Made by a program: the position numbers and the translations under genes. Below, piece by piece: positions 1-58,488 of a stretch of DNA of 58,488 nucleotides. The stretch spans positions 1-58,488 of the forward strand of contig JAIRWR010000130.1 of the NCBI GenBank assembly GCA_031268885.1. Reading direction: 5' to 3'. The DNA comes from Synergistaceae bacterium (GTDB lineage Bacteria; Synergistota; Synergistia; Synergistales; Synergistaceae). Under the pieces are notes generated by a model. It was not told where the DNA came from and did not search any database. It worked only from the letters and a program-made list of their open reading frames with translations. The number at the start of each line of letters is the position of its first letter. Position 1 is the first letter of the stretch.

Positions 1-2
1 CT

Positions 3-461
3 TTTCCGGATTCGAAATTTTTATACAATGCAACTCTGTCGAATCAAGATTTTTGGTTTTGGCGAATGGAGTGGTTTAACTCTGAAAAATATGTCAATCA
101 ACCAATACAATCAATTTCAAACATCGATTTTCTCGTGCGTGAAATAGCTACTCCAAAGTCAAGGTTCTATCGATACGCACAAAACCCTATTGATGAAGAA
201 ACCCTAAAACTTAGTTTCGAACGCTTTTCCAGGAAGGAATTTACGGATTTTTTAACAGAAAACTTAGAATTTAGATCAGATTATCCCGGAGATCATATAA
301 ATTGGTGGGATTTCGAAAAATGCAAACTTTATTTGGAAGAAGCCGGGTTTAGCCATATTATTGAATCTAAGTACACTGGGAGCATGACTCCTCATATGTG
401 CGGCAGGGACTTCGATCAAACGGAGCCGAGGATGAGTTGCTATGTTGAAGCAATTAAATAG
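3..461 (+). CDS. C-terminal part of a probable SAM-dependent methyltransferase (5' end outside window)
   Basis: The reading frame is open from the first bases of the window, so the gene starts upstream; the ATG at 66 is probably internal. The visible end resembles the tail of class I (type 11) methyltransferases found in sugar and surface-polysaccharide clusters: a WWDFEKCKLYLEEAGF segment, then a glycine/serine loop, then a closing SCYVEAIK strand. The SAM-binding motifs would lie upstream and are not visible, so the assignment rests on the C-terminal pattern only. The sequence is AT-rich like the restriction-modification genes that follow, unlike most of the window. Confidence 0.45.
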   Translation, partial: FPDSKFLYNATLSNQDFWFWRMEWFNSEKYVNQPIQSISNIDFLVREIATPKSRFYRYAQNPIDEETLKLSFERFSRKEFTDFLTENLEFRSDYPGDHINWWDFEKCKLYLEEAGFSHIIESKYTGSMTPHMCGRDFDQTEPRMSCYVEAIK

Positions 462-472
462 ACTTGAGAACA

Positions 473-490
473 CCGCTGTCAATTTAAGAG
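473..490 (+). repeat. 18-bp sequence shared with an inverted-repeat element at 26.8 kb
   Basis: CCGCTGTCAATTTAAGAG here matches the minus strand at 26899-26882 with two differences. The following bases (to about 560) hold the related strings TGTCAAACGG, GAATCGACCC and GAATTGACCC. This looks like the end of an old insertion element, but no transposase is present. Confidence 0.3.
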
Positions 491-586
491 ACTACCGCCT
501 TTCTTGTGTCAAACGGCAGGAAGAATCGACCCTATAGCGACATCAGGAATTGACCCCCTCAAGAATTTGGTTGTAAACCACTAGAT

Positions 587-615
587 TTGCCGTTATGAGA
601 TATTTTTGATAAAAT
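587..615 (+). promoter_or_regulatory. promoter of greA
   Basis: TTGCCG (587-592) and TAAAAT (610-615) are separated by 17 bases. Downstream, GGTCA (630-634) and TGACC (640-644) form a short inverted repeat with a 5-base spacer that could be an operator or part of the leader RNA. Confidence 0.5.
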
Positions 616-680
616 ATTACGTTGACAGTGGTCATTTTATGACCTGCTGATATCTATGAATATATGGGTGGGATGCGGAG

Positions 681-1178
681 ATGGCGATTCAGAAGAACGG
701 ATCGGATGTTGAAGTTATGACGAGAAGCGGTTATGAAAAATTAAAAAATGAACTCAGCTTACTGAGAACGGATAAAAGACTGGAGATCGCTACAAAACTG
801 GAGGAAGCCAGAGCCTTCGGAGATCTGAGCGAAAACGCGGAGTATCATGTAGCAAAGGAAGAGCAGGAGAAGCTTGAGGGTCGCATCAGCAGGCTTGAGT
901 ACAAATTGAACAAGGCAAAGGTCGTTGATTTCGACGACATAGACACAAGCCACGCAAACCTCGGAACGACAATCATGATTCAGGACATGGACAAGGGTTC
1001 GATGTATACATATATGCTGGTGGGCACGGAGGAATCCGACCCAAAGGAGAACAAAATATCTGTATCCAGCCCGGTGGGTAAAGCGATTATCGGGAAGGCC
1101 GTGGGAGACGAGGTCTCCGTGCGCGTGCCAAAGGGAATCAGGAGACTCAAGGTGGTTGAGATCAGCGCCGAAAAATAA
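681..1178 (+). CDS. greA: transcription elongation factor GreA
   Basis: GreA rescues backtracked RNA polymerase by stimulating cleavage of the nascent RNA. The protein (165 residues, slightly longer than the usual ~158) has the N-terminal coiled coil with the diagnostic LEEARAFGDLSENAEYH segment, whose acidic tip residues (D and E of GDLSENAEY) enter the polymerase secondary channel. The C-terminal FKBP-like domain ends with SPVGKAIIGKAVGDEVSV and a basic tail. The start is the ATG at 681, behind a short GGAG-like element. It appears to be a single-gene unit under its own promoter, between an incomplete methyltransferase gene and the restriction-modification pair. Confidence 0.95.
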   Translation: MAIQKNGSDVEVMTRSGYEKLKNELSLLRTDKRLEIATKLEEARAFGDLSENAEYHVAKEEQEKLEGRISRLEYKLNKAKVVDFDDIDTSHANLGTTIMIQDMDKGSMYTYMLVGTEESDPKENKISVSSPVGKAIIGKAVGDEVSVRVPKGIRRLKVVEISAEK

Positions 1179-1262
1179 CCTTACCATTCTGCCCAAATGA
1201 TATACTTGGATCGTCATAGTTGACGAAACATCAATGAAGGCACTAAGTGGGATGATAGTATA

Positions 1263-2171
1263 ATGAACGGAAAAATTCCGCACATAATTCAATACCAAGG
1301 CTCCAAAAGGCTTCTTGCACCACAGATACTTCAATATATGCCGCACAAGTTTAACCGTCTGCTCGAACCTTTTGCAGGAATGGCTGCCATAACTATTGCG
1401 GCGGCAAAAGAGAAACGAGCGGAACAATATTATATCAATGACATAAACGAGCCTATCGTTCGAATACTACAAGCTGTGGTAAATAACCCTGCCGAGTTGG
1501 TGAAAAAATACACCAAAATTTGGGAAAAACAGTTTGAATACCCTGGCGGTCACCTTGAACATTTTTACCATGTCAGAAATTGCTTTAATGAAGGAGAGCA
1601 AACGGCAGAGAATATGTTGTATCTTCTTGCGCGTTGTGTTAAAGGTGCTGTTCGCTATGGTAAAAACGGGAAATTTAACCAGTCTCCAGACAAGAGACGA
1701 CATGGCACAAATCCACAAAATATTGCGGAAAATGTTTATGCTATTTATGTCTTACTGAAAGGTAAAGCTATTTTTTCTGCTGTGGACTATCATCACGTTT
1801 TTGAAATGGCTAGACATGGTGATTTGGTTTATATGGATCCCCCCTACCAGGGAGTTTCGAACAGAAAGGATAATAGATATTTCGCAGGTGTTAATTTTGA
1901 TGATTTCTCAAATTCTATTGAAATTCTTAATCAAAAAGGCGTTGACTACATCATCAGTTATGATGGTGAATGTGGCGACAAAGAATATGGAAATGATTTA
2001 CCACAAAGTCTAAAATGTACTAAATTTTTACTTAACGCGGGGTTGTCAACACAAGCAACTTTATTAGGTAAGCGAAATACAACATTTGAGGCTTTATATG
2101 TAAGCGAAAATCTAGCAGGGACATTCTGTTATGCTCCTAGACAAATGTCTTTAATAGAGTGTGCAGGGTGA
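1263..2171 (+). CDS. D12-class (Dam-like) adenine-N6 DNA methyltransferase of a type II restriction-modification system
   Basis: The protein is 302 residues. It starts with the family's QYQGSKRLL segment, followed by the SAM-binding motif EPFAGMAAI (about residues 38-46) and the catalytic motif IV DPPY (about residues 193-196). The order motif X, I, then IV is that of the alpha group that includes Dam and many type II enzymes. The gene overlaps the following nuclease gene by four bases (GTGA), indicating translational coupling of modification and restriction. Base composition is markedly more AT-rich than the core genes nearby, suggesting recent acquisition. The recognition sequence cannot be read from the protein. 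Confidence 0.85.
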   Translation: MNGKIPHIIQYQGSKRLLAPQILQYMPHKFNRLLEPFAGMAAITIAAAKEKRAEQYYINDINEPIVRILQAVVNNPAELVKKYTKIWEKQFEYPGGHLEHFYHVRNCFNEGEQTAENMLYLLARCVKGAVRYGKNGKFNQSPDKRRHGTNPQNIAENVYAIYVLLKGKAIFSAVDYHHVFEMARHGDLVYMDPPYQGVSNRKDNRYFAGVNFDDFSNSIEILNQKGVDYIISYDGECGDKEYGNDLPQSLKCTKFLLNAGLSTQATLLGKRNTTFEALYVSENLAGTFCYAPRQMSLIECAG

Positions 2172-2881
2172 ATATAAAATACCCAAAAGAGTTCCTCGAA
2201 CTGTTAAACTCTGTAGAGGCCAAGCGCCCTCGTACTGTGATTCAGCATATTTTAGAACATGGTTTCATTACCTCACAGGAGTTAAAAGACACATACGGAT
2301 ATAACCATCCACCACGGGCAGTGAGGGATGTGAGGGAACATGGCATACCACTCGTAACATATCGCATTGAAGGAACCGATAGAAGAAGTATAGCGGCATA
2401 CAAGTTTGGCAATCCAGATGAAGCTAAAAACATGCTGTCAAAATCAACAGGCAGAACCGCTTCATCCAAAACATTAAAACAAGCTCTTATTGAGAGATAT
2501 GGCTCAAAATGTTTCGTCTATTTTGAAACAATGGATGAAAATTTGTTGCAAGTAGACCATCGTATTCCCTATGAAATTGGTGGGGAACAAGATGAACATG
2601 ACATTGATTTGTATATGTTACTCTCACCTTCCGCAAATAGAGCTAAGTCATGGACGTGTGAGCATTGCGCGAATTGGGAAAAGAAAGTTATCGCTTACTG
2701 TGTCAAGTGTTTTTGGGCTTACCCTGAAAAATATGAGCACATTGCAGGGAAATATCAACGAATCATTTCTATTGTATTTACAGGTGATGAAATTACAGAT
2801 TATAATCGGTTAATTGAAATGTCCGGCATTGAAGGGGCACAGAAAGTTATCAAAAATATTATACACGAATACGTAAAATAA
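2168..2881 (+). CDS. HNH-family endonuclease, probable restriction partner of the preceding methyltransferase
   Basis: I place the start at the GTG at 2168, inside the GTGA that also contains the methyltransferase stop; a GTG at 2159 in the same frame is possible. The N-terminal third looks like a winged-helix region (HGFITSQELKDTYGYNHPPR), suited to DNA binding. An HNH core follows: the LQVDHRIPYEIGGE strand supplies the metal-binding DH, SANRAKS the central Asn, and WTCEHC with YCVKCF could bind a structural zinc. Neighbour context (coupled D12 methyltransferase) supports a type II restriction enzyme. A stand-alone homing-type HNH nuclease is the alternative. Confidence 0.7.
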   Translation: MNIKYPKEFLELLNSVEAKRPRTVIQHILEHGFITSQELKDTYGYNHPPRAVRDVREHGIPLVTYRIEGTDRRSIAAYKFGNPDEAKNMLSKSTGRTASSKTLKQALIERYGSKCFVYFETMDENLLQVDHRIPYEIGGEQDEHDIDLYMLLSPSANRAKSWTCEHCANWEKKVIAYCVKCFWAYPEKYEHIAGKYQRIISIVFTGDEITDYNRLIEMSGIEGAQKVIKNIIHEYVK

Positions 2882-2889
2882 TTATTTAG

Positions 2890-3170
2890 GAGTTTAAATT
2901 CACTGGAGATATGAACTTGCCGGAAGAAAATTTGTATGCTGAGTATGTGCGATAGCGAATTTTCGATCTGATTATTTTCGATGAAACCCATCATAATGTA
3001 GTTTCAAGTTGAGATAATCCGCGCACAAAATTTCCAAAAGCCAAAATCATAAATTTAAGCGCAACACCTATGCGTTCTGACGGGCAGATTATGACGGGAG
3101 AAATTATTTACTCGTATCCGGTATGCGACGCTATTCTGTTGGGGTACGTTAAAAAGATTGAAGGGGCAGT
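2890..3170 (+). pseudogene. decayed superfamily 2 (DEAD/DEAH-type) helicase fragment
   Basis: In one frame, read through two stop codons (TAG at 2953-2955 and TGA at 3010-3012), the DNA encodes a Walker B/motif II stretch IFDLIIFDETHHN followed about 25 residues later by the motif III string INLSATPMRSDG and an IIYSYPVCDAI...GYVKKI segment typical of restriction-type and SNF2-like helicases. Motif I and the C-terminal RecA domain are missing. The similarity fades near 3170. The fragment lies directly between the restriction gene and tRNA-Pro, and probably is the remnant of another defence or mobile gene that occupied this site. Confidence 0.55.
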
Positions 3171-3289
3171 CCCCAGCATGAGTTTTATGCTTTTGTCTCT
3201 GGAGATTGAGGCATATGTTTTTGGATTGTCTCCTTCGTGGCTGTTTTGCTTGACCAATGAGATAAAGAACGATACAATATCCGTGCCGT

Positions 3290-3367
3290 CGGGATGTAGC
3301 GCAGTCTGGCTAGCGTACCTGCATGGGGTGCAGGTGGTCGGAGGTTCAAATCCTCTCATCCCGACCA
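3290..3367 (+). tRNA. tRNA-Pro (anticodon GGG)
   Basis: A complete cloverleaf can be drawn. The acceptor arm CGGGATG pairs with CATCCCG, followed by discriminator A and an encoded CCA. The D arm begins GCGC. The anticodon stem CCTGC/GCAGG encloses the loop ATGGGGT with anticodon GGG at 3325-3327 and G37, as expected for proline. The T arm carries GGTTCAAATCC. The acquired block 1-3280 ends at its 5' side. Confidence 0.95.
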
Positions 3368-3575
3368 GTTTATTACATCTGAAGCACATATTCCACTATC
3401 AGCCGCAAGTTCAAAAAGACCGTCTAAATATCATATGCGAAATGCCGAAACTATAGTAATATACTGCGAAAGCACTATATCAGCCTAGGCGTGAAGGATG
3501 ATCGCGGGTTATAAAGTCAAGCTCTAATCCTGCGGGGATTTACGTCCGAGAATATTATGAGGAGGCGAGTTTGAT

Positions 3576-4028
3576 ATGGATGAACGTTTTGCGCAACAGG
3601 CTCAGGATACTTACAGAATCAATCAGATTCAGATGGCATCCAAGGAGCAGTTGCTCATAATGACGTACGATATTGGAATAAGGTCGTGCAACGCTGCCGA
3701 AAAGGCCATTGTGACGAACAACGTGGAACAGATTCATACAAACCTGATCAGGGCGCAGTCCGTCGTGAGGGAATTGATGGTGACTCTCAATCTGGAGCAG
3801 GGTGGAGAAGTCGCTGTCTCTCTCATGAAGTTGTACGATTATATGTATTATCAACTCGTTGACGCTAATGTAAAAAAGGATGCGGTCCCTGTCAGGATGG
3901 TTCGTCAGATGTTGGAAGAGCTGAAGTCCACTTGGATTGAGGCGATCACGAAACTGAAGATGGAATCGAAGGAGAAAAAACAGCCGGCGGCTGCGCCGCG
4001 CGCGGGAGGGACTAATTTTGCCTACTGA
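3576..4028 (+). CDS. fliS: flagellar export chaperone FliS
   Basis: FliS binds the C-terminus of flagellin in the cytoplasm and keeps it unfolded for the flagellar type III export gate. The 150-residue protein has the family's N-terminal YRINQIQMASKEQLLIMTYDIGIRSC block and the all-helical core with LRAQSVVRELMVTLN and LYDYMYYQLVDANVKKD. The C-terminal tail is lysine- and alanine-rich. A strong GAGGAGG ribosome site precedes the ATG. It overlaps the following chaperone gene by 11 bases, so the two are co-translated. No fliD or flagellin gene is in the window. Confidence 0.93.
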   Translation: MDERFAQQAQDTYRINQIQMASKEQLLIMTYDIGIRSCNAAEKAIVTNNVEQIHTNLIRAQSVVRELMVTLNLEQGGEVAVSLMKLYDYMYYQLVDANVKKDAVPVRMVRQMLEELKSTWIEAITKLKMESKEKKQPAAAPRAGGTNFAY

Positions 4029-4482
4029 GCTTTTCGCGATTGTAAATTCGCTGATAGACGAGGAACTCTGTCTCTATAAATCGCTGGAGTCCTTGGTGGA
4101 CACAGAAGAAGAGAAGGTGGACACGTCCGATATGGAGGGACTCCTGAGGATACTCGAGGAAAAACAGTCGATAATATCGAGGCAGGAGGTCCTGCTCGAA
4201 AGCTGGAATAAAGTTTCAAATATGCTGGGAATCTCCGAGGGCAGAGAAGGACCGGTCTTCTGGAATGCCATCGCTTCGAGCATAGGGGAAAAAGGGTACA
4301 ACAAGATTGTAAAGCGTATTGATGAGATCAGAGAGCTAGGGCAGAATCTCCTGAACCGAGAGGACAAGATCAGGGGTAAACTTGAGATAAATCTCGCGGA
4401 GATGCGCAAAAAACTCCTCGCGATTGGGAGAAATCGAGTAGCCATGAAGGGCTACTCCAAGGGTATGGCTTCGATCTGTTGA
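4018..4482 (+). CDS. FlgN-like flagellar chaperone
   Basis: A TTG start at 4018 is supported by the ribosome site GGGAGGG seven bases upstream and by the overlap with fliS. The 154-residue protein is almost entirely helical and charged, with coiled-coil character (EEKQSIISRQEVLLESWNKV) as in the FlgN/YvyG family that chaperones the hook-associated proteins FlgK and FlgL. Length and position beside fliS fit that role. Sequence conservation in this family is weak, so the call depends partly on context. Confidence 0.6.
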   Translation: MPTELFAIVNSLIDEELCLYKSLESLVDTEEEKVDTSDMEGLLRILEEKQSIISRQEVLLESWNKVSNMLGISEGREGPVFWNAIASSIGEKGYNKIVKRIDEIRELGQNLLNREDKIRGKLEINLAEMRKKLLAIGRNRVAMKGYSKGMASIC

Positions 4483-4629
4483 TCGATTCGCGAAACAGCG
4501 CCACTCTTATTTACGGATGCCGATAGTGAAACCGAGTGCTTGCGACCGCTCTTTATAGTGGCGTCCGTCTGCCGTTCAATCAACCTTCTCGGGATGGGGG
4601 CGGTTCTCCTGAGCCAAGATGTACGGGTG

Positions 4630-5760
4630 ATGTTATCCGTCAAGCTCCGCTCGATAATCTTGTCAACGATAATATTCTTTTTCGCCGCAGGGGAGTTCCA
4701 GCCAGCCTCTGCGGTTATGTCGGCGGATGCCGCCGTGGTTGTCTCAAGCGACGCCACCCCTCAGGAAGTTCGTCTTGGAAGGAGAGGCATAGAGGAGATA
4801 GAGAGCCACTGGAGGGTTATCAAAGATCCAGCGCTTCAGGCCCGTGTCGAGACCATAGTGACCCGTCTCGAGCCCTTCATGAGCAGAAAACTTCTATACG
4901 ACGTCAGGATTGTAGATCAGGAGATGGTAAACGCTTTTTCGTTGTCCGGGGGGACGATGTACGTAACCACGGGTATACTTGATTTTGTAAAGACCGACCT
5001 CGAATTAGCGGGGGTCATCGCGCACGAGATGGTCCACGCGGACAGGAAGCATGTGATGATTCAAACCGCCAGAAATGACAGAATGACTCTGCTGACCCTC
5101 GCCGCGGCCATATTGAGCAGGGGTGAGGGCGCGGCCATAATCGCCGCGAGCGCGCTGCAGGTCGCTGTTATGGGCGCTTACAGCATAGACCTGGAGATGG
5201 AGGCTGATTCCAGGGGTATAGACGCTCTCGCGGGCGCAGGCTACAACCCAGTGGGCATGATCACGCTTCAGGAGCGCCTGAAGGAGGAGCGTTTAAAGCG
5301 AGCGCACATAGACCCTGGGATATATCAGACTCACCCCGAGATCGATGAAAGAATTGCCGCCGCAATCAAGTATATGGAGGAGCATTCCATCCCGGTGAAC
5401 AGGAAACACTCTCTTGGTCTCTTGCGGCCTCGGGTCGAATACGAAGCTGTTTCAGGAGACCTGACGCTGACCATTGATGGCGCCGTCGTATGGCGCGGTC
5501 CTGACAGTGCCCCAACGAAGAAGCTCTTTGACCGCGTTGCCTCTGAATTGTGGAATACGCTCCAACTTGAAACCGCCCCCTATGACATAAGGGCGGAGGG
5601 CGTATGGCCAGACGAGTCGTTGTTTATAATGGGAAGGACGGTGGTGGTGGGAAGAGAACTGCCCGAGGACGTCGCGCCGCTTTCGTTCCTGCGGGAGGGG
5701 ATTCAGCTTGCCGTAACCGCCGCCAGGCGATCTCACCCGATGGCTGATTATTTTATGTAG
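4630..5760 (+). CDS. secreted M48-family zinc metalloprotease
   Basis: The protein has an N-terminal signal peptide (basic start, hydrophobic run SIILSTIIFFFAAGEF, cleavage near ASA). The peptidase domain has the zinc motif AHEMVH (HExxH) at 5020-5037 and the third ligand in DLEMEADSRGID, with the typical ALAGAGYNP segment after it. No C-terminal TPR array is present, so it resembles BepA/YggG-type periplasmic housekeeping proteases in its catalytic part only. The start is uncertain: the ATG at 4630 (about 376 residues) puts the signal peptide at the terminus; GTG 4627, ATG 4594 and TTG 4540 are in frame. The serpin gene follows after 12 bases, so the two are probably one operon. Confidence 0.85.
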   Translation: MLSVKLRSIILSTIIFFFAAGEFQPASAVMSADAAVVVSSDATPQEVRLGRRGIEEIESHWRVIKDPALQARVETIVTRLEPFMSRKLLYDVRIVDQEMVNAFSLSGGTMYVTTGILDFVKTDLELAGVIAHEMVHADRKHVMIQTARNDRMTLLTLAAAILSRGEGAAIIAASALQVAVMGAYSIDLEMEADSRGIDALAGAGYNPVGMITLQERLKEERLKRAHIDPGIYQTHPEIDERIAAAIKYMEEHSIPVNRKHSLGLLRPRVEYEAVSGDLTLTIDGAVVWRGPDSAPTKKLFDRVASELWNTLQLETAPYDIRAEGVWPDESLFIMGRTVVVGRELPEDVAPLSFLREGIQLAVTAARRSHPMADYFM

Positions 5761-5772
5761 GGAGGAATTGAT

Positions 5773-6981
5773 TTGAAGAGGTCTCTTGTCAGTATTTTGA
5801 TAACCGGCGCTCTCTTTTTGACTGTCTTCAGCTCCGCGTCAGACGGCGCGCGGCAAGGTGGCGGCAGCCTCTCCGCCGGCGCTGTGAATGGGCTTGCGGC
5901 GAAGCTGTACGGCAAGCTCGCGGCGCGGGGCGAAAACCTGTGCTTCTCTCCATACAGCGTCTCGTTAGCGTTTGCCATGACATACGCCGGCGCGGCCGGT
6001 GAGACGGCGGCCGAGTTGAGTGACGTGTTCGGGTTTGGAGAGGGCATACACCAGTCCAATGAGATTCTCACGCGGAACATTCTGGGCGCTCCGGAGGATG
6101 CGGGCGAACTCGTCGTGGCAAACTCAATCTGGCCCCGCAAGGGATTCAAGATGCTTGATCCTTTTGTAAGAATACTTGACGAAAACTACAAGGCCGAAAT
6201 ACGGCCTCAGGACTTTAAAAACAACCCCGGCGCCGCCAAAAACAGGATAAACGAGTGGACGGAGAGCAGAACGAAGGGTAAGATTCGTGATCTGATCGCG
6301 GATGGCGCGCTCGATGCCAATACGGCGATGGTATTGGCTAACGGCGTTTATTTCAAGGCGAGATGGTTGTCGCCCTTTTTAAAGGAGACGACTGAGACCG
6401 CGGAATTTTACACAGATACCGGGGTTGTCTCCCAGGCTCAGATTATGAAGAACACCGGGGCATACGAGTACTTCGAGAACGGCATGATTCAAGCCGTAAA
6501 GGTTCCGTATCTGAGGGGAGCTTACTCCATGACGCTGATACTGCCGAAGGAACGCGGGGGAATAAACGCGCTGGAGGAGGCCTTTGTCTCTGGGAACTTG
6601 AATATCTCGATGAATGACACGGAGCGAAGGAGAGTGGAGCTGTCAGTCCCGAGGTTCAAAATAGAGAGCAAGTTCAGCTTGAATAAAACAATCGGCGAGC
6701 TAGGAGCGCCCGCCGCGTTTAATCCCTCCTCGGCCGACTTCTCCGGGATAAACGGCGAAAGGGATCTCTTTATAAGCGACGCGATACACGCCGCGTTTGT
6801 AAATGTTGACGAAGATGGGACAGAGGCCGCCGGCGCGACAGCAATCGCCATAAGCCGCTCATCGGCGATGCTTGATACTGCCGATCCAGTGATATTCCGC
6901 GCGGATCACCCCTTTTTGTTCACCATCAGAGATGAAATGAGCGGAACTATCCTGTTTATGGGGAAGTTGGCGCGTCCTTAG
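5773..6981 (+). CDS. secreted serpin (serine/cysteine protease inhibitor)
   Basis: A TTG start follows the ribosome site GGAGG (5761-5765). After a signal peptide (residues ~1-25), the ~375-residue body has the serpin fold signatures: FSPYSVSLAFAMTYAGA near the N-terminus, VLANGVYFKARW, the NTGAYEYFEN strand, and the C-terminal FRADHPFLFTIRD. The reactive loop hinge DGTEAAGATAIAI has the small-residue pattern of inhibitory serpins that can insert into sheet A. Counting from the hinge puts the scissile bond near Arg-Ser-Ser-Ala (SRSSAM), suggesting a trypsin-like or small-residue-cleaving target, which is inference. It follows a protease gene and converges with the LRR protein gene 7 bases away. 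Confidence 0.9.
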   Translation: MKRSLVSILITGALFLTVFSSASDGARQGGGSLSAGAVNGLAAKLYGKLAARGENLCFSPYSVSLAFAMTYAGAAGETAAELSDVFGFGEGIHQSNEILTRNILGAPEDAGELVVANSIWPRKGFKMLDPFVRILDENYKAEIRPQDFKNNPGAAKNRINEWTESRTKGKIRDLIADGALDANTAMVLANGVYFKARWLSPFLKETTETAEFYTDTGVVSQAQIMKNTGAYEYFENGMIQAVKVPYLRGAYSMTLILPKERGGINALEEAFVSGNLNISMNDTERRRVELSVPRFKIESKFSLNKTIGELGAPAAFNPSSADFSGINGERDLFISDAIHAAFVNVDEDGTEAAGATAIAISRSSAMLDTADPVIFRADHPFLFTIRDEMSGTILFMGKLARP

Positions 6982-6988
6982 GCTTTGC

Positions 6989-9900
6989 TCACTTTCCGGG
7001 CGAGCTGTTGCTGTCGCCGCAGCCGCCCGAACCGCTTCCGTTCGAACCGTTGCCGGGAGCGCCGCCAGAACTTCCCGTCTTGCTTCTTCCGCCGTCTCCC
7101 TTATTTCCACCATTGGACAACTGATTGTTCTCTCTCCCGGTTCTGCCGTCGGGGCCTCGGATGCCCTCAATCACGCCCGCGCCCTGAGTCGTAGTCTCTG
7201 TGATTATGTCAACCCTCCCGGTTATCGGGTCTGTGACCTCGACTGAGCTTACCGTTACCGAGTCCTGTACCAGCGTCATCGAAAAGCTCTCCTTGCTGTC
7301 GGTGTTCGTGTGCGTGACATAGCTGGCATCGCTCAGCTCTTCCACCGTCACGCGCTCGTATCTCTCAGTAACCTCGACGAACAGCGTCGTGCCCCTTATG
7401 CCTATCGAACTCTTAGGGGTGGTCAGCTTGAATCCTCTCGGGTTGAATTTGACTATCGCTCCGGTTATCACCCTGACAACTCCGTGAACCAGGCCGACAT
7501 TGAAGCGGTTTCTCTCGCTGCTGAAGACCAGCTCTTTGATGTCGATCCTGGCGCCGCTCCCCATCTCCAGTATAGAGTCGTCCAGAAAACGAATCACCGC
7601 GGAACCGGTCGGATCGGTCTCTAAGATGTCATACTCGTATATATTGGACCCGGCCACGAGGTCTACTCTCGCCATGTCCCGCGTGGCAGAGAGGCTGCCC
7701 TCCACGGTCTCAACATGCCCCTTGGGCTCATCGTTGTCGGCAAAGACCGCGGACTCGCATGAAGCTGCCCATGACAGAATCGAAACAGAAATAAGCAGCA
7801 GTATGGTAAAAAGACGCCTCAGCCGCGGATTGCTCTTTCTGATGAGTGCGGCAATGAAAACCACCGCCAGGGCCGCCGCTCCTCCATTACAGCCTCCGCC
7901 GCCGCTGTTGCCTCCGCCCTCCAGCGAGTTATCTCCAGGAGCGAATCCGTCCTTCCATCGGTTCAGCCATATTGGGTCCACTATCGAGTTGTCGTTCGAT
8001 CCGTCGGGGACTATGAGATAACTCCCGCTCTCGTACGCCTCAAGGAGAGTGTCGTCTAAGACGTAATATGACAGGGTAATATCGAGCGCGCTCCCACCAG
8101 TTATCTCCAGTATACCGAGTTCAATTGCCCTCTGAGGAGTCAGTATCCCATCCACCAGACGGGTATACCAGCCCGTCCGTTCTCCCTGGTGAATCTCCTT
8201 CTGTATTACGTAGTACTTGAATATGTCGTCGAGGTGATCACGCGGATTCGCCAGTATCTGGGAGGCCATGGATGATCCCAGCGCGCTCGCCAGGTCGTCG
8301 AAGTTCACCGTCACTCTGTATGTCATGGGCACTATGCCCTTCCTGCCGGAGGAGACCGCGCGAGATATATCGATTGTTACGTCAGCGGCGTCCTTTCCCG
8401 TAGGGACATAGCAGTCAGGCAGCTTGGATCCGTCCGGCTTACGCACGTAGATGTCCGCGTTGTCGAGATTATTGACAAACTGCCAGTCGGAGGGGAGGTC
8501 TTTCATGGGTTGCTGTGTGTTGCCCGGCAGAATCACGATCTCGCTGGATATGAGCTGTCTATTAGCCTCCTCGAAGCTCTCCACTACAGGGTCTGTTATT
8601 GCCAAGGATGTCGGGAGGTCGTCGGCCACCACGAGAACTTTCTCCGCGCTCTTACTGACAGTTGAGCCGTCGGAGAGTGTCTGAGAAGCCTCGAAACCGA
8701 TCAGAGCCTTGCCGTATATCGAGCCCAGGGGGGCAGCGCGAGAGGCGGATGCCCTCGGTTCCTGCGGCAGCGCTGTTATCCGGACGCTGTACGGCGAGAG
8801 GACATCGGCGCTCACGAGCGCGGCGCTCTGGGCGTCAAACAGCACTCTGATATTCGGCGCTGGGCTCGGAGACGAGCCGTCCGCAGTAGCGTATGTCACG
8901 GTGATGGCAAAGCTGCCGCCGGGCGCTAATGTCAGCGGAAAGCCGGAGATCTCGATGGACTCCGCGGCCAGGTCACCGGAACCCGGCGTCCACTTAGCGT
9001 AGAGCGTGATGCCGGACGTCACCGTGTCGGTGGGAAAATTCCAGACGTTTTCGTAGGCTGATTCCTTGTACCAGCCGCCGAATGAATAGCCTGCTTTGGT
9101 CGGAGGCGCCGGGGCGGTTATCGTCGAGCCGGATGTCACGTTCGGAAGCGACGCCACCGCGCTGCCTCCCTGGGAGTCGAACGTGACGGTGAAGGTCGCC
9201 GTCCATTTCGCATAGAGCGTAATATTTGCCGTCACCGTGTCCGTGGAAAAATCCCACTCGTTGACACAGGCTGATTCCTTGTACCAGCCGCCGAATGAAT
9301 AGCCTGCTTTGGTCGGAGGCGCCGGGGCGGTTATCGTCGAGCCGGATGTTACATTAGGAAGCGACGCCACCGCGCTGCCTCCCTGAGAGTCGAATGTGAC
9401 GGTGAAATCCGGTAGCGGCGCGGTCGTAACGGTCAGGCTTATGGATGCCGTGAGAAACGGCGTTACTGTCCCAAACGTAATCTTCGCGCGGTAGCTACCG
9501 CTGTCCGACGCGCTGGCGCCGCTTTTGGAATAAGTCCTGCTCACGGCTCCGCTCAAGGGCGTCCAAGATCCCGGGCTCGTCTCCCTCTCCCATTGATACG
9601 ACGCTCCGGCAATCTCCATGCACGAAAACGATATGCTCTCCCCGGTTGATACGGTCGTCGAGCCCGTCGGAGTGATGGAGCCGTCGGACATTGTGATTTT
9701 AGAGCCTGCCGGCGGCGTCCACATCGCATATGAAGACGTGTCCGGCACCAGAAAGATCAGGTCGCTCGCTGTACCATCGAAAGCGTAGGAAGAAATAACT
9801 GGCGGCGAAGCTGGCGACATCGCGACGGACTTGAGCGAGGCGCAATCTTTAAACGCTTCGGAGCCGATATCCGTCAGAGCCGGCGGTATCGCTATGGCCG

Positions 9901-10666
9901 CGAGCGAGGTACAGCCTTCAAACGCCTTATAGCCGATAACGGTCGGAACCGTACAAGAGGACATATCCAGCTGTGTCAGGCTCTTGCAACCAAAAAACTC
10001 ATAAACGTCAATTGAGATCACTCCGGCCGGAAGACTCGTCAGCGCCAGGCTTTCACAATTGTAAAACGCGCTGCTGCCAAGCGTGATCAATCCGGTTGGA
10101 AGGCTCGTCAGCGCCAGGCTTGTACAACTGTCAAACGCGGCGTCGCCAATTGAGATCAATCCAGGCGGCAGGTCTATCGACGTCAGGCCTGCGCAACCGC
10201 TGAACGCGATATTGCCAATCGAGGTCAATCCGGGTGGCAGGTCTATCGACGTCAGGCCTGCGCAACCGTCAAACGCATAATCCGGCAGAGCGGTTATAGG
10301 CACTCCCGATATGTCTATCGTCACTATCGAACTCAAAGTTCTGACGGACGAGAAATCCGTATCGTCCATGGCTGTCCCGCTCACGGTCAGAGACGTGATA
10401 TCCGCGGAAACATCGCCCGATAACATAGTCGTTATCACAGTGCCAAGATCCCCGGTCGCAAAAGTGTCGATGACCATATTAGGGCGGATCCACGAGTTTG
10501 CGGCCAAGGCAAAGGGCGCGCGGAGAAAGACAGCCGCGAATATCAGTGAGAAGAAGACGAAAGACCGGAAGGATAAATTTGTAATGGATGGAAGTTTATG
10601 TCTGTGTGTCCGCGAAGTTGTCTCTGCCGCTGAATTTTGAGCATTGGAAAGAATCACTATTACCAT
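6989..10666 (-). CDS. large surface protein: LRR + Ig + InlB repeats + internal Synergist-CTERM-like signal, fused to a FecR domain
   Basis: 1225 residues by the longest start. Signal peptide at about 33-55 (FRSFVFFSLIFAAVF...ALA). Residues ~125-300 hold BspA-type leucine-rich repeats (LPxGLxSIGxxAF). An Ig-like domain follows (~310-410). Two InlB/Flg_new repeats (TITAPAPPTKAGYSFGGWY) lie at ~415-560, then a long region shared with the second paralog. At ~917-940 comes GGGGCNGGAAAL, a hydrophobic stretch and basic residues, which is a complete C-terminal sorting signal; yet the frame continues with a second hydrophobic segment (LFTILLLISV) and a FecR domain (~985-1100, SSIGIRGTTLFV) ending in a Gly/Ser/Asn-rich tail. 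A GTG at 10657 is an alternative start. Confidence 0.8.
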   Translation of the reverse strand: MVIVILSNAQNSAAETTSRTHRHKLPSITNLSFRSFVFFSLIFAAVFLRAPFALAANSWIRPNMVIDTFATGDLGTVITTMLSGDVSADITSLTVSGTAMDDTDFSSVRTLSSIVTIDISGVPITALPDYAFDGCAGLTSIDLPPGLTSIGNIAFSGCAGLTSIDLPPGLISIGDAAFDSCTSLALTSLPTGLITLGSSAFYNCESLALTSLPAGVISIDVYEFFGCKSLTQLDMSSCTVPTVIGYKAFEGCTSLAAIAIPPALTDIGSEAFKDCASLKSVAMSPASPPVISSYAFDGTASDLIFLVPDTSSYAMWTPPAGSKITMSDGSITPTGSTTVSTGESISFSCMEIAGASYQWERETSPGSWTPLSGAVSRTYSKSGASASDSGSYRAKITFGTVTPFLTASISLTVTTAPLPDFTVTFDSQGGSAVASLPNVTSGSTITAPAPPTKAGYSFGGWYKESACVNEWDFSTDTVTANITLYAKWTATFTVTFDSQGGSAVASLPNVTSGSTITAPAPPTKAGYSFGGWYKESAYENVWNFPTDTVTSGITLYAKWTPGSGDLAAESIEISGFPLTLAPGGSFAITVTYATADGSSPSPAPNIRVLFDAQSAALVSADVLSPYSVRITALPQEPRASASRAAPLGSIYGKALIGFEASQTLSDGSTVSKSAEKVLVVADDLPTSLAITDPVVESFEEANRQLISSEIVILPGNTQQPMKDLPSDWQFVNNLDNADIYVRKPDGSKLPDCYVPTGKDAADVTIDISRAVSSGRKGIVPMTYRVTVNFDDLASALGSSMASQILANPRDHLDDIFKYYVIQKEIHQGERTGWYTRLVDGILTPQRAIELGILEITGGSALDITLSYYVLDDTLLEAYESGSYLIVPDGSNDNSIVDPIWLNRWKDGFAPGDNSLEGGGNSGGGGCNGGAAALAVVFIAALIRKSNPRLRRLFTILLLISVSILSWAASCESAVFADNDEPKGHVETVEGSLSATRDMARVDLVAGSNIYEYDILETDPTGSAVIRFLDDSILEMGSGARIDIKELVFSSERNRFNVGLVHGVVRVITGAIVKFNPRGFKLTTPKSSIGIRGTTLFVEVTERYERVTVEELSDASYVTHTNTDSKESFSMTLVQDSVTVSSVEVTDPITGRVDIITETTTQGAGVIEGIRGPDGRTGRENNQLSNGGNKGDGGRSKTGSSGGAPGNGSNGSGSGGCGDSNSSPGK
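8985..9411 (-). repeat. tandem 213-bp repeat (two InlB-type modules)
   Basis: Two nearly identical units with a period of 213 bases (71 codons) lie inside the surface protein; for example the same GGCTGATTCCTTGTACCAGC begins at 9056 and 9269. Each encodes one InlB B-repeat (Listeria-Bacteroides repeat). The few base differences indicate recent duplication. Confidence 0.8.
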
Positions 10667-10700
10667 CTCCGTTCAAAAGCTCAATATTTGTTGATAACGT

Positions 10701-10730
10701 ATTATATCAGACTCTTTCGTCGCTTGTCAG
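10701..10730 (-). promoter_or_regulatory. promoter of the LRR/FecR surface protein gene
   Basis: On the minus strand CTGACA (10730-10725) and TATAAT (10706-10701) are spaced by 18 bases, about 35 bases upstream of the start codon region. Confidence 0.55.
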
Positions 10731-10819
10731 ATTTGCGATGTTGTCGTTTATAATCCTGCCCGCCAGTTTAGGATGGTGAAACGCATCCAGTTTATGTTGG
10801 GCTACCGCGAAAGATGAGA

Positions 10820-10868
10820 AATAAAATAAAACTCTTGGCGGAAGTGGACGCGCCTCGGTCCACTTCCG
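10820..10868 (-). terminator. intrinsic terminator of the amino acid transport/OCD operon
   Basis: An 11-bp perfect stem (10858-10868 with 10839-10849, loop 8) lies 23 bases after the stop codon and is followed on the minus strand by a T-rich run (GAGTTTTATTTTATTT). Confidence 0.85.
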
Positions 10869-10891
10869 TCGCTTAAAGTATTATTAAAAAT

Positions 10892-11911
10892 CTAAACCCA
10901 GAGCGGGTTATCCCAGAGCGAGAGAACCTGACCGATTCCCCTCTCGATCGCCGTCTCGTAAATTCTGCTGGCCACGGCTACGTCGATGGCGCCGACGCCA
11001 TGCAGGCACGCGACGGTCAGTTCGTCGTCGCCGCACCGTCCCGGTTTTCTTCCGGAGACGAGTTCGTGAATCTCAGCAACGTCCTCTCTCTTCAGTCTGC
11101 CCTCGTCGGCCAATTTTTTGACAAGAGTTCCAGCTCCGCGGCTTAACTGCTCCCAGTTGTCCACAGCCACCCTGTCCGCGCTGAGAAGAACGTCGTCGTC
11201 GATTTCATATGAACTCATCTGAATTACAGTCGCGTTATCCTTGAGCCAGGCGCGTCTGAGGAATGGGGTTCTCGATGTCGTCTCCGTTACGACGATATCC
11301 GCATTCCTGACTGATCTTTCGAGGTCGCGGCTTGGGACGACGTTGATCCTGCCGCTGAACTCGGATGCCAGATCTTTGGCTTTTTTCTCGTCCAGATCTC
11401 GGATTTGGATCTCCTTCAACTCTGGCAGAACTTCGTCCACTGCCATTATCATGGTCCTGCCGATTACGCCCGCTCCAACCAAGCAGGCGACTGAGGAATT
11501 TTTCCTGGCCATCCGTCTTGCCATCACGCCGGCCATCGCGGATGTCCTCATCGCCGTTATGAGCGTCCCATCCATTATCGCCTTCGGGTATACCGTATCT
11601 GGGTCGCTCAGCGCCACTACATCGACGCCATACGGCATACCGGGGACCGCCGCGTTCCGTTTCGACTCCGCGGCCCACTTGAACCCAGCTACTGGGGCTC
11701 TCCCTCCAACATACGCTGGCATCGACATGAAGAACGACGTCCAGTTCTCGTTGTCCGGCAGGCCAAGTTTGATCTTCGGAGGGTTGATAACATGGCCTTC
11801 GCTCAAAAGCAAAAACGTCTCCTCAACAACGTCTATGACCATCTTCATGTTCAGCAGGCCGGCGGCTATAACATCCTCCTGTTTCAGGAACAGAATCTCC
11901 GGTTTCTTCAA
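10892..11911 (-). CDS. ornithine cyclodeaminase / mu-crystallin family enzyme
   Basis: 339 residues, the usual family length. The fold is visible from the N-terminal LNMKMVIDVVEETF, the MRTSAMAGVMARRMARK segment with the conserved arginine, the Rossmann nucleotide-binding motif CLVGAGVIGRTMIMA, and the VTETTSRTPFL strand. Members convert ornithine to proline, reduce cyclic imino acids, or interconvert alanine and pyruvate; the substrate cannot be fixed from sequence. It starts with TTG behind GGAGG. It is the last gene after a polar amino acid ABC transporter on the same strand, which suggests that it catabolises the imported amino acid. Confidence 0.85.
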   Translation of the reverse strand: MKKPEILFLKQEDVIAAGLLNMKMVIDVVEETFLLLSEGHVINPPKIKLGLPDNENWTSFFMSMPAYVGGRAPVAGFKWAAESKRNAAVPGMPYGVDVVALSDPDTVYPKAIMDGTLITAMRTSAMAGVMARRMARKNSSVACLVGAGVIGRTMIMAVDEVLPELKEIQIRDLDEKKAKDLASEFSGRINVVPSRDLERSVRNADIVVTETTSRTPFLRRAWLKDNATVIQMSSYEIDDDVLLSADRVAVDNWEQLSRGAGTLVKKLADEGRLKREDVAEIHELVSGRKPGRCGDDELTVACLHGVGAIDVAVASRIYETAIERGIGQVLSLWDNPLWV

Positions 11912-11953
11912 TTCGAGGCAACCTCCGTAGTCATCGGGTTTTCGCCATCCAGG

Positions 11954-12727
11954 TCAGTCCATGCGGTACTTCTTCTTGAGTTCTTTTATGTCGCCGGAGT
12001 CTCCCAATTCCTTGAGCGCGCCGTTTAACGCATCCATAAACTGAGAGTCGTTCTTGCGCAGGGCGAAGGAGAAACCTTCGTCTGGCTTGTTTACCTCTTG
12101 TCTAAACGCGATCTTCAGCGCCCCCTCGAATCTGTCGCTGTCGATGTAGCTGTTAGCGACAAGCGTGCCTATCAAGACGCAGTCGTTGCGGTTTAAAATA
12201 ACCTCGCGCACCGCGTCGTCCGTCTTCTGATAGCGTTTTACCTCAAATTGCGTGTCGAGATTGCTGAGAAAGTTGTCCTCCACTGTGCCCAACTGAACGC
12301 CCACGATCTTCCCCCTCAGGTCATCCAGGGTTTTCAGCGTGTTATTGTCCGCCTTCGTAAGTATGGCGGCGTCGGCTATGTCATATACGTCGGAGAAATC
12401 TACCCTCTCACGCCTCTCCGCGGTGGCGTTCAGCGCGGCCGCGATGGCATCGATCTTGCCGGTAAGAAGGGCCGGGATCAATCCGTCAAATGCCATATCG
12501 ATGATCGTGACCTCCTTGCCGATCTTCTCCGCGACCTTTTTGACGAGCTCCACGTCGAAACCAGTCAGGTTGTTGCTGTCGTCATAGTACTCGTATGGCG
12601 GATAGGTGCCCTCCGTGCCGACCACAATGACGTCCTTCTCCATCACGGAACCCGCCAGAGCCGCGTCGGACGCGCCGCATACGAGCATCGCCGAAAGAAT
12701 AGCAAGAAATATTAGTTTTTTGAACAT
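11954..12727 (-). CDS. amino acid ABC transporter substrate-binding protein (SBP family 3)
   Basis: Periplasmic receptor of a polar amino acid importer, about 257 residues. The start is the ATG at 12727 with ribosome site GGAGG, not the upstream in-frame ATG at 12742. The signal peptide ends near SDAALA. The mature part begins with the family signature GTEGTYPPYEYYDDSNNLTG FDVEL (read with the spacer removed), continues with the IDMAFDGLIPALLTGKIDAI lobe, and has the second-lobe ligand region LDDLRGKIVGVQLGTVED. No lipobox cysteine is obvious, apart from a Cys inside the signal peptide. It forms an operon with the permease and ATPase upstream. Confidence 0.9.
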   Translation of the reverse strand: MFKKLIFLAILSAMLVCGASDAALAGSVMEKDVIVVGTEGTYPPYEYYDDSNNLTGFDVELVKKVAEKIGKEVTIIDMAFDGLIPALLTGKIDAIAAALNATAERRERVDFSDVYDIADAAILTKADNNTLKTLDDLRGKIVGVQLGTVEDNFLSNLDTQFEVKRYQKTDDAVREVILNRNDCVLIGTLVANSYIDSDRFEGALKIAFRQEVNKPDEGFSFALRKNDSQFMDALNGALKELGDSGDIKELKKKYRMD

Positions 12728-12760
12728 AAAACACACCTCCATCTTTTTATTTGGACACTG

Positions 12761-13414
12761 TCATGCTACGTTCCATTTTTTCTCGACGCGCCTTAAACCA
12801 AAACCGGTGATCGAGGTCAGGGCCAGGTAGATCGCGCCTACGATTATGAAGGTTTCGAACGAAGCGTATGTTACGCTGCGAACCTGCTGGCCGGCCATTG
12901 TGAGTTCCGTTATCGCCAGGGTGGAGAGGAGCGAGGACTCCTTGATCAGCGTGACGAACTCGTTGCCGAGGGCTGGAAGCATGCTCCGCACAGCCTGAGG
13001 AAGGATTATAAAGCGCATGGATTTGGCGTAGGAGAGGCCGAGCACCCTGCTTGCCTCCCACTGCCCGGCCGAAACCCCCTCGATGCCGCCTCGGACTATC
13101 TCTCCCACGTAACCGGCGGAGTTCAGAGAGAGGCCAAGCACGCCGGATGCCATACCGGAGAGGTTTATTCCGAGCGTCGGCAGGCCGAAGTATATGAAGA
13201 ACAACTGCGTCAGCGCCGGCGTTCCCCTTATGATGTAAATGTAGCAGGCAGCCAGGATTTGAGACGGCTTGAAGGGGAGCACCCTGAGTATGCCGATTCC
13301 CACCCCGAGTATTACTCCAAAGAGCAGAGCCAAGATGGATGTCTCCACAGTGACAAGAGCGCCGCGCATAAACAGGCCCATCCTCGGGATGACGAGGGAA
13401 AAATCAAAACCCAT
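12761..13414 (-). CDS. amino acid ABC transporter permease (HisM/GlnP family)
   Basis: 217 residues with about five membrane segments. The cytoplasmic coupling loop is the EAA-type motif [20 protein letters not shown], which docks on the ATPase. The [14 protein letters not shown] segment is characteristic of the polar amino acid uptake subfamily. The ATG lies behind GGAGGTGAAG inside the 3' end of the ATPase gene, which it overlaps by 11 bases. A single permease gene suggests a homodimeric membrane domain. Confidence 0.9.
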
Positions 13415-14222
13415 GAATCTTCACCTCCGCCTCCTTCTTGACGACGCTCCCGCCTCCGCTCGCCACCAGCAGCCTCTGAAGGAACTGCCTGGTTCTGGCG
13501 TGTCTCGGGTCCGAGAACAAGAGCGACGGCGTACCCTCTTCCACAATACAGCCGTCGTCCATGAACACCACCCTGTCGGAGACGTCGCGGGCAAACGTCA
13601 TCTCGTGCGTTATTATCACCATGGTCATGCCCGATTCGGCAAGACGCGCCATAACTTCCAGCACCTCTCCGACCAGCTCGGGGTCAAGCGCGCTGGTCGG
13701 TTCGTCAAACAACATTATCCTGGGCCGCATGGCAAGGGCGCGAGCTATCGCCACGCGCTGCTGCTGCCCCCCGGAGAGTTGGCGGGGGCGGGCATCCGCC
13801 TTGTCCGACAGCCCGACATCGTTAAGAAGCCCGCGTGCCAGATCCTTGGCCTCCTTTGGGCTCAGCCCGAGAGTTTGAACAGGCGAGAGCGTTATGTTCT
13901 GCAGCACGGTCAGATGAGGGTACAGGTTAAACTGTTGAAAGATCATCCCAACGAGCCTGGCGATGTCTCCGTTCCTGTGCCGTCCGCTGGAGACCTCAAC
14001 GCCGCAGAGTGAGACGGAGCCGCTGTCCACCTTTTCAAGACGGCAGAGGCAGCGGGCAAGGGTGCTCTTGCCGGATCCGCTCGGTCCTATTACCGACACC
14101 ACCTCGCCCTCGGCGACCTCCAGATCTATGCCCCTCAGAACCGAAGTGTCGCCGTACGATTTATGCAGCCCTTTCACTGTAATTATCCTCTGCGGGCTTC
14201 TTTCCAGGGCGTCACGCAACAT
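13404..14222 (-). CDS. amino acid ABC transporter ATP-binding protein (GlnQ family)
   Basis: Energises amino acid import. The Walker A motif is GPSGSGKST, the Q-loop [16 protein letters not shown], the ABC signature [15 protein letters not shown], Walker [13 protein letters not shown] and the switch His ITHEM. I choose the ATG at 14222 (272 residues), behind AAGGAGAG, over the GTG at 14237. The gene order ATPase-permease-receptor is reversed from the common receptor-first order. A short upstream reading frame overlaps the start (see the leader ORF). Confidence 0.92.
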
Positions 14223-14295
14223 TGATCTCTCCTTCACGGCAGACGTTCGAAATAACCTTCCGCGGGTCGCCGGGCTCCGGTGGACAGAGCTGCAT
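14212..14295 (-). CDS. possible 27-residue leader peptide upstream of the amino acid ABC operon
   Basis: An ATG at 14295 is preceded by a near-ideal ribosome site (GGAAGGAGG, spacing 5). The frame runs 27 codons and stops at 14214-14212, overlapping the first codons of the ATPase gene. It is proline-rich at the start (CPPEPGDPR). Overlap with the next start codon would allow coupled translation. It may instead be a chance frame in the leader RNA. Confidence 0.3.
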
Positions 14296-14370
14296 TCAAG
14301 CCTCCTTCCCCCCGCAAAAATCAGAATTGCCGCGCTGACCGCGCGGCTGTCTTTGGGAATCCTGTTTCTT

Positions 14371-14399
14371 ATAATACCCTAATATCAATTATAGGTCAA
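14371..14399 (-). promoter_or_regulatory. promoter of the amino acid ABC/OCD operon
   Basis: On the minus strand TTGACC (14399-14394) and TATTAT (14376-14371) have a 17-base spacer. The leader to the ATPase start would be about 140 bases and includes the short leader frame. Confidence 0.6.
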
Positions 14400-14414
14400 C
14401 CTTTAGCGACTTCC

Positions 14415-14580
14415 CCTCAAACCACAGGATAGGGTACTTGGCAATGGTGCTGAGCTTAGTGTTAATACCGATTCAAGTGAAATCGAAATTTCATCCATTG
14501 GGTGAAATGGCCGAATCTCGTGAACTCAGGGATGGACAACACCCACAGAGGCTTTTTACTTGTCAGCCTGTGGTTTGAGG
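14415..14580. repeat. 166-bp element bounded by a 14-bp perfect inverted repeat
   Basis: CCTCAAACCACAGG (14415-14428) and its complement CCTGTGGTTTGAGG (14567-14580) bound a stretch without a convincing reading frame. The left end, extended to 25 bases, recurs at 21368-21392 with one difference. This is the layout of a small non-autonomous mobile element. The rest of the gap 14296-14804 holds only the operon promoter and AT-rich DNA in front of the next gene. Confidence 0.45.
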
Positions 14581-14804
14581 CGAGGTGGGTTGTGAATCCT
14601 GGAGAGGTTTTCATTTCTCTCTTTTTTGTCCGCTACTACACTCGCGAATTCCGGATTAACCCTTTATTCCGTATTTGTTCCGCGGAATATGTTAAAATAT
14701 ATGTATAGCGTGCGGTTCTGATAAACGTAAGTTCAGTTGTTGGGACGTTTTTTCATTGCGACAATGGTGATTTTTTGTATGGAAAGGAATGGTTGAAATA
14801 ACGT

Positions 14805-15365
14805 ATGTATCTGATCGGTGATTTAGTCATCTATGGAGGAAGTAACTGTGTTTGCGAGATTACGGATATTACAGGGTTGGATTTTCCTGATATCGACAGG
14901 GACAGGCTTTACTACGTTTTAAAGCCGTTGAATCAAAACTGTGTGATCTACAACCCCACTGATAACACTGATATGTTGATGCGGCGCGTCATAAGCCGCG
15001 AGGAAGCGGAGGCTCTCATCGATACAATCCCCGAGATAAAGGCCGAGATTTATCAAGGTAATGAGTTCAAGAAGATCGTCGAACACTACGAGTCGATCAT
15101 TAAAACTCGTGACTGCGCAAAGCTGATTGAGCTTACTATTTCACTATACTCGAAAAAAAAATTTTTATTGAACAACAATAGAAGATTTAGCGCGCAGGAG
15201 GATATGTTCATGAAGCGGGCCGAGGAGATGCTCTTCGGCGAACTGTCCGTCGCCCTGGATATCCAGAGGGAATGCGTGCCATCATACATTGCCGCGAGAG
15301 TAGGAAGAAAAAGGGAAGGACAGCAATGTGAAAATGGTGGCACGCTTGCCGCAAACCATCTGTAA
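14805..15365 (+). CDS. CarD-like transcriptional regulator
   Basis: 186 residues. The N-terminal ~65 residues form a CarD/TRCF-type RNA-polymerase interaction domain (MYLIGDLVIYGGSNCVCEI, then YYVLKPL and MRRVISREEAEALI). A helical C-terminal domain follows (EIYQGNEFKKIVEHYESIIKT, FSAQEDMFMKRAEEMLFGELS). CarD-family proteins bind RNA polymerase beta and tune open-complex stability at rRNA and other promoters. The start is the ATG at 14805 behind AAGGA. The last ~17 residues (after VGRKRE) look atypical and overlap an antisense gene remnant, so the C-terminus may have been altered by a rearrangement. Confidence 0.75.
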   Translation: MYLIGDLVIYGGSNCVCEITDITGLDFPDIDRDRLYYVLKPLNQNCVIYNPTDNTDMLMRRVISREEAEALIDTIPEIKAEIYQGNEFKKIVEHYESIIKTRDCAKLIELTISLYSKKKFLLNNNRRFSAQEDMFMKRAEEMLFGELSVALDIQRECVPSYIAARVGRKREGQQCENGGTLAANHL

Positions 15366-15478
15366 ATCAGGCTTGCCCTGGACGGTTGCCCATCAAATTC
15401 CACAGGCGTATTTAATTCTTTACCGAAATGGCATTCCAATACATGACACATTTCGTGAACGCTGATGAACGACGAGGC
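15366..15478 (-). pseudogene. remnant of a zinc peptidase, SprT-like
   Basis: On the minus strand a frame beginning right after a TAA (15481-15479) encodes FISVHEMCHVLECHFGKEL, with the metal-binding HEMCH at 15457-15443. The HEMCH plus HFGK pattern resembles SprT-like domains. There is no start codon before the motif and the frame continues only into the antisense of the CarD-like gene, so this is a fragment. Other HExxH families cannot be excluded. Confidence 0.4.
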
Positions 15479-15489
15479 TTAGCCCTAGA

Positions 15490-15517
15490 TTGACTTTGAG
15501 GTTATATATGCTAGAAT
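15490..15517 (+). promoter_or_regulatory. promoter of the small secreted protein gene
   Basis: TTGACT (15490-15495) and TAGAAT (15512-15517) have a 16-base spacer. The transcript would begin within a 13-base alternating GC run (15524-15536), an unusual leader. Confidence 0.6.
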
Positions 15518-15573
15518 GCCTGTGCGCGCGCGCGCGGAAAAGACAATTTCGTCAATTTGAAGGAGAGTTACAA

Positions 15574-16095
15574 GTGAAAAAATCAATGATTTGCGTATCG
15601 GTGTTAGTGGTTCTGCTTGCGGCGGGAGTAGCTTTTGCGGCGCCGTTTTCTTCGGAAAAAGGAGGCTTCTCAATCAACCTTCCCGACGGGTGGGATCCCA
15701 TGCCAAAAGAGCAGATAGAGACCATGGAAGCGGGCGGAACCTATCTGATGGCTATGGATCAAAAGGCCGTTGCTGCGGGAAAGAGTTACTCCGTAACCGG
15801 CGTAAAGGTGGCCGTTCCCGCTCAATCAGCGTCAGACTTTGCCTCGGCTCAGGCAGAGCAGATGAAGGCCGCTCCCAATATCAAGGGAGATGTCAAATCC
15901 GAAGTCAAGAATTTCGGCGGCTTGGATTGGGCAAAGATAGCCTATACAATAGATGCTGGCGGCATGGCGATATTTACGGCACAGTATACGGCTTTCAGCG
16001 GTGATTTCATGTATTCCTTCACCTTTACCGGCGCCGACATGAAAGTTGACGAACCGGTCTTCGACAAGTCAATGGGGACCTTCAAGATCCAATAA
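15574..16095 (+). CDS. small secreted protein of unknown function
   Basis: 173 residues from a GTG at 15574 with the ribosome site AAGGAGAG; an in-frame upstream TTG is not needed. The signal peptide is clear (KKSMICVSVLVVLLAAGVAFA, cut before APFSS; quoted in part). The mature protein starts FSSEKGGFSINLPDGW, reminiscent of PsbP/DcrB-like domains that begin with a similar strand, and has an internal AKIAYTIDAGGMAIFTAQY strand pair. It has its own promoter and a strong terminator, so it is a monocistronic, probably well-expressed envelope protein. No function can be assigned. Confidence 0.75.
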   Translation: MKKSMICVSVLVVLLAAGVAFAAPFSSEKGGFSINLPDGWDPMPKEQIETMEAGGTYLMAMDQKAVAAGKSYSVTGVKVAVPAQSASDFASAQAEQMKAAPNIKGDVKSEVKNFGGLDWAKIAYTIDAGGMAIFTAQYTAFSGDFMYSFTFTGADMKVDEPVFDKSMGTFKIQ

Positions 16096-16113
16096 CCGCG
16101 TCAACCGAACTTC

Positions 16114-16172
16114 AAGCCCCCCCGCACGTTCCGCGTTTGTTGCTGACACTCGGGACGTGCGGGGGGCTTTAT
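16114..16172 (+). terminator. intrinsic terminator of the secreted protein gene
   Basis: GCCCCCCCGCACGT (16116-16129) pairs with ACGTGCGGGGGGC (16155-16167), followed by TTTATTT. Confidence 0.85.
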
Positions 16173-16241
16173 TTGAAGCGCGGGATCTATCAGCGTTTGA
16201 ATCATTGTCATTCAGTTTCGTAATATTGGATCAGCCCTTTC

Positions 16242-16270
16242 TTGATTTTTAACCACCTAACTATTATACT
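16242..16270 (+). promoter_or_regulatory. promoter upstream of dhaL
   Basis: TTGATT (16242-16247) and TATACT (16265-16270) have a 17-base spacer. Transcription should begin near 16277. Confidence 0.5.
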
Positions 16271-16296
16271 TAGTTACAGTTCCTCAATTTTACTGA

Positions 16297-16326
16297 TCCG
16301 GCGGCTTCATCTGCCGGAGGTTTTTA
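16297..16326 (+). terminator. promoter-proximal terminator or attenuator in front of dhaL
   Basis: TCCGGC (16297-16302) pairs with GCCGGA (16313-16318), followed by GGTTTTTATT. It sits about 20 bases after the predicted transcription start and 97 bases before dhaL, so it would stop transcripts before the gene unless antitermination occurs. Confidence 0.5.
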
Positions 16327-16422
16327 TTGAAGCGGACGTTTCTAGCATATGATAAAAATCCACATATTAAAAACGTTCAGCCTCATTGGGCTGGCGCATA
16401 TTGTTTATTAAGGAGGGGTTTG

Positions 16423-17067
16423 ATGGCATCTTCTTCAAGCATCACTCAAGAGCAGGTTGAGCTTGTAGTGAGAACGATGGCCGAAACCGCAATCAAGAAC
16501 GAGGCTTATTTCTCGGAACTCGACGCGGTTATGGGTGACGCTGATTTTGGGGTATCCCTTGCCGGAGGATTCAAGGCGGTTTTAAACGGGTGGGATAATT
16601 TTGACAAGTCCTCTATCGGAAGTTTTCTTCTGTCCGTCGCCAAGGAGATCACATCGAATACCGGCGGATGCTCGGGACCAGTGTGGGGCACTCTTTTTAT
16701 GCGCTGCGGGATGGCCTTCCGAGGCAAGACAGATATAAATATCGAGGAGATAATCGCCGCTTTCAAAAGCGCCATAGAGGGGATCATGAAACGCGGCGGC
16801 GCGTCGTTGGGGGACAAGACACTGGTCGACGCTCTTGACGCGATGGTTAGGTCCTATGAAAGATCGAACGCCGACGGCGAACCGATACTCACGGCATTCA
16901 AGAAGGCTTCGGATGCGGCGGTCGAGACGAGAGAGACCACAAAGGACTGGGTCGCTAAGAGGGGACGCCAATCATTCACCGGCGACCGCAGCATCGGTAC
17001 GTATGACCCTGGAATTGTGGCCGTAGGAGACATGACCAAGGCCATTGTCGAAGCGTTGGGCTGTTAA
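16423..17067 (+). CDS. dhaL: dihydroxyacetone kinase-type subunit DhaL (ATP/ADP-binding)
   Basis: 214 residues from the ATG at 16423 with ribosome site AAGGAGG. DhaL is the nucleotide-binding half of dihydroxyacetone kinase, an eight-helix barrel. The Mg-ADP-binding aspartates are in ELDAVMGDADFGVSLAGGF; the family consensus GDGDHG is changed to GDADFG, but all three Asp remain. Conserved GGCSGPVWGTLF and GGASLGDKTLVDAL follow. It lies 60 bases before dhaK. No dhaM (PTS phosphoryl donor) is nearby, so the phosphoryl source, ATP or a distant PTS, is open. Confidence 0.9.
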   Translation: MASSSSITQEQVELVVRTMAETAIKNEAYFSELDAVMGDADFGVSLAGGFKAVLNGWDNFDKSSIGSFLLSVAKEITSNTGGCSGPVWGTLFMRCGMAFRGKTDINIEEIIAAFKSAIEGIMKRGGASLGDKTLVDALDAMVRSYERSNADGEPILTAFKKASDAAVETRETTKDWVAKRGRQSFTGDRSIGTYDPGIVAVGDMTKAIVEALGC

Positions 17068-17126
17068 GTGTCATCAATCAGGCGGTACATAACAATCATG
17101 AAATCAAATTTGAGGAGGAGAGTGTT

Positions 17127-18119
17127 TTGAAAAAATTTGTGAATGATCCCGCAAATTTCGTGAAGGAGATGTTCGAAGGGATATACCTCGCGAACAAGGA
17201 CAAGCTGAAGTGGGTTCCCGAGTACAACATCCTCTGCAGGGCCGATCTTCCGAAGGATCGAGTGGTTGTGATGCAGGGTTCGGGTTCAGGTCATGAACCG
17301 GCTCACTCGATGATCGTAGGGCCCGGTATGCTCGACGCCTGTTGTCCCGGTAACATCTTCGCGGCTCCTCCGATGGATTATGTTTATGAATGCACAAAGC
17401 TGATAGCGAACGATCATGGAGTTCTTCATCTGATCAACAATTATCAGGGCGACCGCATGGCGTGGGATATGGCGCGCGAGATGGCCGAAGCGGATGGGAT
17501 AAAGGTAGGCGTTGTCATCATCGATGACGATGTTTCTGTTACCAACAGCCTCTATACCGTTGGCCGCAGGGGAGTTGCCGGCAATTTCTTCGTCATCAAG
17601 GCAGTAGGCGCGGCGGCGGCAAACGGGGCGACACTCGAAGAGCTGGTCGAACTTGGCAAGAGAGTGAACAGCCAGGTTCGCTCGATGGGCGTAGCCCTCT
17701 CCAGTTGCACCCCTCCGGCCAAGGGCGCCCCAATCTTTGAGATAGGCGATGACGAAATTGAGGTTGGCATAGGCATCCACGGAGAACCGGGCCGCCGCCG
17801 CGATAAGATCCGCCCAGCGAAAGAAATAATCGAAGAGGTCTTCACTGCCGTTCACGATGACCTTCCCTTTGAGAAGGGCGACCGGGTGGCACTGATGATA
17901 AATGGCATGGGCGGCACTCCGGTCAGCGAACTGTATCTGCTCTACGGCCTCGCGGCAAAGAAGGCGGAGGAGAAGGGGCTGCGTATCGCGAAGAATTACG
18001 TAGGCAACTACTGCACGTCGCTTGAGATGGAGGGTTTCTCGCTCACAATGCTCAAGCTGGATTACACTCTCGAGACGCTTTTGAACGAACCGGCGGAGAT
18101 ACCGATCCGCGTCTTCTAA
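17127..18119 (+). CDS. dhaK: dihydroxyacetone kinase-type subunit DhaK (substrate-binding)
   Basis: 330 residues, the usual length. DhaK binds dihydroxyacetone as a covalent hemiaminal on a histidine; that residue is in GIGIHGEPGRRR. The N-terminal domain has MQGSGSGHEPAHSMIVGPGMLDA (quoted in parts: GSGSGHEP, VGPGMLDA), which forms the substrate pocket, and VGVVIIDDDVSV. The order dhaL-dhaK is the reverse of the common dhaK-dhaL. The TTG start at 17127 follows GAGGAGAG. The stop codon lies in a 15-bp tandem duplication, and a terminator follows. The enzyme probably feeds triose into glycolysis, in line with glpX, pgi and malQ elsewhere in the window. Confidence 0.92.
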   Translation: MKKFVNDPANFVKEMFEGIYLANKDKLKWVPEYNILCRADLPKDRVVVMQGSGSGHEPAHSMIVGPGMLDACCPGNIFAAPPMDYVYECTKLIANDHGVLHLINNYQGDRMAWDMAREMAEADGIKVGVVIIDDDVSVTNSLYTVGRRGVAGNFFVIKAVGAAAANGATLEELVELGKRVNSQVRSMGVALSSCTPPAKGAPIFEIGDDEIEVGIGIHGEPGRRRDKIRPAKEIIEEVFTAVHDDLPFEKGDRVALMINGMGGTPVSELYLLYGLAAKKAEEKGLRIAKNYVGNYCTSLEMEGFSLTMLKLDYTLETLLNEPAEIPIRVF

Positions 18120-18140
18120 GCGAACGTCTTCTAAGCGAAC
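18111..18140. repeat. 15-bp tandem duplication at the dhaK stop codon
   Basis: GTCTTCTAAGCGAAC occurs twice in direct succession (18111-18125, 18126-18140); the first copy carries the dhaK stop. The duplication is silent for the protein. Confidence 0.8.
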
Positions 18141-18178
18141 TTTGAAGGAGACGCGAATCTGGAGAGTCGTGTATTATT

Positions 18179-18216
18179 GGAAGGGACGGCCGATACCCGC
18201 GTCCCTTCCGTCTGTT
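18179..18216 (+). terminator. intrinsic terminator of dhaLK
   Basis: GGAAGGGACG (18179-18188) pairs with CGTCCCTTCC (18200-18209), followed by GTCTGTTTTG. Confidence 0.8.
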
Positions 18217-18257
18217 TTGTGCCCCCATGACATCCATCTCTTGGCGTTTGCGCGCCT

Positions 18258-18296
18258 TACATAAAACAACGTCGCGCCCTTTATGCTTATGGCGCT
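18258..18296 (-). pseudogene. short remnant of a FecR domain behind the second LRR protein
   Basis: Immediately after the stop of the second LRR protein, in another frame, the minus strand encodes SAISIKGATLFYV. This lines up residue by residue with SSIGIRGTTLFVEV of the FecR part of the first LRR protein, and most bases of the first ten codons agree. About 250 residues that lie between CTERM and this motif in the first copy are missing here. Confidence 0.5.
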
Positions 18297-21271
18297 CAAC
18301 GCCTCATCAGCGAATCGCTCTTTATGGCGATGGCAGCAATGAAAAGTGTCATCAAGACCGCCGCTCCACCATTACAGCCCCCGCCTCCTCCATCTCCGCC
18401 CTCAAGCGAGTTGTCATCTGGCGCTGCGCCATCCTTCCACCGGTTTAGCCATATCGGGTCTACTATCAAGTTGTCGTTCAATCCGTCTGGGACTATCAGA
18501 TAACCTCCGCTCTCGTATGTTTCCAGAATGGAGTCGTCCAGAATATAATACGATAGAGTCATGTCAAGCGCGCTTCCTCCGGTTATGTCTAGTATGCCGA
18601 GTTCAATTGCCCTTTGCGGGGTCAGTATTCCGTCCACCAGGCGAGTGTACCAGCCCGTCCGTTCTCCCTGTTGGATCTCCTTTTGTATGACGTAGAACCC
18701 GAATATCTCGTCGAGATGGTTATACGGGTCTGCCAGTATCTGGGAGGCCATGGATGAGCCCAGCGCGTTCGCCAGGTCATCGGCGCTCATCGTCACCCTG
18801 TACGTCATGGGCACTATGCCATTCTTTCCGGGGGGCACGACACGAGATATGTCGATCACTATGTCAGCGGCGGCCTTTCCAGTAGGAGCGTAGCAGTCCG
18901 GCAGCTTGGACCCATCAGGCTCGCGCACGTAGATGTCAATGTTGTCGAGGCTGCCAACAGACTGCCAGTTGGAGGGGAGGTCTGTCATGGGCTGTTGGGT
19001 GTTGCCCGGGAGGATCACTATCCCGCTGGAGATAAGTTGTCTGTTAGCCTCCTGGAATCCCTCCGTCACCGGGGTTGTTATCTTTAAGGAGGTCGGGAGG
19101 CCGTCAGCCACAACGAGAGTCCTCTCCATACCCATCCGGACGGTCGAACCGTCGGAGAGTATCTGAGTTGCCTCGAAGCTGATCAGCGCCTCCCCATATA
19201 TCGAAGCTGTGGGAGCGGCGCGAAAGGCTGACGCCCTCGGCTCCTGAGGCAGCGCGATTATTCGCGCGCTGTACGAGGAGAGGATATCGACCCTCACGAG
19301 CGCGGCGCTCCGGGCATCCAGCGACACTCCGATATTCGGTACGGGGCTCGGAGGCGAGCCGTCCGCCGTAGTGTAGGTCACGGTGGCAGTAAAGCTGTTG
19401 CCGGGCGCCAATGTCAGCGGAAAGCCGGAGATCTCCATGGATTCGGCGGCCAGGCCGCCAGAGTCGGTATCAGGCGTCCAATTGGCATAGAGCGTGATGT
19501 CGGACGTCACCGTGTCTGTGGAAAAATTCCAGGCGTTGTTACATGCCGCTTCCTTGTACCAGCCTACGAATGAATATCCGGCTTGGGTCGGAACCGTCGG
19601 GGCGGTTATCGTCGAACCAGGCGTGGCTGTCGCCGCCGCCACAGCGCTTCCTCCTCGCGAGTCGAACGTTATGGTGTATGTTGGCGTCGGCACAACCGTC
19701 ACAGTCAAGCTTATGGGCGCTGTGTGAAACGGTGTTATTGCCCCGAACGTGATACTTGCCCGGTAGCTGCCGCTATCCGATACGGCCGCGTTGTTCTTTA
19801 AATAAGTTACGCTCGCGGCTCCGGCCAAGATCGTCCAAACTCCAGGACTTATCTCCTTCTGCCACTGATACGACGCTCCGACGATCTCCGCGCACGAAAA
19901 TGATATGTTCCCTCCTGCTGTGACAACCGTCGAGCCTGTCGGAGTGATAGAGCCGTCGGATATTGTGATTTTAGATCCCACCGGCGGCGTCCACGATGTA
20001 TATAAAACCGTGTCTGGCACTAGAAAAACTAGGCTGCTCGCTACGCCTGAGAAAGCATCGGACGCAATGGTTGTTGGTAAAACTGGCGGCATCGCGACGA
20101 CTTCGAGAAAGTAACAATCTTCAAACGCGTTGGAGCTGATCATCGTCAGAGACGTACAGGAGGACATATCCAGCCATGTCAGGCTCGCGCAATCGTAAAA
20201 CGCGTAGTCGCCGATCGAAGTCACTCCGGCAGGCAGATCTGTCAGCGCTAAGTTCGCGCAATCGTAGAACGCGTAGTCGCCGATCAGAGTTACTCCGGCA
20301 GGCAGATTCGTCAGCGTTAAGTTCGTGCAGTTGACAAACGCATGGCTGCCGATCGAGGTCACTCCGGACGGCAGACTCGTCAGCGCTAAGTTCGCGCAGT
20401 TGACAAACGCGGCATCTCCAATCGAGGTCAATCCGGCGGGCAGGGTCGTTAACGCTAGGTTAACGCAATCGTAAAACGCGTAGTCGCCGATCGAAGTTAC
20501 TCCAGCAGGCAGATTCGTCAGCGCTAGATTCGCGCAGTTGTTAAACGTACCAAAGCCAATCGAGGTCACTCCGGCAGGTAGACTCGTCAGCGCTAGGTTC
20601 GTGCAGTTGTCAAACGTACCAAAGCCAATTGAGATCACTCCGGCGGGTAGACTCGTCAACGCTAAGTTCACGCAGTTGGCAAACGCGGAATCGCCGATCG
20701 AGTTCACTCCGGCAGGCAGACTCGTCAGCGCTAAGTTCCCGCAGAAGCTAAACGCGTCGTTGCCGATCGAAGTCACCCCGGCAGGCAGGCTTGTCAGCGC
20801 TAAGTTCCCGCAGAAGCTAAACGCATAGTCGCCGATTGAGGTTAATCCGGCAGGCAGGGTCACGTATTGGAGATTGTTCAAATCATAGAACGCGTAGTCT
20901 GGCAGAGCGGTTATAGTCACTCCCGATATGTCTATCGTCTCTATTGAACTCAGATTATCTGTGATAAACGTAAAATCCGCACCGTCCATGACAGCCCCGC
21001 TCACTGTAATAGAGGTTATGTCGGTATACGGACTGTCGCCTATTACGCCGGCAATGGCAGTACTCAGGCTGCCGGTCGAAAAGTTGTCGATGACCATATT
21101 AGGGCTGTTCCACGAGTTTGATGCCCAGGCAGATGGCGCATAGATGAATACAGCCGCGAATATCATCGCGAAAAAGACTAAAAATCGGAAGGATAATAAA
21201 TTTACAGAGAGGGACTTGGTTCTCTCCATCCTCGTACTCTGCCGTCGAATTTTGAGCATCGGTAAAAACAA
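18296..21271 (-). CDS. surface protein paralog: LRR + Ig + InlB repeat + C-terminal Synergist-CTERM-like signal
   Basis: 991 residues, paralogous over its length to the protein at 6989-10666. The signal peptide (LVFFAMIFAAVFIYAPSAWA) is followed by at least ten BspA-type leucine-rich repeats of 23 residues (LPAGVTSIGDYAFYDC), against four or five in the first copy. An Ig-like domain, one InlB repeat and the long conserved region (PGNTQQPM, QGERTGWYTRLVDGILTP) come next. The C-terminus is GGGGGCNGGAAV, a hydrophobic stretch, then LMRR and stop, the expected arrangement for a sorting signal. The start is uncertain (TTG 21271, ATG 21259 or ATG 21229). BspA-type proteins usually act in adhesion, and this one is exported and surface-anchored by inference. 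Confidence 0.8.
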   Translation of the reverse strand: MFLPMLKIRRQSTRMERTKSLSVNLLSFRFLVFFAMIFAAVFIYAPSAWASNSWNSPNMVIDNFSTGSLSTAIAGVIGDSPYTDITSITVSGAVMDGADFTFITDNLSSIETIDISGVTITALPDYAFYDLNNLQYVTLPAGLTSIGDYAFSFCGNLALTSLPAGVTSIGNDAFSFCGNLALTSLPAGVNSIGDSAFANCVNLALTSLPAGVISIGFGTFDNCTNLALTSLPAGVTSIGFGTFNNCANLALTNLPAGVTSIGDYAFYDCVNLALTTLPAGLTSIGDAAFVNCANLALTSLPSGVTSIGSHAFVNCTNLTLTNLPAGVTLIGDYAFYDCANLALTDLPAGVTSIGDYAFYDCASLTWLDMSSCTSLTMISSNAFEDCYFLEVVAMPPVLPTTIASDAFSGVASSLVFLVPDTVLYTSWTPPVGSKITISDGSITPTGSTVVTAGGNISFSCAEIVGASYQWQKEISPGVWTILAGAASVTYLKNNAAVSDSGSYRASITFGAITPFHTAPISLTVTVVPTPTYTITFDSRGGSAVAAATATPGSTITAPTVPTQAGYSFVGWYKEAACNNAWNFSTDTVTSDITLYANWTPDTDSGGLAAESMEISGFPLTLAPGNSFTATVTYTTADGSPPSPVPNIGVSLDARSAALVRVDILSSYSARIIALPQEPRASAFRAAPTASIYGEALISFEATQILSDGSTVRMGMERTLVVADGLPTSLKITTPVTEGFQEANRQLISSGIVILPGNTQQPMTDLPSNWQSVGSLDNIDIYVREPDGSKLPDCYAPTGKAAADIVIDISRVVPPGKNGIVPMTYRVTMSADDLANALGSSMASQILADPYNHLDEIFGFYVIQKEIQQGERTGWYTRLVDGILTPQRAIELGILDITGGSALDMTLSYYILDDSILETYESGGYLIVPDGLNDNLIVDPIWLNRWKDGAAPDDNSLEGGDGGGGGCNGGAAVLMTLFIAAIAIKSDSLMRR
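20195..20885 (-). repeat. array of about ten 69-bp leucine-rich-repeat units
   Basis: Each unit of 69 bases encodes one 23-residue repeat of the LPAGVTSIG..AF..C.NLALT type. Neighbouring units are very similar at DNA level, so the array is likely to change in copy number by slippage or recombination. Confidence 0.8.
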
Positions 21272-21367
21272 CTATTATCATCTCCGTCCGAAGGCTTAAT
21301 TCAAATTTTTAGATGTTGTGTCAGACTTTATCATAATGGGATGCGATTATCAACACGCTTTAGACTG

Positions 21368-21392
21368 CCTCAAACCACAGGGTAGGGTACTT
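21368..21392 (+). repeat. solo copy of the 14.4-kb element end
   Basis: CCTCAAACCACAGG followed by GTAGGGTACTT repeats the left end of the element at 14415-14439 with one difference. The opposite end was not found here. The gap 21272-21527 otherwise holds the upstream regions of two divergent genes. Confidence 0.5.
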
Positions 21393-21527
21393 ACCGCGGC
21401 GGAGGTGATGTGGATTAATATTTAAGCAAAATACGAGCAATTATATGCGTTAATTACCAATATACTCTTCAGTCATATTGCTAAAATTATAAGAACATTG
21501 TGATATTAAGACTGAGGAGGAGGAAAA

Positions 21528-22244
21528 TTGAACTATTTAGAAGTGGCAAACAGCAAGTTGATGTTAGGTCTGTGCGCGTCAGTCGTGATCTTTGTTTTAA
21601 TCCAGGCGGTCCTGTTTATCAAGGTCTCATGGAAGCGTGGGCTGGAGCTGGGAATCAAGCCCGCGACAATGAAAAAGGCAATGACAAACGCGGCTGTATT
21701 CTCTGTTGTGCCCTCGCTGCCCATAGTGGTGATGCTGATGGTCCTGACCGTCAACCTCGGGCAGTACTTCCCATGGCTCCGGCTCTCGGTTGTCGGTTCG
21801 GCCGCCTACGAAAACATGGCCGCGGATATCGTGTCGAAGGCATCCGGGCTCTCTGGGATCGCCGACCCCCGTTTCGACCTGCCTATTTTCACCATGGCTA
21901 TGTGGGTTATGAGCGTAGGTATCATATGGGGCATAGTCTTCAACATCTTTTTTATGAAGTCGCTGGATAGATTTTCGAAGAAGGTCAAGGGTTCAAATAA
22001 CCGCTTCATCCCCATTCTATCATCAGCGCTCTTTATAGGTATGCTGTCGTTGATGTCAGCGCCTTACATAACGAACGCGGAGAACATTACCGCCATAGTC
22101 TCGTTCGCGTCTGCCGCCGTAACAGTCCTTCTCTGCGGGCAAGTGACTAAAGCGACAAACATACGGATAATAGACGACTTCTCCCTTCCGATCAGCCTGA
22201 TCGTGGGCATGGCGTCGGCTATCGTCTACACGAGTATTGTTTAG
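21528..22244 (+). CDS. DUF5058-family membrane protein
   Basis: 238 residues with about six hydrophobic segments, starting at a TTG behind GAGGAGGAGG. The pattern MNYLEVANSKLMLGLCASVVIFVL, WKRGLELGI...KKAMTNAAVFSVVPSLPIVVMLM (quoted in parts) is that of DUF5058 proteins. The family has no established function; it is often seen next to M20 amidohydrolases, as here. A role as part of a transporter for the amidohydrolase substrate is inference. Confidence 0.7.
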   Translation: MNYLEVANSKLMLGLCASVVIFVLIQAVLFIKVSWKRGLELGIKPATMKKAMTNAAVFSVVPSLPIVVMLMVLTVNLGQYFPWLRLSVVGSAAYENMAADIVSKASGLSGIADPRFDLPIFTMAMWVMSVGIIWGIVFNIFFMKSLDRFSKKVKGSNNRFIPILSSALFIGMLSLMSAPYITNAENITAIVSFASAAVTVLLCGQVTKATNIRIIDDFSLPISLIVGMASAIVYTSIV

Positions 22245-22429
22245 GAATAGTTCAATAATAAAATAAAAATAAACATTTCTGCTAAGGCCAGGGTATAATC
22301 CCGCGGTTCAAGTTTTTGAATGGAGCAATCTTTCCAAGTTTATGACTTGTCTGTTCCATTCTGTGATGTATCGGTTATTTTTGAAATAATTCTTAGGTTT
22401 TAAATAGAATTGAATGAGGGGGTTTTACA

Positions 22430-23122
22430 ATGTTGGAAACTAGCGACAACGACAGAGCTCTGGTCTTTGACAATACGATAAACAGACTCGGAAGGGTTAC
22501 AAGCATAATCTCGCTTGCCCTAATGATCACAGTTCCGCTGACAGTGACGATATTCTACAATATAGACGTCAACGCCGGTGAAGTAGCCGCTGCCGCCGGA
22601 GGGCTCATCGCAATGTTCGCGCCCATGGCCGTAATCGAGAACATCTCATACTATTCGATCATCGGGGCGGGAGGCGTATATCTGAGCTGTATAACGGGCA
22701 ATATAATGAACATGAAGCTGCCGAGCGCGATCTCCGGCATGAAGCTTGCCTGTGTCGAACCAGGCAGCGCTAAGGGTGATATCATATCTATACTGTGCAT
22801 AGCCATTTCATCGTTCGTGACGGTGTTAGTTCTGGCGTTTTCGATGCTGATAATAGGGGAGTACATTACACCGTACCTGTCAAAACCGCTGCTCGCTCCT
22901 GCATTTGCGAACATAATGCCCGCGCTCTTGGGCGCGTTGGTCGTGCCGTTCGTGGTGAAGAGCATAAAGCTGTCCGTCACTCCTTTCGCGGTCTCGATCG
23001 TCCTTTGCGTCACGCTGGGCGGCGGATTCGTCCAACGCTATCAGAGCTACTTTCTGCCGGTGGTCATGCTGATGTCCGTATTGGCCGCTTACATGATGTA
23101 CAAATCAGGCATGCTGGATTAG
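22430..23122 (+). CDS. membrane protein, probable partner of the DUF5058 protein
   Basis: 230 residues, with about six hydrophobic segments and a charged N-terminus (MLETSDNDRALVFDN). The ribosome site is GAGGGGG. The gap to the previous gene (185 bases) contains a TATAAT (about 22291), an inverted pair TTCAA/TTGAA and another pair GAATGGA/TCCATTC, so it may have its own promoter. It is not a recognisable member of a named transporter family. Size and topology similar to its neighbour suggest a two-component membrane complex. Confidence 0.6.
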   Translation: MLETSDNDRALVFDNTINRLGRVTSIISLALMITVPLTVTIFYNIDVNAGEVAAAAGGLIAMFAPMAVIENISYYSIIGAGGVYLSCITGNIMNMKLPSAISGMKLACVEPGSAKGDIISILCIAISSFVTVLVLAFSMLIIGEYITPYLSKPLLAPAFANIMPALLGALVVPFVVKSIKLSVTPFAVSIVLCVTLGGGFVQRYQSYFLPVVMLMSVLAAYMMYKSGMLD

Positions 23123-23157
23123 AGAGATCGAAAATTGGCATGAGAGGAAGTTTTGCT

Positions 23158-24597
23158 ATGACTGATGAAAACAGAGTAAAAAGACTTATCGGACTGATTG
23201 ATGCAAAAGCAGGAGCGTTCACCGACGTGAGCGACAGTATTTGGGGGTATGCCGAGACTCGCTTCAACCTCGAAAGATCAGCCGGTCTGTTGTCGTCCGT
23301 CCTGAAAAGAGAGGGATTTGGCGTCAGCCGGGGGGTTGCCGGCATGGACCACGCGTTAGTTGCCTCTTACGGAAGCGGCAGCCCCGTTATAGGCATATTG
23401 GCGGAGTATGACGCCCTGTCGAATCTCGCGCAGGAGAGCGACGTAATGGAAAAGAGGGCGGCCGAACCCGGCGGCGGGCACGGTTGCGGCCACAACGCGC
23501 TGGGCGCTGGGGCGTTGGCGGCGGCGGTCGGATTGAAGGATTTTCTGGCCTCCAGTCCTCGCGAGGGCACGATAAAATTTTTTGGCTGTCCCGCGGAGGA
23601 GAGCGGTTCAGGCAAGGCGTTCATGGCGCGCGCCGGGGTATTCGATGAGACCGACGTCATGCTCACATGGCATCCGTGGACCGAGACGAGGATTTGGGGA
23701 CAGAGTTCTCTGGCCAATTATCAGGTTTATTTCCACTTCAAGGGAATAAGTTCTCACGCGGCCGCTTCTCCTGACATGGGGCGCAGCGCGCTGGACTCGC
23801 TCGAACTGATGAGCGTAGGGGTGAATTATCTCAGGGAACACATCGTTCAAGAGGCAAGGATCCACTACGCCTACACGAACGCCGGGGGGATGTCGCCAAA
23901 CGTCGTCCAATCGGACGCCAGCGCCCTCTATTTTATCCGGGCGCCGAAGTCCGGTCAGGTGAGGCGGATATTCGAAAGGGTGGCGGACATTGCCAGAGGA
24001 GCCGCGCTCATGTCCAGGACCACAATGGAGATTGAGTGGGACAGCGCATGCGCGGAGTATATAGTGAACGAAGCGCTCGGGCGCGTTATGTACGAGAATA
24101 TGAAGAAACTTGGGAATTTGAAATATTCAGATGGCGAGATGGAATACGCCCGTAGGTTTACCGCGACGTTACAGGACGGATCGAGACAGGGCGTCACCAG
24201 TCTCATCAGAAAATGTTTCCCAGACATCGACGGAGAGCAAGCCATGCGGATGGCGTCCGAGCCTGTGCTGAGCGAGGTCTTTCCATACTCGATGACCGAT
24301 GTCGCCATGCCCGGCTCGACGGATGTCGGGGACGCAAGCTGGATCGCGCCGACCGCGCAGGTCCTGGTTACGTGCTATCCGACAGGGACACAGAGCCATT
24401 CGTGGCAGTGGGTGGCGGCGGGCAAGTCCCCGATCGTCCACAAGGGACTGATATATGCCGGAAAGGTCATGGCTATGACAGCGCTCGACGTCATATGCGA
24501 TCCAGAGATAGCGGCCAGGGCGAAGGAAGAACATCTGGAGAGGCTGGGAGGCGAGAGATACGTCTGTGCCATACCCGAAGACGTGAAACCGCATTGA
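23158..24597 (+). CDS. M20-family amidohydrolase, AbgB-like
   Basis: 479 residues from the ATG at 23158 (ribosome site GAGAGGAAG); the open frame extends upstream through the preceding gene but that part is antisense-like noise. Metal ligands are visible in GHGCGHNALGAG, in the PAEESGSGKAFM catalytic Glu segment and in the late TQSHSWQW His. The dimerisation/lid domain starts at QVYFHFKGISSHAAASP. AbgB-type enzymes cleave aminobenzoyl-glutamate and related N-acyl amino acids. With the two membrane proteins it probably imports and hydrolyses such a conjugate. Confidence 0.85.
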   Translation: MTDENRVKRLIGLIDAKAGAFTDVSDSIWGYAETRFNLERSAGLLSSVLKREGFGVSRGVAGMDHALVASYGSGSPVIGILAEYDALSNLAQESDVMEKRAAEPGGGHGCGHNALGAGALAAAVGLKDFLASSPREGTIKFFGCPAEESGSGKAFMARAGVFDETDVMLTWHPWTETRIWGQSSLANYQVYFHFKGISSHAAASPDMGRSALDSLELMSVGVNYLREHIVQEARIHYAYTNAGGMSPNVVQSDASALYFIRAPKSGQVRRIFERVADIARGAALMSRTTMEIEWDSACAEYIVNEALGRVMYENMKKLGNLKYSDGEMEYARRFTATLQDGSRQGVTSLIRKCFPDIDGEQAMRMASEPVLSEVFPYSMTDVAMPGSTDVGDASWIAPTAQVLVTCYPTGTQSHSWQWVAAGKSPIVHKGLIYAGKVMAMTALDVICDPEIAARAKEEHLERLGGERYVCAIPEDVKPH

Positions 24598-24681
24598 CTC
24601 GAATATTCGAGATGCCGCCGAAGACATTGTGACCCTGACCTGAACCCGGTAGTCGGACCCAACCCACTTACCGGGTTCAGG
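24598..24681. terminator. palindrome and hairpin between convergent genes
   Basis: CTCGAATATTCGAG (24598-24611) is a perfect 14-base palindrome directly after the stop. CCTGAACCCGGTA (24639-24651) pairs with TACCGGGTTCAGG (24669-24681) over 13 bases. A T tract is weak on both strands, so termination is likely but not certain. The rest of the gap to 24826 shows no gene. Confidence 0.55.
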
Positions 24682-24826
24682 CGTGTCCATAATCTTGTCC
24701 GTGATGAAGAGAACCACACCGCGTAGTGCATCTATACCGACGCGCGATTTTTCGACCAAAACCGTCCGCCTTCCGAAACTCGAAATTTTATCTGCCCCGT
24801 GTTCCTGTCAAAACCAGAACCCGCTT

Positions 24827-25495
24827 TTAACCGTTTTTAAGCCGGTTCAACTCCGCCTCAACGTCCGAGACTGCAGCTTCCGTATACTTCCTAGCGAGGG
24901 AATCCGCATTACTCTCCACTGGAGCGTTCAGTTCCGCTTTCGCCTGCGCCTCATCCAGCATCCGGTTCGCTTTTTCCTGCATGTCGATGAATTTATCGCC
25001 GACAGACGAGGCCCTGCTCAGAGGGTCGCCGAGCTTATTCAGCCTCTCGGTCGTTTTCGCGACCACCATCGTGGATTTAATCTGCGCCTTGCGCCCTTCA
25101 AGGGTTTGGATATCATCGACGAGTTTATCGTGCATGTTCCTTATGTGAGAAGCGTTCTCCACGGCAATTTTTTTGTTGCTTTCGAGGGCCGCGCGCTTTT
25201 CTTCCAGCTCCATGTATTTCTTGATGAAAACCTTCCCGTCATCGTCATTTCCGGCATCCACCGCTTTCTTCGCAAGATTCCGGAATTTTTTGATCTCCTC
25301 TTCGTTATCGTCATACTGCCGCGAACACCGCTTTTCCACCGCCATTACGCCGGCGGTTTCCTGTTTAACATCGGCAAGGTTCTCCTTCAAATCAATCAGG
25401 TATTGGTCGATCATTTTTGCCGGATCCTCGCATTTGTCGAGCAGAGCGTTGATGTTTGCCTTCATAATGGTGCTGAATCTCTCCAAAATATTCAT
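24827..25495 (-). CDS. PspA/IM30-family protein
   Basis: 222 residues from the ATG at 25495 (ribosome site GGAG). The N-terminal MNILERFSTIMKANINALLDKCEDPAKMI is the family's amphipathic membrane-binding helix, and the rest is a long coiled coil (FRNLAKKAVDAGNDDDGKVF, MELEEKRAALESNKK). PspA/ESCRT-III-like proteins polymerise on the inner membrane and repair or stabilise it. It is the last gene of an operon with a GYF-domain membrane protein and a PASTA-like membrane protein, so membrane or envelope stress is the likely theme. No pspBC or pspF was seen. Confidence 0.85.
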   Translation of the reverse strand: MNILERFSTIMKANINALLDKCEDPAKMIDQYLIDLKENLADVKQETAGVMAVEKRCSRQYDDNEEEIKKFRNLAKKAVDAGNDDDGKVFIKKYMELEEKRAALESNKKIAVENASHIRNMHDKLVDDIQTLEGRKAQIKSTMVVAKTTERLNKLGDPLSRASSVGDKFIDMQEKANRMLDEAQAKAELNAPVESNADSLARKYTEAAVSDVEAELNRLKNG

Positions 25496-25553
25496 CTTTT
25501 TTCTCCTTTTCACGTTATGATTATTCGATCAGCCGTCCCCGCCGTCCGGTATC

Positions 25554-26099
25554 CTACCTGTTGCGATACTTCTCCGCCCGCCGCTCGGCTTCGTCGCCGC
25601 CCATCTTGCCTATATCGGCGTTCAGGATATCGATATCCTGCTGACGCTTCAAACGCCGGTGCCGCAAAATCATCGCCATCGTACTGTACAGGACAAGGAT
25701 GACAATCAGCCCGATCACCAGAATCATATGTTCCGCCATCAGCCACATTAGCATCAACAACACCATCGGCACAAGTACTATCAGCAGCAGCCTTAGCTCT
25801 TTAGACTCCTTAAGCATTTGTAGTATCATTATATTTTTAACATCACTCTTATTGTCTTCTTCGCGTCGTCCGGAATTTACTGGTTTTTGTGAATTATCTG
25901 ACACTGAGGTATATTTTGGAAAAACATCATTAATCTCTGTTTCGCAGGCCTTGATCCAAATAAGTCCGCACTCCCCTGAACCTGCGTCCTGCACGAGAGT
26001 ATCTGGAGTGATCGTCCCTTTCTCCGCTTTTGCTTTGAGTTGGTCTTTGCTGTATGGGCCAAACGTCTGTCCGTTGATCACGCAGTACCATTTTTTCAT
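25554..26099 (-). CDS. GYF_2 (DUF4339)-domain membrane protein
   Basis: 181 residues. The N-terminal ~55 residues form a GYF_2 domain (WYCVINGQTFGPYSKDQLKA, then GTITPDTLVQ...GLIWIKA), which in other proteins binds proline-rich peptides or serves as an adaptor. A charged linker follows, then two membrane segments (about 103-120 and 124-142, LLIVLVPMVLLMLMWLMA) and a basic cytoplasmic tail. It starts 12 bases after the upstream gene with ribosome site GGGGGAG. The domain probably couples PspA-linked membrane events to another partner. Confidence 0.7.
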   Translation of the reverse strand: MKKWYCVINGQTFGPYSKDQLKAKAEKGTITPDTLVQDAGSGECGLIWIKACETEINDVFPKYTSVSDNSQKPVNSGRREEDNKSDVKNIMILQMLKESKELRLLLIVLVPMVLLMLMWLMAEHMILVIGLIVILVLYSTMAMILRHRRLKRQQDIDILNADIGKMGGDEAERRAEKYRNR

Positions 26100-26111
26100 G
26101 GGTCTCCCCCG

Positions 26112-26705
26112 CTATCCTGAGATCCAGACCGTCATGCCATTACCCTGAATGTGCCTTATCGGCGTGTTTGCAAGAAACGCTCTATTGACTTCAAGCCAAT
26201 CGTCTTCAGCAGCTCGGCCATCTTTTCGCGTAACTATAAGCGTATATCTCCGCGTCCTTCGACGACTGGTATTATATGACAATAGACTCTCCTTGTCCAG
26301 ATCCGCACGTTCGGGCGTTATCGCGGACGTCGGTTTCGCGTTATGTCTTGCGGAAAACGTGTGATATGTAATCACTATCTTTGCGTCCACTGGAAATTTG
26401 CCGCGTGAGAAGTCAGTCTCTCCATTAACCGAAACGCGCTCAACTTCGCCGTCTTTGGTCAGCCACCCGGTAACCAGATCGCTCAAGACTTCGGTTTTGA
26501 CATTCGTGAAACCGGCGGTTTCCAACAGGGTAATCACGTCTTGATAATTTTCGCCTTTAAGTTCTTTAGCGGCCTTTGGCATACGAATTGTTGTCTTTGC
26601 TTGTCGAACGTACCAGAATAAGACTCCGCCGGCTGTAGTAAGCATTAGTACGATAAATATTGAAATTACGGCTATGTCAAGTTTTCTTGATAAGAATTCT
26701 TTCAT
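26112..26705 (-). CDS. membrane-anchored protein with a PASTA-like extracellular domain
   Basis: 197 residues. A short basic N-terminus precedes one membrane segment (IAVISIFIVLMLTTAGGVLFWYV; residues ~11-33). The outside part begins with a PASTA-like unit: LKGENYQDVITLLETAGF, then a strand, VDAKIVITYHTF at its end. The C-terminal ~70 residues (from ERADLDKES) are unrecognised and basic (SRRRTRRYT). PASTA-like domains bind cell-wall fragments in other systems. The ribosome site GGGGAGG precedes the ATG. It heads the pspA operon; no kinase domain is present, in contrast to PASTA kinases. Confidence 0.55.
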   Translation of the reverse strand: MKEFLSRKLDIAVISIFIVLMLTTAGGVLFWYVRQAKTTIRMPKAAKELKGENYQDVITLLETAGFTNVKTEVLSDLVTGWLTKDGEVERVSVNGETDFSRGKFPVDAKIVITYHTFSARHNAKPTSAITPERADLDKESLLSYNTSRRRTRRYTLIVTRKDGRAAEDDWLEVNRAFLANTPIRHIQGNGMTVWISG

Positions 26706-26824
26706 ATAATGGCCTCCCCGATCTGTTAATGAAGTAATTATATCCTGAATTCAGCGTTTTGTAACTATGTTCACGCGTTCAGGTTAACTTCGAAGACAGC
26801 CATGAGCGTAAATCCCTAGGATTG

Positions 26825-26899
26825 CCGTTGTCAATTCGCATATTACATAAACTTTTCAGGATGCTTCTGGCTGTTACTTGCCCCTTAAATTGACAACGG
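26825..26899. repeat. 75-bp element with 12-bp terminal inverted repeat
   Basis: CCGTTGTCAATT (26825-26836) and AATTGACAACGG (26888-26899) are perfect complements 51 bases apart. The right end extended (CCGTTGTCAATTTAAGGG on the minus strand) matches 473-490. Otherwise the gap 26706-27290 is AT-rich without an intact gene. Confidence 0.4.
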
Positions 26900-27093
26900 A
26901 TAGATCTCAAGTACATCAGGCCTCGCCAGTTGTCTGGCGGTTTCCCGCAATAAACTTATTCTTGAAATCCGTTCAATTTTAAGCGCCATATATGTAATTA
27001 TACTGATTTCATATATACTTTTATCTTTACAATACACTATAACAACAATGAGACATTAGGAAGATAAATATAGTCAATATCATGGTTTTTTAA

Positions 27094-27237
27094 TTTTTAA
27101 ATAATAATGTCGCCGGATCTTCTTTATTTAAAACAGATGGATTTAACGCTATTCCAGATTACGTCATTGCGGATAGATCCATGCCCTATGTGCCGTTGGA
27201 ATGCAAGGGCACACGCCGTGTATCTTATTACAAGTAA
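27094..27237 (+). pseudogene. start-less coding remnant of unknown origin
   Basis: A frame open from 27094 to the TAA at 27235-27237 encodes a protein-like end, FKTDGFNAIPDYVIADRSMP followed by YVPLECKGTRRVSYYK. No ATG, GTG or TTG with a ribosome site precedes it and the upstream DNA is full of stops. I do not recognise the family. Confidence 0.25.
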
Positions 27238-27294
27238 GGGGGAACGTTGAATGAGAGAAAAAACGAAGGAAAAGATCAAGAGTCCAAGTGAAAA

Positions 27295-27459
27295 TTACGC
27301 GTCCACGCTAAGTATAGTACTCTTCGCTCCCAGGATGTTTTCCGAGAATACCACGAGGACAGAGAGACACGGCTCGACGTGGAAGCCTAAGGATCGCCTG
27401 TTCGCGACATCGGCCGTTCCAAATCCGATACTCTGGTACGCGTCAAGGCCAAGGGCCAT
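27295..27459 (-). CDS. possible 54-residue ORF, unrecognised
   Basis: The ATG at 27459 opens a frame with plausible composition (MALGLDAYQSIGFGTADVAN at its start, SVLVVFSENILGAKSTIL near its end). A longer frame on the opposite strand (27251-27496, 81 residues) overlaps it, and only one or neither can be real. The minus-strand version has the more natural residue pattern. It could be the tail of a gene that once followed the glycosidase. Confidence 0.2.
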   Translation of the reverse strand: MALGLDAYQSIGFGTADVANRRSLGFHVEPCLSVLVVFSENILGAKSTILSVDA

Positions 27460-27551
27460 AAAGAACAATTCGAGCGACGAATCAAATCACCGATGACATA
27501 CGGGGAGGCTCGCGGACATCCGCGTATCGGTTCCGAGAACATTCTGGTCAT

Positions 27552-29396
27552 CTATCTTCGCCCTGCCCGCACAAGAAGATGCAGGACTTCCTTGGAGGCG
27601 ATCCTAACGGCGAAGGCGTCTTGGCCCAAAGAGACATCTCCGTCGCCGAGGATGATTTCGGCGGTGTCGGCGTAAATGCCGCGGACCGAAAGTTTTTCGA
27701 CAGTACAGGTCTTTTCGTTGTCGTTGTAAAAGGAGTATATTTGGTCTTCTGTGTTGTCGTCGGCGAAAAGGTTGCAGTAAACGCCACGTGTCCGCGTCGG
27801 GTACAGGGGGATGGGGTGTCCGCCCTGGTATATCCCCCTGTGTTTCAGATAGGTATCCTTCCATCTCTTCACTCGTTCTTTCTGATCCTCGGAAAAAGGC
27901 ATCCATCGCCCGAAGATGTCCTGCCAGATAACGATCGGCGCGGCTCCAAATTCGCAGCGCTTGATCAGGATGGTCTTGTCTTCGAGGCGCAGCCACCTCG
28001 ATATGACCGGCGAGATATGACGCGGGCACATAAACCGGAATACGTCGACCTCGGGCATTGGGTCGAAACTCCAGAACTCATCCCACGAAGTCGTGACAAA
28101 TTCGACCGGATGTTTTTTCATCGGGTGATGCTGCGTCGTCAGTACCAGACCTGTCCTGACGCCGTCAAGTTTTTTGCGGTAACTGAAAGGCAGATCCCAC
28201 AGCGTATCCAATTGATAACCATCGGCGCCGGTATCCGCGATGACGCGGGCAAACTCGTCGCCCATGCTGTCGGTGGTTTCGTCCTTGCCTCGGTCCCACG
28301 GTATATAAGGCAGAAAGACGGCGACCCCTCTGTCGTGAAATCTCTGGACGGCCTCCTTCAAAGCCTCTCTGCCACCCGGGAAATCGTCGTAGAAATCCCA
28401 TTGAGTGCGGGCGTCGACGCCAAGCCTCGGATATTGGTTCCATATCGTCACGGTGTCGTAACCCCCAAACTCATCGCCCCGCATGAGCAATTTATCGACG
28501 TCGATCTTCTGTTTTTCGTGGTCGAAGCCCTCTTTGCCGTACAAAAACACAAAGTTATGAACCACGCATTCGCTGAACCATTGCAGATCGTCTCTGTCGT
28601 ATTCGCTGAAATCGTATCGGCTCTGCCACGTCGCGCGACAGTCGCCGAACGCCTCGCTCCAGCCGCCGCTGAGGCCAAGGATACACAATTCTACGGTGTC
28701 GTTGAAGCTGGGATCGGGATTTATCCTCAGCCGGTGGTTTTGCAGCTCCTGTGAGCAGGAGATCGCGGTGAGCTGTTTATTCGCGTTCTGTGTAGCGCCG
28801 GCGTCGTTGAGGTCGCTTGGCGAAGGAAATTGCACGCTGAAACCATATCTGTCATCGCTATCGCATACCACGAGCGGCATCAGAATATCCGCGCCGTGGA
28901 AGCTCTCCGCCATGGGAATCATGACGTCCCTGCCTTTTTCCGTCAGGACCACTCCGGACGGATAATAGTGATAGTCGTCTCCATTATGGGCTTCGAGTCC
29001 CGCCAACAGGGGAATGCGCAGGAAAGAGACGCTCGGCGCGCCTGTCTTATAGTCGTCGCGGATCTGATACAGCACCGTTATTTTGTTCTTTCTGTCGTTG
29101 ATGATATGCACCCGCGCCTTCAGCCGCTCAGCAGGAAGCTCCATCGACAGGGTGACGAGTTCTTGAATTTTATCTTGGGCAATCTTTACGCTTTCGATCT
29201 TGAAATCCCCGCTTGTATACTCCTTGCCATAGATTTCGATCACGAAAAGCTCCCGATCCCTATTAGTCATCCTGCCCGACGGAAGGTTTGAAAATTCCTC
29301 GAAGACGACACCTTCGCTGTAGTCGATCACCGTTCGTATACCGCTATTTTCGATTCGAATTTTTTTCTCTTCCGCGTTCAGTTCCGTCACTGTCAC
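27552..29396 (-). CDS. TIM-barrel glycosidase-like protein (DUF6259 / GH36-like)
   Basis: 614 residues from the GTG at 29396, which overlaps the previous stop as GTGA and has AAGGAG five bases upstream. The first ~290 residues form a beta-sandwich like those preceding GH36-type barrels. The barrel has VTIWNQYPRLGVDARTQWDF (in a conserved strand), FLPYIPWDRG, and GADGYQLDTLWDLP, whose Asp is the likely nucleophile; SWDEFW may hold the acid/base. No signal peptide is seen, so it acts in the cytoplasm. It is the last gene of the importer operon and probably processes the imported compound. Exact substrate unknown. Confidence 0.65.
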   Translation of the reverse strand: MTVTELNAEEKKIRIENSGIRTVIDYSEGVVFEEFSNLPSGRMTNRDRELFVIEIYGKEYTSGDFKIESVKIAQDKIQELVTLSMELPAERLKARVHIINDRKNKITVLYQIRDDYKTGAPSVSFLRIPLLAGLEAHNGDDYHYYPSGVVLTEKGRDVMIPMAESFHGADILMPLVVCDSDDRYGFSVQFPSPSDLNDAGATQNANKQLTAISCSQELQNHRLRINPDPSFNDTVELCILGLSGGWSEAFGDCRATWQSRYDFSEYDRDDLQWFSECVVHNFVFLYGKEGFDHEKQKIDVDKLLMRGDEFGGYDTVTIWNQYPRLGVDARTQWDFYDDFPGGREALKEAVQRFHDRGVAVFLPYIPWDRGKDETTDSMGDEFARVIADTGADGYQLDTLWDLPFSYRKKLDGVRTGLVLTTQHHPMKKHPVEFVTTSWDEFWSFDPMPEVDVFRFMCPRHISPVISRWLRLEDKTILIKRCEFGAAPIVIWQDIFGRWMPFSEDQKERVKRWKDTYLKHRGIYQGGHPIPLYPTRTRGVYCNLFADDNTEDQIYSFYNDNEKTCTVEKLSVRGIYADTAEIILGDGDVSLGQDAFAVRIASKEVLHLLVRAGRR

Positions 29397-30097
29397 CGAC
29401 ACTCCTTCACGCACCTGAATCCGACCGTTTCGAACCTGTTCATCGCGTCGCCCAGCATATGCGCCTTGAGGTGACAGTCGTTTCGAGCCATCCCGCACTC
29501 GGCGTGCCAGTAGTCGGGCGCGGTATAATAAGACCCCCCTCTGAGCGTAAGAAAATAATGATCTCTCTCGCCGTCATATCTAGTCTCGCCGGTGAATTCC
29601 CATACGTTGCCGCACATGTTGCAGAGGCCGAATACGGAGGCGCCCTCCGGATGGCTGTCCACGTTATGAAGTCTGTCGCCGTAGACGTTGCAGCGGACAT
29701 ATTCCTTTTTATTGCCCCAGGGGTATTTCAGATGCTCGGGGCCCGCGGCGAGATATTGCCATTCTTGCTCTGTCGGCAGGCGCATACCGTAATGAAACGC
29801 ATAGGCGCGGGCGTCGTCCTGCGAAATATTCACGACAGGCAGGTCTTCCTCACCCGTCTTGTATCTTCCGTCCTTCCAGTGTTTGAGGTAATTTCTGCCG
29901 TTGGCGGGGGAATAAGCGCTCTCCTTTACAAACTCGAAATACATGGCGTTGGTAACGGCATACTTCTGTGCCATCAGAGGACCTACGGCGACCTCCAGGG
30001 GACCGTGTTCCGCTTGACAGTCCCCCTCCATTATTCTGTGTATACAGCGATAGATGTAGGTATCACGCTCAATTTTTATCAACTGCTGTTCGACCAC
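29393..30097 (-). CDS. formylglycine-generating-enzyme-like (SUMF1 fold) protein
   Basis: 234 residues. Fold signatures are KYAVTNAMYFEFV, RLPTEQEWQYLAAG, CNMCGNVWEFTGE, LTLRGGSYY and the closing VGFRCVK. In aerobic formylglycine-generating enzymes a CxxxxC pair follows the GGS motif; here that stretch reads YYTAPDYWHAEC and the pair is absent, although CGMARNDC lies a little further on. Thus either the chemistry differs or the fold serves binding. There is no signal peptide and no sulfatase gene in the window. It is coupled to the glycosidase gene by a GTGA overlap. Confidence 0.75.
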   Translation of the reverse strand: MVEQQLIKIERDTYIYRCIHRIMEGDCQAEHGPLEVAVGPLMAQKYAVTNAMYFEFVKESAYSPANGRNYLKHWKDGRYKTGEEDLPVVNISQDDARAYAFHYGMRLPTEQEWQYLAAGPEHLKYPWGNKKEYVRCNVYGDRLHNVDSHPEGASVFGLCNMCGNVWEFTGETRYDGERDHYFLTLRGGSYYTAPDYWHAECGMARNDCHLKAHMLGDAMNRFETVGFRCVKECR

Positions 30098-30187
30098 CTC
30101 TACGCGCCTTCTTTCATTAAATAATTATTGTAAACGTTCAAACCCGGGAGGCGGAGCTTATTGACGAAGAGACTGATCCGCGGCGGA

Positions 30188-31123
30188 CTAAAGCGTATCG
30201 CCGGAGATGTCGGCGCCTCCTTTATAATTCTTGATGCCGACCGATAAGAGCACAATCAGAACCATGACGTACGGCAGCATACCTATGATTTGCGTCGGGA
30301 TTCCGTAAGTCGACAGGACGAGCGTCATAGCGTTCGCGTAACCGAACAGAAGGGCCACGAACATGGTCCGTATGGGATGACCTTTGCCGACGAGGGTTGA
30401 CGTCAGACACAAAAAACCGCGGCCCCTCGTCATGTTTTCGGAGAACAACGACATGCCGCAGAGGGGCATGTACGAACCAGCGAGACCCATAGAGGCCCCC
30501 ATGATGATAAGGCATATCCACCGGTATTTGCGCACGTTGATGCCGGCGGCCTGCGCGGCGTCAGGATTGATTCCGACACCCCGCAGGCGCAGTCCGAAGG
30601 GCGTTTTATACATCACGATATAGCCGATGAAGGTGAACGCGAACGCGAAATAGACCATCAGGATGTTGTAGTTAAAAATCATGTCCAACGCGGGAAACGG
30701 TTTCAAAAAGGCCCATTCGAGATTGGAGTAGCTCACGATGGAGGGATCGTTGAACTGACCTCGCGTATTCCAGACGACGACCAGCAGCAGAGTTGTCAGC
30801 GCCCATGCCGCGCTGTTGTACGCAACGGATACGATGATGGCGTTGCAATTGAGATGATATACGAGCACTCCATAAATGGCGGCCAGCACCAAGCCTGAGA
30901 CAATCGCGAGCAGAGATCCCATGAGGGGGCTTCCAGTCAGGTAACTGCCGTAGGCGCCAAAGAACGCTCCCGTAAGCATAAAACATTCGTACGCCAAGTT
31001 GCCCGTGCTGGTCTTTTCGTTAAAACAACCGCCCGTCGAGCCGATAATCAGGGGACAGGAGAGCCGCAGCGCCGCGGCTGCCGCCACAGGACTTAGACAT
31101 GTTCCGATCACATCCCAGAACAT
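30188..31123 (-). CDS. ABC transporter permease, simple-sugar/nucleoside (BMP-type) class, second subunit
   Basis: 311 residues with about eight to nine membrane segments. The start region FWDVIGTCLSPVAAAAALRL and the conserved loop GLRLRGVGINPDAAQAAGINVRKYRW (quoted in parts) mark the YufQ/RbsC-like branch. GVNP-type loops contact the ATPase. It overlaps the preceding permease gene by 16 bases. The SUMF1-like gene starts about 90 bases downstream on the same strand without a clear terminator between. Confidence 0.87.
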   Translation of the reverse strand: MFWDVIGTCLSPVAAAAALRLSCPLIIGSTGGCFNEKTSTGNLAYECFMLTGAFFGAYGSYLTGSPLMGSLLAIVSGLVLAAIYGVLVYHLNCNAIIVSVAYNSAAWALTTLLLVVVWNTRGQFNDPSIVSYSNLEWAFLKPFPALDMIFNYNILMVYFAFAFTFIGYIVMYKTPFGLRLRGVGINPDAAQAAGINVRKYRWICLIIMGASMGLAGSYMPLCGMSLFSENMTRGRGFLCLTSTLVGKGHPIRTMFVALLFGYANAMTLVLSTYGIPTQIIGMLPYVMVLIVLLSVGIKNYKGGADISGDTL

Positions 31124-32262
31124 GCGCTCTTCCCTCCCCTATTCTCACCTTCCAAAAAACGCCTGGCCTGTCTCCTCTTTTTCATCCTGTCCGCAAAATA
31201 ACGAAAGATACCTTCATAATTGATGGAGACCAGGATGACGAAAAACATCTGAAGCAGGTTGACAGTCAGCCGATTCAACGTCGTGCCGCGTTCCATGCTC
31301 ATAGCTCCGGTTTTGAGTCCGCCCCAGACAATGGACGCGAATATCAGCCCGATGGGGTTGTTGTTGCAGATATTCGCGATCATGATCCCTTCCCAGCCCA
31401 TTGTATAGCTGAATCCGGAGACGTACCTGTAATAGCCGCCGGTCACTTCCACGCCTCCGGACAGCCCCCCAAGGAACCCCGACAGGACAAAGATGATTAT
31501 AAAAGTTTTTTTGACGTTGACACCGCCGGTTTTGGCGAATTTCAGATTTTCGCCAACCTGTTTCAGCTCGTATCCTTTAATTGTATATTTATATAGAATA
31601 CAGACCAACAGACATACCGCTATGCCGATGATCAGCCCAGTGCTGCACGAGGTCCCTTTGATGAGCGTGGACAATCTGGCGCCGCTGGCTATGGGAGGCG
31701 TCGCGGCCGTTGTAGTGGTGATGCCGGAGCTTGGTATGATCATCCAAACGACAAAGTAATCACAGAAGAGCGTGGCGATAAAGTTCATCATCATAGTCGT
31801 CACATATTCGTTGACGCTGAGAAACAAACGCATGAGAGCCGGGACGATAGCCCACGCGACTCCAGCTATTCCAGCGCCCGCGATGCAAACCACGACGTGT
31901 ACGCCAGGCGGTAGTCTCACCGCCCAGCCGAGAACAGCCGCCGTAAAAGCCCCTACGTACATCTGTCCTTCTATGCCCAGATTGATGACGCCCGACTTCA
32001 TGGCAATGATCGACGCCGCCCCCGTGAGCATGCAGGGCATGGCCCACCTAAGTGAATTTCCAATGGCAACTAAATTTCCAAGAGCTCCATAAACGATCAG
32101 CCGGGCGGCGCGAATTGGATCTTCTCCCTGGGCCATAATCAGGATCGAACCCAGTATTAAGACACCGGCGAAAGATAAAATGTAACGCGCTATTCCAATA
32201 CCGACATCGGGAGAGAAGAATTTTCTTATCGTCCCGTCCAACGCTCTGTTATCCGGCATCAC
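31108..32262 (-). CDS. ABC transporter permease, simple-sugar/nucleoside (BMP-type) class, first subunit
   Basis: 384 residues, multi-pass, with the YufP-type core: AMKSGVINLGIEGQMYVGAF near the middle, FLSVNEYVTTMMMNFIATLF and the coupling loop KQVGENLKFAKTGGVNVKK. The extra N-terminal residues before the first membrane segment (IARYILSFAGVLIL) are normal for this subunit. It overlaps the ATPase gene by 14 bases, and the two permeases form a heterodimer. Confidence 0.88.
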   Translation of the reverse strand: MMPDNRALDGTIRKFFSPDVGIGIARYILSFAGVLILGSILIMAQGEDPIRAARLIVYGALGNLVAIGNSLRWAMPCMLTGAASIIAMKSGVINLGIEGQMYVGAFTAAVLGWAVRLPPGVHVVVCIAGAGIAGVAWAIVPALMRLFLSVNEYVTTMMMNFIATLFCDYFVVWMIIPSSGITTTTAATPPIASGARLSTLIKGTSCSTGLIIGIAVCLLVCILYKYTIKGYELKQVGENLKFAKTGGVNVKKTFIIIFVLSGFLGGLSGGVEVTGGYYRYVSGFSYTMGWEGIMIANICNNNPIGLIFASIVWGGLKTGAMSMERGTTLNRLTVNLLQMFFVILVSINYEGIFRYFADRMKKRRQARRFLEGENRGGKSACSGM

Positions 32263-33784
32263 TCTCTCCGCCTCCCAGCATCAAAAGCCCGATCTCCCTG
32301 TCATTCTTTTCCTGATATCTTCCGCCGTCAAAAATTTCGCCGTTATAAACAACCAGTATTCTGTCGGAAAGCTGCATGACCTCGTTGAGTTCATGGCTCA
32401 CGAGCAGTATGGCCCTGCCCGAACTTGCTATCTCCAACATCTTTGCCCAGACAAATTCCACCGCTCCAACGTCTATGCCGCGCGTGGGGTCTTCTACTAT
32501 GAGCAGCCTGTTGTCCTGGATGCTCTCCCGGCCAACGATCAGTTTTTGGATGTTGCCGCCCGAAAGGTTGCCGAGCTTTTCGTAAATATTCGGAGTTTTA
32601 ACGTTGAACTGCGAAACGACTCTGCCGGTGAACTCGTCGATCTCCTTGTGCCTCAGGAACACCTTGCTTTTAAAACCGTGCGAGATGTGATAGCCCATGA
32701 TGGAGTTCTCCCAGACTGTTCCCAGCGCGTTGGCTCCGACGCCCAGCCTGTCCTGTGGCACATATCCCATCCCCATGCGGCGGCGTTCTCTTGGTTCGGC
32801 CCTGGTGATATCCTGACCTAAAAAGGTTATCTTGCCGCCTTCTTCCACCCCGGACAGACCAAAAATAGCCTCCACGAGCTGCTGTTGACCCGAACCCGCC
32901 ACTCCAGCGATTCCTACGATCTCTCCCTCTCTGATGTCGAAGTTGGCGTGTTTGAGACGCAGAACTCCATCTTTGTCCCTGACGCTCACGTCTTCGGCTC
33001 TGAGAAAGACGCCGCCCAGCTCCCTCGCCGATCTATCGGCCTGCAGCATAACCTCGCGGCCGACCATGAGACGGGCCAGTTCGTTTTCATTCACGTCCTC
33101 CGGACGGACATTGCCCGTAACCCTGCCGTCGCGCAACACCGTGATCGTGTCGGCAACGGCGAAGACCTCCTTGAGTTTATGCGTTATGAATATAATTGTC
33201 TTTCCGCTCCGCGCCAAGAAACGGATCGCGTCGAACAGCCCCTCCACTCCCTGTGGAGTCAGGACGGAGGTTGGCTCGTCGAGCACGATAATATCCGCGC
33301 CCTTGTACAGCACCTTGACGATCTCCACCTGTTGAAGCATGGATACGGGAAGATCGTTGACTTTGGCTTCGAGAGGGATGTTGAAATGGTATTTTTCGCA
33401 GATTTCCTTTATCTTCCGTTTAGTCTTTCTCTTATTGATAAAGATCCAGGCCGTTTTTTCTTCGAAGCCATACATAATGTTTTCAAGGACGGTCAGGTCT
33501 TTGAAGAGCATAAATTCTTGATGCACCATTCCAATACCACTCCTGGCGGCATCCCGGGAGTTTCTGAAGTGAACGTGCCTGCCGTTTAGGACGATATCGC
33601 CGTAGTCCTGCTTGTACAAGCAGGCGAGAACATTCATCAGCGTACTTTTGCCCGCCCCGTTTTCGCCGACGAGCGCGTGTACGCTGCCCTTTTTGACCCT
33701 GAGCGTTACGCCGTCGTTGGCGACCAGGTCTCCGAATGTTTTTGTGATATTCCTCATCTCGAGGATATATTCGTCGCCGTTCAT
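32249..33784 (-). CDS. ABC transporter ATP-binding protein (duplicated, BMP-type importer)
   Basis: 511 residues from the ATG at 33784; an upstream TTG/GTG extension is unlikely. It has two ABC domains. The first has Walker A GENGAGKST, signature MLQQ region (LPVSMLQQVEIVKVL) and Walker B VLDEPTSVL. The second has GVAGSGQQQLVEA as its Walker A equivalent and LSGGNIQKLIVGRE with VEDPTRGIDVGA. This two-domain form is shared by ribose-type and BMP-type nucleoside importers. It is preceded by the receptor gene with a hairpin between them. Confidence 0.9.
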   Translation of the reverse strand: MNGDEYILEMRNITKTFGDLVANDGVTLRVKKGSVHALVGENGAGKSTLMNVLACLYKQDYGDIVLNGRHVHFRNSRDAARSGIGMVHQEFMLFKDLTVLENIMYGFEEKTAWIFINKRKTKRKIKEICEKYHFNIPLEAKVNDLPVSMLQQVEIVKVLYKGADIIVLDEPTSVLTPQGVEGLFDAIRFLARSGKTIIFITHKLKEVFAVADTITVLRDGRVTGNVRPEDVNENELARLMVGREVMLQADRSARELGGVFLRAEDVSVRDKDGVLRLKHANFDIREGEIVGIAGVAGSGQQQLVEAIFGLSGVEEGGKITFLGQDITRAEPRERRRMGMGYVPQDRLGVGANALGTVWENSIMGYHISHGFKSKVFLRHKEIDEFTGRVVSQFNVKTPNIYEKLGNLSGGNIQKLIVGRESIQDNRLLIVEDPTRGIDVGAVEFVWAKMLEIASSGRAILLVSHELNEVMQLSDRILVVYNGEIFDGGRYQEKNDREIGLLMLGGGESDAG

Positions 33785-33956
33785 CCTTACTCTGTGCCTC
33801 CAGGCTCCGCGTCGGCAGATGGCGGACAAAAGTCCAAGGCAGACAAAATCAGACCGATTGACGCGTGGAACGACTGAACTTACAAGCCACGCTTAAATCG
33901 GGCGCGCGAGTGACAGCGGTACTTCAACACGTTTGACGCGTCCGCCCTGGCAAAGA

Positions 33957-33980
33957 GCCGGCCGGCAAACCGGCAAAAAA
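33957..33980 (-). terminator. intercistronic hairpin between receptor and ATPase genes
   Basis: GCCGG-CAAA-CCGGC (33961-33974) lies directly behind the receptor stop codon. It has no good T tract on the minus strand, so it may stabilise the receptor mRNA or terminate partially, giving more receptor than transporter. Confidence 0.4.
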
Positions 33981-33991
33981 CCTGGAACCAC

Positions 33992-35041
33992 TTAGTTGCC
34001 GCCGGATTGGTCGAAATTGGTGCTTCTCCACTCCTCATATTTACCGGCGAAGACATCGACAGTTCCGGCGATAATATTGTCTTTCAACTTGGCGACCTTG
34101 GCGGCAAGAGCAGGCTCCAAGTTTTTCAGATCGACGTCGGCATAGGCAAGGCCGCCGGCGCTGAGATCAAATTCCATAGCGAAAGGCAATTTTTCTCCCT
34201 TGAGCCACATGCGCGCCGTCTCGTAAACGGCCAAGTCCATAGACTTGATAGCGGACCAGAAGACGATGGGACTGATGTCTCCCTGCCAGTCGTCTACGCC
34301 GACACAGGGAATCGATTTGTCGGCACAGGCCGAGATGACGCCGTATCCGGAGATGTAAGCGCACTGTACGACAGTGTCGATCTTGGGATAGTTGGACAGC
34401 AGCGCGATAGTCGATTCATACCCCTTCGTGGTGTCCGACCAGTCGTTGGTATAAGCTTTGATCATCCTGGCTTTGGTCTCATCTGTCGCGTTGGCGTAGT
34501 CGATACCGGAATAATAGCCGTACTCGAACCTTCTCATTATTGGAGTGTCGAGAGGCATCATGAGGCCAATCTCGCCGCTCTTAGACGTGTTCGCGGCGAC
34601 GTACCCGGCAATGAAGCATGCCTCGAAGGGGTCGATCGTAACCGCGCTCGTGTTGGGCAGCGCTGTCTTCTCGTATGTGTCCAGAAAGATGAAGAGTGTT
34701 TCGGGGTAAAGTTCGTTGAGCTCTCCCATCATGTCCTTGGCTGTGGTCATGACGTCGTCGCCCTGGGTGTAAATCAAATCATAATTCTCAGCGCACATCG
34801 ATCGAATCTGTTCCGCTTGCTCGGCTGTCTCGAACGTCTCAATACACTTGACCTCCCAGCCTTCTTTTTCAAGCTTGAGGAACCCTGACCAGATCAAGTC
34901 CGTGAACTCGTTGCCGCGAGGAGTCGAGGTGATCAGGCAAGCCCTGTTGACCCCGTCATCCTGTTTCGCCTCAACCGAGCCCGCGCCGAACAGGAATACA
35001 AACATCAGCGTAACTCCAATAGCTCGCAAGAACTTTTCCAT
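33992..35041 (-). CDS. BMP-family (PnrA-like) ABC transporter substrate-binding protein
   Basis: 349 residues with a signal peptide (LRAIGVTLMFVFLFGAGSVEA). There is no lipobox cysteine, so it is periplasmic and soluble. The mature part follows the BMP pattern: GNEFTDLIWSGFLKLEKEGW, YDLIYTQGDD, FIAGYVAANTSKSGEIGL, then DTVVQCAYISGYGVISA and CVGVDDWQGD. Characterised members bind purine nucleosides, while the linked glycosidase might indicate a glycoside ligand. It is the first gene of a six-gene minus-strand unit under a strong promoter. Confidence 0.87.
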   Translation of the reverse strand: MEKFLRAIGVTLMFVFLFGAGSVEAKQDDGVNRACLITSTPRGNEFTDLIWSGFLKLEKEGWEVKCIETFETAEQAEQIRSMCAENYDLIYTQGDDVMTTAKDMMGELNELYPETLFIFLDTYEKTALPNTSAVTIDPFEACFIAGYVAANTSKSGEIGLMMPLDTPIMRRFEYGYYSGIDYANATDETKARMIKAYTNDWSDTTKGYESTIALLSNYPKIDTVVQCAYISGYGVISACADKSIPCVGVDDWQGDISPIVFWSAIKSMDLAVYETARMWLKGEKLPFAMEFDLSAGGLAYADVDLKNLEPALAAKVAKLKDNIIAGTVDVFAGKYEEWRSTNFDQSGGN

Positions 35042-35072
35042 TTTCTTTTCCCCCTACAATCGTAATTTAGTG

Positions 35073-35101
35073 ATTTTAAAATGAGAAAAATAGATTGTCA
35101 A
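35073..35101 (-). promoter_or_regulatory. promoter of the BMP importer operon
   Basis: On the minus strand TTGACA (35101-35096) and TAAAAT (35078-35073) have a 17-base spacer, close to consensus, 32 bases upstream of the receptor start codon. Confidence 0.75.
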
Positions 35102-35153
35102 TTACTCAAAGATATCCCCTGCCATCAGCCTGGAGATATCATATAATTGTAGC

Positions 35154-35231
35154 AAGCCTTCTATCGATGGCGACCTCCTTATAGTATGGTTTTATATAAT
35201 TAAGGATTATACATCGATTGAAGGCTTTTTT
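35154..35231 (+). terminator. long hairpin followed by six T
   Basis: AAGCCTTCTATCGATG (35154-35169) pairs with CATCGATTGAAGGCTT (35212-35227) with one mismatch; the loop is 42 bases and the T run is 35226-35231. It lies upstream of the BMP operon on the other strand and in front of a recombinase-like scrap. It could be a terminator of a leader RNA or the folded ends of a lost element. Confidence 0.45.
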
Positions 35232-35275
35232 CACTTCCAAATGTGAGAACTTGGAACTCTCCAGAGTATAAACAA

Positions 35276-35422
35276 ATGCTTGTTTTTCAGGTATTGAGCT
35301 TCAGAAAAGCCGGCAAGACGCACAAACAGATAGCCGATCTGTTCAACGAGGAAGGGACGCATACGGCAAGCGGACGAGGGAAGTGGTCTCCGACTTCGAT
35401 ACAGCAGCTTCTTTCACGGTAA
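35276..35422 (+). pseudogene. recombinase C-terminal-like fragment (48 codons)
   Basis: The frame from an ATG at 35276 encodes KAGKTHKQIADLFNEEGTHT followed by GRGKWSPTSIQQLL. This matches the helix-turn-helix segment found after the catalytic domain of large serine recombinases (RxAGxSYxEIADxLNxEGxxT...GxWSPSTVxxxL). The catalytic domain is missing and there is no good ribosome site, so it is probably a remnant. Confidence 0.4.
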
Positions 35423-35477
35423 GGGATGTTTGCCCTGTCAGAGACGAACCAGCACGGTTCAGAGGAGGAGGAAGAAG

Positions 35478-35741
35478 ATGTTTCAATACCTGATGTTTGC
35501 GTTTTGCCTTGTCTTAATGGGTGTTGCCTGCTCATGGGGCAGGCGGCTGACGTTGATTCCCAGGTTCGCGATGTTCACGTTATCTGTGGGTTTGGCTGTC
35601 GTGGCGCGCTCACTGATTGATAGCGATAAAATACTCATCCCGAATTTGTCGATGGGGAAAGTTCTTTGCATGATTATTGGAACTATTTCACTGTGCGGCA
35701 TCGTATTTGTCATCACACGCGGCCGGCCGCGAGGGTGGTAG
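35478..35741 (+). CDS. small three-segment membrane protein
   Basis: 87 residues from the ATG at 35478, behind a strong GAGGAGGAGGAAGAAG. There are three hydrophobic stretches (FQYLMFAFCLVLMGVACSW, FAMFTLSVGLAVVARSL and VLCMIIGTISLCGIVFVI) and a basic C-terminus. I do not recognise the family. A short hairpin (35746-35766, AGCGAAGC/GCTTCGCT) directly follows the stop. Confidence 0.55.
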   Translation: MFQYLMFAFCLVLMGVACSWGRRLTLIPRFAMFTLSVGLAVVARSLIDSDKILIPNLSMGKVLCMIIGTISLCGIVFVITRGRPRGW

Positions 35742-35745
35742 AGAA

Positions 35746-35775
35746 AGCGAAGCAACCAGCTTCGCTCCTGTTCCG
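35746..35775 (+). terminator. hairpin after the small membrane protein gene
   Basis: AGCGAAGC (35746-35753) pairs with GCTTCGCT (35759-35766), loop 5, followed by CCTGTTCCGTT. The T tract is poor. No gene was found in 35767-35958. Confidence 0.4.
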
Positions 35776-35958
35776 TTCGCTCCGGGTAATCACCAGAGTG
35801 TTCCCCGTCCGCCAACTCGACCATGCGGAAACAGGGTAAAAAAACCTTTGCTGCCCTTCAGTCTGTCTTCATGGGCATTCCTCTTAAACTGTCAAGCCCT
35901 GAGGAGACTTCCTGCTTCTGCGCGCTCCACAAAGCCTTGAACTCTTCAGAATCTAAAT

Positions 35959-37524
35959 TTATACGGGTTCGTCAAATCTTCCGTATGTCTTCATAAGTTC
36001 TCGAATGTCCCCGACTGTATTCTTCAGCTCATTGAAGTCTCGGAGCTTCCACATCCAGTTTCCCTCCACAGTCGACGGTCTGTTGAGCCGGGTCTCGCTT
36101 CCCAGCTTCAGAATATCCTGAACTGTGATGACGGCCAGGTTGGCTGTGCTGGAGAGCGTAAGCCTGATCATGGCGTCCGCGGCCTCCGCGTCGGACATTC
36201 CGCTCACGCCCATATACTTCAAAAAGTTCTCCTTCTCAGTCTTGGTCGCCTCGTCGCGCCACCAGCCGACGGTCGTATTGTTGTCGTGGGTGCCGGCGTA
36301 GACCACGCAGCCGCGCCTGTGATTATGCGGGATGTACGGGTTTCGCGGCATCCCCTCCCCAAAGGCGAACTGAAGCACCTTCATGCCAGGCAGGCGGAAT
36401 TCCTCCATTATTTCATGTACGTCGGCGGACATGATACCTAGGTCCTCCGCGATAAAGAGAGTGTTCCCGTCAAGTCTGCCACCAAATTGATTCGAGAGAG
36501 CGAGGAAGAAGTCTCTTCCAGGTCCAGTCTTCCATTCACCCTTCACCGTCGTCAATTCTTCGCTGGGAATCTGCCAGTACCCTACGAAACCGCGGAAGTG
36601 ATCGATGCGGACGGCATCCACACACCGCAGGGTATGGGCAAAGCGTTCCAACCACCACGCGTACCCATTCTCGCGCATCCTGTCCCACCTGTAGATTGGA
36701 TTTCCCCACCTCTGTCCCGTCTCGCTGAAGTAGTCCGGCGGAACTCCGGCGACGTTCACCGGCCTCCCCTCGCTGTCGAGGTCGAAGAGTTCCCTGTGTC
36801 CCCACACGTCGGAGCTGTCGTAGGCTACATAGATCGGCAGGTCACCTATCAGGGCTATGTTCCTGGAGTAACACTCCTCCTTCAATTCGTCCAATTGACC
36901 AAAGAAGATAAACTGCTCGAACCTGCGGATGTCGAGCATACGCGCAACGTCCGGATTCCTCTTCAGCTCGTCCAGCACTTCCCAGTCCCTATCCCGAAAT
37001 GGCGTTCGCCACATGTCCCAGGTTTTTTGTCCCTCCATGTTCTTTAAGACGCTAAAGAGCGCGTAGTCCTCAAGCCAGTATGCTTCGCGAACGCAGAAGT
37101 TCCAGAATTCGTCTGATATCCTCTTGAACCTCGTCTTGTACGCGCCGTCCCTTCGAAAGTTGAGATATGCCCGAAACAGGAAGTCCTTTTTGAGGTCATA
37201 GGCCGCCTTGTAGTTCGTCGTATCCGAAGCCTGGATTGTTCTGCCAAGCGCGTACTCCATATCGATAAGACCGAGTCTCGCGAGCCTGTCCGGGGAGATG
37301 AACATGATGTTTCCCGCGAAGGCCGACGGACTTTTGTAGGGCGAGTGCGCCGAGATATCGCACGTCGGCCCCATCGGCAGAATCTGCCATATGTTGACGC
37401 CGGATGCCTCCAATATGTCAGCGAACTCGACCGCCGCCATCCCCATGTCCCCAATGCCATAATCGCCAGGAAGACTCGAAATATGCATCAAAACGCCGCC
37501 CAAACGGCTGCCTGAAAAAATCAC
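35959..37524 (-). CDS. malQ: 4-alpha-glucanotransferase (amylomaltase)
   Basis: 521 residues, GH77 family, which moves alpha-1,4-glucan segments between maltodextrins. The GTG start at 37524 is fixed by AGGAGGAG six bases upstream. Signatures: GVLMHISSLPGDYGIGDMG, WQILPMGPT, the IGDLPIYVAYDSSDVW region, the catalytic Asp in DAVRIDHFRGFVGYW, the acid/base Glu in LFIAEDLG and the late VVYAGTHDNNTTVGW. It belongs to glycogen or maltodextrin metabolism with no other glycogen genes in the window. Its 5' end lies inside the small frameshifted gene upstream. Confidence 0.95.
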   Translation of the reverse strand: MIFSGSRLGGVLMHISSLPGDYGIGDMGMAAVEFADILEASGVNIWQILPMGPTCDISAHSPYKSPSAFAGNIMFISPDRLARLGLIDMEYALGRTIQASDTTNYKAAYDLKKDFLFRAYLNFRRDGAYKTRFKRISDEFWNFCVREAYWLEDYALFSVLKNMEGQKTWDMWRTPFRDRDWEVLDELKRNPDVARMLDIRRFEQFIFFGQLDELKEECYSRNIALIGDLPIYVAYDSSDVWGHRELFDLDSEGRPVNVAGVPPDYFSETGQRWGNPIYRWDRMRENGYAWWLERFAHTLRCVDAVRIDHFRGFVGYWQIPSEELTTVKGEWKTGPGRDFFLALSNQFGGRLDGNTLFIAEDLGIMSADVHEIMEEFRLPGMKVLQFAFGEGMPRNPYIPHNHRRGCVVYAGTHDNNTTVGWWRDEATKTEKENFLKYMGVSGMSDAEAADAMIRLTLSSTANLAVITVQDILKLGSETRLNRPSTVEGNWMWKLRDFNELKNTVGDIRELMKTYGRFDEPV

Positions 37525-37724
37525 TGAAATCTCCTCCTAATCCTCCACCGTAAACGCGCTCAGAGATAGACTTGTACATCTCCCTGTCTCCTTCGTTCAT
37601 CTGTAAGTTTTCAAGATATTCAACCATCTGCTTTGAGAGGTCTTCATCCTTTAAATCTATCAGGTATCCTACCGCTTCAAGGATAACACGCTTATCGTGC
37701 GGACTCCAACCCTTTTTTACCCAT
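37418..37724 (-). pseudogene. small gene with a frameshift in a homopolymer, unknown function
   Basis: The ATG at 37724 has a good ribosome site (AAAGGAGAG) but its frame stops after ten codons. One base shorter in the run of six A (plus-strand T at 37713-37718) would join it to GWSPHDKRVILEAVGYLIDL, then KDEDLSKQMVEYLENL and ERVYGGGLGGDFSDFF, a protein-like frame of about 101 residues that runs into malQ. Either the gene is broken by an inserted A, or slippage on the A run restores it, or there is a sequencing error. Its 3' part holds the malQ ribosome site. Confidence 0.4.
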
Positions 37725-37890
37725 AAATTTGTGTCTCTCCTTTAGGACAGCTTTATTCATGCCTGAAATTATATCATCAGCGGGAATTATTAACGACGTT
37801 TGGAGGGAGCATATAGGGCGGGTGAACTATCCGGGAGGATGATGCTATAATTCCCTCGGCGCTATCGAAATCAGCATGGGGGAGAATGTC

Positions 37891-38751
37891 ATGGAGCGAA
37901 CAAGACAGCGGGGACGAAGAATTTTAGGTTTTATAATTTTTATTGTAATTCTCCTGCTCTCCGCGTTCGAATTGCCAAGGTTCTTCAATGACGGTGTGAC
38001 GTTCTACGCCTTCGACGTAGGGCAGGGCGACTCTCTCCTCTTCCACTTTCCGGACGGCAGCAATATGCTTGTGGACGCAGGCACGAGAAAATCGGCCCGC
38101 TCGCTCGTTTCAAAGCTTAGGAAGGCGGGGGTGAAGAATATAGATATTCTAGTCGCGACACATCCTCACGAGGATCACATAGGAGGCATGGAGCTGGTGT
38201 TGAAGTCGTTTTCCATCGGGAAGATCTGGGACAGCGGATACAATCACGGATCCAGCGTTCAGGCGTCGATGCTGCAAACGATACGCGAGCTCGGGATCAG
38301 ATTTGGACGCCCAAGGGCCGGCCTCAAGGAGGAGCATGGAGGCGCGGTTGTGGAGGTCATAGCGCCGGTCAACCCTATTTCGGGCTCAGCGAGCGACGCC
38401 AACAATAACAGCATTGTGCTGCGCGTAAGCTACGGAAGCGTTTCATTCCTTCTGATGGGCGACATCGAAAGAGAAGGCCGGGGCGCGATAAAAAAATTCC
38501 AGGAATCGGCAATTCTCAAAGTCTCACATCATGGAAGCAGCAACGGCACGGACAGACGCCTGCTCGATCAGGTCAAGCCCAAGGCTGCCATTCTCTCCTA
38601 TGGCAGGGGAAACTCCTACGGCCATCCGCACAAAGAGGTGACGCGGCTGCTGGAGAGATTCAGCGTCACAAGCTATGCTACCGTGGACGGAGACATCAAA
38701 ATCACGACAGATGGAAATACATACAGCGTGAGTCAGGAGTCGAACAGGTGA
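37891..38751 (+). CDS. ComEC/Rec2-like metallo-beta-lactamase-fold hydrolase
   Basis: 286 residues from the ATG at 37891 (ribosome site GGGGGAG). An N-terminal membrane anchor (ILGFIIFIVILLLSAFEL) precedes the hydrolase domain. Metal ligands: THPHEDHIGG, the LLMGDIE Asp and VSHHGSSNG, with FDVGQGDSLLFHFPDG as the typical entry strand. This corresponds to the C-terminal nuclease-like part of ComEC without the channel. DUF3006 follows after six bases, a common pairing. It acts outside the membrane, perhaps on DNA or nucleotides. Confidence 0.85.
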   Translation: MERTRQRGRRILGFIIFIVILLLSAFELPRFFNDGVTFYAFDVGQGDSLLFHFPDGSNMLVDAGTRKSARSLVSKLRKAGVKNIDILVATHPHEDHIGGMELVLKSFSIGKIWDSGYNHGSSVQASMLQTIRELGIRFGRPRAGLKEEHGGAVVEVIAPVNPISGSASDANNNSIVLRVSYGSVSFLLMGDIEREGRGAIKKFQESAILKVSHHGSSNGTDRRLLDQVKPKAAILSYGRGNSYGHPHKEVTRLLERFSVTSYATVDGDIKITTDGNTYSVSQESNR

Positions 38752-38757
38752 GGGAAG

Positions 38758-39003
38758 ATGGCGGATTTTTCTAGGGGATTCGAACCGGCGTTTTTTTTCG
38801 TGGACAGGATAAGCGGCGGAATCGCGACACTGCTCGGAGATGGGGCGGCAGAGGGTGAGATATCCCTCCCCGTATCCTGTCTCCCACCTAAGACCTCCGA
38901 GGGAGATTACCTTGCCTTATCCTTCGAGATCGACGCCGCAAGGCGCGAGTCGATCAATAGCTACATTGATCTGCTGTTCGATGAACTCGGCGACAATCCC
39001 TGA
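38758..39003 (+). CDS. DUF3006-domain small protein
   Basis: 81 residues. The FFFVDRISGGIATLLGDG strand pair and a later ISLPVSCLP match the small beta-barrel DUF3006 (usually ...VDRIEGGxAVLE...). These proteins are typically encoded behind a ComEC-like beta-lactamase-fold protein, as here. Their role is unknown; an accessory subunit of the hydrolase is plausible. The start follows GAGGGAAG. Confidence 0.75.
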   Translation: MADFSRGFEPAFFFVDRISGGIATLLGDGAAEGEISLPVSCLPPKTSEGDYLALSFEIDAARRESINSYIDLLFDELGDNP

Positions 39004-39156
39004 CTCAAGCGTAACGCGGATCCTCGCGTCAGACACTTGTAAGGTTGATATTCCCTTCCGATCTTCCTATCCCGTCATGCTCTTCCTGATTCTTCACAAA
39101 TCAAGCGTCATATGTAATATAATGTCCAAGGTTGTCTTGCCGATAGGGGACGCGAG

Positions 39157-39777
39157 ATGTTTATCGTCCTAGAGGGTATCGACGGTTCCGGCAAGACGAC
39201 GCAGTGCGGAAAACTCGCGGATTTTCTCTCGGAGCGCTTCGGGCGGTCTTCAGTCATGAGAACGTTCGAGCCTGGTGATTGGGAAGGAGGCGGCGCGCTG
39301 AGAGACCTGTCCCTCAATGGGGGATTCGAAGACAGATGGAGCCGATTCTTCCTTTTTATGGCGGACAGGTGCGAGCACTTAACGAGGGTGATTCTGCCAG
39401 CCCTGAGGGAAGGGCGTGTGGTTATCTGCGATAGATATACGGCGTCTACTATGGCGTATCAGGTGTTTTCCGACCCCGGCATTCCGAAGAAAACAGCTGA
39501 GTTTGTGTCGCGATTGCCCGGATATCTGGGTATGCCGGTTCCGGATGCCGTCCTTCTGCTGGATATTGATGTGGATACCGCGGAAGCGCGGCTGGCCGCG
39601 CGAGGAAAACGGGATTTTTTTGAAACAATGGGAAGGGATTATTTCGAGCGGGTGCGATCGGGTTATTTAAGACAGATGGAGTCGGCGGCTGGAGGCCGAT
39701 GGATGCGGATAGACGCCTCTGGCGCGCCCGAAGATGTTTTTAAACGGATCGCCGGGGCGGCCCTCGAACTTTTTTAG
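39157..39777 (+). CDS. tmk: thymidylate kinase
   Basis: 206 residues. Phosphorylates dTMP to dTDP. The P-loop is EGIDGSGKTTQ, the DR(Y/H) motif CDRYTASTMAYQ, and the lid region ARGKRDFFETMGRDYFERV. Length is typical. It is the first gene of the tmk-yaaR-holB-ricT-ftsY string, an order known from Firmicutes and shared by Synergistota. Confidence 0.95.
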   Translation: MFIVLEGIDGSGKTTQCGKLADFLSERFGRSSVMRTFEPGDWEGGGALRDLSLNGGFEDRWSRFFLFMADRCEHLTRVILPALREGRVVICDRYTASTMAYQVFSDPGIPKKTAEFVSRLPGYLGMPVPDAVLLLDIDVDTAEARLAARGKRDFFETMGRDYFERVRSGYLRQMESAAGGRWMRIDASGAPEDVFKRIAGAALELF

Positions 39778-39793
39778 CTGGGATGGTGAGGGC

Positions 39794-40237
39794 ATGAAGG
39801 TATCTGGCTCGGCAAAGAATAAGACTGACGGTACGCCGGCTCAAGCCGCGCCGGGCAGAGGGTCCGGAATCGCGGTCGCGGGGGCGTCGGCATCGAGTCA
39901 GTCCACGTTTACGGAAGTCGCGTGGGATATGGAGGCACATCAGATACTAGCGGAGCTCGAAGATATCGGGGCGCAACTGTCACGTTTCCCCGCGCCGGTG
40001 CTCCTTGTAAAGTATAAGAATCTCGTTCGGTCGGCGTTGGAGCGAGTGAAGAACGGGATGCGCATAAAGCGCGAGTTCAAGTGGAGAAGAACGGAGCGGT
40101 CGATGTTCCTGACGATAGAGCGAACCGAGGATGCCTTGACAGAGCTGGAGGATGCCATAACCAGGGAGGGAGACAGGGCCAAGTCGCTGTCTCTCGTGGA
40201 GGAGATAAAAGGATGCCTGATCTCACTCCTCTTCTGA
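39794..40237 (+). CDS. YaaR (DUF327) family protein
   Basis: 147 residues from the ATG at 39794. The first ~45 residues are disordered, rich in Ser, Ala and Gly. The helical core (MEAHQILAELEDIGAQLSRF, LVKYKNLVRSALERV, FKWRRTERSMFLTIERTEDA) is that of YaaR. Function is unknown; it is conserved between tmk and holB. It overlaps holB by 25 bases. Confidence 0.8.
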   Translation: MKVSGSAKNKTDGTPAQAAPGRGSGIAVAGASASSQSTFTEVAWDMEAHQILAELEDIGAQLSRFPAPVLLVKYKNLVRSALERVKNGMRIKREFKWRRTERSMFLTIERTEDALTELEDAITREGDRAKSLSLVEEIKGCLISLLF

Positions 40238-41016
40238 GTGAACCGGGTGATACGCTCGATATCGCGGCCTCGGCGGAGTGGGCTAATCTGTCGTCGTCGA
40301 TCTCGAATGGCAGGGCGCCTCACGCTCTGGCCGTCTGTATGTCTCATACCCTTGTGAGTCGTTTTTTAGATCTATACGCGAAAAGAGTGCTCTGCAGGTC
40401 GGGAACCGGCGAGGATGGGTGTGTGTCGTGCAGGGCGTGGAGAGAGGGCGGGCATCCCGACATGCTGGTCCTCGGGAGGACAGGAGAGCCGGCTGGCATC
40501 GACGACTGCATGGCGTTTCAGTCGGCGCTGTACCTGAAGCCGGTCATTGCCAGCGTCAAGCTCGGGGTCATCCACTCGGCCGAAAATATGTCCATGCCGG
40601 CGGCCAACTCGCTGCTGAAACTGGCGGAGGAACCTCCGGATGGCGGACGTCTTCTTTTTACCGTCGAACGGGACAGCCTGATACCCACCATAAGAAGCAG
40701 GGTCTGGATGATAAATTTCATCGAGCCGACGCGGTTGCCGCGTGAACCGGAGCCACCGCCGAAGCCGTCCGAGTGGGCCGAGTGGCTGGAGAGGACAAGG
40801 CGGCTGCCGCTGGAAGAATTGACGGCGTCGGTTGACTCGTGGATTGTGAGTCTGTGCGAGAGAGGAAAGTGGAAAACGGCAGCCTCTGTTCAGAACATCA
40901 TGTATTTAGCGAAATTAAGGCACATGCCGGTCTCGATGGTTCAGGACGCGTTGTACGCGCTCCTCTGGGAGGGGATGCACTTTGAGCATATTTTTGGCGA
41001 CCTACGGGAAACCTAG
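40213..41016 (+). CDS. holB: DNA polymerase III delta' subunit-like protein
   Basis: 267 residues from the ATG at 40213; GGAGATAAAAGG supplies the ribosome site. The clamp-loader region is visible as HALAVCMSHTLVSRFLDLYA, a cysteine cluster (CRSGTGEDGCVSCRAW) for zinc, SAENMSMPAANSLLKLAEEP and the sensor stretch PTIRSRVW. The Walker A is not intact, normal for delta'. It is shorter than E. coli HolB (~334), with a reduced C-terminal collar domain. Confidence 0.85.
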   Translation: MPDLTPLLSEPGDTLDIAASAEWANLSSSISNGRAPHALAVCMSHTLVSRFLDLYAKRVLCRSGTGEDGCVSCRAWREGGHPDMLVLGRTGEPAGIDDCMAFQSALYLKPVIASVKLGVIHSAENMSMPAANSLLKLAEEPPDGGRLLFTVERDSLIPTIRSRVWMINFIEPTRLPREPEPPPKPSEWAEWLERTRRLPLEELTASVDSWIVSLCERGKWKTAASVQNIMYLAKLRHMPVSMVQDALYALLWEGMHFEHIFGDLRET

Positions 41017-42373
41017 ATTCCTCGGGATAATCTCCCTGAGCGATGAAATTTACGATCTGGTCAGAAGGGACAGGCTCATAGTTATAGCGTCTCACAGAGG
41101 AGAGGAGCTCGCCGAAGTCGTGGGTCCTCTGGATGGGGAGCAGGAGAAGGAGTACCGCCTCCTGCGCACGATATCAGAGCATGGAGAGGGCCCGGTCAGA
41201 GGCGGGGAGCCGGTCGTCACCGATCTCGAATTTTCCCGCGTACCTTCGGAGACGGACATGACCGATTACGAATCGCAGGTTCAATCGGAGGAAGAGATAC
41301 TCCGTACCGCTCAAGAACTCGTAGAGTGCCATCATCTACCGATAAAGCTCATAGACGCGGAGACCTTGCTTGACGAGAAGAAGCTGTTTTTCTACTTTAC
41401 GTCCGACCAGAGGGTGGACTTTCGTATGCTCGTCAAGGATCTGGCGCGAAAATTCAAGACCCGCATAGAATTGAGGCAGATGGGCGTCCGTGACGAGGCC
41501 CGTATAATAAGGGGAATTTCTTCCTGCGGATTGCCGTGCTGCTGCAGTTACTGGCTGAATCAATTCGCTCCCATAGGCATAAAGATGGTGAAAGAGCAGA
41601 ACATCGCGTTGAACCCAGCCAAGATATCGGGAATATGCGGGAGGCTTATGTGTTGTATGTCGTTTGAACACAGGGTATACAAGGATCTATGGACCGGGCT
41701 GCCAGGGCCGGGAAGTAAGATAAAGACACCGTCGGGCAACTACATCGTGGTCTCGATGGACATATCTCGGGAGGCAGTGCGCTGTCACAGACCACACGGC
41801 GGAGATATCACCGTTCCTATCGGCATGTTCGACGAATTCAAGGATGCCGTGATGAGTGGGAGGGAGTGGGAAGCCCTCGATCCGGCGCTTCCGGATTCAT
41901 GTCTTGGAAAAAAAACTTCCTGCTCATCCTGCAAGGGCGGATTGTTCGATAGATTCGCCGGCAAGACCGACGCGGCGGATGAAAAACCGATCCCGGCCGA
42001 TCATTGTAGAAGCAGGGACGAAGGCGCTAAGCCAGAAAAACATAAAGCCGAGCGAGAGGTCAAGACGACTGTCAATTCCGTCTCTAATGCAGGGACGCCC
42101 GGTAATCATTCCCACCGGAGGAGCCGTCGCCGGAGTATCGGAAAACAACAGGAGGCGGCGCCCGCTCAGATCAGGGCACAGCAGGAACCTCTGGTTGTCA
42201 GGCTGTCTAAGCAGATAAAGAGAGTATCGGCGCAGAGGCCGCAAATTCAAGTCTCTTTCGCGGTGGCAAATGTTGAAACACTGACGGATCGCGCCGAAGC
42301 GGAAAAGACAAAACGCCCGAGGCACAGGCGGAGACGCCCGAAACATCCCGGCGGAGGGGGCAACGCGGTATAA
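40982..42373 (+). CDS. ricT: PSP1-domain protein RicT (YaaT)
   Basis: 463 residues; the TTG start at 40982 lies inside holB after GGGAGGGG. The PSP1 core covers about residues 60-290, with iron-sulfur-type cysteines in SCGLPCCCSYWL and CGRLMCCMSFEH. The last ~150 residues are an added low-complexity basic tail ending RRHRRRRPKH-like (RPRHRRRRPKH), which may bind RNA. In Bacillus, RicT with RicA and RicF controls RNase Y and sporulation signalling; RicA/RicF were not seen here, so the partner set may differ. Confidence 0.85.
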   Translation: MSIFLATYGKPRFLGIISLSDEIYDLVRRDRLIVIASHRGEELAEVVGPLDGEQEKEYRLLRTISEHGEGPVRGGEPVVTDLEFSRVPSETDMTDYESQVQSEEEILRTAQELVECHHLPIKLIDAETLLDEKKLFFYFTSDQRVDFRMLVKDLARKFKTRIELRQMGVRDEARIIRGISSCGLPCCCSYWLNQFAPIGIKMVKEQNIALNPAKISGICGRLMCCMSFEHRVYKDLWTGLPGPGSKIKTPSGNYIVVSMDISREAVRCHRPHGGDITVPIGMFDEFKDAVMSGREWEALDPALPDSCLGKKTSCSSCKGGLFDRFAGKTDAADEKPIPADHCRSRDEGAKPEKHKAEREVKTTVNSVSNAGTPGNHSHRRSRRRSIGKQQEAAPAQIRAQQEPLVVRLSKQIKRVSAQRPQIQVSFAVANVETLTDRAEAEKTKRPRHRRRRPKHPGGGGNAV

Positions 42374-42431
42374 TTTCAGAAGATTGTGTCAAACCGCGGT
42401 TCTCCCGAACCGAGAGGGGAGGAGATTGAAA

Positions 42432-43373
42432 GTGGGATTCTGGAACGGTCTCATAGCAAATATCAAGAGCATGACAAACAAGTGGTCGCAGAGCGTGTCG
42501 AACATCTTCTCCGACAGCCCTCTTACGGAGGAGTTCTGGGAGGAGCTTGAGGCGGGGCTGCTTCTTGGCGACGTTGGAGTGGAGGATACGGAGTCGCTCA
42601 TAGACGATCTGCGTAAGTTGTCCGTGGAGAGGCGCATCGCCCATAGAGGGGAGCTGAAGGGCGCGTTTGCCGATATGCTGACAGAACGGCTTGACGATAT
42701 ACCGGGCATGGGCGCTCCAATAGACCTGTCCGCCAAGCCCTCCGTGGTCCTGTTGGTCGGCGTGAACGGCAGCGGGAAGACCACGACCGCCGCGAAGCTG
42801 GCTTCCATGCTCAAAAAAGAGGGGAAATCCGTTATTCTGTCCGCTGCCGATACATACAGGGCTGCCGCCAAAGAACAGTTGAAGGCATGGGGCGAGAGGG
42901 CCGGCGTCCGCGTCGTAGCGCAGGAGAGCGGAAGCGACTCCGCAGCCGTGGTGTTCGACTCGATAAAGGCGGCTTACGCGTCGCGCGCCGATGCTGTTAT
43001 AGTCGATACCGCCGGGAGGCTTCACACAAAGTCGAATCTGATGGACGAACTCGCCAAGGTTTATAGAGTAGTGCGCAGGGAGATGACCGATGCCGCGCCA
43101 GAGGCCTTTCTGGTGCTCGACTCAATAATGGGGCAGAATGGTTTTCTTCAGGCGGAGGCCTTCGGCAGAGCCGTTCCTCTGACGGGGGTGATTCTGACTA
43201 AATTCGACAATACCGCGAAGGGCGGAATAGCGATAGCGATAGCGCGGAAACTGAGGCTTCCAATCAGGTACATAGGGATTGGCGAGGGCATCGACGATCT
43301 TGAGCGATTCATCCCCCGAGCATTCATATCCGGCCTGTTGGGCGTGGAGTTTTACGGTGATGATGGCGCCTAA
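42432..43373 (+). CDS. ftsY: signal recognition particle receptor FtsY
   Basis: 313 residues from the GTG at 42432 (AGGAGG nine bases upstream; TTG 42426 is the alternative). The NG domain is complete: helical N domain (EEFWEELEAGLLLGDVGV), G1 GVNGSGKTTTAAKLA, the insertion box DTYRAAAKEQL, G3 DTAGRLHTKSNLMDEL and G4 TKFDNTAKGG. There is no acidic A domain, common in many bacteria. It docks SRP-ribosome complexes at the membrane. Confidence 0.94.
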   Translation: MGFWNGLIANIKSMTNKWSQSVSNIFSDSPLTEEFWEELEAGLLLGDVGVEDTESLIDDLRKLSVERRIAHRGELKGAFADMLTERLDDIPGMGAPIDLSAKPSVVLLVGVNGSGKTTTAAKLASMLKKEGKSVILSAADTYRAAAKEQLKAWGERAGVRVVAQESGSDSAAVVFDSIKAAYASRADAVIVDTAGRLHTKSNLMDELAKVYRVVRREMTDAAPEAFLVLDSIMGQNGFLQAEAFGRAVPLTGVILTKFDNTAKGGIAIAIARKLRLPIRYIGIGEGIDDLERFIPRAFISGLLGVEFYGDDGA

Positions 43374-44877
43374 TTCGACCTCAAGCAAGAGAAGCGAAAT
43401 GCTCTCGATGTCGTCAACCCCGAAGGAGATGCTCAGAGCCCTTTATCTCCACGGGACCGACCATCTGATCTTGTGTTTGAACAGAAGAGAACTCTTTTTC
43501 TATAAAGATCAGATCATAGAGCTCATGGGGCACGGCGACGCGGACAAGACCATAGACGAACTGATATCGCGGTCGGCGGACGAGCGGGCGGCGACGAACG
43601 CGCAGATAGAGGAAGCGCCGCAAGATACGCCACTTCTAGTCTTCTCCCTGGGCAAGAAGGATACCGGCGACTTGAGGTTCGAGCTTGTGAAGACAACGTT
43701 CGGGGAGTACAGGGAGAGAAGGGTACGAGAGAACACGATAGTCCTGCCGGAGTGGTGGAGCATACCGCTGCCCATACTCCACATGACGGAAGACGCCATC
43801 TTCCTGAACGATAGGGCACTCGGCCTTATTCCTGGAGGGGCGATGTCCCTGGCATCACAGATAGACAGGATTCGAGAGGATAGGATTATAACGCTGAACG
43901 GGGACGGAGGCGAGGAGGACAGGACATTTTCCCTTTATGCCCTGACGGATGGCTCCTACCTCATAGAAGATGTCTCCGGAGACTTCGAAATAGCGGAGGA
44001 TCTCGTCTGGTGGGCCGCAGCCGGCCGCGCGCTGGTTCGCCGCATGGAAGACAGAGGAGTTTGGATCAAACGGCTGTCAGCGTATGAATCACCTCCCGAA
44101 AACGCGTCGGAGGTGATCCAGTGTTCGTGGGATGGCGAGATAATGGGACATCTCGCGATAGGTTTGCCTTCCGGCGAATCGCCAGGAGCCGCGCGAGAGC
44201 GGGATGATAGTCATCCCCGAAGCGGCAGCCGGGGCTGGAGAGAGGCTGCCGGGCCTCATGAGGAACTCACAGGCAGATCAGCGGAGCCGCCCTTGGAGGA
44301 TGTCCATGAACTTCATAACTTGATCGAGCCCGATGCCGGGGTTTCCGATGAAGACAAGCCCTACATCTTAGCTCAGATCAAACGGAATGCCAAAACACGC
44401 GCGAAGGACGAAAGCGTTGGGAGAGGGCAGGATAAGCATGTCGCGGCATCCAAGGCTAAAGACGCGTCTTCGGCGGCGACACGGGGCGGGACAGCCGACT
44501 CCATAAGGAAGAACGAAGCCAGAACGGCGTATAGCGGCAAGAAGCGCAAGTTCAAGGAGAGAGCTTCCGACGCCGAGAAGCTGGACGCTCCTAAGAGGGA
44601 CGCCGGAGAGAGGGACGAGTATAATCGAGAAGGGATTCCAAAGGGCGGATTTGCCAGAATTGACGCTTTGAGCAAACTCGTTACCGCGAAGCTGGACGCC
44701 AGGGAAAAGGACGACGAGCATAAACGGGAAGGGGCTCAGATCAGCGGATTTGCCAGAATCGACGCTGTGAGCGGTCTTGCTCGGGATGTGGAGAGTCCAG
44801 TGATAACGCCCGTCAAGATGAGAAGACCAGAGGACGATTCATACAGTGACGAGAAGTACGACGATGACAGGCAGTGA
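43363..44877 (+). CDS. large protein of unknown function in the tmk-purB cluster
   Basis: About 504 residues if started at the ATG at 43363 (43360 and 43399 are alternatives; none has a strong ribosome site). Residues ~1-300 look like a folded domain (DHLILCLNRRELFFYKDQII, VLPEWWSIPLPILHMTEDAI, DLVWWAAAGRALVRRMEDRG). The rest is highly charged, apparently disordered, with two copies of the unit GFARIDAxS, separated by 32 residues (GGFARIDALSKL, SGFARIDAVSGL). No membrane segment or known motif. It overlaps ftsY and the DUF4416 gene, so it is part of the operon. Confidence 0.6.
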   Translation: MAPNSTSSKRSEMLSMSSTPKEMLRALYLHGTDHLILCLNRRELFFYKDQIIELMGHGDADKTIDELISRSADERAATNAQIEEAPQDTPLLVFSLGKKDTGDLRFELVKTTFGEYRERRVRENTIVLPEWWSIPLPILHMTEDAIFLNDRALGLIPGGAMSLASQIDRIREDRIITLNGDGGEEDRTFSLYALTDGSYLIEDVSGDFEIAEDLVWWAAAGRALVRRMEDRGVWIKRLSAYESPPENASEVIQCSWDGEIMGHLAIGLPSGESPGAARERDDSHPRSGSRGWREAAGPHEELTGRSAEPPLEDVHELHNLIEPDAGVSDEDKPYILAQIKRNAKTRAKDESVGRGQDKHVAASKAKDASSAATRGGTADSIRKNEARTAYSGKKRKFKERASDAEKLDAPKRDAGERDEYNREGIPKGGFARIDALSKLVTAKLDAREKDDEHKREGAQISGFARIDAVSGLARDVESPVITPVKMRRPEDDSYSDEKYDDDRQ

Positions 44878-45451
44878 AATTCGCGAGGGCCTGCCAAATC
44901 CGGTGAAGATAATCAGCGGGGTTCTGTGTCCGAAAGATGCCCCGGATCTTTTGGAATGGACCGCGGCCCGGCTGTCGGAACACTTCGGCGCGATAGAACG
45001 CGCCGGCGGCCCTTATGACTTTGATCACACCGACTATTACAGCATGATATCGCCGAGGCTTGTCAGGTGTTTTTTCTCGTTTCAAGGACTCCGCGGTCCG
45101 GAGGGAATAATCGGATGGAAGAAGTTCGCGATACAGGTGGAGGCCGACAGCGCGCGCGGCGCCGGTGAGGGAAGACGGGTCAACGTGGATCCCGGTTATC
45201 TTGACGGAGCGAGATTGGTGCTGGCCTCCACCAAGGACAACGCGCACAGGATATATCTGGGCCGGGGCATATATGCCGAGCTTACGCTGCGCTGGAGAAA
45301 ACCCGGCTGGGAGAGTTTTTCATACACGTTTCCCGATTTCAGGAGCGGCGTTTACAACGGTTTTCTCGACGCGGCGCGGCTGGATTGGAAACGTGACATC
45401 AGAGCTATCAAGGGGGGTACGTTCAATGATAGACAGATACCGCACCGATGA
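44864..45451 (+). CDS. DUF4416-family protein
   Basis: 195 residues from the ATG at 44864. Diagnostic strings: NPVKIISGVLCPKDAP, DFDHTDYYSMISPRLVRCF, and NVDPGYLDGARLVLASTKDN, then IYLGRGIYAELTLRW. The family is widespread in Synergistota and other phyla but lacks an assigned function. It overlaps the 3' end of the preceding gene by 14 bases and purB by 26. Confidence 0.85.
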   Translation: MTGSEIREGLPNPVKIISGVLCPKDAPDLLEWTAARLSEHFGAIERAGGPYDFDHTDYYSMISPRLVRCFFSFQGLRGPEGIIGWKKFAIQVEADSARGAGEGRRVNVDPGYLDGARLVLASTKDNAHRIYLGRGIYAELTLRWRKPGWESFSYTFPDFRSGVYNGFLDAARLDWKRDIRAIKGGTFNDRQIPHR

Positions 45452-46769
45452 GATGAACAGGATATGGTCGGACGAGAATCGCTTTGCCAAGTGGCTGGAC
45501 GTCGAACTCGCCGTCTGCAGGGCTTGGGCGGAGGAAGGCGTCATACCAGCGGAGGACATGGCGGCACTGGAGGAGAGATCAGGTTTTGACGTCGAGCGGA
45601 TAGCCGAGATAGAGTCAGTCACTCAACATGACGTGATAGCGTTTGTCAGCGCGGTCGCGGAGCGGGTCGGTCCCTCCGGAAGGTTCATTCATCTCGGCCT
45701 GACCAGCAGCGATGTGATAGACACGGCGGCGTCACTGCTTCTGTCAGAGGCAATGCTCGTCGTGATAGACGCGGCCAGAGGCCTTCGATCTTCCATAGCC
45801 GAAAGGGCTTGGGAGTACAGACACACGCCGGCCGCTGGAAGGTCGCACGGCATCCACGCGGAACCCACCACCTTCGGGTTGAAGCTTCTCGGGCATGTCT
45901 CTGAGGTCGAGCGCGATATTGCCCGGCTCTCTCAGACCCTTGACGACATAAAGGTGTGCAAGATCTCGGGCGCCGTGGGTACCTACGCGAACTGCCCGCC
46001 GCATATCGAGGAGAAGGTCGCGGCGGCCCTCGGCCTCAGGCGCGACCCGGTTTCTACTCAGATAATTCAGAGGGACAGACACGCCAGGCTCATGACGGAC
46101 CTCGCCATATACGGATCGGGACTAGAGCGTCTGGCGGTAGAGATAAGGCACCTGCAGCGCACCGAGGTGATGGAGGTTTCGGAGCCGTTCGGCAAGGGAC
46201 AGAAAGGGTCGTCGGCGATGCCTCACAAGAAAAACCCCATACTGTCGGAGAGGGTCAGCGGCATGGCCAGACTGCTCCGGGGATATGCCTCCGCGTCGCT
46301 GGAGAGCGTCTCCTTGTGGCACGAGAGGGACATAAGCCACTCCTCCGTCGAGCGCGTGATATGGCCCGACGCCTTTCATCTCACCCACTATATGACCGAG
46401 ACCATGAAGAGGATAATTGACGGCCTTGTGGTAAACGAACCACGAATAAGGAAGAATCTCGATATTACCCGCGGACTGCTTTCGAGCGGGCGCGTTCTCC
46501 TGGCTCTCGTGGAGTGGGGCATGTCCCGGGAGGAGGCATACGCGATCGTACAGGACAACGCCATGCGATGTTGGGATGCGGTGCGCGCCGGAGATAGCTC
46601 CGGCTCTCTCCTGTCCATGCTCGAGTCCGATCCGCGAATGTCCAGTTTTATCGCCTCCAATCCAGTGGGGCTGGACGAGATGTTCGACATCGAATTCTAT
46701 CTCCGCTATGTTGACGATATATTCAGGCGATTCTCGATCTTCGACGACAAGATAACGAGGAAGGGCTGA
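45426..46769 (+). CDS. purB: adenylosuccinate lyase
   Basis: 447 residues. Splits adenylosuccinate and SAICAR in purine synthesis. The lyase signature GSSAMPHKKNPI is present with the catalytic Ser loop, plus the conserved SRSH-equivalent AAGRSHGIHAEPTTFG (His base) and TSSDVIDTA. The ATG at 45426 lies within the DUF4416 gene. No other purine genes are adjacent. Confidence 0.95.
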   Translation: MIDRYRTDEMNRIWSDENRFAKWLDVELAVCRAWAEEGVIPAEDMAALEERSGFDVERIAEIESVTQHDVIAFVSAVAERVGPSGRFIHLGLTSSDVIDTAASLLLSEAMLVVIDAARGLRSSIAERAWEYRHTPAAGRSHGIHAEPTTFGLKLLGHVSEVERDIARLSQTLDDIKVCKISGAVGTYANCPPHIEEKVAAALGLRRDPVSTQIIQRDRHARLMTDLAIYGSGLERLAVEIRHLQRTEVMEVSEPFGKGQKGSSAMPHKKNPILSERVSGMARLLRGYASASLESVSLWHERDISHSSVERVIWPDAFHLTHYMTETMKRIIDGLVVNEPRIRKNLDITRGLLSSGRVLLALVEWGMSREEAYAIVQDNAMRCWDAVRAGDSSGSLLSMLESDPRMSSFIASNPVGLDEMFDIEFYLRYVDDIFRRFSIFDDKITRKG

Positions 46770-46920
46770 CTATATTCACGAGCTAAAACATCTACCAGGC
46801 GATTAAGCCGCTTCGCGCGAGGAGTCCCGCCATCTGGCGAATCTATCCGCCCGCGAGTTATCATTGAGCGGTCCTTATAAGTGAAACGCGTCAAAAATCC
46901 TATGTTGGAGGTGGAGTAGT

Positions 46921-47910
46921 ATGGCACAGTCAAGTCCGGACAGAAACATAGCCCTTGAGATGGTAAGAGCGACCGAGGCCGCGGCTATGGCCGCAAGCAG
47001 ATGGCTTGGGCGCGGCGACAAAAACGGCGTGGATGGAGCCGCGGTTGGCGCGATGCGCATCGTGTTGAACAGCGTCTCTATGGACGGAGTCGTGGTCATC
47101 GGAGAGGGAGAGAAGGACAACGCTCCCATGCTTTACAACGGAGAGAAGCTCGGCTGCGGGTCGTACCCAGCTGTGGATATCGCAGTCGATCCGGTTGACG
47201 GGACCTCTCTGACCGCAAGCGGCAGGCAGAATGCGGTCAGCGTGGTCGCGTTCGCGGACCGCGGATCAATGTACGACCCCCGGCACATATTTTATATGCA
47301 TAAACTGGCCACGGGACCGGCCTCCGCAGATGTAATAGACATAAACCTCCCGATTGGCGACAATATAAAGGCCGTCGCTAAAGCGCTCGGGAAACGCACG
47401 GAGGACGTCACTGTCGTGATTCTCGACAGGCCGAGACACGAGGAGCTGATCGGCCAGGTACGGGATATGCGCGCGAGAATACGTCTGATTCAGGATGGAG
47501 ATGTGGCTGGGGCGCTCTCGACCTGCAAGAAGGATTCCGGCATCGACCTCCTGGTCGGGGTAGGCGGGTCGCCTGAGGCCGTCATATCCGCCTGCGCGTT
47601 GAAGTGTGTGGGCGGCAACATGCAGTGCAAGCTCTGGCCGAGGGATAAGAGAGAGGCGGACAGGTGCAGGGAGCTCGGCATGGATCTCGACAAGGTCCTG
47701 ACCTTAGACGACCTCGTTGCCAGCGACAACGTTTACTTTGCGGCAACAGGCGTGACAGATGGCGATTGGTTATCGGGCGTCAAGTATGTAGGGGACACGA
47801 TAATGACGTCATCCCTCGTGATGCGCTCGAAGAGCGGCACCATTCGCTACATTGACGCCGAACATAAATATAAAAAGCTGGAATCGTACATAAATAACGT
47901 CAATTATTGA
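46921..47910 (+). CDS. glpX: class II fructose-1,6-bisphosphatase
   Basis: 329 residues. Metal and substrate motifs are [27 protein letters not shown] and [18 protein letters not shown]. It dephosphorylates fructose-1,6-bisphosphate in gluconeogenesis. The start follows GGAGGTGGAG. It stands after a 150-base gap without an obvious terminator from purB. Confidence 0.95.
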
Positions 47911-47930
47911 CCGATTGGGCAAATAAGTTG

Positions 47931-47965
47931 TTGACGCTCTTACGGGTACTGTTTATGATAAGAGC
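47931..47965 (+). promoter_or_regulatory. glutaredoxin promoter with an embedded inverted repeat
   Basis: TTGACG (47931-47936) and TATGAT (47954-47959) have a 17-base spacer. GCTCTTA (47936-47942) and TAAGAGC (47959-47965) form a 7-base inverted repeat that brackets the -10 region, a possible operator. Confidence 0.6.
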
Positions 47966-47992
47966 GGATGTTCGGTAAGGAGTGATATTTGT

Positions 47993-48235
47993 ATGGGAGT
48001 GACTGTTTATTCGACAAAGAGCTGCCTTTGGTGTGTAAAGGCCAAGAGTTACCTTGATTCTTTAAAGGTAAGCTACGAGTCCATCGATGTTGGCTCAAAC
48101 AGAGAAGCGGCAAGGGAGATTGTCGAAAAGACCCGCCAGCAGGGCGTCCCTGTCGTGAAGGTAGGGGAACGCTACATTGTGGGTTTCGATCAGAGCGCGA
48201 TTCAAAGCGCCCTGAGGGAAGCGGAGCTGATCTAG
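47993..48235 (+). CDS. glutaredoxin-like thiol oxidoreductase
   Basis: 80 residues with a thioredoxin fold: VYSTKSCLWCVKAKSYL holds the active-site CLWC, the cis-Pro is in QQGVPVVKVG and the glutathione-site-like VGFDQ follows. The CxxC middle residues (Leu-Trp) differ from the classical CPYC. The NrdH/YruB branch is another possibility. It is a single gene with its own promoter and terminator. Confidence 0.88.
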   Translation: MGVTVYSTKSCLWCVKAKSYLDSLKVSYESIDVGSNREAAREIVEKTRQQGVPVVKVGERYIVGFDQSAIQSALREAELI

Positions 48236-48324
48236 CCGAGGGTAACGGCCGTTTGAAGGCTCTGTGACGGTTCTCTCCTTACAAGATCGGATTGGGTATC
48301 ATCTGCCGGTAACGCCTAGGGAAC

Positions 48325-48355
48325 AGCCCCTCGAACAATGAGGGGCTCCTTAGTT
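48325..48355 (+). terminator. intrinsic terminator of the glutaredoxin gene
   Basis: AGCCCCTC (48325-48332) pairs with GAGGGGCT (48340-48347), loop 7, followed by CCTTAGTT. Confidence 0.75.
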
Positions 48356-48515
48356 GGCGTATATTTTTGTTCGGGATATTCCGAGCGTTTTTAATGCCTG
48401 TCTGAGATCAGGCGCTTGAAGCTAAAAGATCTTGGACGAGTATTTATGGGCGGTCGGCATGGATATTGACTCCTGTTTGAAAGCGGGTCGTATCAGTGAT
48501 AAGGAGAGTGGTGTT

Positions 48516-48923
48516 ATGCGAGGCACGTATGCGGTAAAGGGGATGAGCTTCCATGCTTTTCACGGCGTATTGGAAGTGGAGCGTGAATTGGGACAGGTCT
48601 TTCTCGTGGATGTCATGCTTGTCGTGGAATTGAACTCTGCCAGCTCCACTCCACATGCTGATTCAATCCTTAGGGGAGCGGTGGTCTATGACCTGACGAA
48701 AAACGTCATGATGGGCACGAAGTACAAATCTCACATGGGATTGGCTCTGAGGATAGCCCACGAGATGCTGGGCAATATTAAGGAAGTGACGGATGTAACT
48801 GTCGCGATCGAGCGGAGAAACCTCTTCATAGCCGGCGATGTTCAAAGCGTCGCAGTAGAGGTTAGCTGCTCCCGCGAAGAGTTCGAGAAGAAAGGACAAC
48901 CTGGGCCATGGAAGACGGAATAG
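48516..48923 (+). CDS. folB: dihydroneopterin aldolase-like protein
   Basis: 135 residues from the ATG at 48516 (AAGGAG nine bases upstream). The T-fold signatures are GMSFHAFHGVLEVERELGQ, where the Glu-binding and catalytic region lies, VVYDLTKNV and VTVAIERRNL. In folate synthesis it cleaves dihydroneopterin. The folate partners folP and folK are not adjacent, so the call is by family. It overlaps pgi by 16 bases. Confidence 0.75.
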   Translation: MRGTYAVKGMSFHAFHGVLEVERELGQVFLVDVMLVVELNSASSTPHADSILRGAVVYDLTKNVMMGTKYKSHMGLALRIAHEMLGNIKEVTDVTVAIERRNLFIAGDVQSVAVEVSCSREEFEKKGQPGPWKTE

Positions 48924-50290
48924 GCATATCGTTCTCGTTCGGATTCGCTTCAGGAAGCGGCCGCGGGTCCGGCGAATTTGAAAAGCGCATGGACGAGTTT
49001 GAAAAACCGCTCGCGGAAGCCGCCGAGTGGATCGAAAAGAACAGCTCTTCGGGAGAGCCGGGATTCGGGTGGTTCAATCTGCCCAGCGCCGATATTTCTT
49101 CGGTGATCGAGACCGCAAATTGGTTGAGAGAGTACGATGCGATAATAGACGTCGGCATTGGAGGATCCGCGTTGGGCAATCTCATGCTGCATCAAGCGCT
49201 CCTTCCGATGTACTACAACGAACTGCCCAGGAACGGGCGCGGTCCGAGGTTCTATCTCGCCGACAATCCGGATCCCGAGAAGGCGGCCGCCATCTGGGAG
49301 CGCGTATCTGGTTCCCGCGTAGCCCTTATCGGGGTCAGCAAGTCGGGAGCGACAGCCGAAACGATGTCGCAGTTCCTGTGGTTTCGGTCACGCATCTCCT
49401 CCAAAGCCGGGGGAGACGTCGATAAGGATATCCTCGTGATAACCGATCCTAAGGGCGGAGTCTTTCGCGCGTTCGCGGAGGCGACCGGGTGCAGGTCGCT
49501 GGAGATACCGCCTTCGGTTGGAGGACGATACTCCGTGCTCTCGCCGTGCGGTCTGGTGACTGCCTCCGCGCTTGGGATCGATGTGAGGGAACTGCTCGAT
49601 GGAGCGGCCTCGATGAGGAGATTCCTGTCGGAGCAGCGAGGAGCGCGCGGCAACCCCGCGTTGTATCTGGCGGCGGTCAACAGATTTCACGAGATAAACG
49701 GCAGACCGATGGCCGTGTTGATGCCGTACTCCAACAGGCTGGAGACGTTCGCGGAGTGGTTCGCGCAGTTGTGGGGCGAGAGCGTGGGCAAGGATGGATT
49801 GGGCACTACCCCGGTGAGGGCTCTCGGCGCGGTCGATCAGCACTCGCAGGTTCAGTTATATACCGCCGGTCCCGATGACAAGCTCTACACCATAATAAAC
49901 GTAGCGGACCGGGGCTCTGAAATAGATCTCCCGACGGTGACGGACGAGTCGCTATCTTCACTCTCATACCTCTCGGGTCAGAGACTGGGAACAATGCTGG
50001 GTTACGAGGCGCGCAGCACCGCCGCGGCGCTGGTCAAGTCGGGCCGTCCGGTGGTCTGGATCGGACTGAATCGCGTAGATCCACGCACGGTCGGGGCGCT
50101 CGTCCTGTTTTACGAGTATGTGACTGCTATAACCGGTCGCCTGATGAATATAAACCCATTTGATCAGCCGGGAGTGGAGCAGGGAAAACGCTACACTTAC
50201 GGGATGATGGGCAGGGATTCCTATGCGGATGACGCGCGCGAGGCGGAGAGACACTTCGCGGATATAACGAGAGTGAATATAAGCGCATAA
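48908..50290 (+). CDS. pgi: glucose-6-phosphate isomerase
   Basis: 460 residues. The sugar-isomerase fold is clear from VGIGGSALGNLM, SKSGATAETMSQFL, PPSVGGRYSVLSPCGL, the catalytic Glu in WGESVGKDG and the C-terminal PFDQPGVEQGKRYTYGMMG. It links glycolysis and gluconeogenesis with glpX upstream. Confidence 0.95.
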   Translation: MEDGIGISFSFGFASGSGRGSGEFEKRMDEFEKPLAEAAEWIEKNSSSGEPGFGWFNLPSADISSVIETANWLREYDAIIDVGIGGSALGNLMLHQALLPMYYNELPRNGRGPRFYLADNPDPEKAAAIWERVSGSRVALIGVSKSGATAETMSQFLWFRSRISSKAGGDVDKDILVITDPKGGVFRAFAEATGCRSLEIPPSVGGRYSVLSPCGLVTASALGIDVRELLDGAASMRRFLSEQRGARGNPALYLAAVNRFHEINGRPMAVLMPYSNRLETFAEWFAQLWGESVGKDGLGTTPVRALGAVDQHSQVQLYTAGPDDKLYTIINVADRGSEIDLPTVTDESLSSLSYLSGQRLGTMLGYEARSTAAALVKSGRPVVWIGLNRVDPRTVGALVLFYEYVTAITGRLMNINPFDQPGVEQGKRYTYGMMGRDSYADDAREAERHFADITRVNISA

Positions 50291-50488
50291 TCCGCCGCGG
50301 CCAGGAACATTCGCCGCGAGATACACGCGTATAATCATCAGTGACGATACAGATAACACGCTCCGTAACGGTGCGAAACCGTATGTTCTGTCGGCCGCCG
50401 ATTCGCTGACGGCGCTTATCATGACGCAGTGAGCCATCGAGACGCGAGCTGACCGCGCCATATTAAAAGTCGGAGAGGAGCGCTTCTA

Positions 50489-50866
50489 ATGAACGCGAAG
50501 CGGAACACGGTGAGTTACGTAACGACCGTCAAACATGAAGAGAGCGTTTCCGTATGTTTTTACATTGAGCAGGACAAGCCATTCGCCATCGGTGAAAGGA
50601 TGAACGAGATCAACGAGGACGCCTATATGAACGGCTACAACTGGGAGGCGTTCTTTAACTATTATCTGCCGAAATACGCCCCTGACGTTACAGAGAATAT
50701 GGAGACCGACCCCGAGGCCGGAATGTATGTCGCCTATTATCCGCTGACGCCCGAAAACGAGGCGCGAGCCGACGCGTTCGTGGAGATTATTCGCGGCCTG
50801 ATTGAAAATGAGGAAGAGCTCTTCCGTATTGTACGCGAGGAGTGCGATGAGATCGGGTGGGATTGA
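50489..50866 (+). CDS. immunity protein 51 (Imm51)-like
   Basis: 125 residues, acidic. The central GYNWEAFFNYYLPKYAPDV and DPEAGMYVAYY strings are those of the Imm51 family, immunity proteins of polymorphic toxin systems. The ATG follows GGAG. No toxin gene is next to it: pgi lies upstream and the amidotransferase gene downstream. The 198-base gap before it contains a TATAAT at about 50331 and no other gene. Orphan immunity genes can protect against toxins of neighbours. Confidence 0.7.
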   Translation: MNAKRNTVSYVTTVKHEESVSVCFYIEQDKPFAIGERMNEINEDAYMNGYNWEAFFNYYLPKYAPDVTENMETDPEAGMYVAYYPLTPENEARADAFVEIIRGLIENEEELFRIVREECDEIGWD

Positions 50867-50919
50867 ATAGTTATTTAAAACTCTAAAGCCGAGAGACCAA
50901 AATGAAATGAGGCATGAAC

Positions 50920-52278
50920 ATGAAACAATACCCAAGGCACATCGACATTGATTACTCGAAGTATGCTCCGGATATCCCTCCCGATAAGCTTGAGGCAAAG
51001 TTCGGCCTGCCGCGCGAGGTGACGTTTTGCAAGGAGTGCGTTATGACAAACCAGAGGCCGACGTCCTGCTTTGAGTTCGAACATACGGCAAGAACCGCGA
51101 AAAAATCGCTGCGCATAAACGACGACGGCATCTGTGACGCGTGTCTTACGGCAAAATCTAAGGATAAGGGGATCGACTGGAAGGAGCGGGAGGGAGAGCT
51201 GATCGAACTATGCGACAGGTTCAGGCGCTCCGACGGTAAGTACGACTGCCTGGTTCCCGGTTCCGGCGGTAAGGACAGCTTTTATGCCGCTCACACGCTT
51301 AAATATAAATACGGTATGCACCCCCTCACAGTCACATGGGCGCCGAATATGTACACACCGTGGGGTTGGCACAACCTTCAATCATGGATAGGGGCCGGGT
51401 TCGACAATTATCTCTGCACTCCAAACGCCCTCACGCACAGACTCGTCACCAGGCTGGCGGTTGAAAACATATTTCACCCGTTTCAGGCGTTTATACTTGG
51501 ACAGAAACAGCTTGCGCCCAAGATTGCGGTGAAATTCGGCATCCCACTGGTCTTCTACGGCGAAAACGAGACTGAGTACGGCAATCCTCTGGCAGATGGC
51601 AAGAGCGCTCAAAGGGACCTGAAGTACTTCTCGACAAACGACAAGAACAATATCTACCTGGGCGGCGTCAGCCTGCGGGATCTTGAGAGCGAGTTCGGCG
51701 TCTCTCAGACCGATCTGTCGATATACCTGCCCGGCGAGACCAGCGACTTTACGGAGCATGGAATAGAGGTTCATTATCTAGGTTATTATCTGAAGTGGCA
51801 TCCTCAGGGCTCATATTATTACAGCGTCGAACACGGCGGATTTCAGCCCAGCCCGGAGCGTACGCCCGGAACGTACTCCAAGTACAATTCCATAGACGAC
51901 AAGATAGACGATCATCACTACTACACCACATATATCAAATATGGAATTGGCCGCTGCACATACGACGCGTCACAAGAGGTGCGCAACAAGGAGATTACTC
52001 ACGACGAGGCGGTTCTACTGACAAAGAAATTTGACGGGGAATACCCGCTGAGATTTGAGCGCGAGATATTCAACTACCTCTCCCTGCCCGAGAAACAATT
52101 CCCGGTCGCCAGCAGGATGTTCGAACAGCCCGTCATGGACAGGGAATATTTTCTGCATCTGGCCGACCGTTTCAGGTCGCCGCATATCTGGAAGCGCGTT
52201 GGCGATGAGTGGAAGCTGCGGCATACCCCATTTGAGGGGGAGAGCGGCGTAAATTACGGCGCGCCTCAGGGAGCATGA
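50920..52278 (+). CDS. pseA: N-acetyl sugar amidotransferase (PseA/WbpG family)
   Basis: 452 residues from the ATG at 50920 (GAGG seven bases upstream; 50914 possible). It has a cysteine pair region CKECVMTNQRP and CDAC for zinc, the PP-loop VPGSGGKDSFYAA for ATP, and the QNP-type acceptor region FYGENETEYGNPL. PseA/WbpG with HisF- and HisH-like partners converts an acetamido to an acetamidino group on pseudaminic acid or related sugars. The ATGA overlap with the next gene indicates tight coupling. No pseudaminic backbone genes are in the window. Confidence 0.9.
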   Translation: MKQYPRHIDIDYSKYAPDIPPDKLEAKFGLPREVTFCKECVMTNQRPTSCFEFEHTARTAKKSLRINDDGICDACLTAKSKDKGIDWKEREGELIELCDRFRRSDGKYDCLVPGSGGKDSFYAAHTLKYKYGMHPLTVTWAPNMYTPWGWHNLQSWIGAGFDNYLCTPNALTHRLVTRLAVENIFHPFQAFILGQKQLAPKIAVKFGIPLVFYGENETEYGNPLADGKSAQRDLKYFSTNDKNNIYLGGVSLRDLESEFGVSQTDLSIYLPGETSDFTEHGIEVHYLGYYLKWHPQGSYYYSVEHGGFQPSPERTPGTYSKYNSIDDKIDDHHYYTTYIKYGIGRCTYDASQEVRNKEITHDEAVLLTKKFDGEYPLRFEREIFNYLSLPEKQFPVASRMFEQPVMDREYFLHLADRFRSPHIWKRVGDEWKLRHTPFEGESGVNYGAPQGA

Positions 52279-53081
52279 TACTTGGACAGATGAACGAGGA
52301 CAGATTGATCAAGGATAGCATGAGACCAAAGGTCCGCCTAGTCGCTCGGTTGGACGTCAAGAATAATTATCTCGTGAAGGGAATTCATCTCGAGGGTCTG
52401 CGCAAGATGGGCGACCCGAATATATACGCGACTGACTATTACAATCAGGGCATCGACGAAATCCTCTATATGGACATAGTGGCCAGCCTGTACAATCGAA
52501 ACAGCCTGGGCGACATAATCAAACGCGCGACAGAGGATGTCTTTGTCCCAATCGCTGTCGGAGGCGGACTGCGCGGTATTGAGGATGTCCGCGGCACGCT
52601 GAGGCTTGGCGCTGACAAGGTGACGATAAATACGGCGGCAATCAAGAACGAAAGGATAATATCCGAGGTCGCGGAGACCTTCGGCAGCCAGTGTATGGTG
52701 TTGAGCGTCGAAGCTAAACGCAGACCTGACGCGATGGGCTGGGAGGCGTACTATGACAATGGAAGAGAGCACTCTGGAAAGGACGCGATAGAGTGGGTAC
52801 GCCGCGGAGTTGAACTTGGGGCGGGCGAAATCTTATTGACCAGCGTCGATCAGGAGGGCACCGAACACGGTATGGACTTCGAACTGATAAGCAAGGTATG
52901 TGCCGCTGTAAACGTGCCGGTAATCGTGTCCGGAGGATGCGGAGGCGCTCCTGATATCGCTGCGGCGGCGCTGTCCGGAGCGAGCGCTGTCGCTGTGGCG
53001 AGCGTTCTTCACTATAAGAAGGCGGACGCGAGGTCGCTGAAGGAACAAACTTTAGCCAAAGGAGTGAATATGCGGCTTTGA
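52275..53081 (+). CDS. hisF: HisF-like ammonia-channel subunit of the sugar amidotransferase
   Basis: 268 residues, with the ATG overlapping the pseA stop (ATGA). It has the beta/alpha barrel of imidazole glycerol-phosphate synthase cyclase: RLDVKNNYLVKGIH, PIAVGGGLRGIEDV, and VIVSGGCGGAPDI. The catalytic Asp of the second half barrel (AIDAKR in HisF) is SVEAKR here, an Asp to Glu change. That agrees with a role in passing ammonia from HisH to PseA rather than in histidine synthesis, where the cyclase residue is needed. Confidence 0.87.
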   Translation: MILGQMNEDRLIKDSMRPKVRLVARLDVKNNYLVKGIHLEGLRKMGDPNIYATDYYNQGIDEILYMDIVASLYNRNSLGDIIKRATEDVFVPIAVGGGLRGIEDVRGTLRLGADKVTINTAAIKNERIISEVAETFGSQCMVLSVEAKRRPDAMGWEAYYDNGREHSGKDAIEWVRRGVELGAGEILLTSVDQEGTEHGMDFELISKVCAAVNVPVIVSGGCGGAPDIAAAALSGASAVAVASVLHYKKADARSLKEQTLAKGVNMRL

Positions 53082-53764
53082 TCGTCACAATCATTAACTA
53101 CGGACTCTCCAATCTGTTGAGCATGTCGCGCGCGGTACGGAACCTTGGGCATGAGCCGGTCGTGACAAGCGCCCCCAAAGACGTCGATAAGGCCGAAATA
53201 CTGATATTGCCCGGTGTTGGAGCATTCAAGGACGGCATGGACGGACTCTCCCATCTGGAGCTTGTCGAGCCTATTATAAAAAAGGCCCGCTCTGGCTGCC
53301 CACTTCTGGCAATCTGTCTGGGAATGCAGATGCTGTTTGATGAGAGCGACGAGTTTGGGGTCACTAAAGGGCTTGGGCTGATCCCCGGGAGGGTTGAGAG
53401 GATACCGGATTTAAACGTCAGAGACGAGCGCCAGCGCGTGCCTCACGTCAGCTGGAACGGGCTGTATCCCCCTGACATCGGCTTCGTGGACGATCCCCGC
53501 TCCGAGGGCACTGAAGATAATTTTGGTTCGACGCTGTTACTCGGCGCCCAACCTGGCGACGAGGTATATTTTATTCACAGTTTCGAGGGGAAACCGGTCG
53601 ATAACAGACACATCGCCGCTGTTACATATTATGGCGGCCGGAGAATTTGTGCTATAGTCAGTAATGACAGTGTCTTTGGAACACAATTTCATCCCGAGAA
53701 GAGCGGAGCGGTCGGGCTAAATATACTAAAAAATTTTCTATCGCTCCACAAAAGTCCGTCCTAA
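53078..53764 (+). CDS. hisH: HisH-like glutaminase subunit of the sugar amidotransferase
   Basis: 228 residues from a TTG that overlaps the hisF stop (TTGA). It is a class I glutamine amidotransferase: the nucleophile in LAICLGMQMLFDES, LPGVGAFKDGM as oxyanion strand, and the His-Glu pair in GTQFHPEKSG. It makes ammonia from glutamine for PseA through the HisF-like barrel. A terminator-like hairpin follows. Confidence 0.88.
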   Translation: MIVTIINYGLSNLLSMSRAVRNLGHEPVVTSAPKDVDKAEILILPGVGAFKDGMDGLSHLELVEPIIKKARSGCPLLAICLGMQMLFDESDEFGVTKGLGLIPGRVERIPDLNVRDERQRVPHVSWNGLYPPDIGFVDDPRSEGTEDNFGSTLLLGAQPGDEVYFIHSFEGKPVDNRHIAAVTYYGGRRICAIVSNDSVFGTQFHPEKSGAVGLNILKNFLSLHKSPS

Positions 53765-53774
53765 AAATTTTCGC

Positions 53775-53812
53775 GGCCGCTTCACGGAAAAAACCTCCTC
53801 CGCGGAGCGGCC
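53775..53812. terminator. hairpin between convergent hisH and maf
   Basis: GGCCGCT (53775-53781) pairs with AGCGGCC (53806-53812) with a 24-base loop; a run of A in the loop and T-rich flank on the minus strand are seen. It may end both transcripts. Confidence 0.45.
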
Positions 53813-53822
53813 ACAGTTTATC

Positions 53823-56720
53823 TTACGCCTGGCTTCCCGCCGGAACGGCGTCATCCACAACGGCATATGACTCCGGGGCATCCTCTTCGTCGTTTTCATC
53901 CTCTGGAGCGACCGTCGGCGCTTCTTCCCTCAGCATAATCAGATTTGGCGAGACGCCCCGCCGCACCAGCTCGTCATAAAATTTTCTGCCATAGGGAAAT
54001 CTCATAGATCTGAGAAAATTCAAATCGGCCGCTATCTCGTCAATGATGCGATCGGCTGTCTCGGCTATATTCCTGTCCTCGGCTTCCAGACAGTCGGCCA
54101 CGGCGTTGGAGAGCCAGGCGATGTGGCTCATCGCCCACCCTGGCACTGAGAGATAATACTTGCTCACTCCCCGCCAGATCAGATCGAGCGACTTTGCGAT
54201 GTCTCCGGAATAAAGCGCTCTCTGAGCCTCGGCCCTTGTCCGGAACCACTCAGTCCTCTCCTTTGACGACCCCAGCATCTGAGCGTCCTCGTATTCGCCA
54301 ACCTGTCCGCTCATTATGGAATCCAGAAGGCTGTTTGCTTCCTCGTCTATGCCGCCGCAATCCACGGCGTTGGCGAGCATGACCTCCGCCTGCTGGTAAT
54401 TGGGAAAACAGCAGAGATCCCTGGAGACGAGAACTCTGGCGTAATCCTTATAGAACTTCGCCATTGCCGATACCAGCATCTCCATTCCTGTAAAGAAATC
54501 CGCCGCGCACTTCATATAACTTCTGGCCTCGGCTGCCCTGCCCTCCTCGTAGAGAAGCATGGACAGGTTCCACATCAGGTCTCCCTCCCACTCCAGCAGA
54601 GTTGGATCGCATCTGGCCAGCAGGTTGTCAAAGCGCAGCCTGACATCCGCAAAATCATCCTCTTCCACCGCGGATTCAAACTCCTCGAACAGGTCCATCG
54701 CAAGGCTCAGGGCTTCATCCGAGCCAAGCGGATCCGGTTCGAGCACATGCTCTCTGTAGTGAGCTACAGCGGACCTGGCATAACGAAGCCACTTTCTCAT
54801 AAAGACGACCACAGCGTTATGAGCTTCCACTATCTCCCCGTACAACGCCTGCCACTGCGTTATCTGCTCGACCGTCTCCAACTGCCTGACAAACGACAGC
54901 TTTACCGACGCGAGATGAGTGTAGCTCTGCCCCATAAACGCGAGAGTGGCGTGTGAGTTGTGTATTCTGTCTATCAGCGAACCCGCGGACCTGGAGACCT
55001 CCAGCCGCATATTTTGCGTCAGTCCGGACGCGCCTGTCCTCTCTACAAATTCTTCAACTCTCTTCAGCTGTTCAGTTATCATATCCAGCTTGTCCAGTTC
55101 GCCTTCGATGCGCACCAATATGGCATCGGCGGCAGCGACTCTGTCGGAGTCACCTCTGTCCGCCGCAACGACCTCCGCCGGAGTGAGCTCCATGGGATCG
55201 AGGTCCTTCACATATTCGTCGATAAAGTCGGCGAGCGGCGTTACCCTAGTTCCGAGTATGAGCGCTCCACCCTCCGTACAGTCGTATGACTTAATATGAG
55301 GAGTCTGTCTTATATTGTTCTCCAAAAGCCTCAAAAATGAGAGCCAGACTTCCGAGGTATATACTGTGCCCCCAAGCGCTCCAGGAATTTTGAAGAGGTT
55401 GGGATTGCGATCCGGCGATGGGATGTCCTCTATCAGGCCGACGTCTCCGGCGTGAGATCTGCCGTCAGTTCCATAAGCCAAATCCTGCCCTATGATCGCT
55501 ACGGCGGAAGCCCCGAACTCGGAGGCGATGGCGTAATTCACGTGCGCGACGGATGTCCCGGAACTCATCAGCCTGCCCCCAAGCGTATCCTGGACCAGCC
55601 ATACGTCAGTGCTCACAGAGTTTTTGCCTATGATGCAGACCGGACCCGGCCAACGCCCGCTTATCCGCGGTATGCAGACAGCCTGAGAGACCAGCAGGAT
55701 ATTTTCACACTCTTCCCGATATTTTTCGACGTTCGTGGCGAAAAAGATATTGTACGTCTCGACAACTCTCTCCAGCACTGTGACAATATGAGGCCGTATT
55801 CCGTTTTTAAGCAGCTTCTCGAGCACGGCGTCCGCGGCCACTATTACGCACTTGTCCTGCACGTCCTTCAAGAGGTGGAAATTTTTGTCGAGCGACGGGC
55901 CGGCCGCGACGCAGACAAACGGCCTGTTTTTGAAGCGGTCCCCCAGCGAGTCGATCTTGTCGCCGTAAACTATCCAGGGCGACATAAGGGCCATCTGACG
56001 CATACCAAGCAGCGAATCTTCCGGGGAGTTCCCCAGATACTGAAGCTGCATCAGCACCCACTCCCTCATCCTCCTGTTGGCGTCTTTGAAGAAGTTCTCC
56101 CAGATTTTCTCCTCGCCGGGATGTCCGGTTGCCATCGCCTTCACTATCACAAAGAGTCCAGCTGGGCCCAATGTTCCGCCCACCGCCTCCTGCAGCAGCA
56201 TCTTTTGCGCGTTCGCGGCCTCCAGCTTCAGCCGCTCCCTCTCTTCTTCGTCTTCGATGCCGTCTATGCCGGCATCCCTGGGATTTTCTGACAGGAACAA
56301 CAGCCGGCACGCCGGTGGAAGCCCCTTATAGACGCGCATCAGGTGCAGCACGTAAGCTAACAGCGACAGGTTGGGCTCGAAGACGAGCAGGCCGAGCGCG
56401 TCCCTGGGGAGAACGCGTGTCGCGTCGAACAGATACGGCGGCGCTCCTATGCCGTATAGGATGAAGATGGGTTTGTCCTTGTCCTTCTTGTTCCAGTTGA
56501 ACTTGGGTTCGTCCGAACTCTGGAAGAACGGCTCGCTCGTCAGTCCCTCGTACCATGTGCCCTTTGGCGTCTCCGTCTCGAAGTGGTTAAACTTGTGACC
56601 GTGTTTCTCCACATATTCATCCAGCAGCGCCGCCAGCGCTGGCTGGCGCTGGCGGAGCACGCTCATGTTCTCATTCCACGCCGACAGAGTCTCCGGCGCG
56701 CGGCGCAGTTCCTTGGCCAT
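53823..56720 (-). CDS. motility accessory factor (Maf) glycosyltransferase, DUF115
   Basis: 965 residues, longer than typical Maf (~650). The N-terminal third includes FNHFETETPKGTWYEG and PPYLFDATRVLPRDALGLLV. The DUF115 / MAF_flag10 nucleotide-sugar-like domain lies at about 250-450: PFVCVAAGPSLDKNFH (GPS motif), VIVAADAVLEKLL, and AIIGQDLAYGTDGRSHAGD. A long helical TPR-like C-terminus follows. Maf enzymes attach nonulosonic acids to flagellin in the cytoplasm before export. Convergent with pseA-hisF-hisH and downstream of csrA, fitting flagellin modification. Confidence 0.88.
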   Translation of the reverse strand: MAKELRRAPETLSAWNENMSVLRQRQPALAALLDEYVEKHGHKFNHFETETPKGTWYEGLTSEPFFQSSDEPKFNWNKKDKDKPIFILYGIGAPPYLFDATRVLPRDALGLLVFEPNLSLLAYVLHLMRVYKGLPPACRLLFLSENPRDAGIDGIEDEEERERLKLEAANAQKMLLQEAVGGTLGPAGLFVIVKAMATGHPGEEKIWENFFKDANRRMREWVLMQLQYLGNSPEDSLLGMRQMALMSPWIVYGDKIDSLGDRFKNRPFVCVAAGPSLDKNFHLLKDVQDKCVIVAADAVLEKLLKNGIRPHIVTVLERVVETYNIFFATNVEKYREECENILLVSQAVCIPRISGRWPGPVCIIGKNSVSTDVWLVQDTLGGRLMSSGTSVAHVNYAIASEFGASAVAIIGQDLAYGTDGRSHAGDVGLIEDIPSPDRNPNLFKIPGALGGTVYTSEVWLSFLRLLENNIRQTPHIKSYDCTEGGALILGTRVTPLADFIDEYVKDLDPMELTPAEVVAADRGDSDRVAAADAILVRIEGELDKLDMITEQLKRVEEFVERTGASGLTQNMRLEVSRSAGSLIDRIHNSHATLAFMGQSYTHLASVKLSFVRQLETVEQITQWQALYGEIVEAHNAVVVFMRKWLRYARSAVAHYREHVLEPDPLGSDEALSLAMDLFEEFESAVEEDDFADVRLRFDNLLARCDPTLLEWEGDLMWNLSMLLYEEGRAAEARSYMKCAADFFTGMEMLVSAMAKFYKDYARVLVSRDLCCFPNYQQAEVMLANAVDCGGIDEEANSLLDSIMSGQVGEYEDAQMLGSSKERTEWFRTRAEAQRALYSGDIAKSLDLIWRGVSKYYLSVPGWAMSHIAWLSNAVADCLEAEDRNIAETADRIIDEIAADLNFLRSMRFPYGRKFYDELVRRGVSPNLIMLREEAPTVAPEDENDEEDAPESYAVVDDAVPAGSQA

Positions 56721-56743
56721 GTTATCCCCTCCAGTTCTGGCCC

Positions 56744-57085
56744 TCAGTCCTTATCCTGCCTGTCGGGCTTGTGATCTTTATCAGCCTCATCCCGCGGACT
56801 CTTCCTCTTCTTGGCTATCAGGCCCGATACGCTCTTTTTGGTAGCTATGAGGTCGGACACCCCTCCCTTTGCGGGCGTGAGCGGTATCTCCGGCGTCGCA
56901 GTCTCTTCGGCGGCCTTTCGGTTTTCAGCCACTATGGCCTCCCACAGCTCCTTACGCCAGACCTGCACGGTGCGCGGCGCGTCTATGCCGAGGCGAACCA
57001 TGTCGCCCTTCACCTCTACCACCGTTATCTCTATCTCGTCTCCGAAACGCAAAGCCTCCCCGGGCCTTCTGCTCAGGACAAGCAT
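56744..57085 (-). CDS. csrA: CsrA with an extended C-terminus
   Basis: 113 residues, against 60-75 in most CsrA. The core MLVLSRRPGEALRFGDEIEI (RNA-binding strand 1) and APRTVQVWRKELWEAIVAEN (strand 5 with the key Arg of WRKEL) are intact. The extension is disordered-looking and has a near-repeat SDLIATKKS / SGLIAKKRKS, then a charged tail DKDHKPDRQDKD. CsrA represses flagellin translation in flagellated bacteria and is released by FliW, whose gene ends two bases upstream. The maf gene follows after 23 bases. Confidence 0.9.
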   Translation of the reverse strand: MLVLSRRPGEALRFGDEIEITVVEVKGDMVRLGIDAPRTVQVWRKELWEAIVAENRKAAEETATPEIPLTPAKGGVSDLIATKKSVSGLIAKKRKSPRDEADKDHKPDRQDKD

Positions 57086-57087
57086 AA

Positions 57088-57567
57088 CTAGCGAGCCTCT
57101 TCGGTGGAGACGGCCTGTTCTCTCATCTTCGCCCTGATGTCCTCTTCCAGCACCCTGTATCTGAAGTCGTATTCCTCGTTCAGCGCTATCGACTGCACCG
57201 CGACGCGGCTCTGCCTGTTGATCACTATGGGGGACCTGAGGTTTGCCGTCATATCCCAGGGGCGCCCGGGCGGGATGGTAACAACTATCAGTATCGCTAT
57301 GTCCTCCATGTTCACGTTGCCGATCAAGTCCAGGAACTCCCTCGGTATCTTGGCGTTGTAATCGCTCTTTATCGTGTCCGGGGTGACCACCGGAAGGGCT
57401 AGGCTTCCCTCGTCCGTGCTCTGTATCCACATTATGGCGTTGTCGTCGTCTCCGACCAGAATCCAACTGTGTCTGTTCTCGAAACCCGGAATGCCCGCGG
57501 GAAAGCGAATGATGTCGTCATCGTCCACCTCCAGAACGCCGAACCTAGTGGAAGCCAATTTTATCAT
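57088..57567 (-). CDS. fliW: flagellar assembly factor FliW
   Basis: 159 residues from the ATG at 57567, with AAGGAGG nine bases upstream. Family features: KLASTRFGVLEVDDDDIIRF, FPAGIPGFE, MWIQSTDEGSLALPVV and the conserved NLRSPIVIN. FliW binds flagellin and CsrA in turn, so excess flagellin frees CsrA to repress flagellin mRNA. Gene order flgL-fliW-csrA is the conserved one in many phyla. Confidence 0.94.
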   Translation of the reverse strand: MIKLASTRFGVLEVDDDDIIRFPAGIPGFENRHSWILVGDDDNAIMWIQSTDEGSLALPVVTPDTIKSDYNAKIPREFLDLIGNVNMEDIAILIVVTIPPGRPWDMTANLRSPIVINRQSRVAVQSIALNEEYDFRYRVLEEDIRAKMREQAVSTEEAR

Positions 57568-57596
57568 CCTCAAGTTCCTCCTTGAAATTATCCGCC

Positions 57597-58488
57597 CTAC
57601 CTCAAGAAGTCCAGCAGCGTAACCTGCATTATGCGGGCTATCGACGCCAGGCTTGCCTCGTAGATGCTGGCGGCCATCTCGTACTGCGTGATGACCTCCG
57701 CGAGATCCACGCCAACCGTCTGATCGTGGAGCTCCGTGTAGTTAGTATTGTTCGACACATAACGGCTCTCCGTCGTACTGTATCTGTTAGTGAGCGCGCC
57801 GACCTGGGCCCTGTTCTTCAGCAGCGTGTTCAGCCAGTTGTCGAGCTTGGTGAGCATTATATCAGATATGCCGTCGACGTCTCCACCCTCCACCGCCGAA
57901 ATCAACTGGTCCATGACGCCGAAGAAGTCGATCTTCTTGACGTTGTTGCCGGTGCGTGTGGTAGTGAGCTGGTTGAACGGGCCTTGTACGCTGGCGGAGG
58001 ATCTGGTACCGTTTGTAATCCCCAGCGCGGCGGGCACGCTGCCGGTTCCAGTAACGGTGAACGTGGTCCCATCTTTTGACTGAATGACTAGCTGTCTCTT
58101 GCTGTTCAGACTCGCGAGGATATCTGTACCCGAGGCTGCTGTATTTATATAATCGACCACTTGCTGCGCGGTGGGATTTGCGGTAAAGAGAGCGTCGAAT
58201 GTAACTGTGATTGGCGTGCCGCCGTTCGGAGTAATAGTCAGCGTATCTCCCGCGGCGATAGTAGCGAGATTAGCGCTGACCAGGCTGACCGTCCCCGTCA
58301 CGCTTGGCTCAAAGGCGACGCTCACAGCGGCCGAGTTGTTTCCAACGGGGAATCCCAGATCCACGAGATCGGACGCGACGCCAGCGCTCAGCTCGAACGT
58401 ATAGCCCTTGGGCGACCAGAGGGTCATGCGCTTTCCGTCTGTCGGGTCCTCTATCAGAGCCGCGCGGAGGTCCTGTCCTTGAAAGCGG
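57597..58488 (-). CDS. flgL: flagellar hook-filament junction protein FlgL (5' end outside window)
   Basis: The frame is open to the window edge, so the N-terminal part is missing; the ATG at 58427 is probably internal. The C-terminal D0/D1 helices are clear: AEVITQYEMAASIYEASLAS and IARIMQVTLLDFLR. A beta-rich central domain (TLTITPNGGTPITVTFDAL, GTRSSASVQGPF) is inserted before them. FlgL (HAP3) joins the hook-associated FlgK to the flagellin filament. It is followed after 29 bases by fliW. Confidence 0.85.
   Translation of the reverse strand, partial: RFQGQDLRAALIEDPTDGKRMTLWSPKGYTFELSAGVASDLVDLGFPVGNNSAAVSVAFEPSVTGTVSLVSANLATIAAGDTLTITPNGGTPITVTFDALFTANPTAQQVVDYINTAASGTDILASLNSKRQLVIQSKDGTTFTVTGTGSVPAALGITNGTRSSASVQGPFNQLTTTRTGNNVKKIDFFGVMDQLISAVEGGDVDGISDIMLTKLDNWLNTLLKNRAQVGALTNRYSTTESRYVSNNTNYTELHDQTVGVDLAEVITQYEMAASIYEASLASIARIMQVTLLDFLR

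Follow-up and report, generated by a model that had tools for sequence, protein, structure and literature searches.

Two proteins in which a complete tripartite sorting tag lies in the middle of the open reading frame (ORF) have been published. HVO_0405 from Haloferax volcanii, a substrate of the archaeosortase ArtA, is the strain-specific product of two previously independent genes that have fused, and its internal tripartite tag has been found experimentally to be cleaved via the archaeosortase pathway (PMC7157517). MXAN_5598 from Myxococcus xanthus is a probable two-gene fusion with an internal MYXO-CTERM, for which processing has only been proposed, with reference to Navarre and Schneewind 1994 and Abdul Halim 2017 (PMC11980579). 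We describe here a fused gene in a 58,488-nt stretch of Synergistaceae DNA (contig JAIRWR010000130.1, referred to as the window) which also has a complete tripartite tag mid-ORF and which belongs to this class because the internal tags of HVO_0405 and MXAN_5598 are published cases of gene fusion. The initial annotation of this DNA had considered the layout to be undescribed, and in this it was mistaken.

The HVO_0405 protein differs in being archaeal and a Tat substrate, in having other domains, and in depending on ArtA rather than on a glutamic CPBP protease, and while its cleavage has been shown, that of the window's protein is predicted from sequence. MXAN_5598 is closer in that it also combines an adhesin-like N-terminal part with a central Cys-type tag of the myxosortase/CPBP group, but C-terminally it has an outer-membrane barrel with an OmpA domain where the window's protein has FecR. 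The tag itself resembles those of the Synerg-CTERM/MrtS system in its Gly-Cys motif, hydrophobic stretch and basic residues and in the presence of MrtS in the same genome, but differs in being internal and in matching TIGR04564 under the cut-off; a literature search of limited scope found no experimental work on Synerg-CTERM/MrtS. The C-terminal part resembles PF04773 proteins in having the domain over the cut-off and in having full-length relatives with a signal peptide and a similar tail, but here FecR is not encoded by a gene of its own and does not lie beside the phosphoesterase and cyclase found with some of these relatives.

The fused ORF (6989..10666, minus strand, as are its parts and the paralog described below) starts with ATG and encodes a protein of 1225 amino acids which reads, in order, signal peptide, LRR_5 repeats, InlB-type repeats, Synerg-CTERM-like tag, second signal-like helix and FecR. 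The N-terminal signal peptide (residues about 33–56; 10499..10570) was located from a hydropathy peak and the sequence, and is followed by LRR_5 (BspA-type) repeats and then two Flg_new / InlB B-type repeats identified by Pfam (residues about 123–561; 8984..10300). The Gly-rich tag motif GGGGCNGG (residues 922–929; 7880..7903) contains the invariant cysteine, Cys926, and overlaps the hydrophobic stretch AAALAVVFIAALI (residues 928–942; 7841..7885), which is the highest hydropathy peak of the whole protein, with the second signal-like helix (residues 952–966) and the N-terminal signal peptide making up the top three. Between the two internal helices is the basic cluster RKSNPRLRR (residues 943–951; 7814..7840), which is both the fusion joint and a predicted cytoplasmic loop, and the sequence at the joint reads AATCCGCGGCTGAGGCGTCTT (within 7780–7860). 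The former FecR signal peptide LFTILLLISVSILSWAASCESAVFA, followed by DNDEPKG across the predicted cleavage site, occupies 7739..7813, the FecR domain PF04773 covers residues 1014–1108 (7343..7627; Pfam), and the C-terminal tail GCGDSNSSPGK (6992..7024) aligns with the similar tails of related FecR proteins. No stop codon separates the tag from the second helix and FecR domain, and the ORF list, Pfam and hydropathy bear out the ORF, tag, second hydrophobic segment and FecR domain as first annotated, with the tag placed at residues 922–951 rather than at about 917–945. We note that a serpin-like gene, judged by eye, lies at 5773–6981 and is convergent to the fused ORF.

A lineage-specific HMM was made for scoring the tag, with 17 other Synergistaceae tails as its source, and the tag matched this with 20.3 bits (E 5e-5 in a database of 2004 sequences), compared with a best score of 7.7 bits for the shuffled tag region (n = 2000). 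The NCBI model TIGR04564 gave 15.4 bits, which is under its cut-off of 22.5; the paralog at 18296 is likewise sub-threshold (16.8 bits), and four other proteins of the same genome pass. The protease assigned to Synerg-CTERM systems by NCBIfam is MrtS (NF040589), which is present in the window's genome (G000:C11; 205 bits against a cut-off of 130) and in 8/8 of the relatives checked. The other clear tag-bearing proteins of this genome end 24–41 amino acids past the motif, and only the fused protein continues, with 302 amino acids from the motif to the C-terminus, so that the tag is not at the extreme C-terminus.

The FecR domain match (36.6 bits) is above the Pfam gathering cut-off of 24, and the FecR half consists of 277 codons without an internal stop. 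Pairwise dN/dS values against a related genome, G001, which blend pre-fusion and post-fusion time, are 0.24 for the FecR domain, 0.44 for the signal region and 0.63 for the tail; in this comparison the domain sites are constrained, more so than those of the signal region and tail. The signal region carries both a signal-peptidase-I-like site, VFA^DN, and a lipobox-like AASC. An AlphaFold model of this half had a mean pLDDT of 66.7, and Foldseek found no match to it at E <= 0.001, with a weak resemblance to the PupR C-terminal signalling domain (probability 0.99, E 0.18), and a sequence search of solved structures with the FecR alignment also found no match. The top Foldseek match of the model (7822–6992) was 5ix9 (66 columns, probability 1.00, E 0.011), described as a cell surface anchoring domain, which is a weak hint from a predicted structure that the FecR part may have an anchoring role. 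We also note that the tails of related Synergistaceae FecR proteins read roughly [GC]C-x-[DN]-[NS]-x-SPG-[KR] behind a Gly/Ser/Asp-rich linker, with one Cys invariant across the 8 aligned sequences.

The origin of the fusion could be seen in the relatives, whose loci were found in contigs with an alignment query, a single-sequence query having given no match. In G001 (Im510_bin11), which belongs to the same genus, the tag gene and fecR are adjacent yet separate, with the joint reading RKRAPWRRG TAG, then GC, and then the fecR start ATG AGG CGT TTT CTG, preceded by the Shine-Dalgarno sequence GGAGGAGGGG (duplex −12.6 kcal/mol). In G075/Cd354_bin13, which represents another genus of the Synergistaceae, the tag protein belongs to the same protein family and has GVRR as its last residues, with a TGA that overlaps the fecR GTG (GTGA), and downstream of fecR lie a calcineurin-like phosphoesterase and a CHASE2 cyclase. 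As a tightly coupled tag-protein/fecR pair is present in two genera, the window carries the derived, fused state. Taking the 14 nt AGGAGGGGCTAGGC, which contain the Shine-Dalgarno and stop, out of the G001 joint yields EVRKRAPWMRRFLAIPLI in one frame, which matches the window's LIRKSNPRLRRLFTILLL column by column, and VRKRAPWMRRFLAIPLI, obtained from G001 by this removal, has the same frame and register as the window's IRKSNPRLRRLFTILLL. The FecR halves also come out as sisters in a tree (support 99/100). We regard it as well supported by these sequence comparisons that two formerly separate, translationally coupled genes, one for a Synerg-CTERM-tagged LRR/InlB-repeat surface protein and one for a secreted FecR protein, have truly become joined in frame; in this event a deletion of about 14 nt would have taken out the Shine-Dalgarno and stop, bringing fecR into frame, with the old fecR ATG turning into CTG afterwards. 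The initial annotation had raised the possibility that the halves were fused when a stop and a start were lost, which this directly supports, and had held that an independent FecR start in close relatives would count against its reading; such a start exists, but it reveals the source of the fusion instead.

Among the FecR matches in 53 genomes of the family no other lay in a tag-bearing ORF (open frames of 119–465 amino acids), no further fused copy was found among the relatives' contig loci checked, and the junction DNA was not found in viral contigs; as far as we have seen, the fusion event is specific to the window's species. In some relatives fecR and the CHASE2 cyclase adjoin, and in the window's genome and G001 the cyclase lies on a different contig. 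We note further that in Cd354_bin13 the tag protein, fecR, calcineurin-like phosphoesterase and CHASE2-cyclase gene form a four-gene block (L093:1894-8582), and that the neighbours of fecR look similar in three other Synergistaceae loci (L043, L045 and L047). G001 has two very similar tag-protein copies, on C181 and C182 (L042 and L041), one followed by fecR and the other not, which is also the pattern in the window's genome; both run into a contig end at an identical codon, where a repeat probably broke the assembly. The ‘MRR’ ending the C181 copy was considered as a fecR remnant and rejected, as its aligned counterpart in the C182 copy is RKR and the likeness to fecR reflects convergence.

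The paralog of the N-terminal part (18296..21271) reads through the same ATGAGGCGT as the fusion and then stops, as had been annotated, with its end AGC GAT TCG CTG ATG AGG CGT TGA aligning with AGC AAT CCG CGG CTG AGG CGT in the fusion. It is apparently not an intact comparator, however, and looks to have arisen by deletion from the same two-part cassette, as a probable fecR remnant lies right after its MRR codons (approximately 18265..18298; SAISIKGATLF compared with SSIGIRGTTLF, a motif kept in all FecR relatives aligned). This 33-nt stretch, which was first spotted by eye and only afterwards scored by local alignment with a null, is identical to the fecR DNA for SSIGIRGTTLF at 26/33 positions. 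Scores at this level were reached by 23/30,000 random 120-mers from the window, all from a single place among the matches listed, and by 9/20,000 Markov shuffles; when the region past the paralog was compared with fecR by BLAST, no significant remnant emerged. The fused copy and paralog group together in a separate tree with moderate support (84/87), and dS between them is about 0.7–1.0. On this evidence the fused frame probably predates the duplication, after which one copy would have lost most of fecR by deletion and the other the ATG, and if so the FecR frame has been retained for a long time.

We consider it reasonably likely that the fused coupled pair is translated as one chain and that the resulting membrane hairpin is cut by MrtS and signal peptidase, with the whole translation, membrane topology and both cuts being predictions from the protein sequence. 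The N-terminal part would cross via Sec, the tag helix would halt transfer with RKSNPRLRR remaining cytoplasmic, and the former FecR signal peptide would re-enter the membrane, giving a hairpin of two helices whose flanking large domains both lie outside the cytoplasm. Helix 1 would run out-to-in and helix 2 in-to-out by the positive-inside rule, with the nine-residue basic loop inside, and the fusion would therefore be topologically harmless. MrtS would process the tag near Cys926, with the surface protein becoming anchored, and signal peptidase would cut past the second helix (VFA^DN) to free FecR, or alternatively the second cut might fall before Cys970 if FecR is treated as a lipoprotein. 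A separate FecR could plausibly be released, given that the genome has MrtS and that the tag is followed by a second segment resembling a signal peptide, and processing would leave two ordinary mature proteins in a fixed 1:1 ratio, as from separate genes. Against this model, the helix of the tag is short, and a joint within a chain may not behave like two free ends. More tentatively, the gene may encode a two-product polyprotein, in which cutting of the tag helix by MrtS and of the second helix by signal peptidase gives an adhesin-like protein and FecR in 1:1 ratio that work together.

FecR might instead still be made mainly on its own from an internal start, with the read-through fusion being incidental, which we think unlikely. 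The initial annotation reported no start codon between the halves, and it is the case that there is no ATG, GTG or TTG from the basic cluster of the tag to the FecR domain, but an in-frame CTG (Leu949; 7820..7822, CTG7822) lies exactly at the position of the G001 fecR ATG and would give a well-formed signal peptide, MRRLFTILLL..., and an in-frame GTG (GTG7864) lies within the hydrophobic stretch of the tag. CTG is a rare start codon, and the Shine-Dalgarno pairing at CTG7822 is only −2.1 kcal/mol, whereas G001 has −12.6 and the ATG or GTG starts of FecR relatives nearly all have about −8 to −14.5; there is also no upstream stop for coupled re-initiation. GTG7864 has −8.4 kcal/mol of anti-Shine-Dalgarno pairing upstream, but a start here is also unlikely because this apparent Shine-Dalgarno is provided by the tag's own Gly-Gly-Ala codons some 14 nt off, and the start would sit inside the tag helix. 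No terminator was found between the halves, and a search there for an independent fecR promoter gave no excess beyond chance.

The locus might also be broken or drifting, translated yet miscut, with one or both halves losing function; the apparent loss of fecR from the paralog and the fast divergence of the signal region and tail fit with this, but we judge it rather improbable given the constraint on the FecR domain, the uninterrupted 277 codons with an intact C-terminal motif, and the long retention of the frame if the fusion predates the duplication. It is very improbable that a sequencing or assembly error erased the stop and start. The assembly is a draft (metagenome-type) of 136 contigs and no second genome of the species was found, and the fusion is known from one genome, but an error would have had to change the stop, Shine-Dalgarno and ATG consistently, and the paralog has an independent yet matching in-frame junction, CTGATGAGGCGT.

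If the fused coupled pair is indeed translated and cut as a single chain, internal-tag fusions, which are known from an archaeon and a myxobacterium, would extend to the Synerg-CTERM/MrtS system. Cutting at an internal tag produces a large shift in protein size, and the fusion would therefore be a convenient natural reporter of MrtS activity, much as HVO_0405 has served for archaeosortase. The fusion also illustrates how two coupled genes can be joined without much damage where a sorting tag and a signal peptide stand back to back, and it points to the tagged surface protein and FecR as likely functional partners.

Follow-up and report, generated by a model that had tools for sequence, protein, structure and literature searches.

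Directly behind the stop codon of the second of two paralogous surface-protein genes, the minus strand of the window (the whole 58,488-nt stretch of Synergistaceae DNA that was analysed) carries a short scrap of a FecR gene. The remnant is real and is a case of ordinary gene decay, and the account given of it in the preliminary description is mostly right. In all probability, the scrap is a functionless pseudogene remnant of a dead FecR gene, left by an internal deletion of about 400 nt. The features concerned are the following.

6989-10666, minus strand: copy 1 of the surface-protein gene, one ORF of 1225 aa with LRR_5, Flg_new, a stalk and a CTERM-like segment, then FecR (Pfam)
6989-7822, minus strand: FecR part of copy 1, an in-frame fusion (PF04773 at residues 1014-1108)
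18120-18264, minus strand: remaining gap to the convergent Dak1 gene, with a strong hairpin; FecR similarity was not found in it
18258-18296, minus strand: the stretch first described, with the translation SAISIKGATLFYV, out of frame with copy 2
18265-18290, minus strand: core of the FecR remnant (ISIKGATLF), homologous to 7380-7405 of copy 1
18296-18298, minus strand: TGA stop of copy 2, at the putative deletion junction (anchor spacing: copy 1, 408 nt; copy 2, 8 nt)
18299-18307, minus strand: final three codons before the copy 2 stop, ATGAGGCGT (MRR), aligned by eye
18296-21271, minus strand: copy 2, 991 aa, with LRR_5, an Flg_new repeat, a stalk and a CTERM-like end, without FecR (Pfam, NCBIfam)

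Copy 1 is an in-frame fusion of a surface protein and a FecR protein. Its FecR part matches PF04773 with 41.2 bits in the genome search and 36.6 bits in the protein search (cut-off 24), and reading of the sequence revealed no ATG, GTG or TTG at the start of this part or in its signal-like segment. The CTERM-like sorting segment of copy 1 is internal, with a second hydrophobic stretch and FecR downstream in frame; between the two hydrophobic stretches, whose peak windows are 926-942 and 952-968, lies a short basic loop. A serpin gene (5773-6981, plus strand; PF00079, E 7e-101) faces copy 1 tail to tail and has a 55% relative in G003 and no match in G001.

Pairwise alignment of copy 1 with copy 2 yielded a significant local match beyond the LRR gene. 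The best local alignment beyond the stop pairs 18290-18265 of copy 2 with 7405-7380 in the FecR part of copy 1; it is ungapped, with 22 of 26 bases identical, and all four mismatches are transitions. The core begins 5 nt behind the copy 2 stop, in the same order and sense as in copy 1, whose FecR part contains SSIGIRGTTLFVEV, the counterpart of SAISIKGATLFYV. The first base of SAISIKGATLFYV is the last base of the TGA stop, and its frame differs from the reading frame of copy 2. The claim that the minus strand holds a FecR match in another frame behind this stop is therefore confirmed, both by the 22/26 identity and by a blastn comparison of the copy 2 tail (176 nt) with the FecR part of copy 1 (834 nt), which gave E 1.15e-4. 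Only some 26-33 nt can be aligned; about nine residues match FecR, in a frame that is open for 41 codons only, and no more FecR aligns further down the copy 2 tail (best score 19). At this length the scrap falls far short of a PF04773 domain, and the genome profile search with this domain matched only copy 1 (C103) and C124. What is seen is colinear homology to an intact paralogue, with the frame disrupted and most of the gene absent, as in a pseudogene remnant. In their C-terminal coding DNA, copies 1 and 2 agree at 814 of 1034 positions (78.7%), and here too most differences are transitions (152, vs 68 transversions); the scrap, at 22/26, has thus diverged to much the same degree as the gene preceding it.

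The junction itself points to the way in which FecR was lost. In copy 2, ATGAGGCGT is followed at once by TGA, then by GCGCC and the core; in copy 1 the corresponding bases are CTGAGGCGT with no stop, so that FecR is read on in frame. From anchor to anchor, copy 1 measures 408 nt and copy 2 only 8 nt; copy 2 is thus shorter by about 400 nt net, which also shifts the frame. A two-gene form of the pair is found in the same genus in G001:C182, where GGAGG stands just before the TAG of the surface gene and the FecR start, ATGAGGCGT, follows 2 nt later. By eye, this start is the same as the end of copy 2, and the CTGAGGCGT of copy 1 differs from it by one change. Both the TAG and the GGAGG of G001:C182 are absent from the two window copies.

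We infer that one single deletion took place in copy 2. Starting from a surface-protein/FecR unit present in two copies, the internal deletion of about 400 nt would have joined the first three FecR codons to bases from the middle of FecR, and would at the same time have shifted the frame and placed a TGA directly behind the CTERM-like end of copy 2. Most of the 5' half of FecR would have gone with it, the 3' half being lost or replaced. The hydrophobic anchor of copy 2 would thus have come back to the very C-terminus, and the scrap would now be 3' sequence with no independent function. Judging from the sequences, the common ancestor of copies 1 and 2 was probably already fused, and the deletion would have freed copy 2 again; alternatively, TAG and GGAGG may have been lost independently in each window copy. 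A candidate for a second FecR scrap, ATGAGGCG near the end of G001:C181, was rejected, as it could just as well be the original end of the surface gene carrying a single-base insertion; the tail of G001:C181 scores at background against FecR. No scrap was detectable behind the FecR-less copies G001:C181 and L083 (Cd354_bin13).

It appears unlikely that copy 2 is instead the product of duplication or conversion of the surface gene together with scrambled FecR pieces, a whole FecR never having been at the site. The Dak1 gene beside copy 2 has a relative in G001:C206 (98% identical protein, 88% identical DNA), behind which there is another gene, with neither a surface protein nor FecR, which implies that copy 2 either moved in here or was lost there. 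Because the surface-protein gene is entirely missing from its neighbourhood, the G001 Dak1 site cannot show an intermediate of the loss, and the synteny comparison neither refutes nor confirms the loss. When the genus was searched at the DNA level for orthologous junctions, only the junction itself, its paralogue and a 26-nt piece of C181 came up. For the flank on the other side of the copy 2 site, the best relative is 49% identical (G001), so that the insertion site is not bounded.

Phylogeny also lends something to duplication or conversion, in that copies from the same genome tend to pair, as they would after a recent event of this kind. In the 12-row surface-protein tree, copies 1 and 2 pair (92/93), a result that also counts for the deletion reading, as do C181 and C182 (97/94); in the 10-row tree, C181 and C182 are together (94/94), while copies 1 and 2 are not resolved as a pair. 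The tree leaves out G020:C115, of which only 45 residues are available. This pairing is consistent with several rounds of duplication or gene conversion in which FecR was retained by one partner in G000, G001 and Cd354_bin13. In addition, nothing homologous to the 3' half of FecR was found in the copy 2 tail. However, on either view a deletion is required to bring an internal FecR piece next to the FecR start, and a single deletion is the simpler course.

It is very improbable that the 26-nt similarity is a chance one, selected by eye, between sequences that share no ancestor. The tail matches the copy 1 FecR with a score of 32, which none of 20 000 dinucleotide shuffles of the first 40 nt behind the stop reached; with the 200-nt tail against 931 nt, 3 of 2000 shuffles did so. 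Background scores give chance some room, since the match is short. Among 15 018 40-mers from 27 loci of relatives, 13 reach this score, 10 of them within FecR genes (by coordinates) and 3 elsewhere. Within the window, with the copy 1 FecR left out, 4 of 5760 overlapping 40-nt segments do so (the remnant site, one place in the coding region of copy 2, and a further site that accounts for two of the four), and two other window sites outscore the remnant, with 34 and 36. Ten other CTERM-like genes served as controls: the 40 nt immediately behind each of them score 13-24 against the copy 1 FecR. Against the FecR of G001:C182, the copy 2 tail scores 25, or 29 with the preceding base, vs controls of up to 24; this match starts with GAGC at the junction. 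Against the G074 FecR, it scores 18-20, no better than controls (13-29), and a clear excess over controls is thus limited to the copy 1 FecR as target. The match is strong when taken alone but short, and its place, order and sense add support: besides the shuffling result, all three are correct, the differences are transitions only, the FecR start codons are kept in front, and the pair is present elsewhere.

Least credible of all is a function of the stretch as a short peptide, or as a component of a terminator or regulatory RNA belonging to copy 2. In its favour, the frame of the scrap has a possible TTG start, overlapping the stop, from which it runs open for 41 codons; the 139-nt tail has a fairly good fold (z -1.81, equalled by 7 of 200 shuffles); and a strong hairpin lies between the convergent genes. 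Against it, the peptide resembles nothing seen beyond the FecR match, the terminator scan called none, and the junction is unmatched in the three other genomes of the genus, except for the 26-nt piece of G001:C181.

The loss of a FecR gene from copy 2 raises the question of how old the pair is. FecR lies directly behind a related surface gene in four cases from two genera, namely copy 1 (G000), G001:C182, G074:C108 and G020:C115. Over query residues 2-220, the FecR of G001:C182 shares 69% identity with the copy 1 FecR; both it and the FecR of G074:C108, which are separate genes, exceed the Pfam cut-off for PF04773. In G074:C108 and G020:C115, by eye, the stop of the surface gene overlaps the likely FecR start. 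In these two genomes, which belong to one genus, the order is surface protein, FecR, metallophosphatase, CHASE2-cyclase and GAF protein, all in one direction (L115, L064); the G020 neighbours and the G074 cyclase and GAF protein were assigned by Pfam, the G074 phosphatase only by resemblance. A FecR tree with 30 of the 40 FecR places put the four linked FecRs in one seven-row clade (87/92), together with three that are not beside such a gene. Several FecRs of the subfamily have a Gly/Ser-rich C-terminal tail with Cys and a DN-S-PG-like motif.

FecR is absent behind copy 2 and behind six relatives with at least 50% identity, namely G001:C181, G001:C189, G003:C58, G003:C221, G014:C62 and L083 (G074_C127, the second Cd354_bin13 gene). 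The same holds for five distant relatives (G012:C194, G021:C98, G021:C115, G000:C47 and G000:C93). The 3' flanks were read for 15 of the 29 surface-protein matches, the other 14 being at E 1e-5 or weaker. Two of the flanks have FecR directly behind (copy 1 and C182), two reach the contig end, and 11, including those of the five distant relatives, lack FecR over the length read, which for one of them is only the 72 nt behind the stop. Contigs of several genomes end inside surface genes (L055, L056, L064, L061, L022), as expected for near-identical repeats, and the counts of the pair are therefore lower bounds.

The same FecR family also occurs near a CHASE2-cyclase in G003 and G021, and in G003:C86 FecR adjoins the cyclase. 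The sequence read around the CHASE2-cyclase in G000, G001 and G002 yielded no FecR, the G002 contig beginning about 770 nt before the cyclase. In L067 (G001:C246, 537-3438), a FecR of this family stands behind a gene with CbiZ and Peripla_BP_2; the partners of FecR therefore vary.

The head of the surface protein varies as well. LRRs are present in the window proteins, but no LRR match was obtained in the two Cd354_bin13 (G074) proteins or in the available part of G003:C58. The FecR-linked G074 protein shares the repeat, stalk and C-terminus with the window proteins and keeps Flg_new (a Listeria-type repeat), with no LRR in Pfam at E 0.01; in the Cd354_bin13 pair, NCBIfam gave a weak beta-propeller similarity instead of LRR. 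Since the head domain changes while Flg_new stays, the ancestral partner, if any, is the repeat, stalk and C-terminus and not the LRR head.

Because it recurs in G001, G074 and G020, the pair looks old. The proposal that both loci once had an LRR-CTERM protein followed by FecR, and that the second lost most of it, is most likely correct in view of G001:C182, G074:C108 and G020:C115, but has to be amended in that the FecR of copy 1 is fused in frame. As for FecR being the ancestral partner of these surface proteins, this is only probable, and the LRR drops out of the claim, the G074 protein having none. Its reach is limited by the lack of FecR behind copy 2 and the six relatives, and by the FecRs near CHASE2-cyclases in G003 and G021.

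The surface proteins resemble Synerg-CTERM (TIGR04564) in an end of the type GGGCNGG-hydrophobic-RR, which is C-terminal in copy 2 and, unlike there, internal in copy 1, with FecR following in frame. TIGR04564 matches were obtained in 7 of the 10 proteins scanned (E 0.0006-0.49), all below the 22.5-bit cut-off (best 19.8); the copy 1 piece scores 18.6 bits and the copy 2 piece 13.6, both missing the cut-off, and L115, L058 and L060 gave no match. Classical FecR regulators are linked to ECF sigma factors and a TonB receptor. Here, the neighbours of the PF04773 FecR proteins in G074 and G020 are the surface protein, the metallophosphatase and the CHASE2-cyclase. A further likeness is found in Burkholderia, where an operon with a LysM-FecR gene beside a CHASE2 histidine kinase gene is described (PMC5192318). 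The likeness is that of a FecR gene near a CHASE2 sensor gene, as in G074, G020 and G003; the Burkholderia genes encode a kinase and a LysM-FecR, whereas here the sensor is a cyclase, and FecR stands behind a surface protein in G074 and G020.

It is conceivable, if rather doubtful, that surface protein and FecR form one contact-sensing module, which can be made as a single two-pass protein. If this were true, the CTERM-like segment of copy 1 would go in, the short basic loop would turn, and the old FecR signal segment would exit; in G074 and G020, FecR would relay surface contact to a cyclic-nucleotide signal via the in-line CHASE2-cyclase; and the loss of FecR in copy 2 would convert a sensing adhesin into a plain anchored one.

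Our literature search found no paper on FecR with CTERM and leucine-rich repeats, nor on FecR in Synergistaceae; for CTERM sorting in Synergistetes, the one hit was a gut review. Though a product of gene decay, the scrap is useful as a pointer to a recurrent, closely packed or overlapping surface-protein/FecR pair in two genera of Synergistaceae, continued in one of them by a metallophosphatase and a CHASE2-cyclase. It gives FecR proteins whose role is unknown a partner that can be put to the test.
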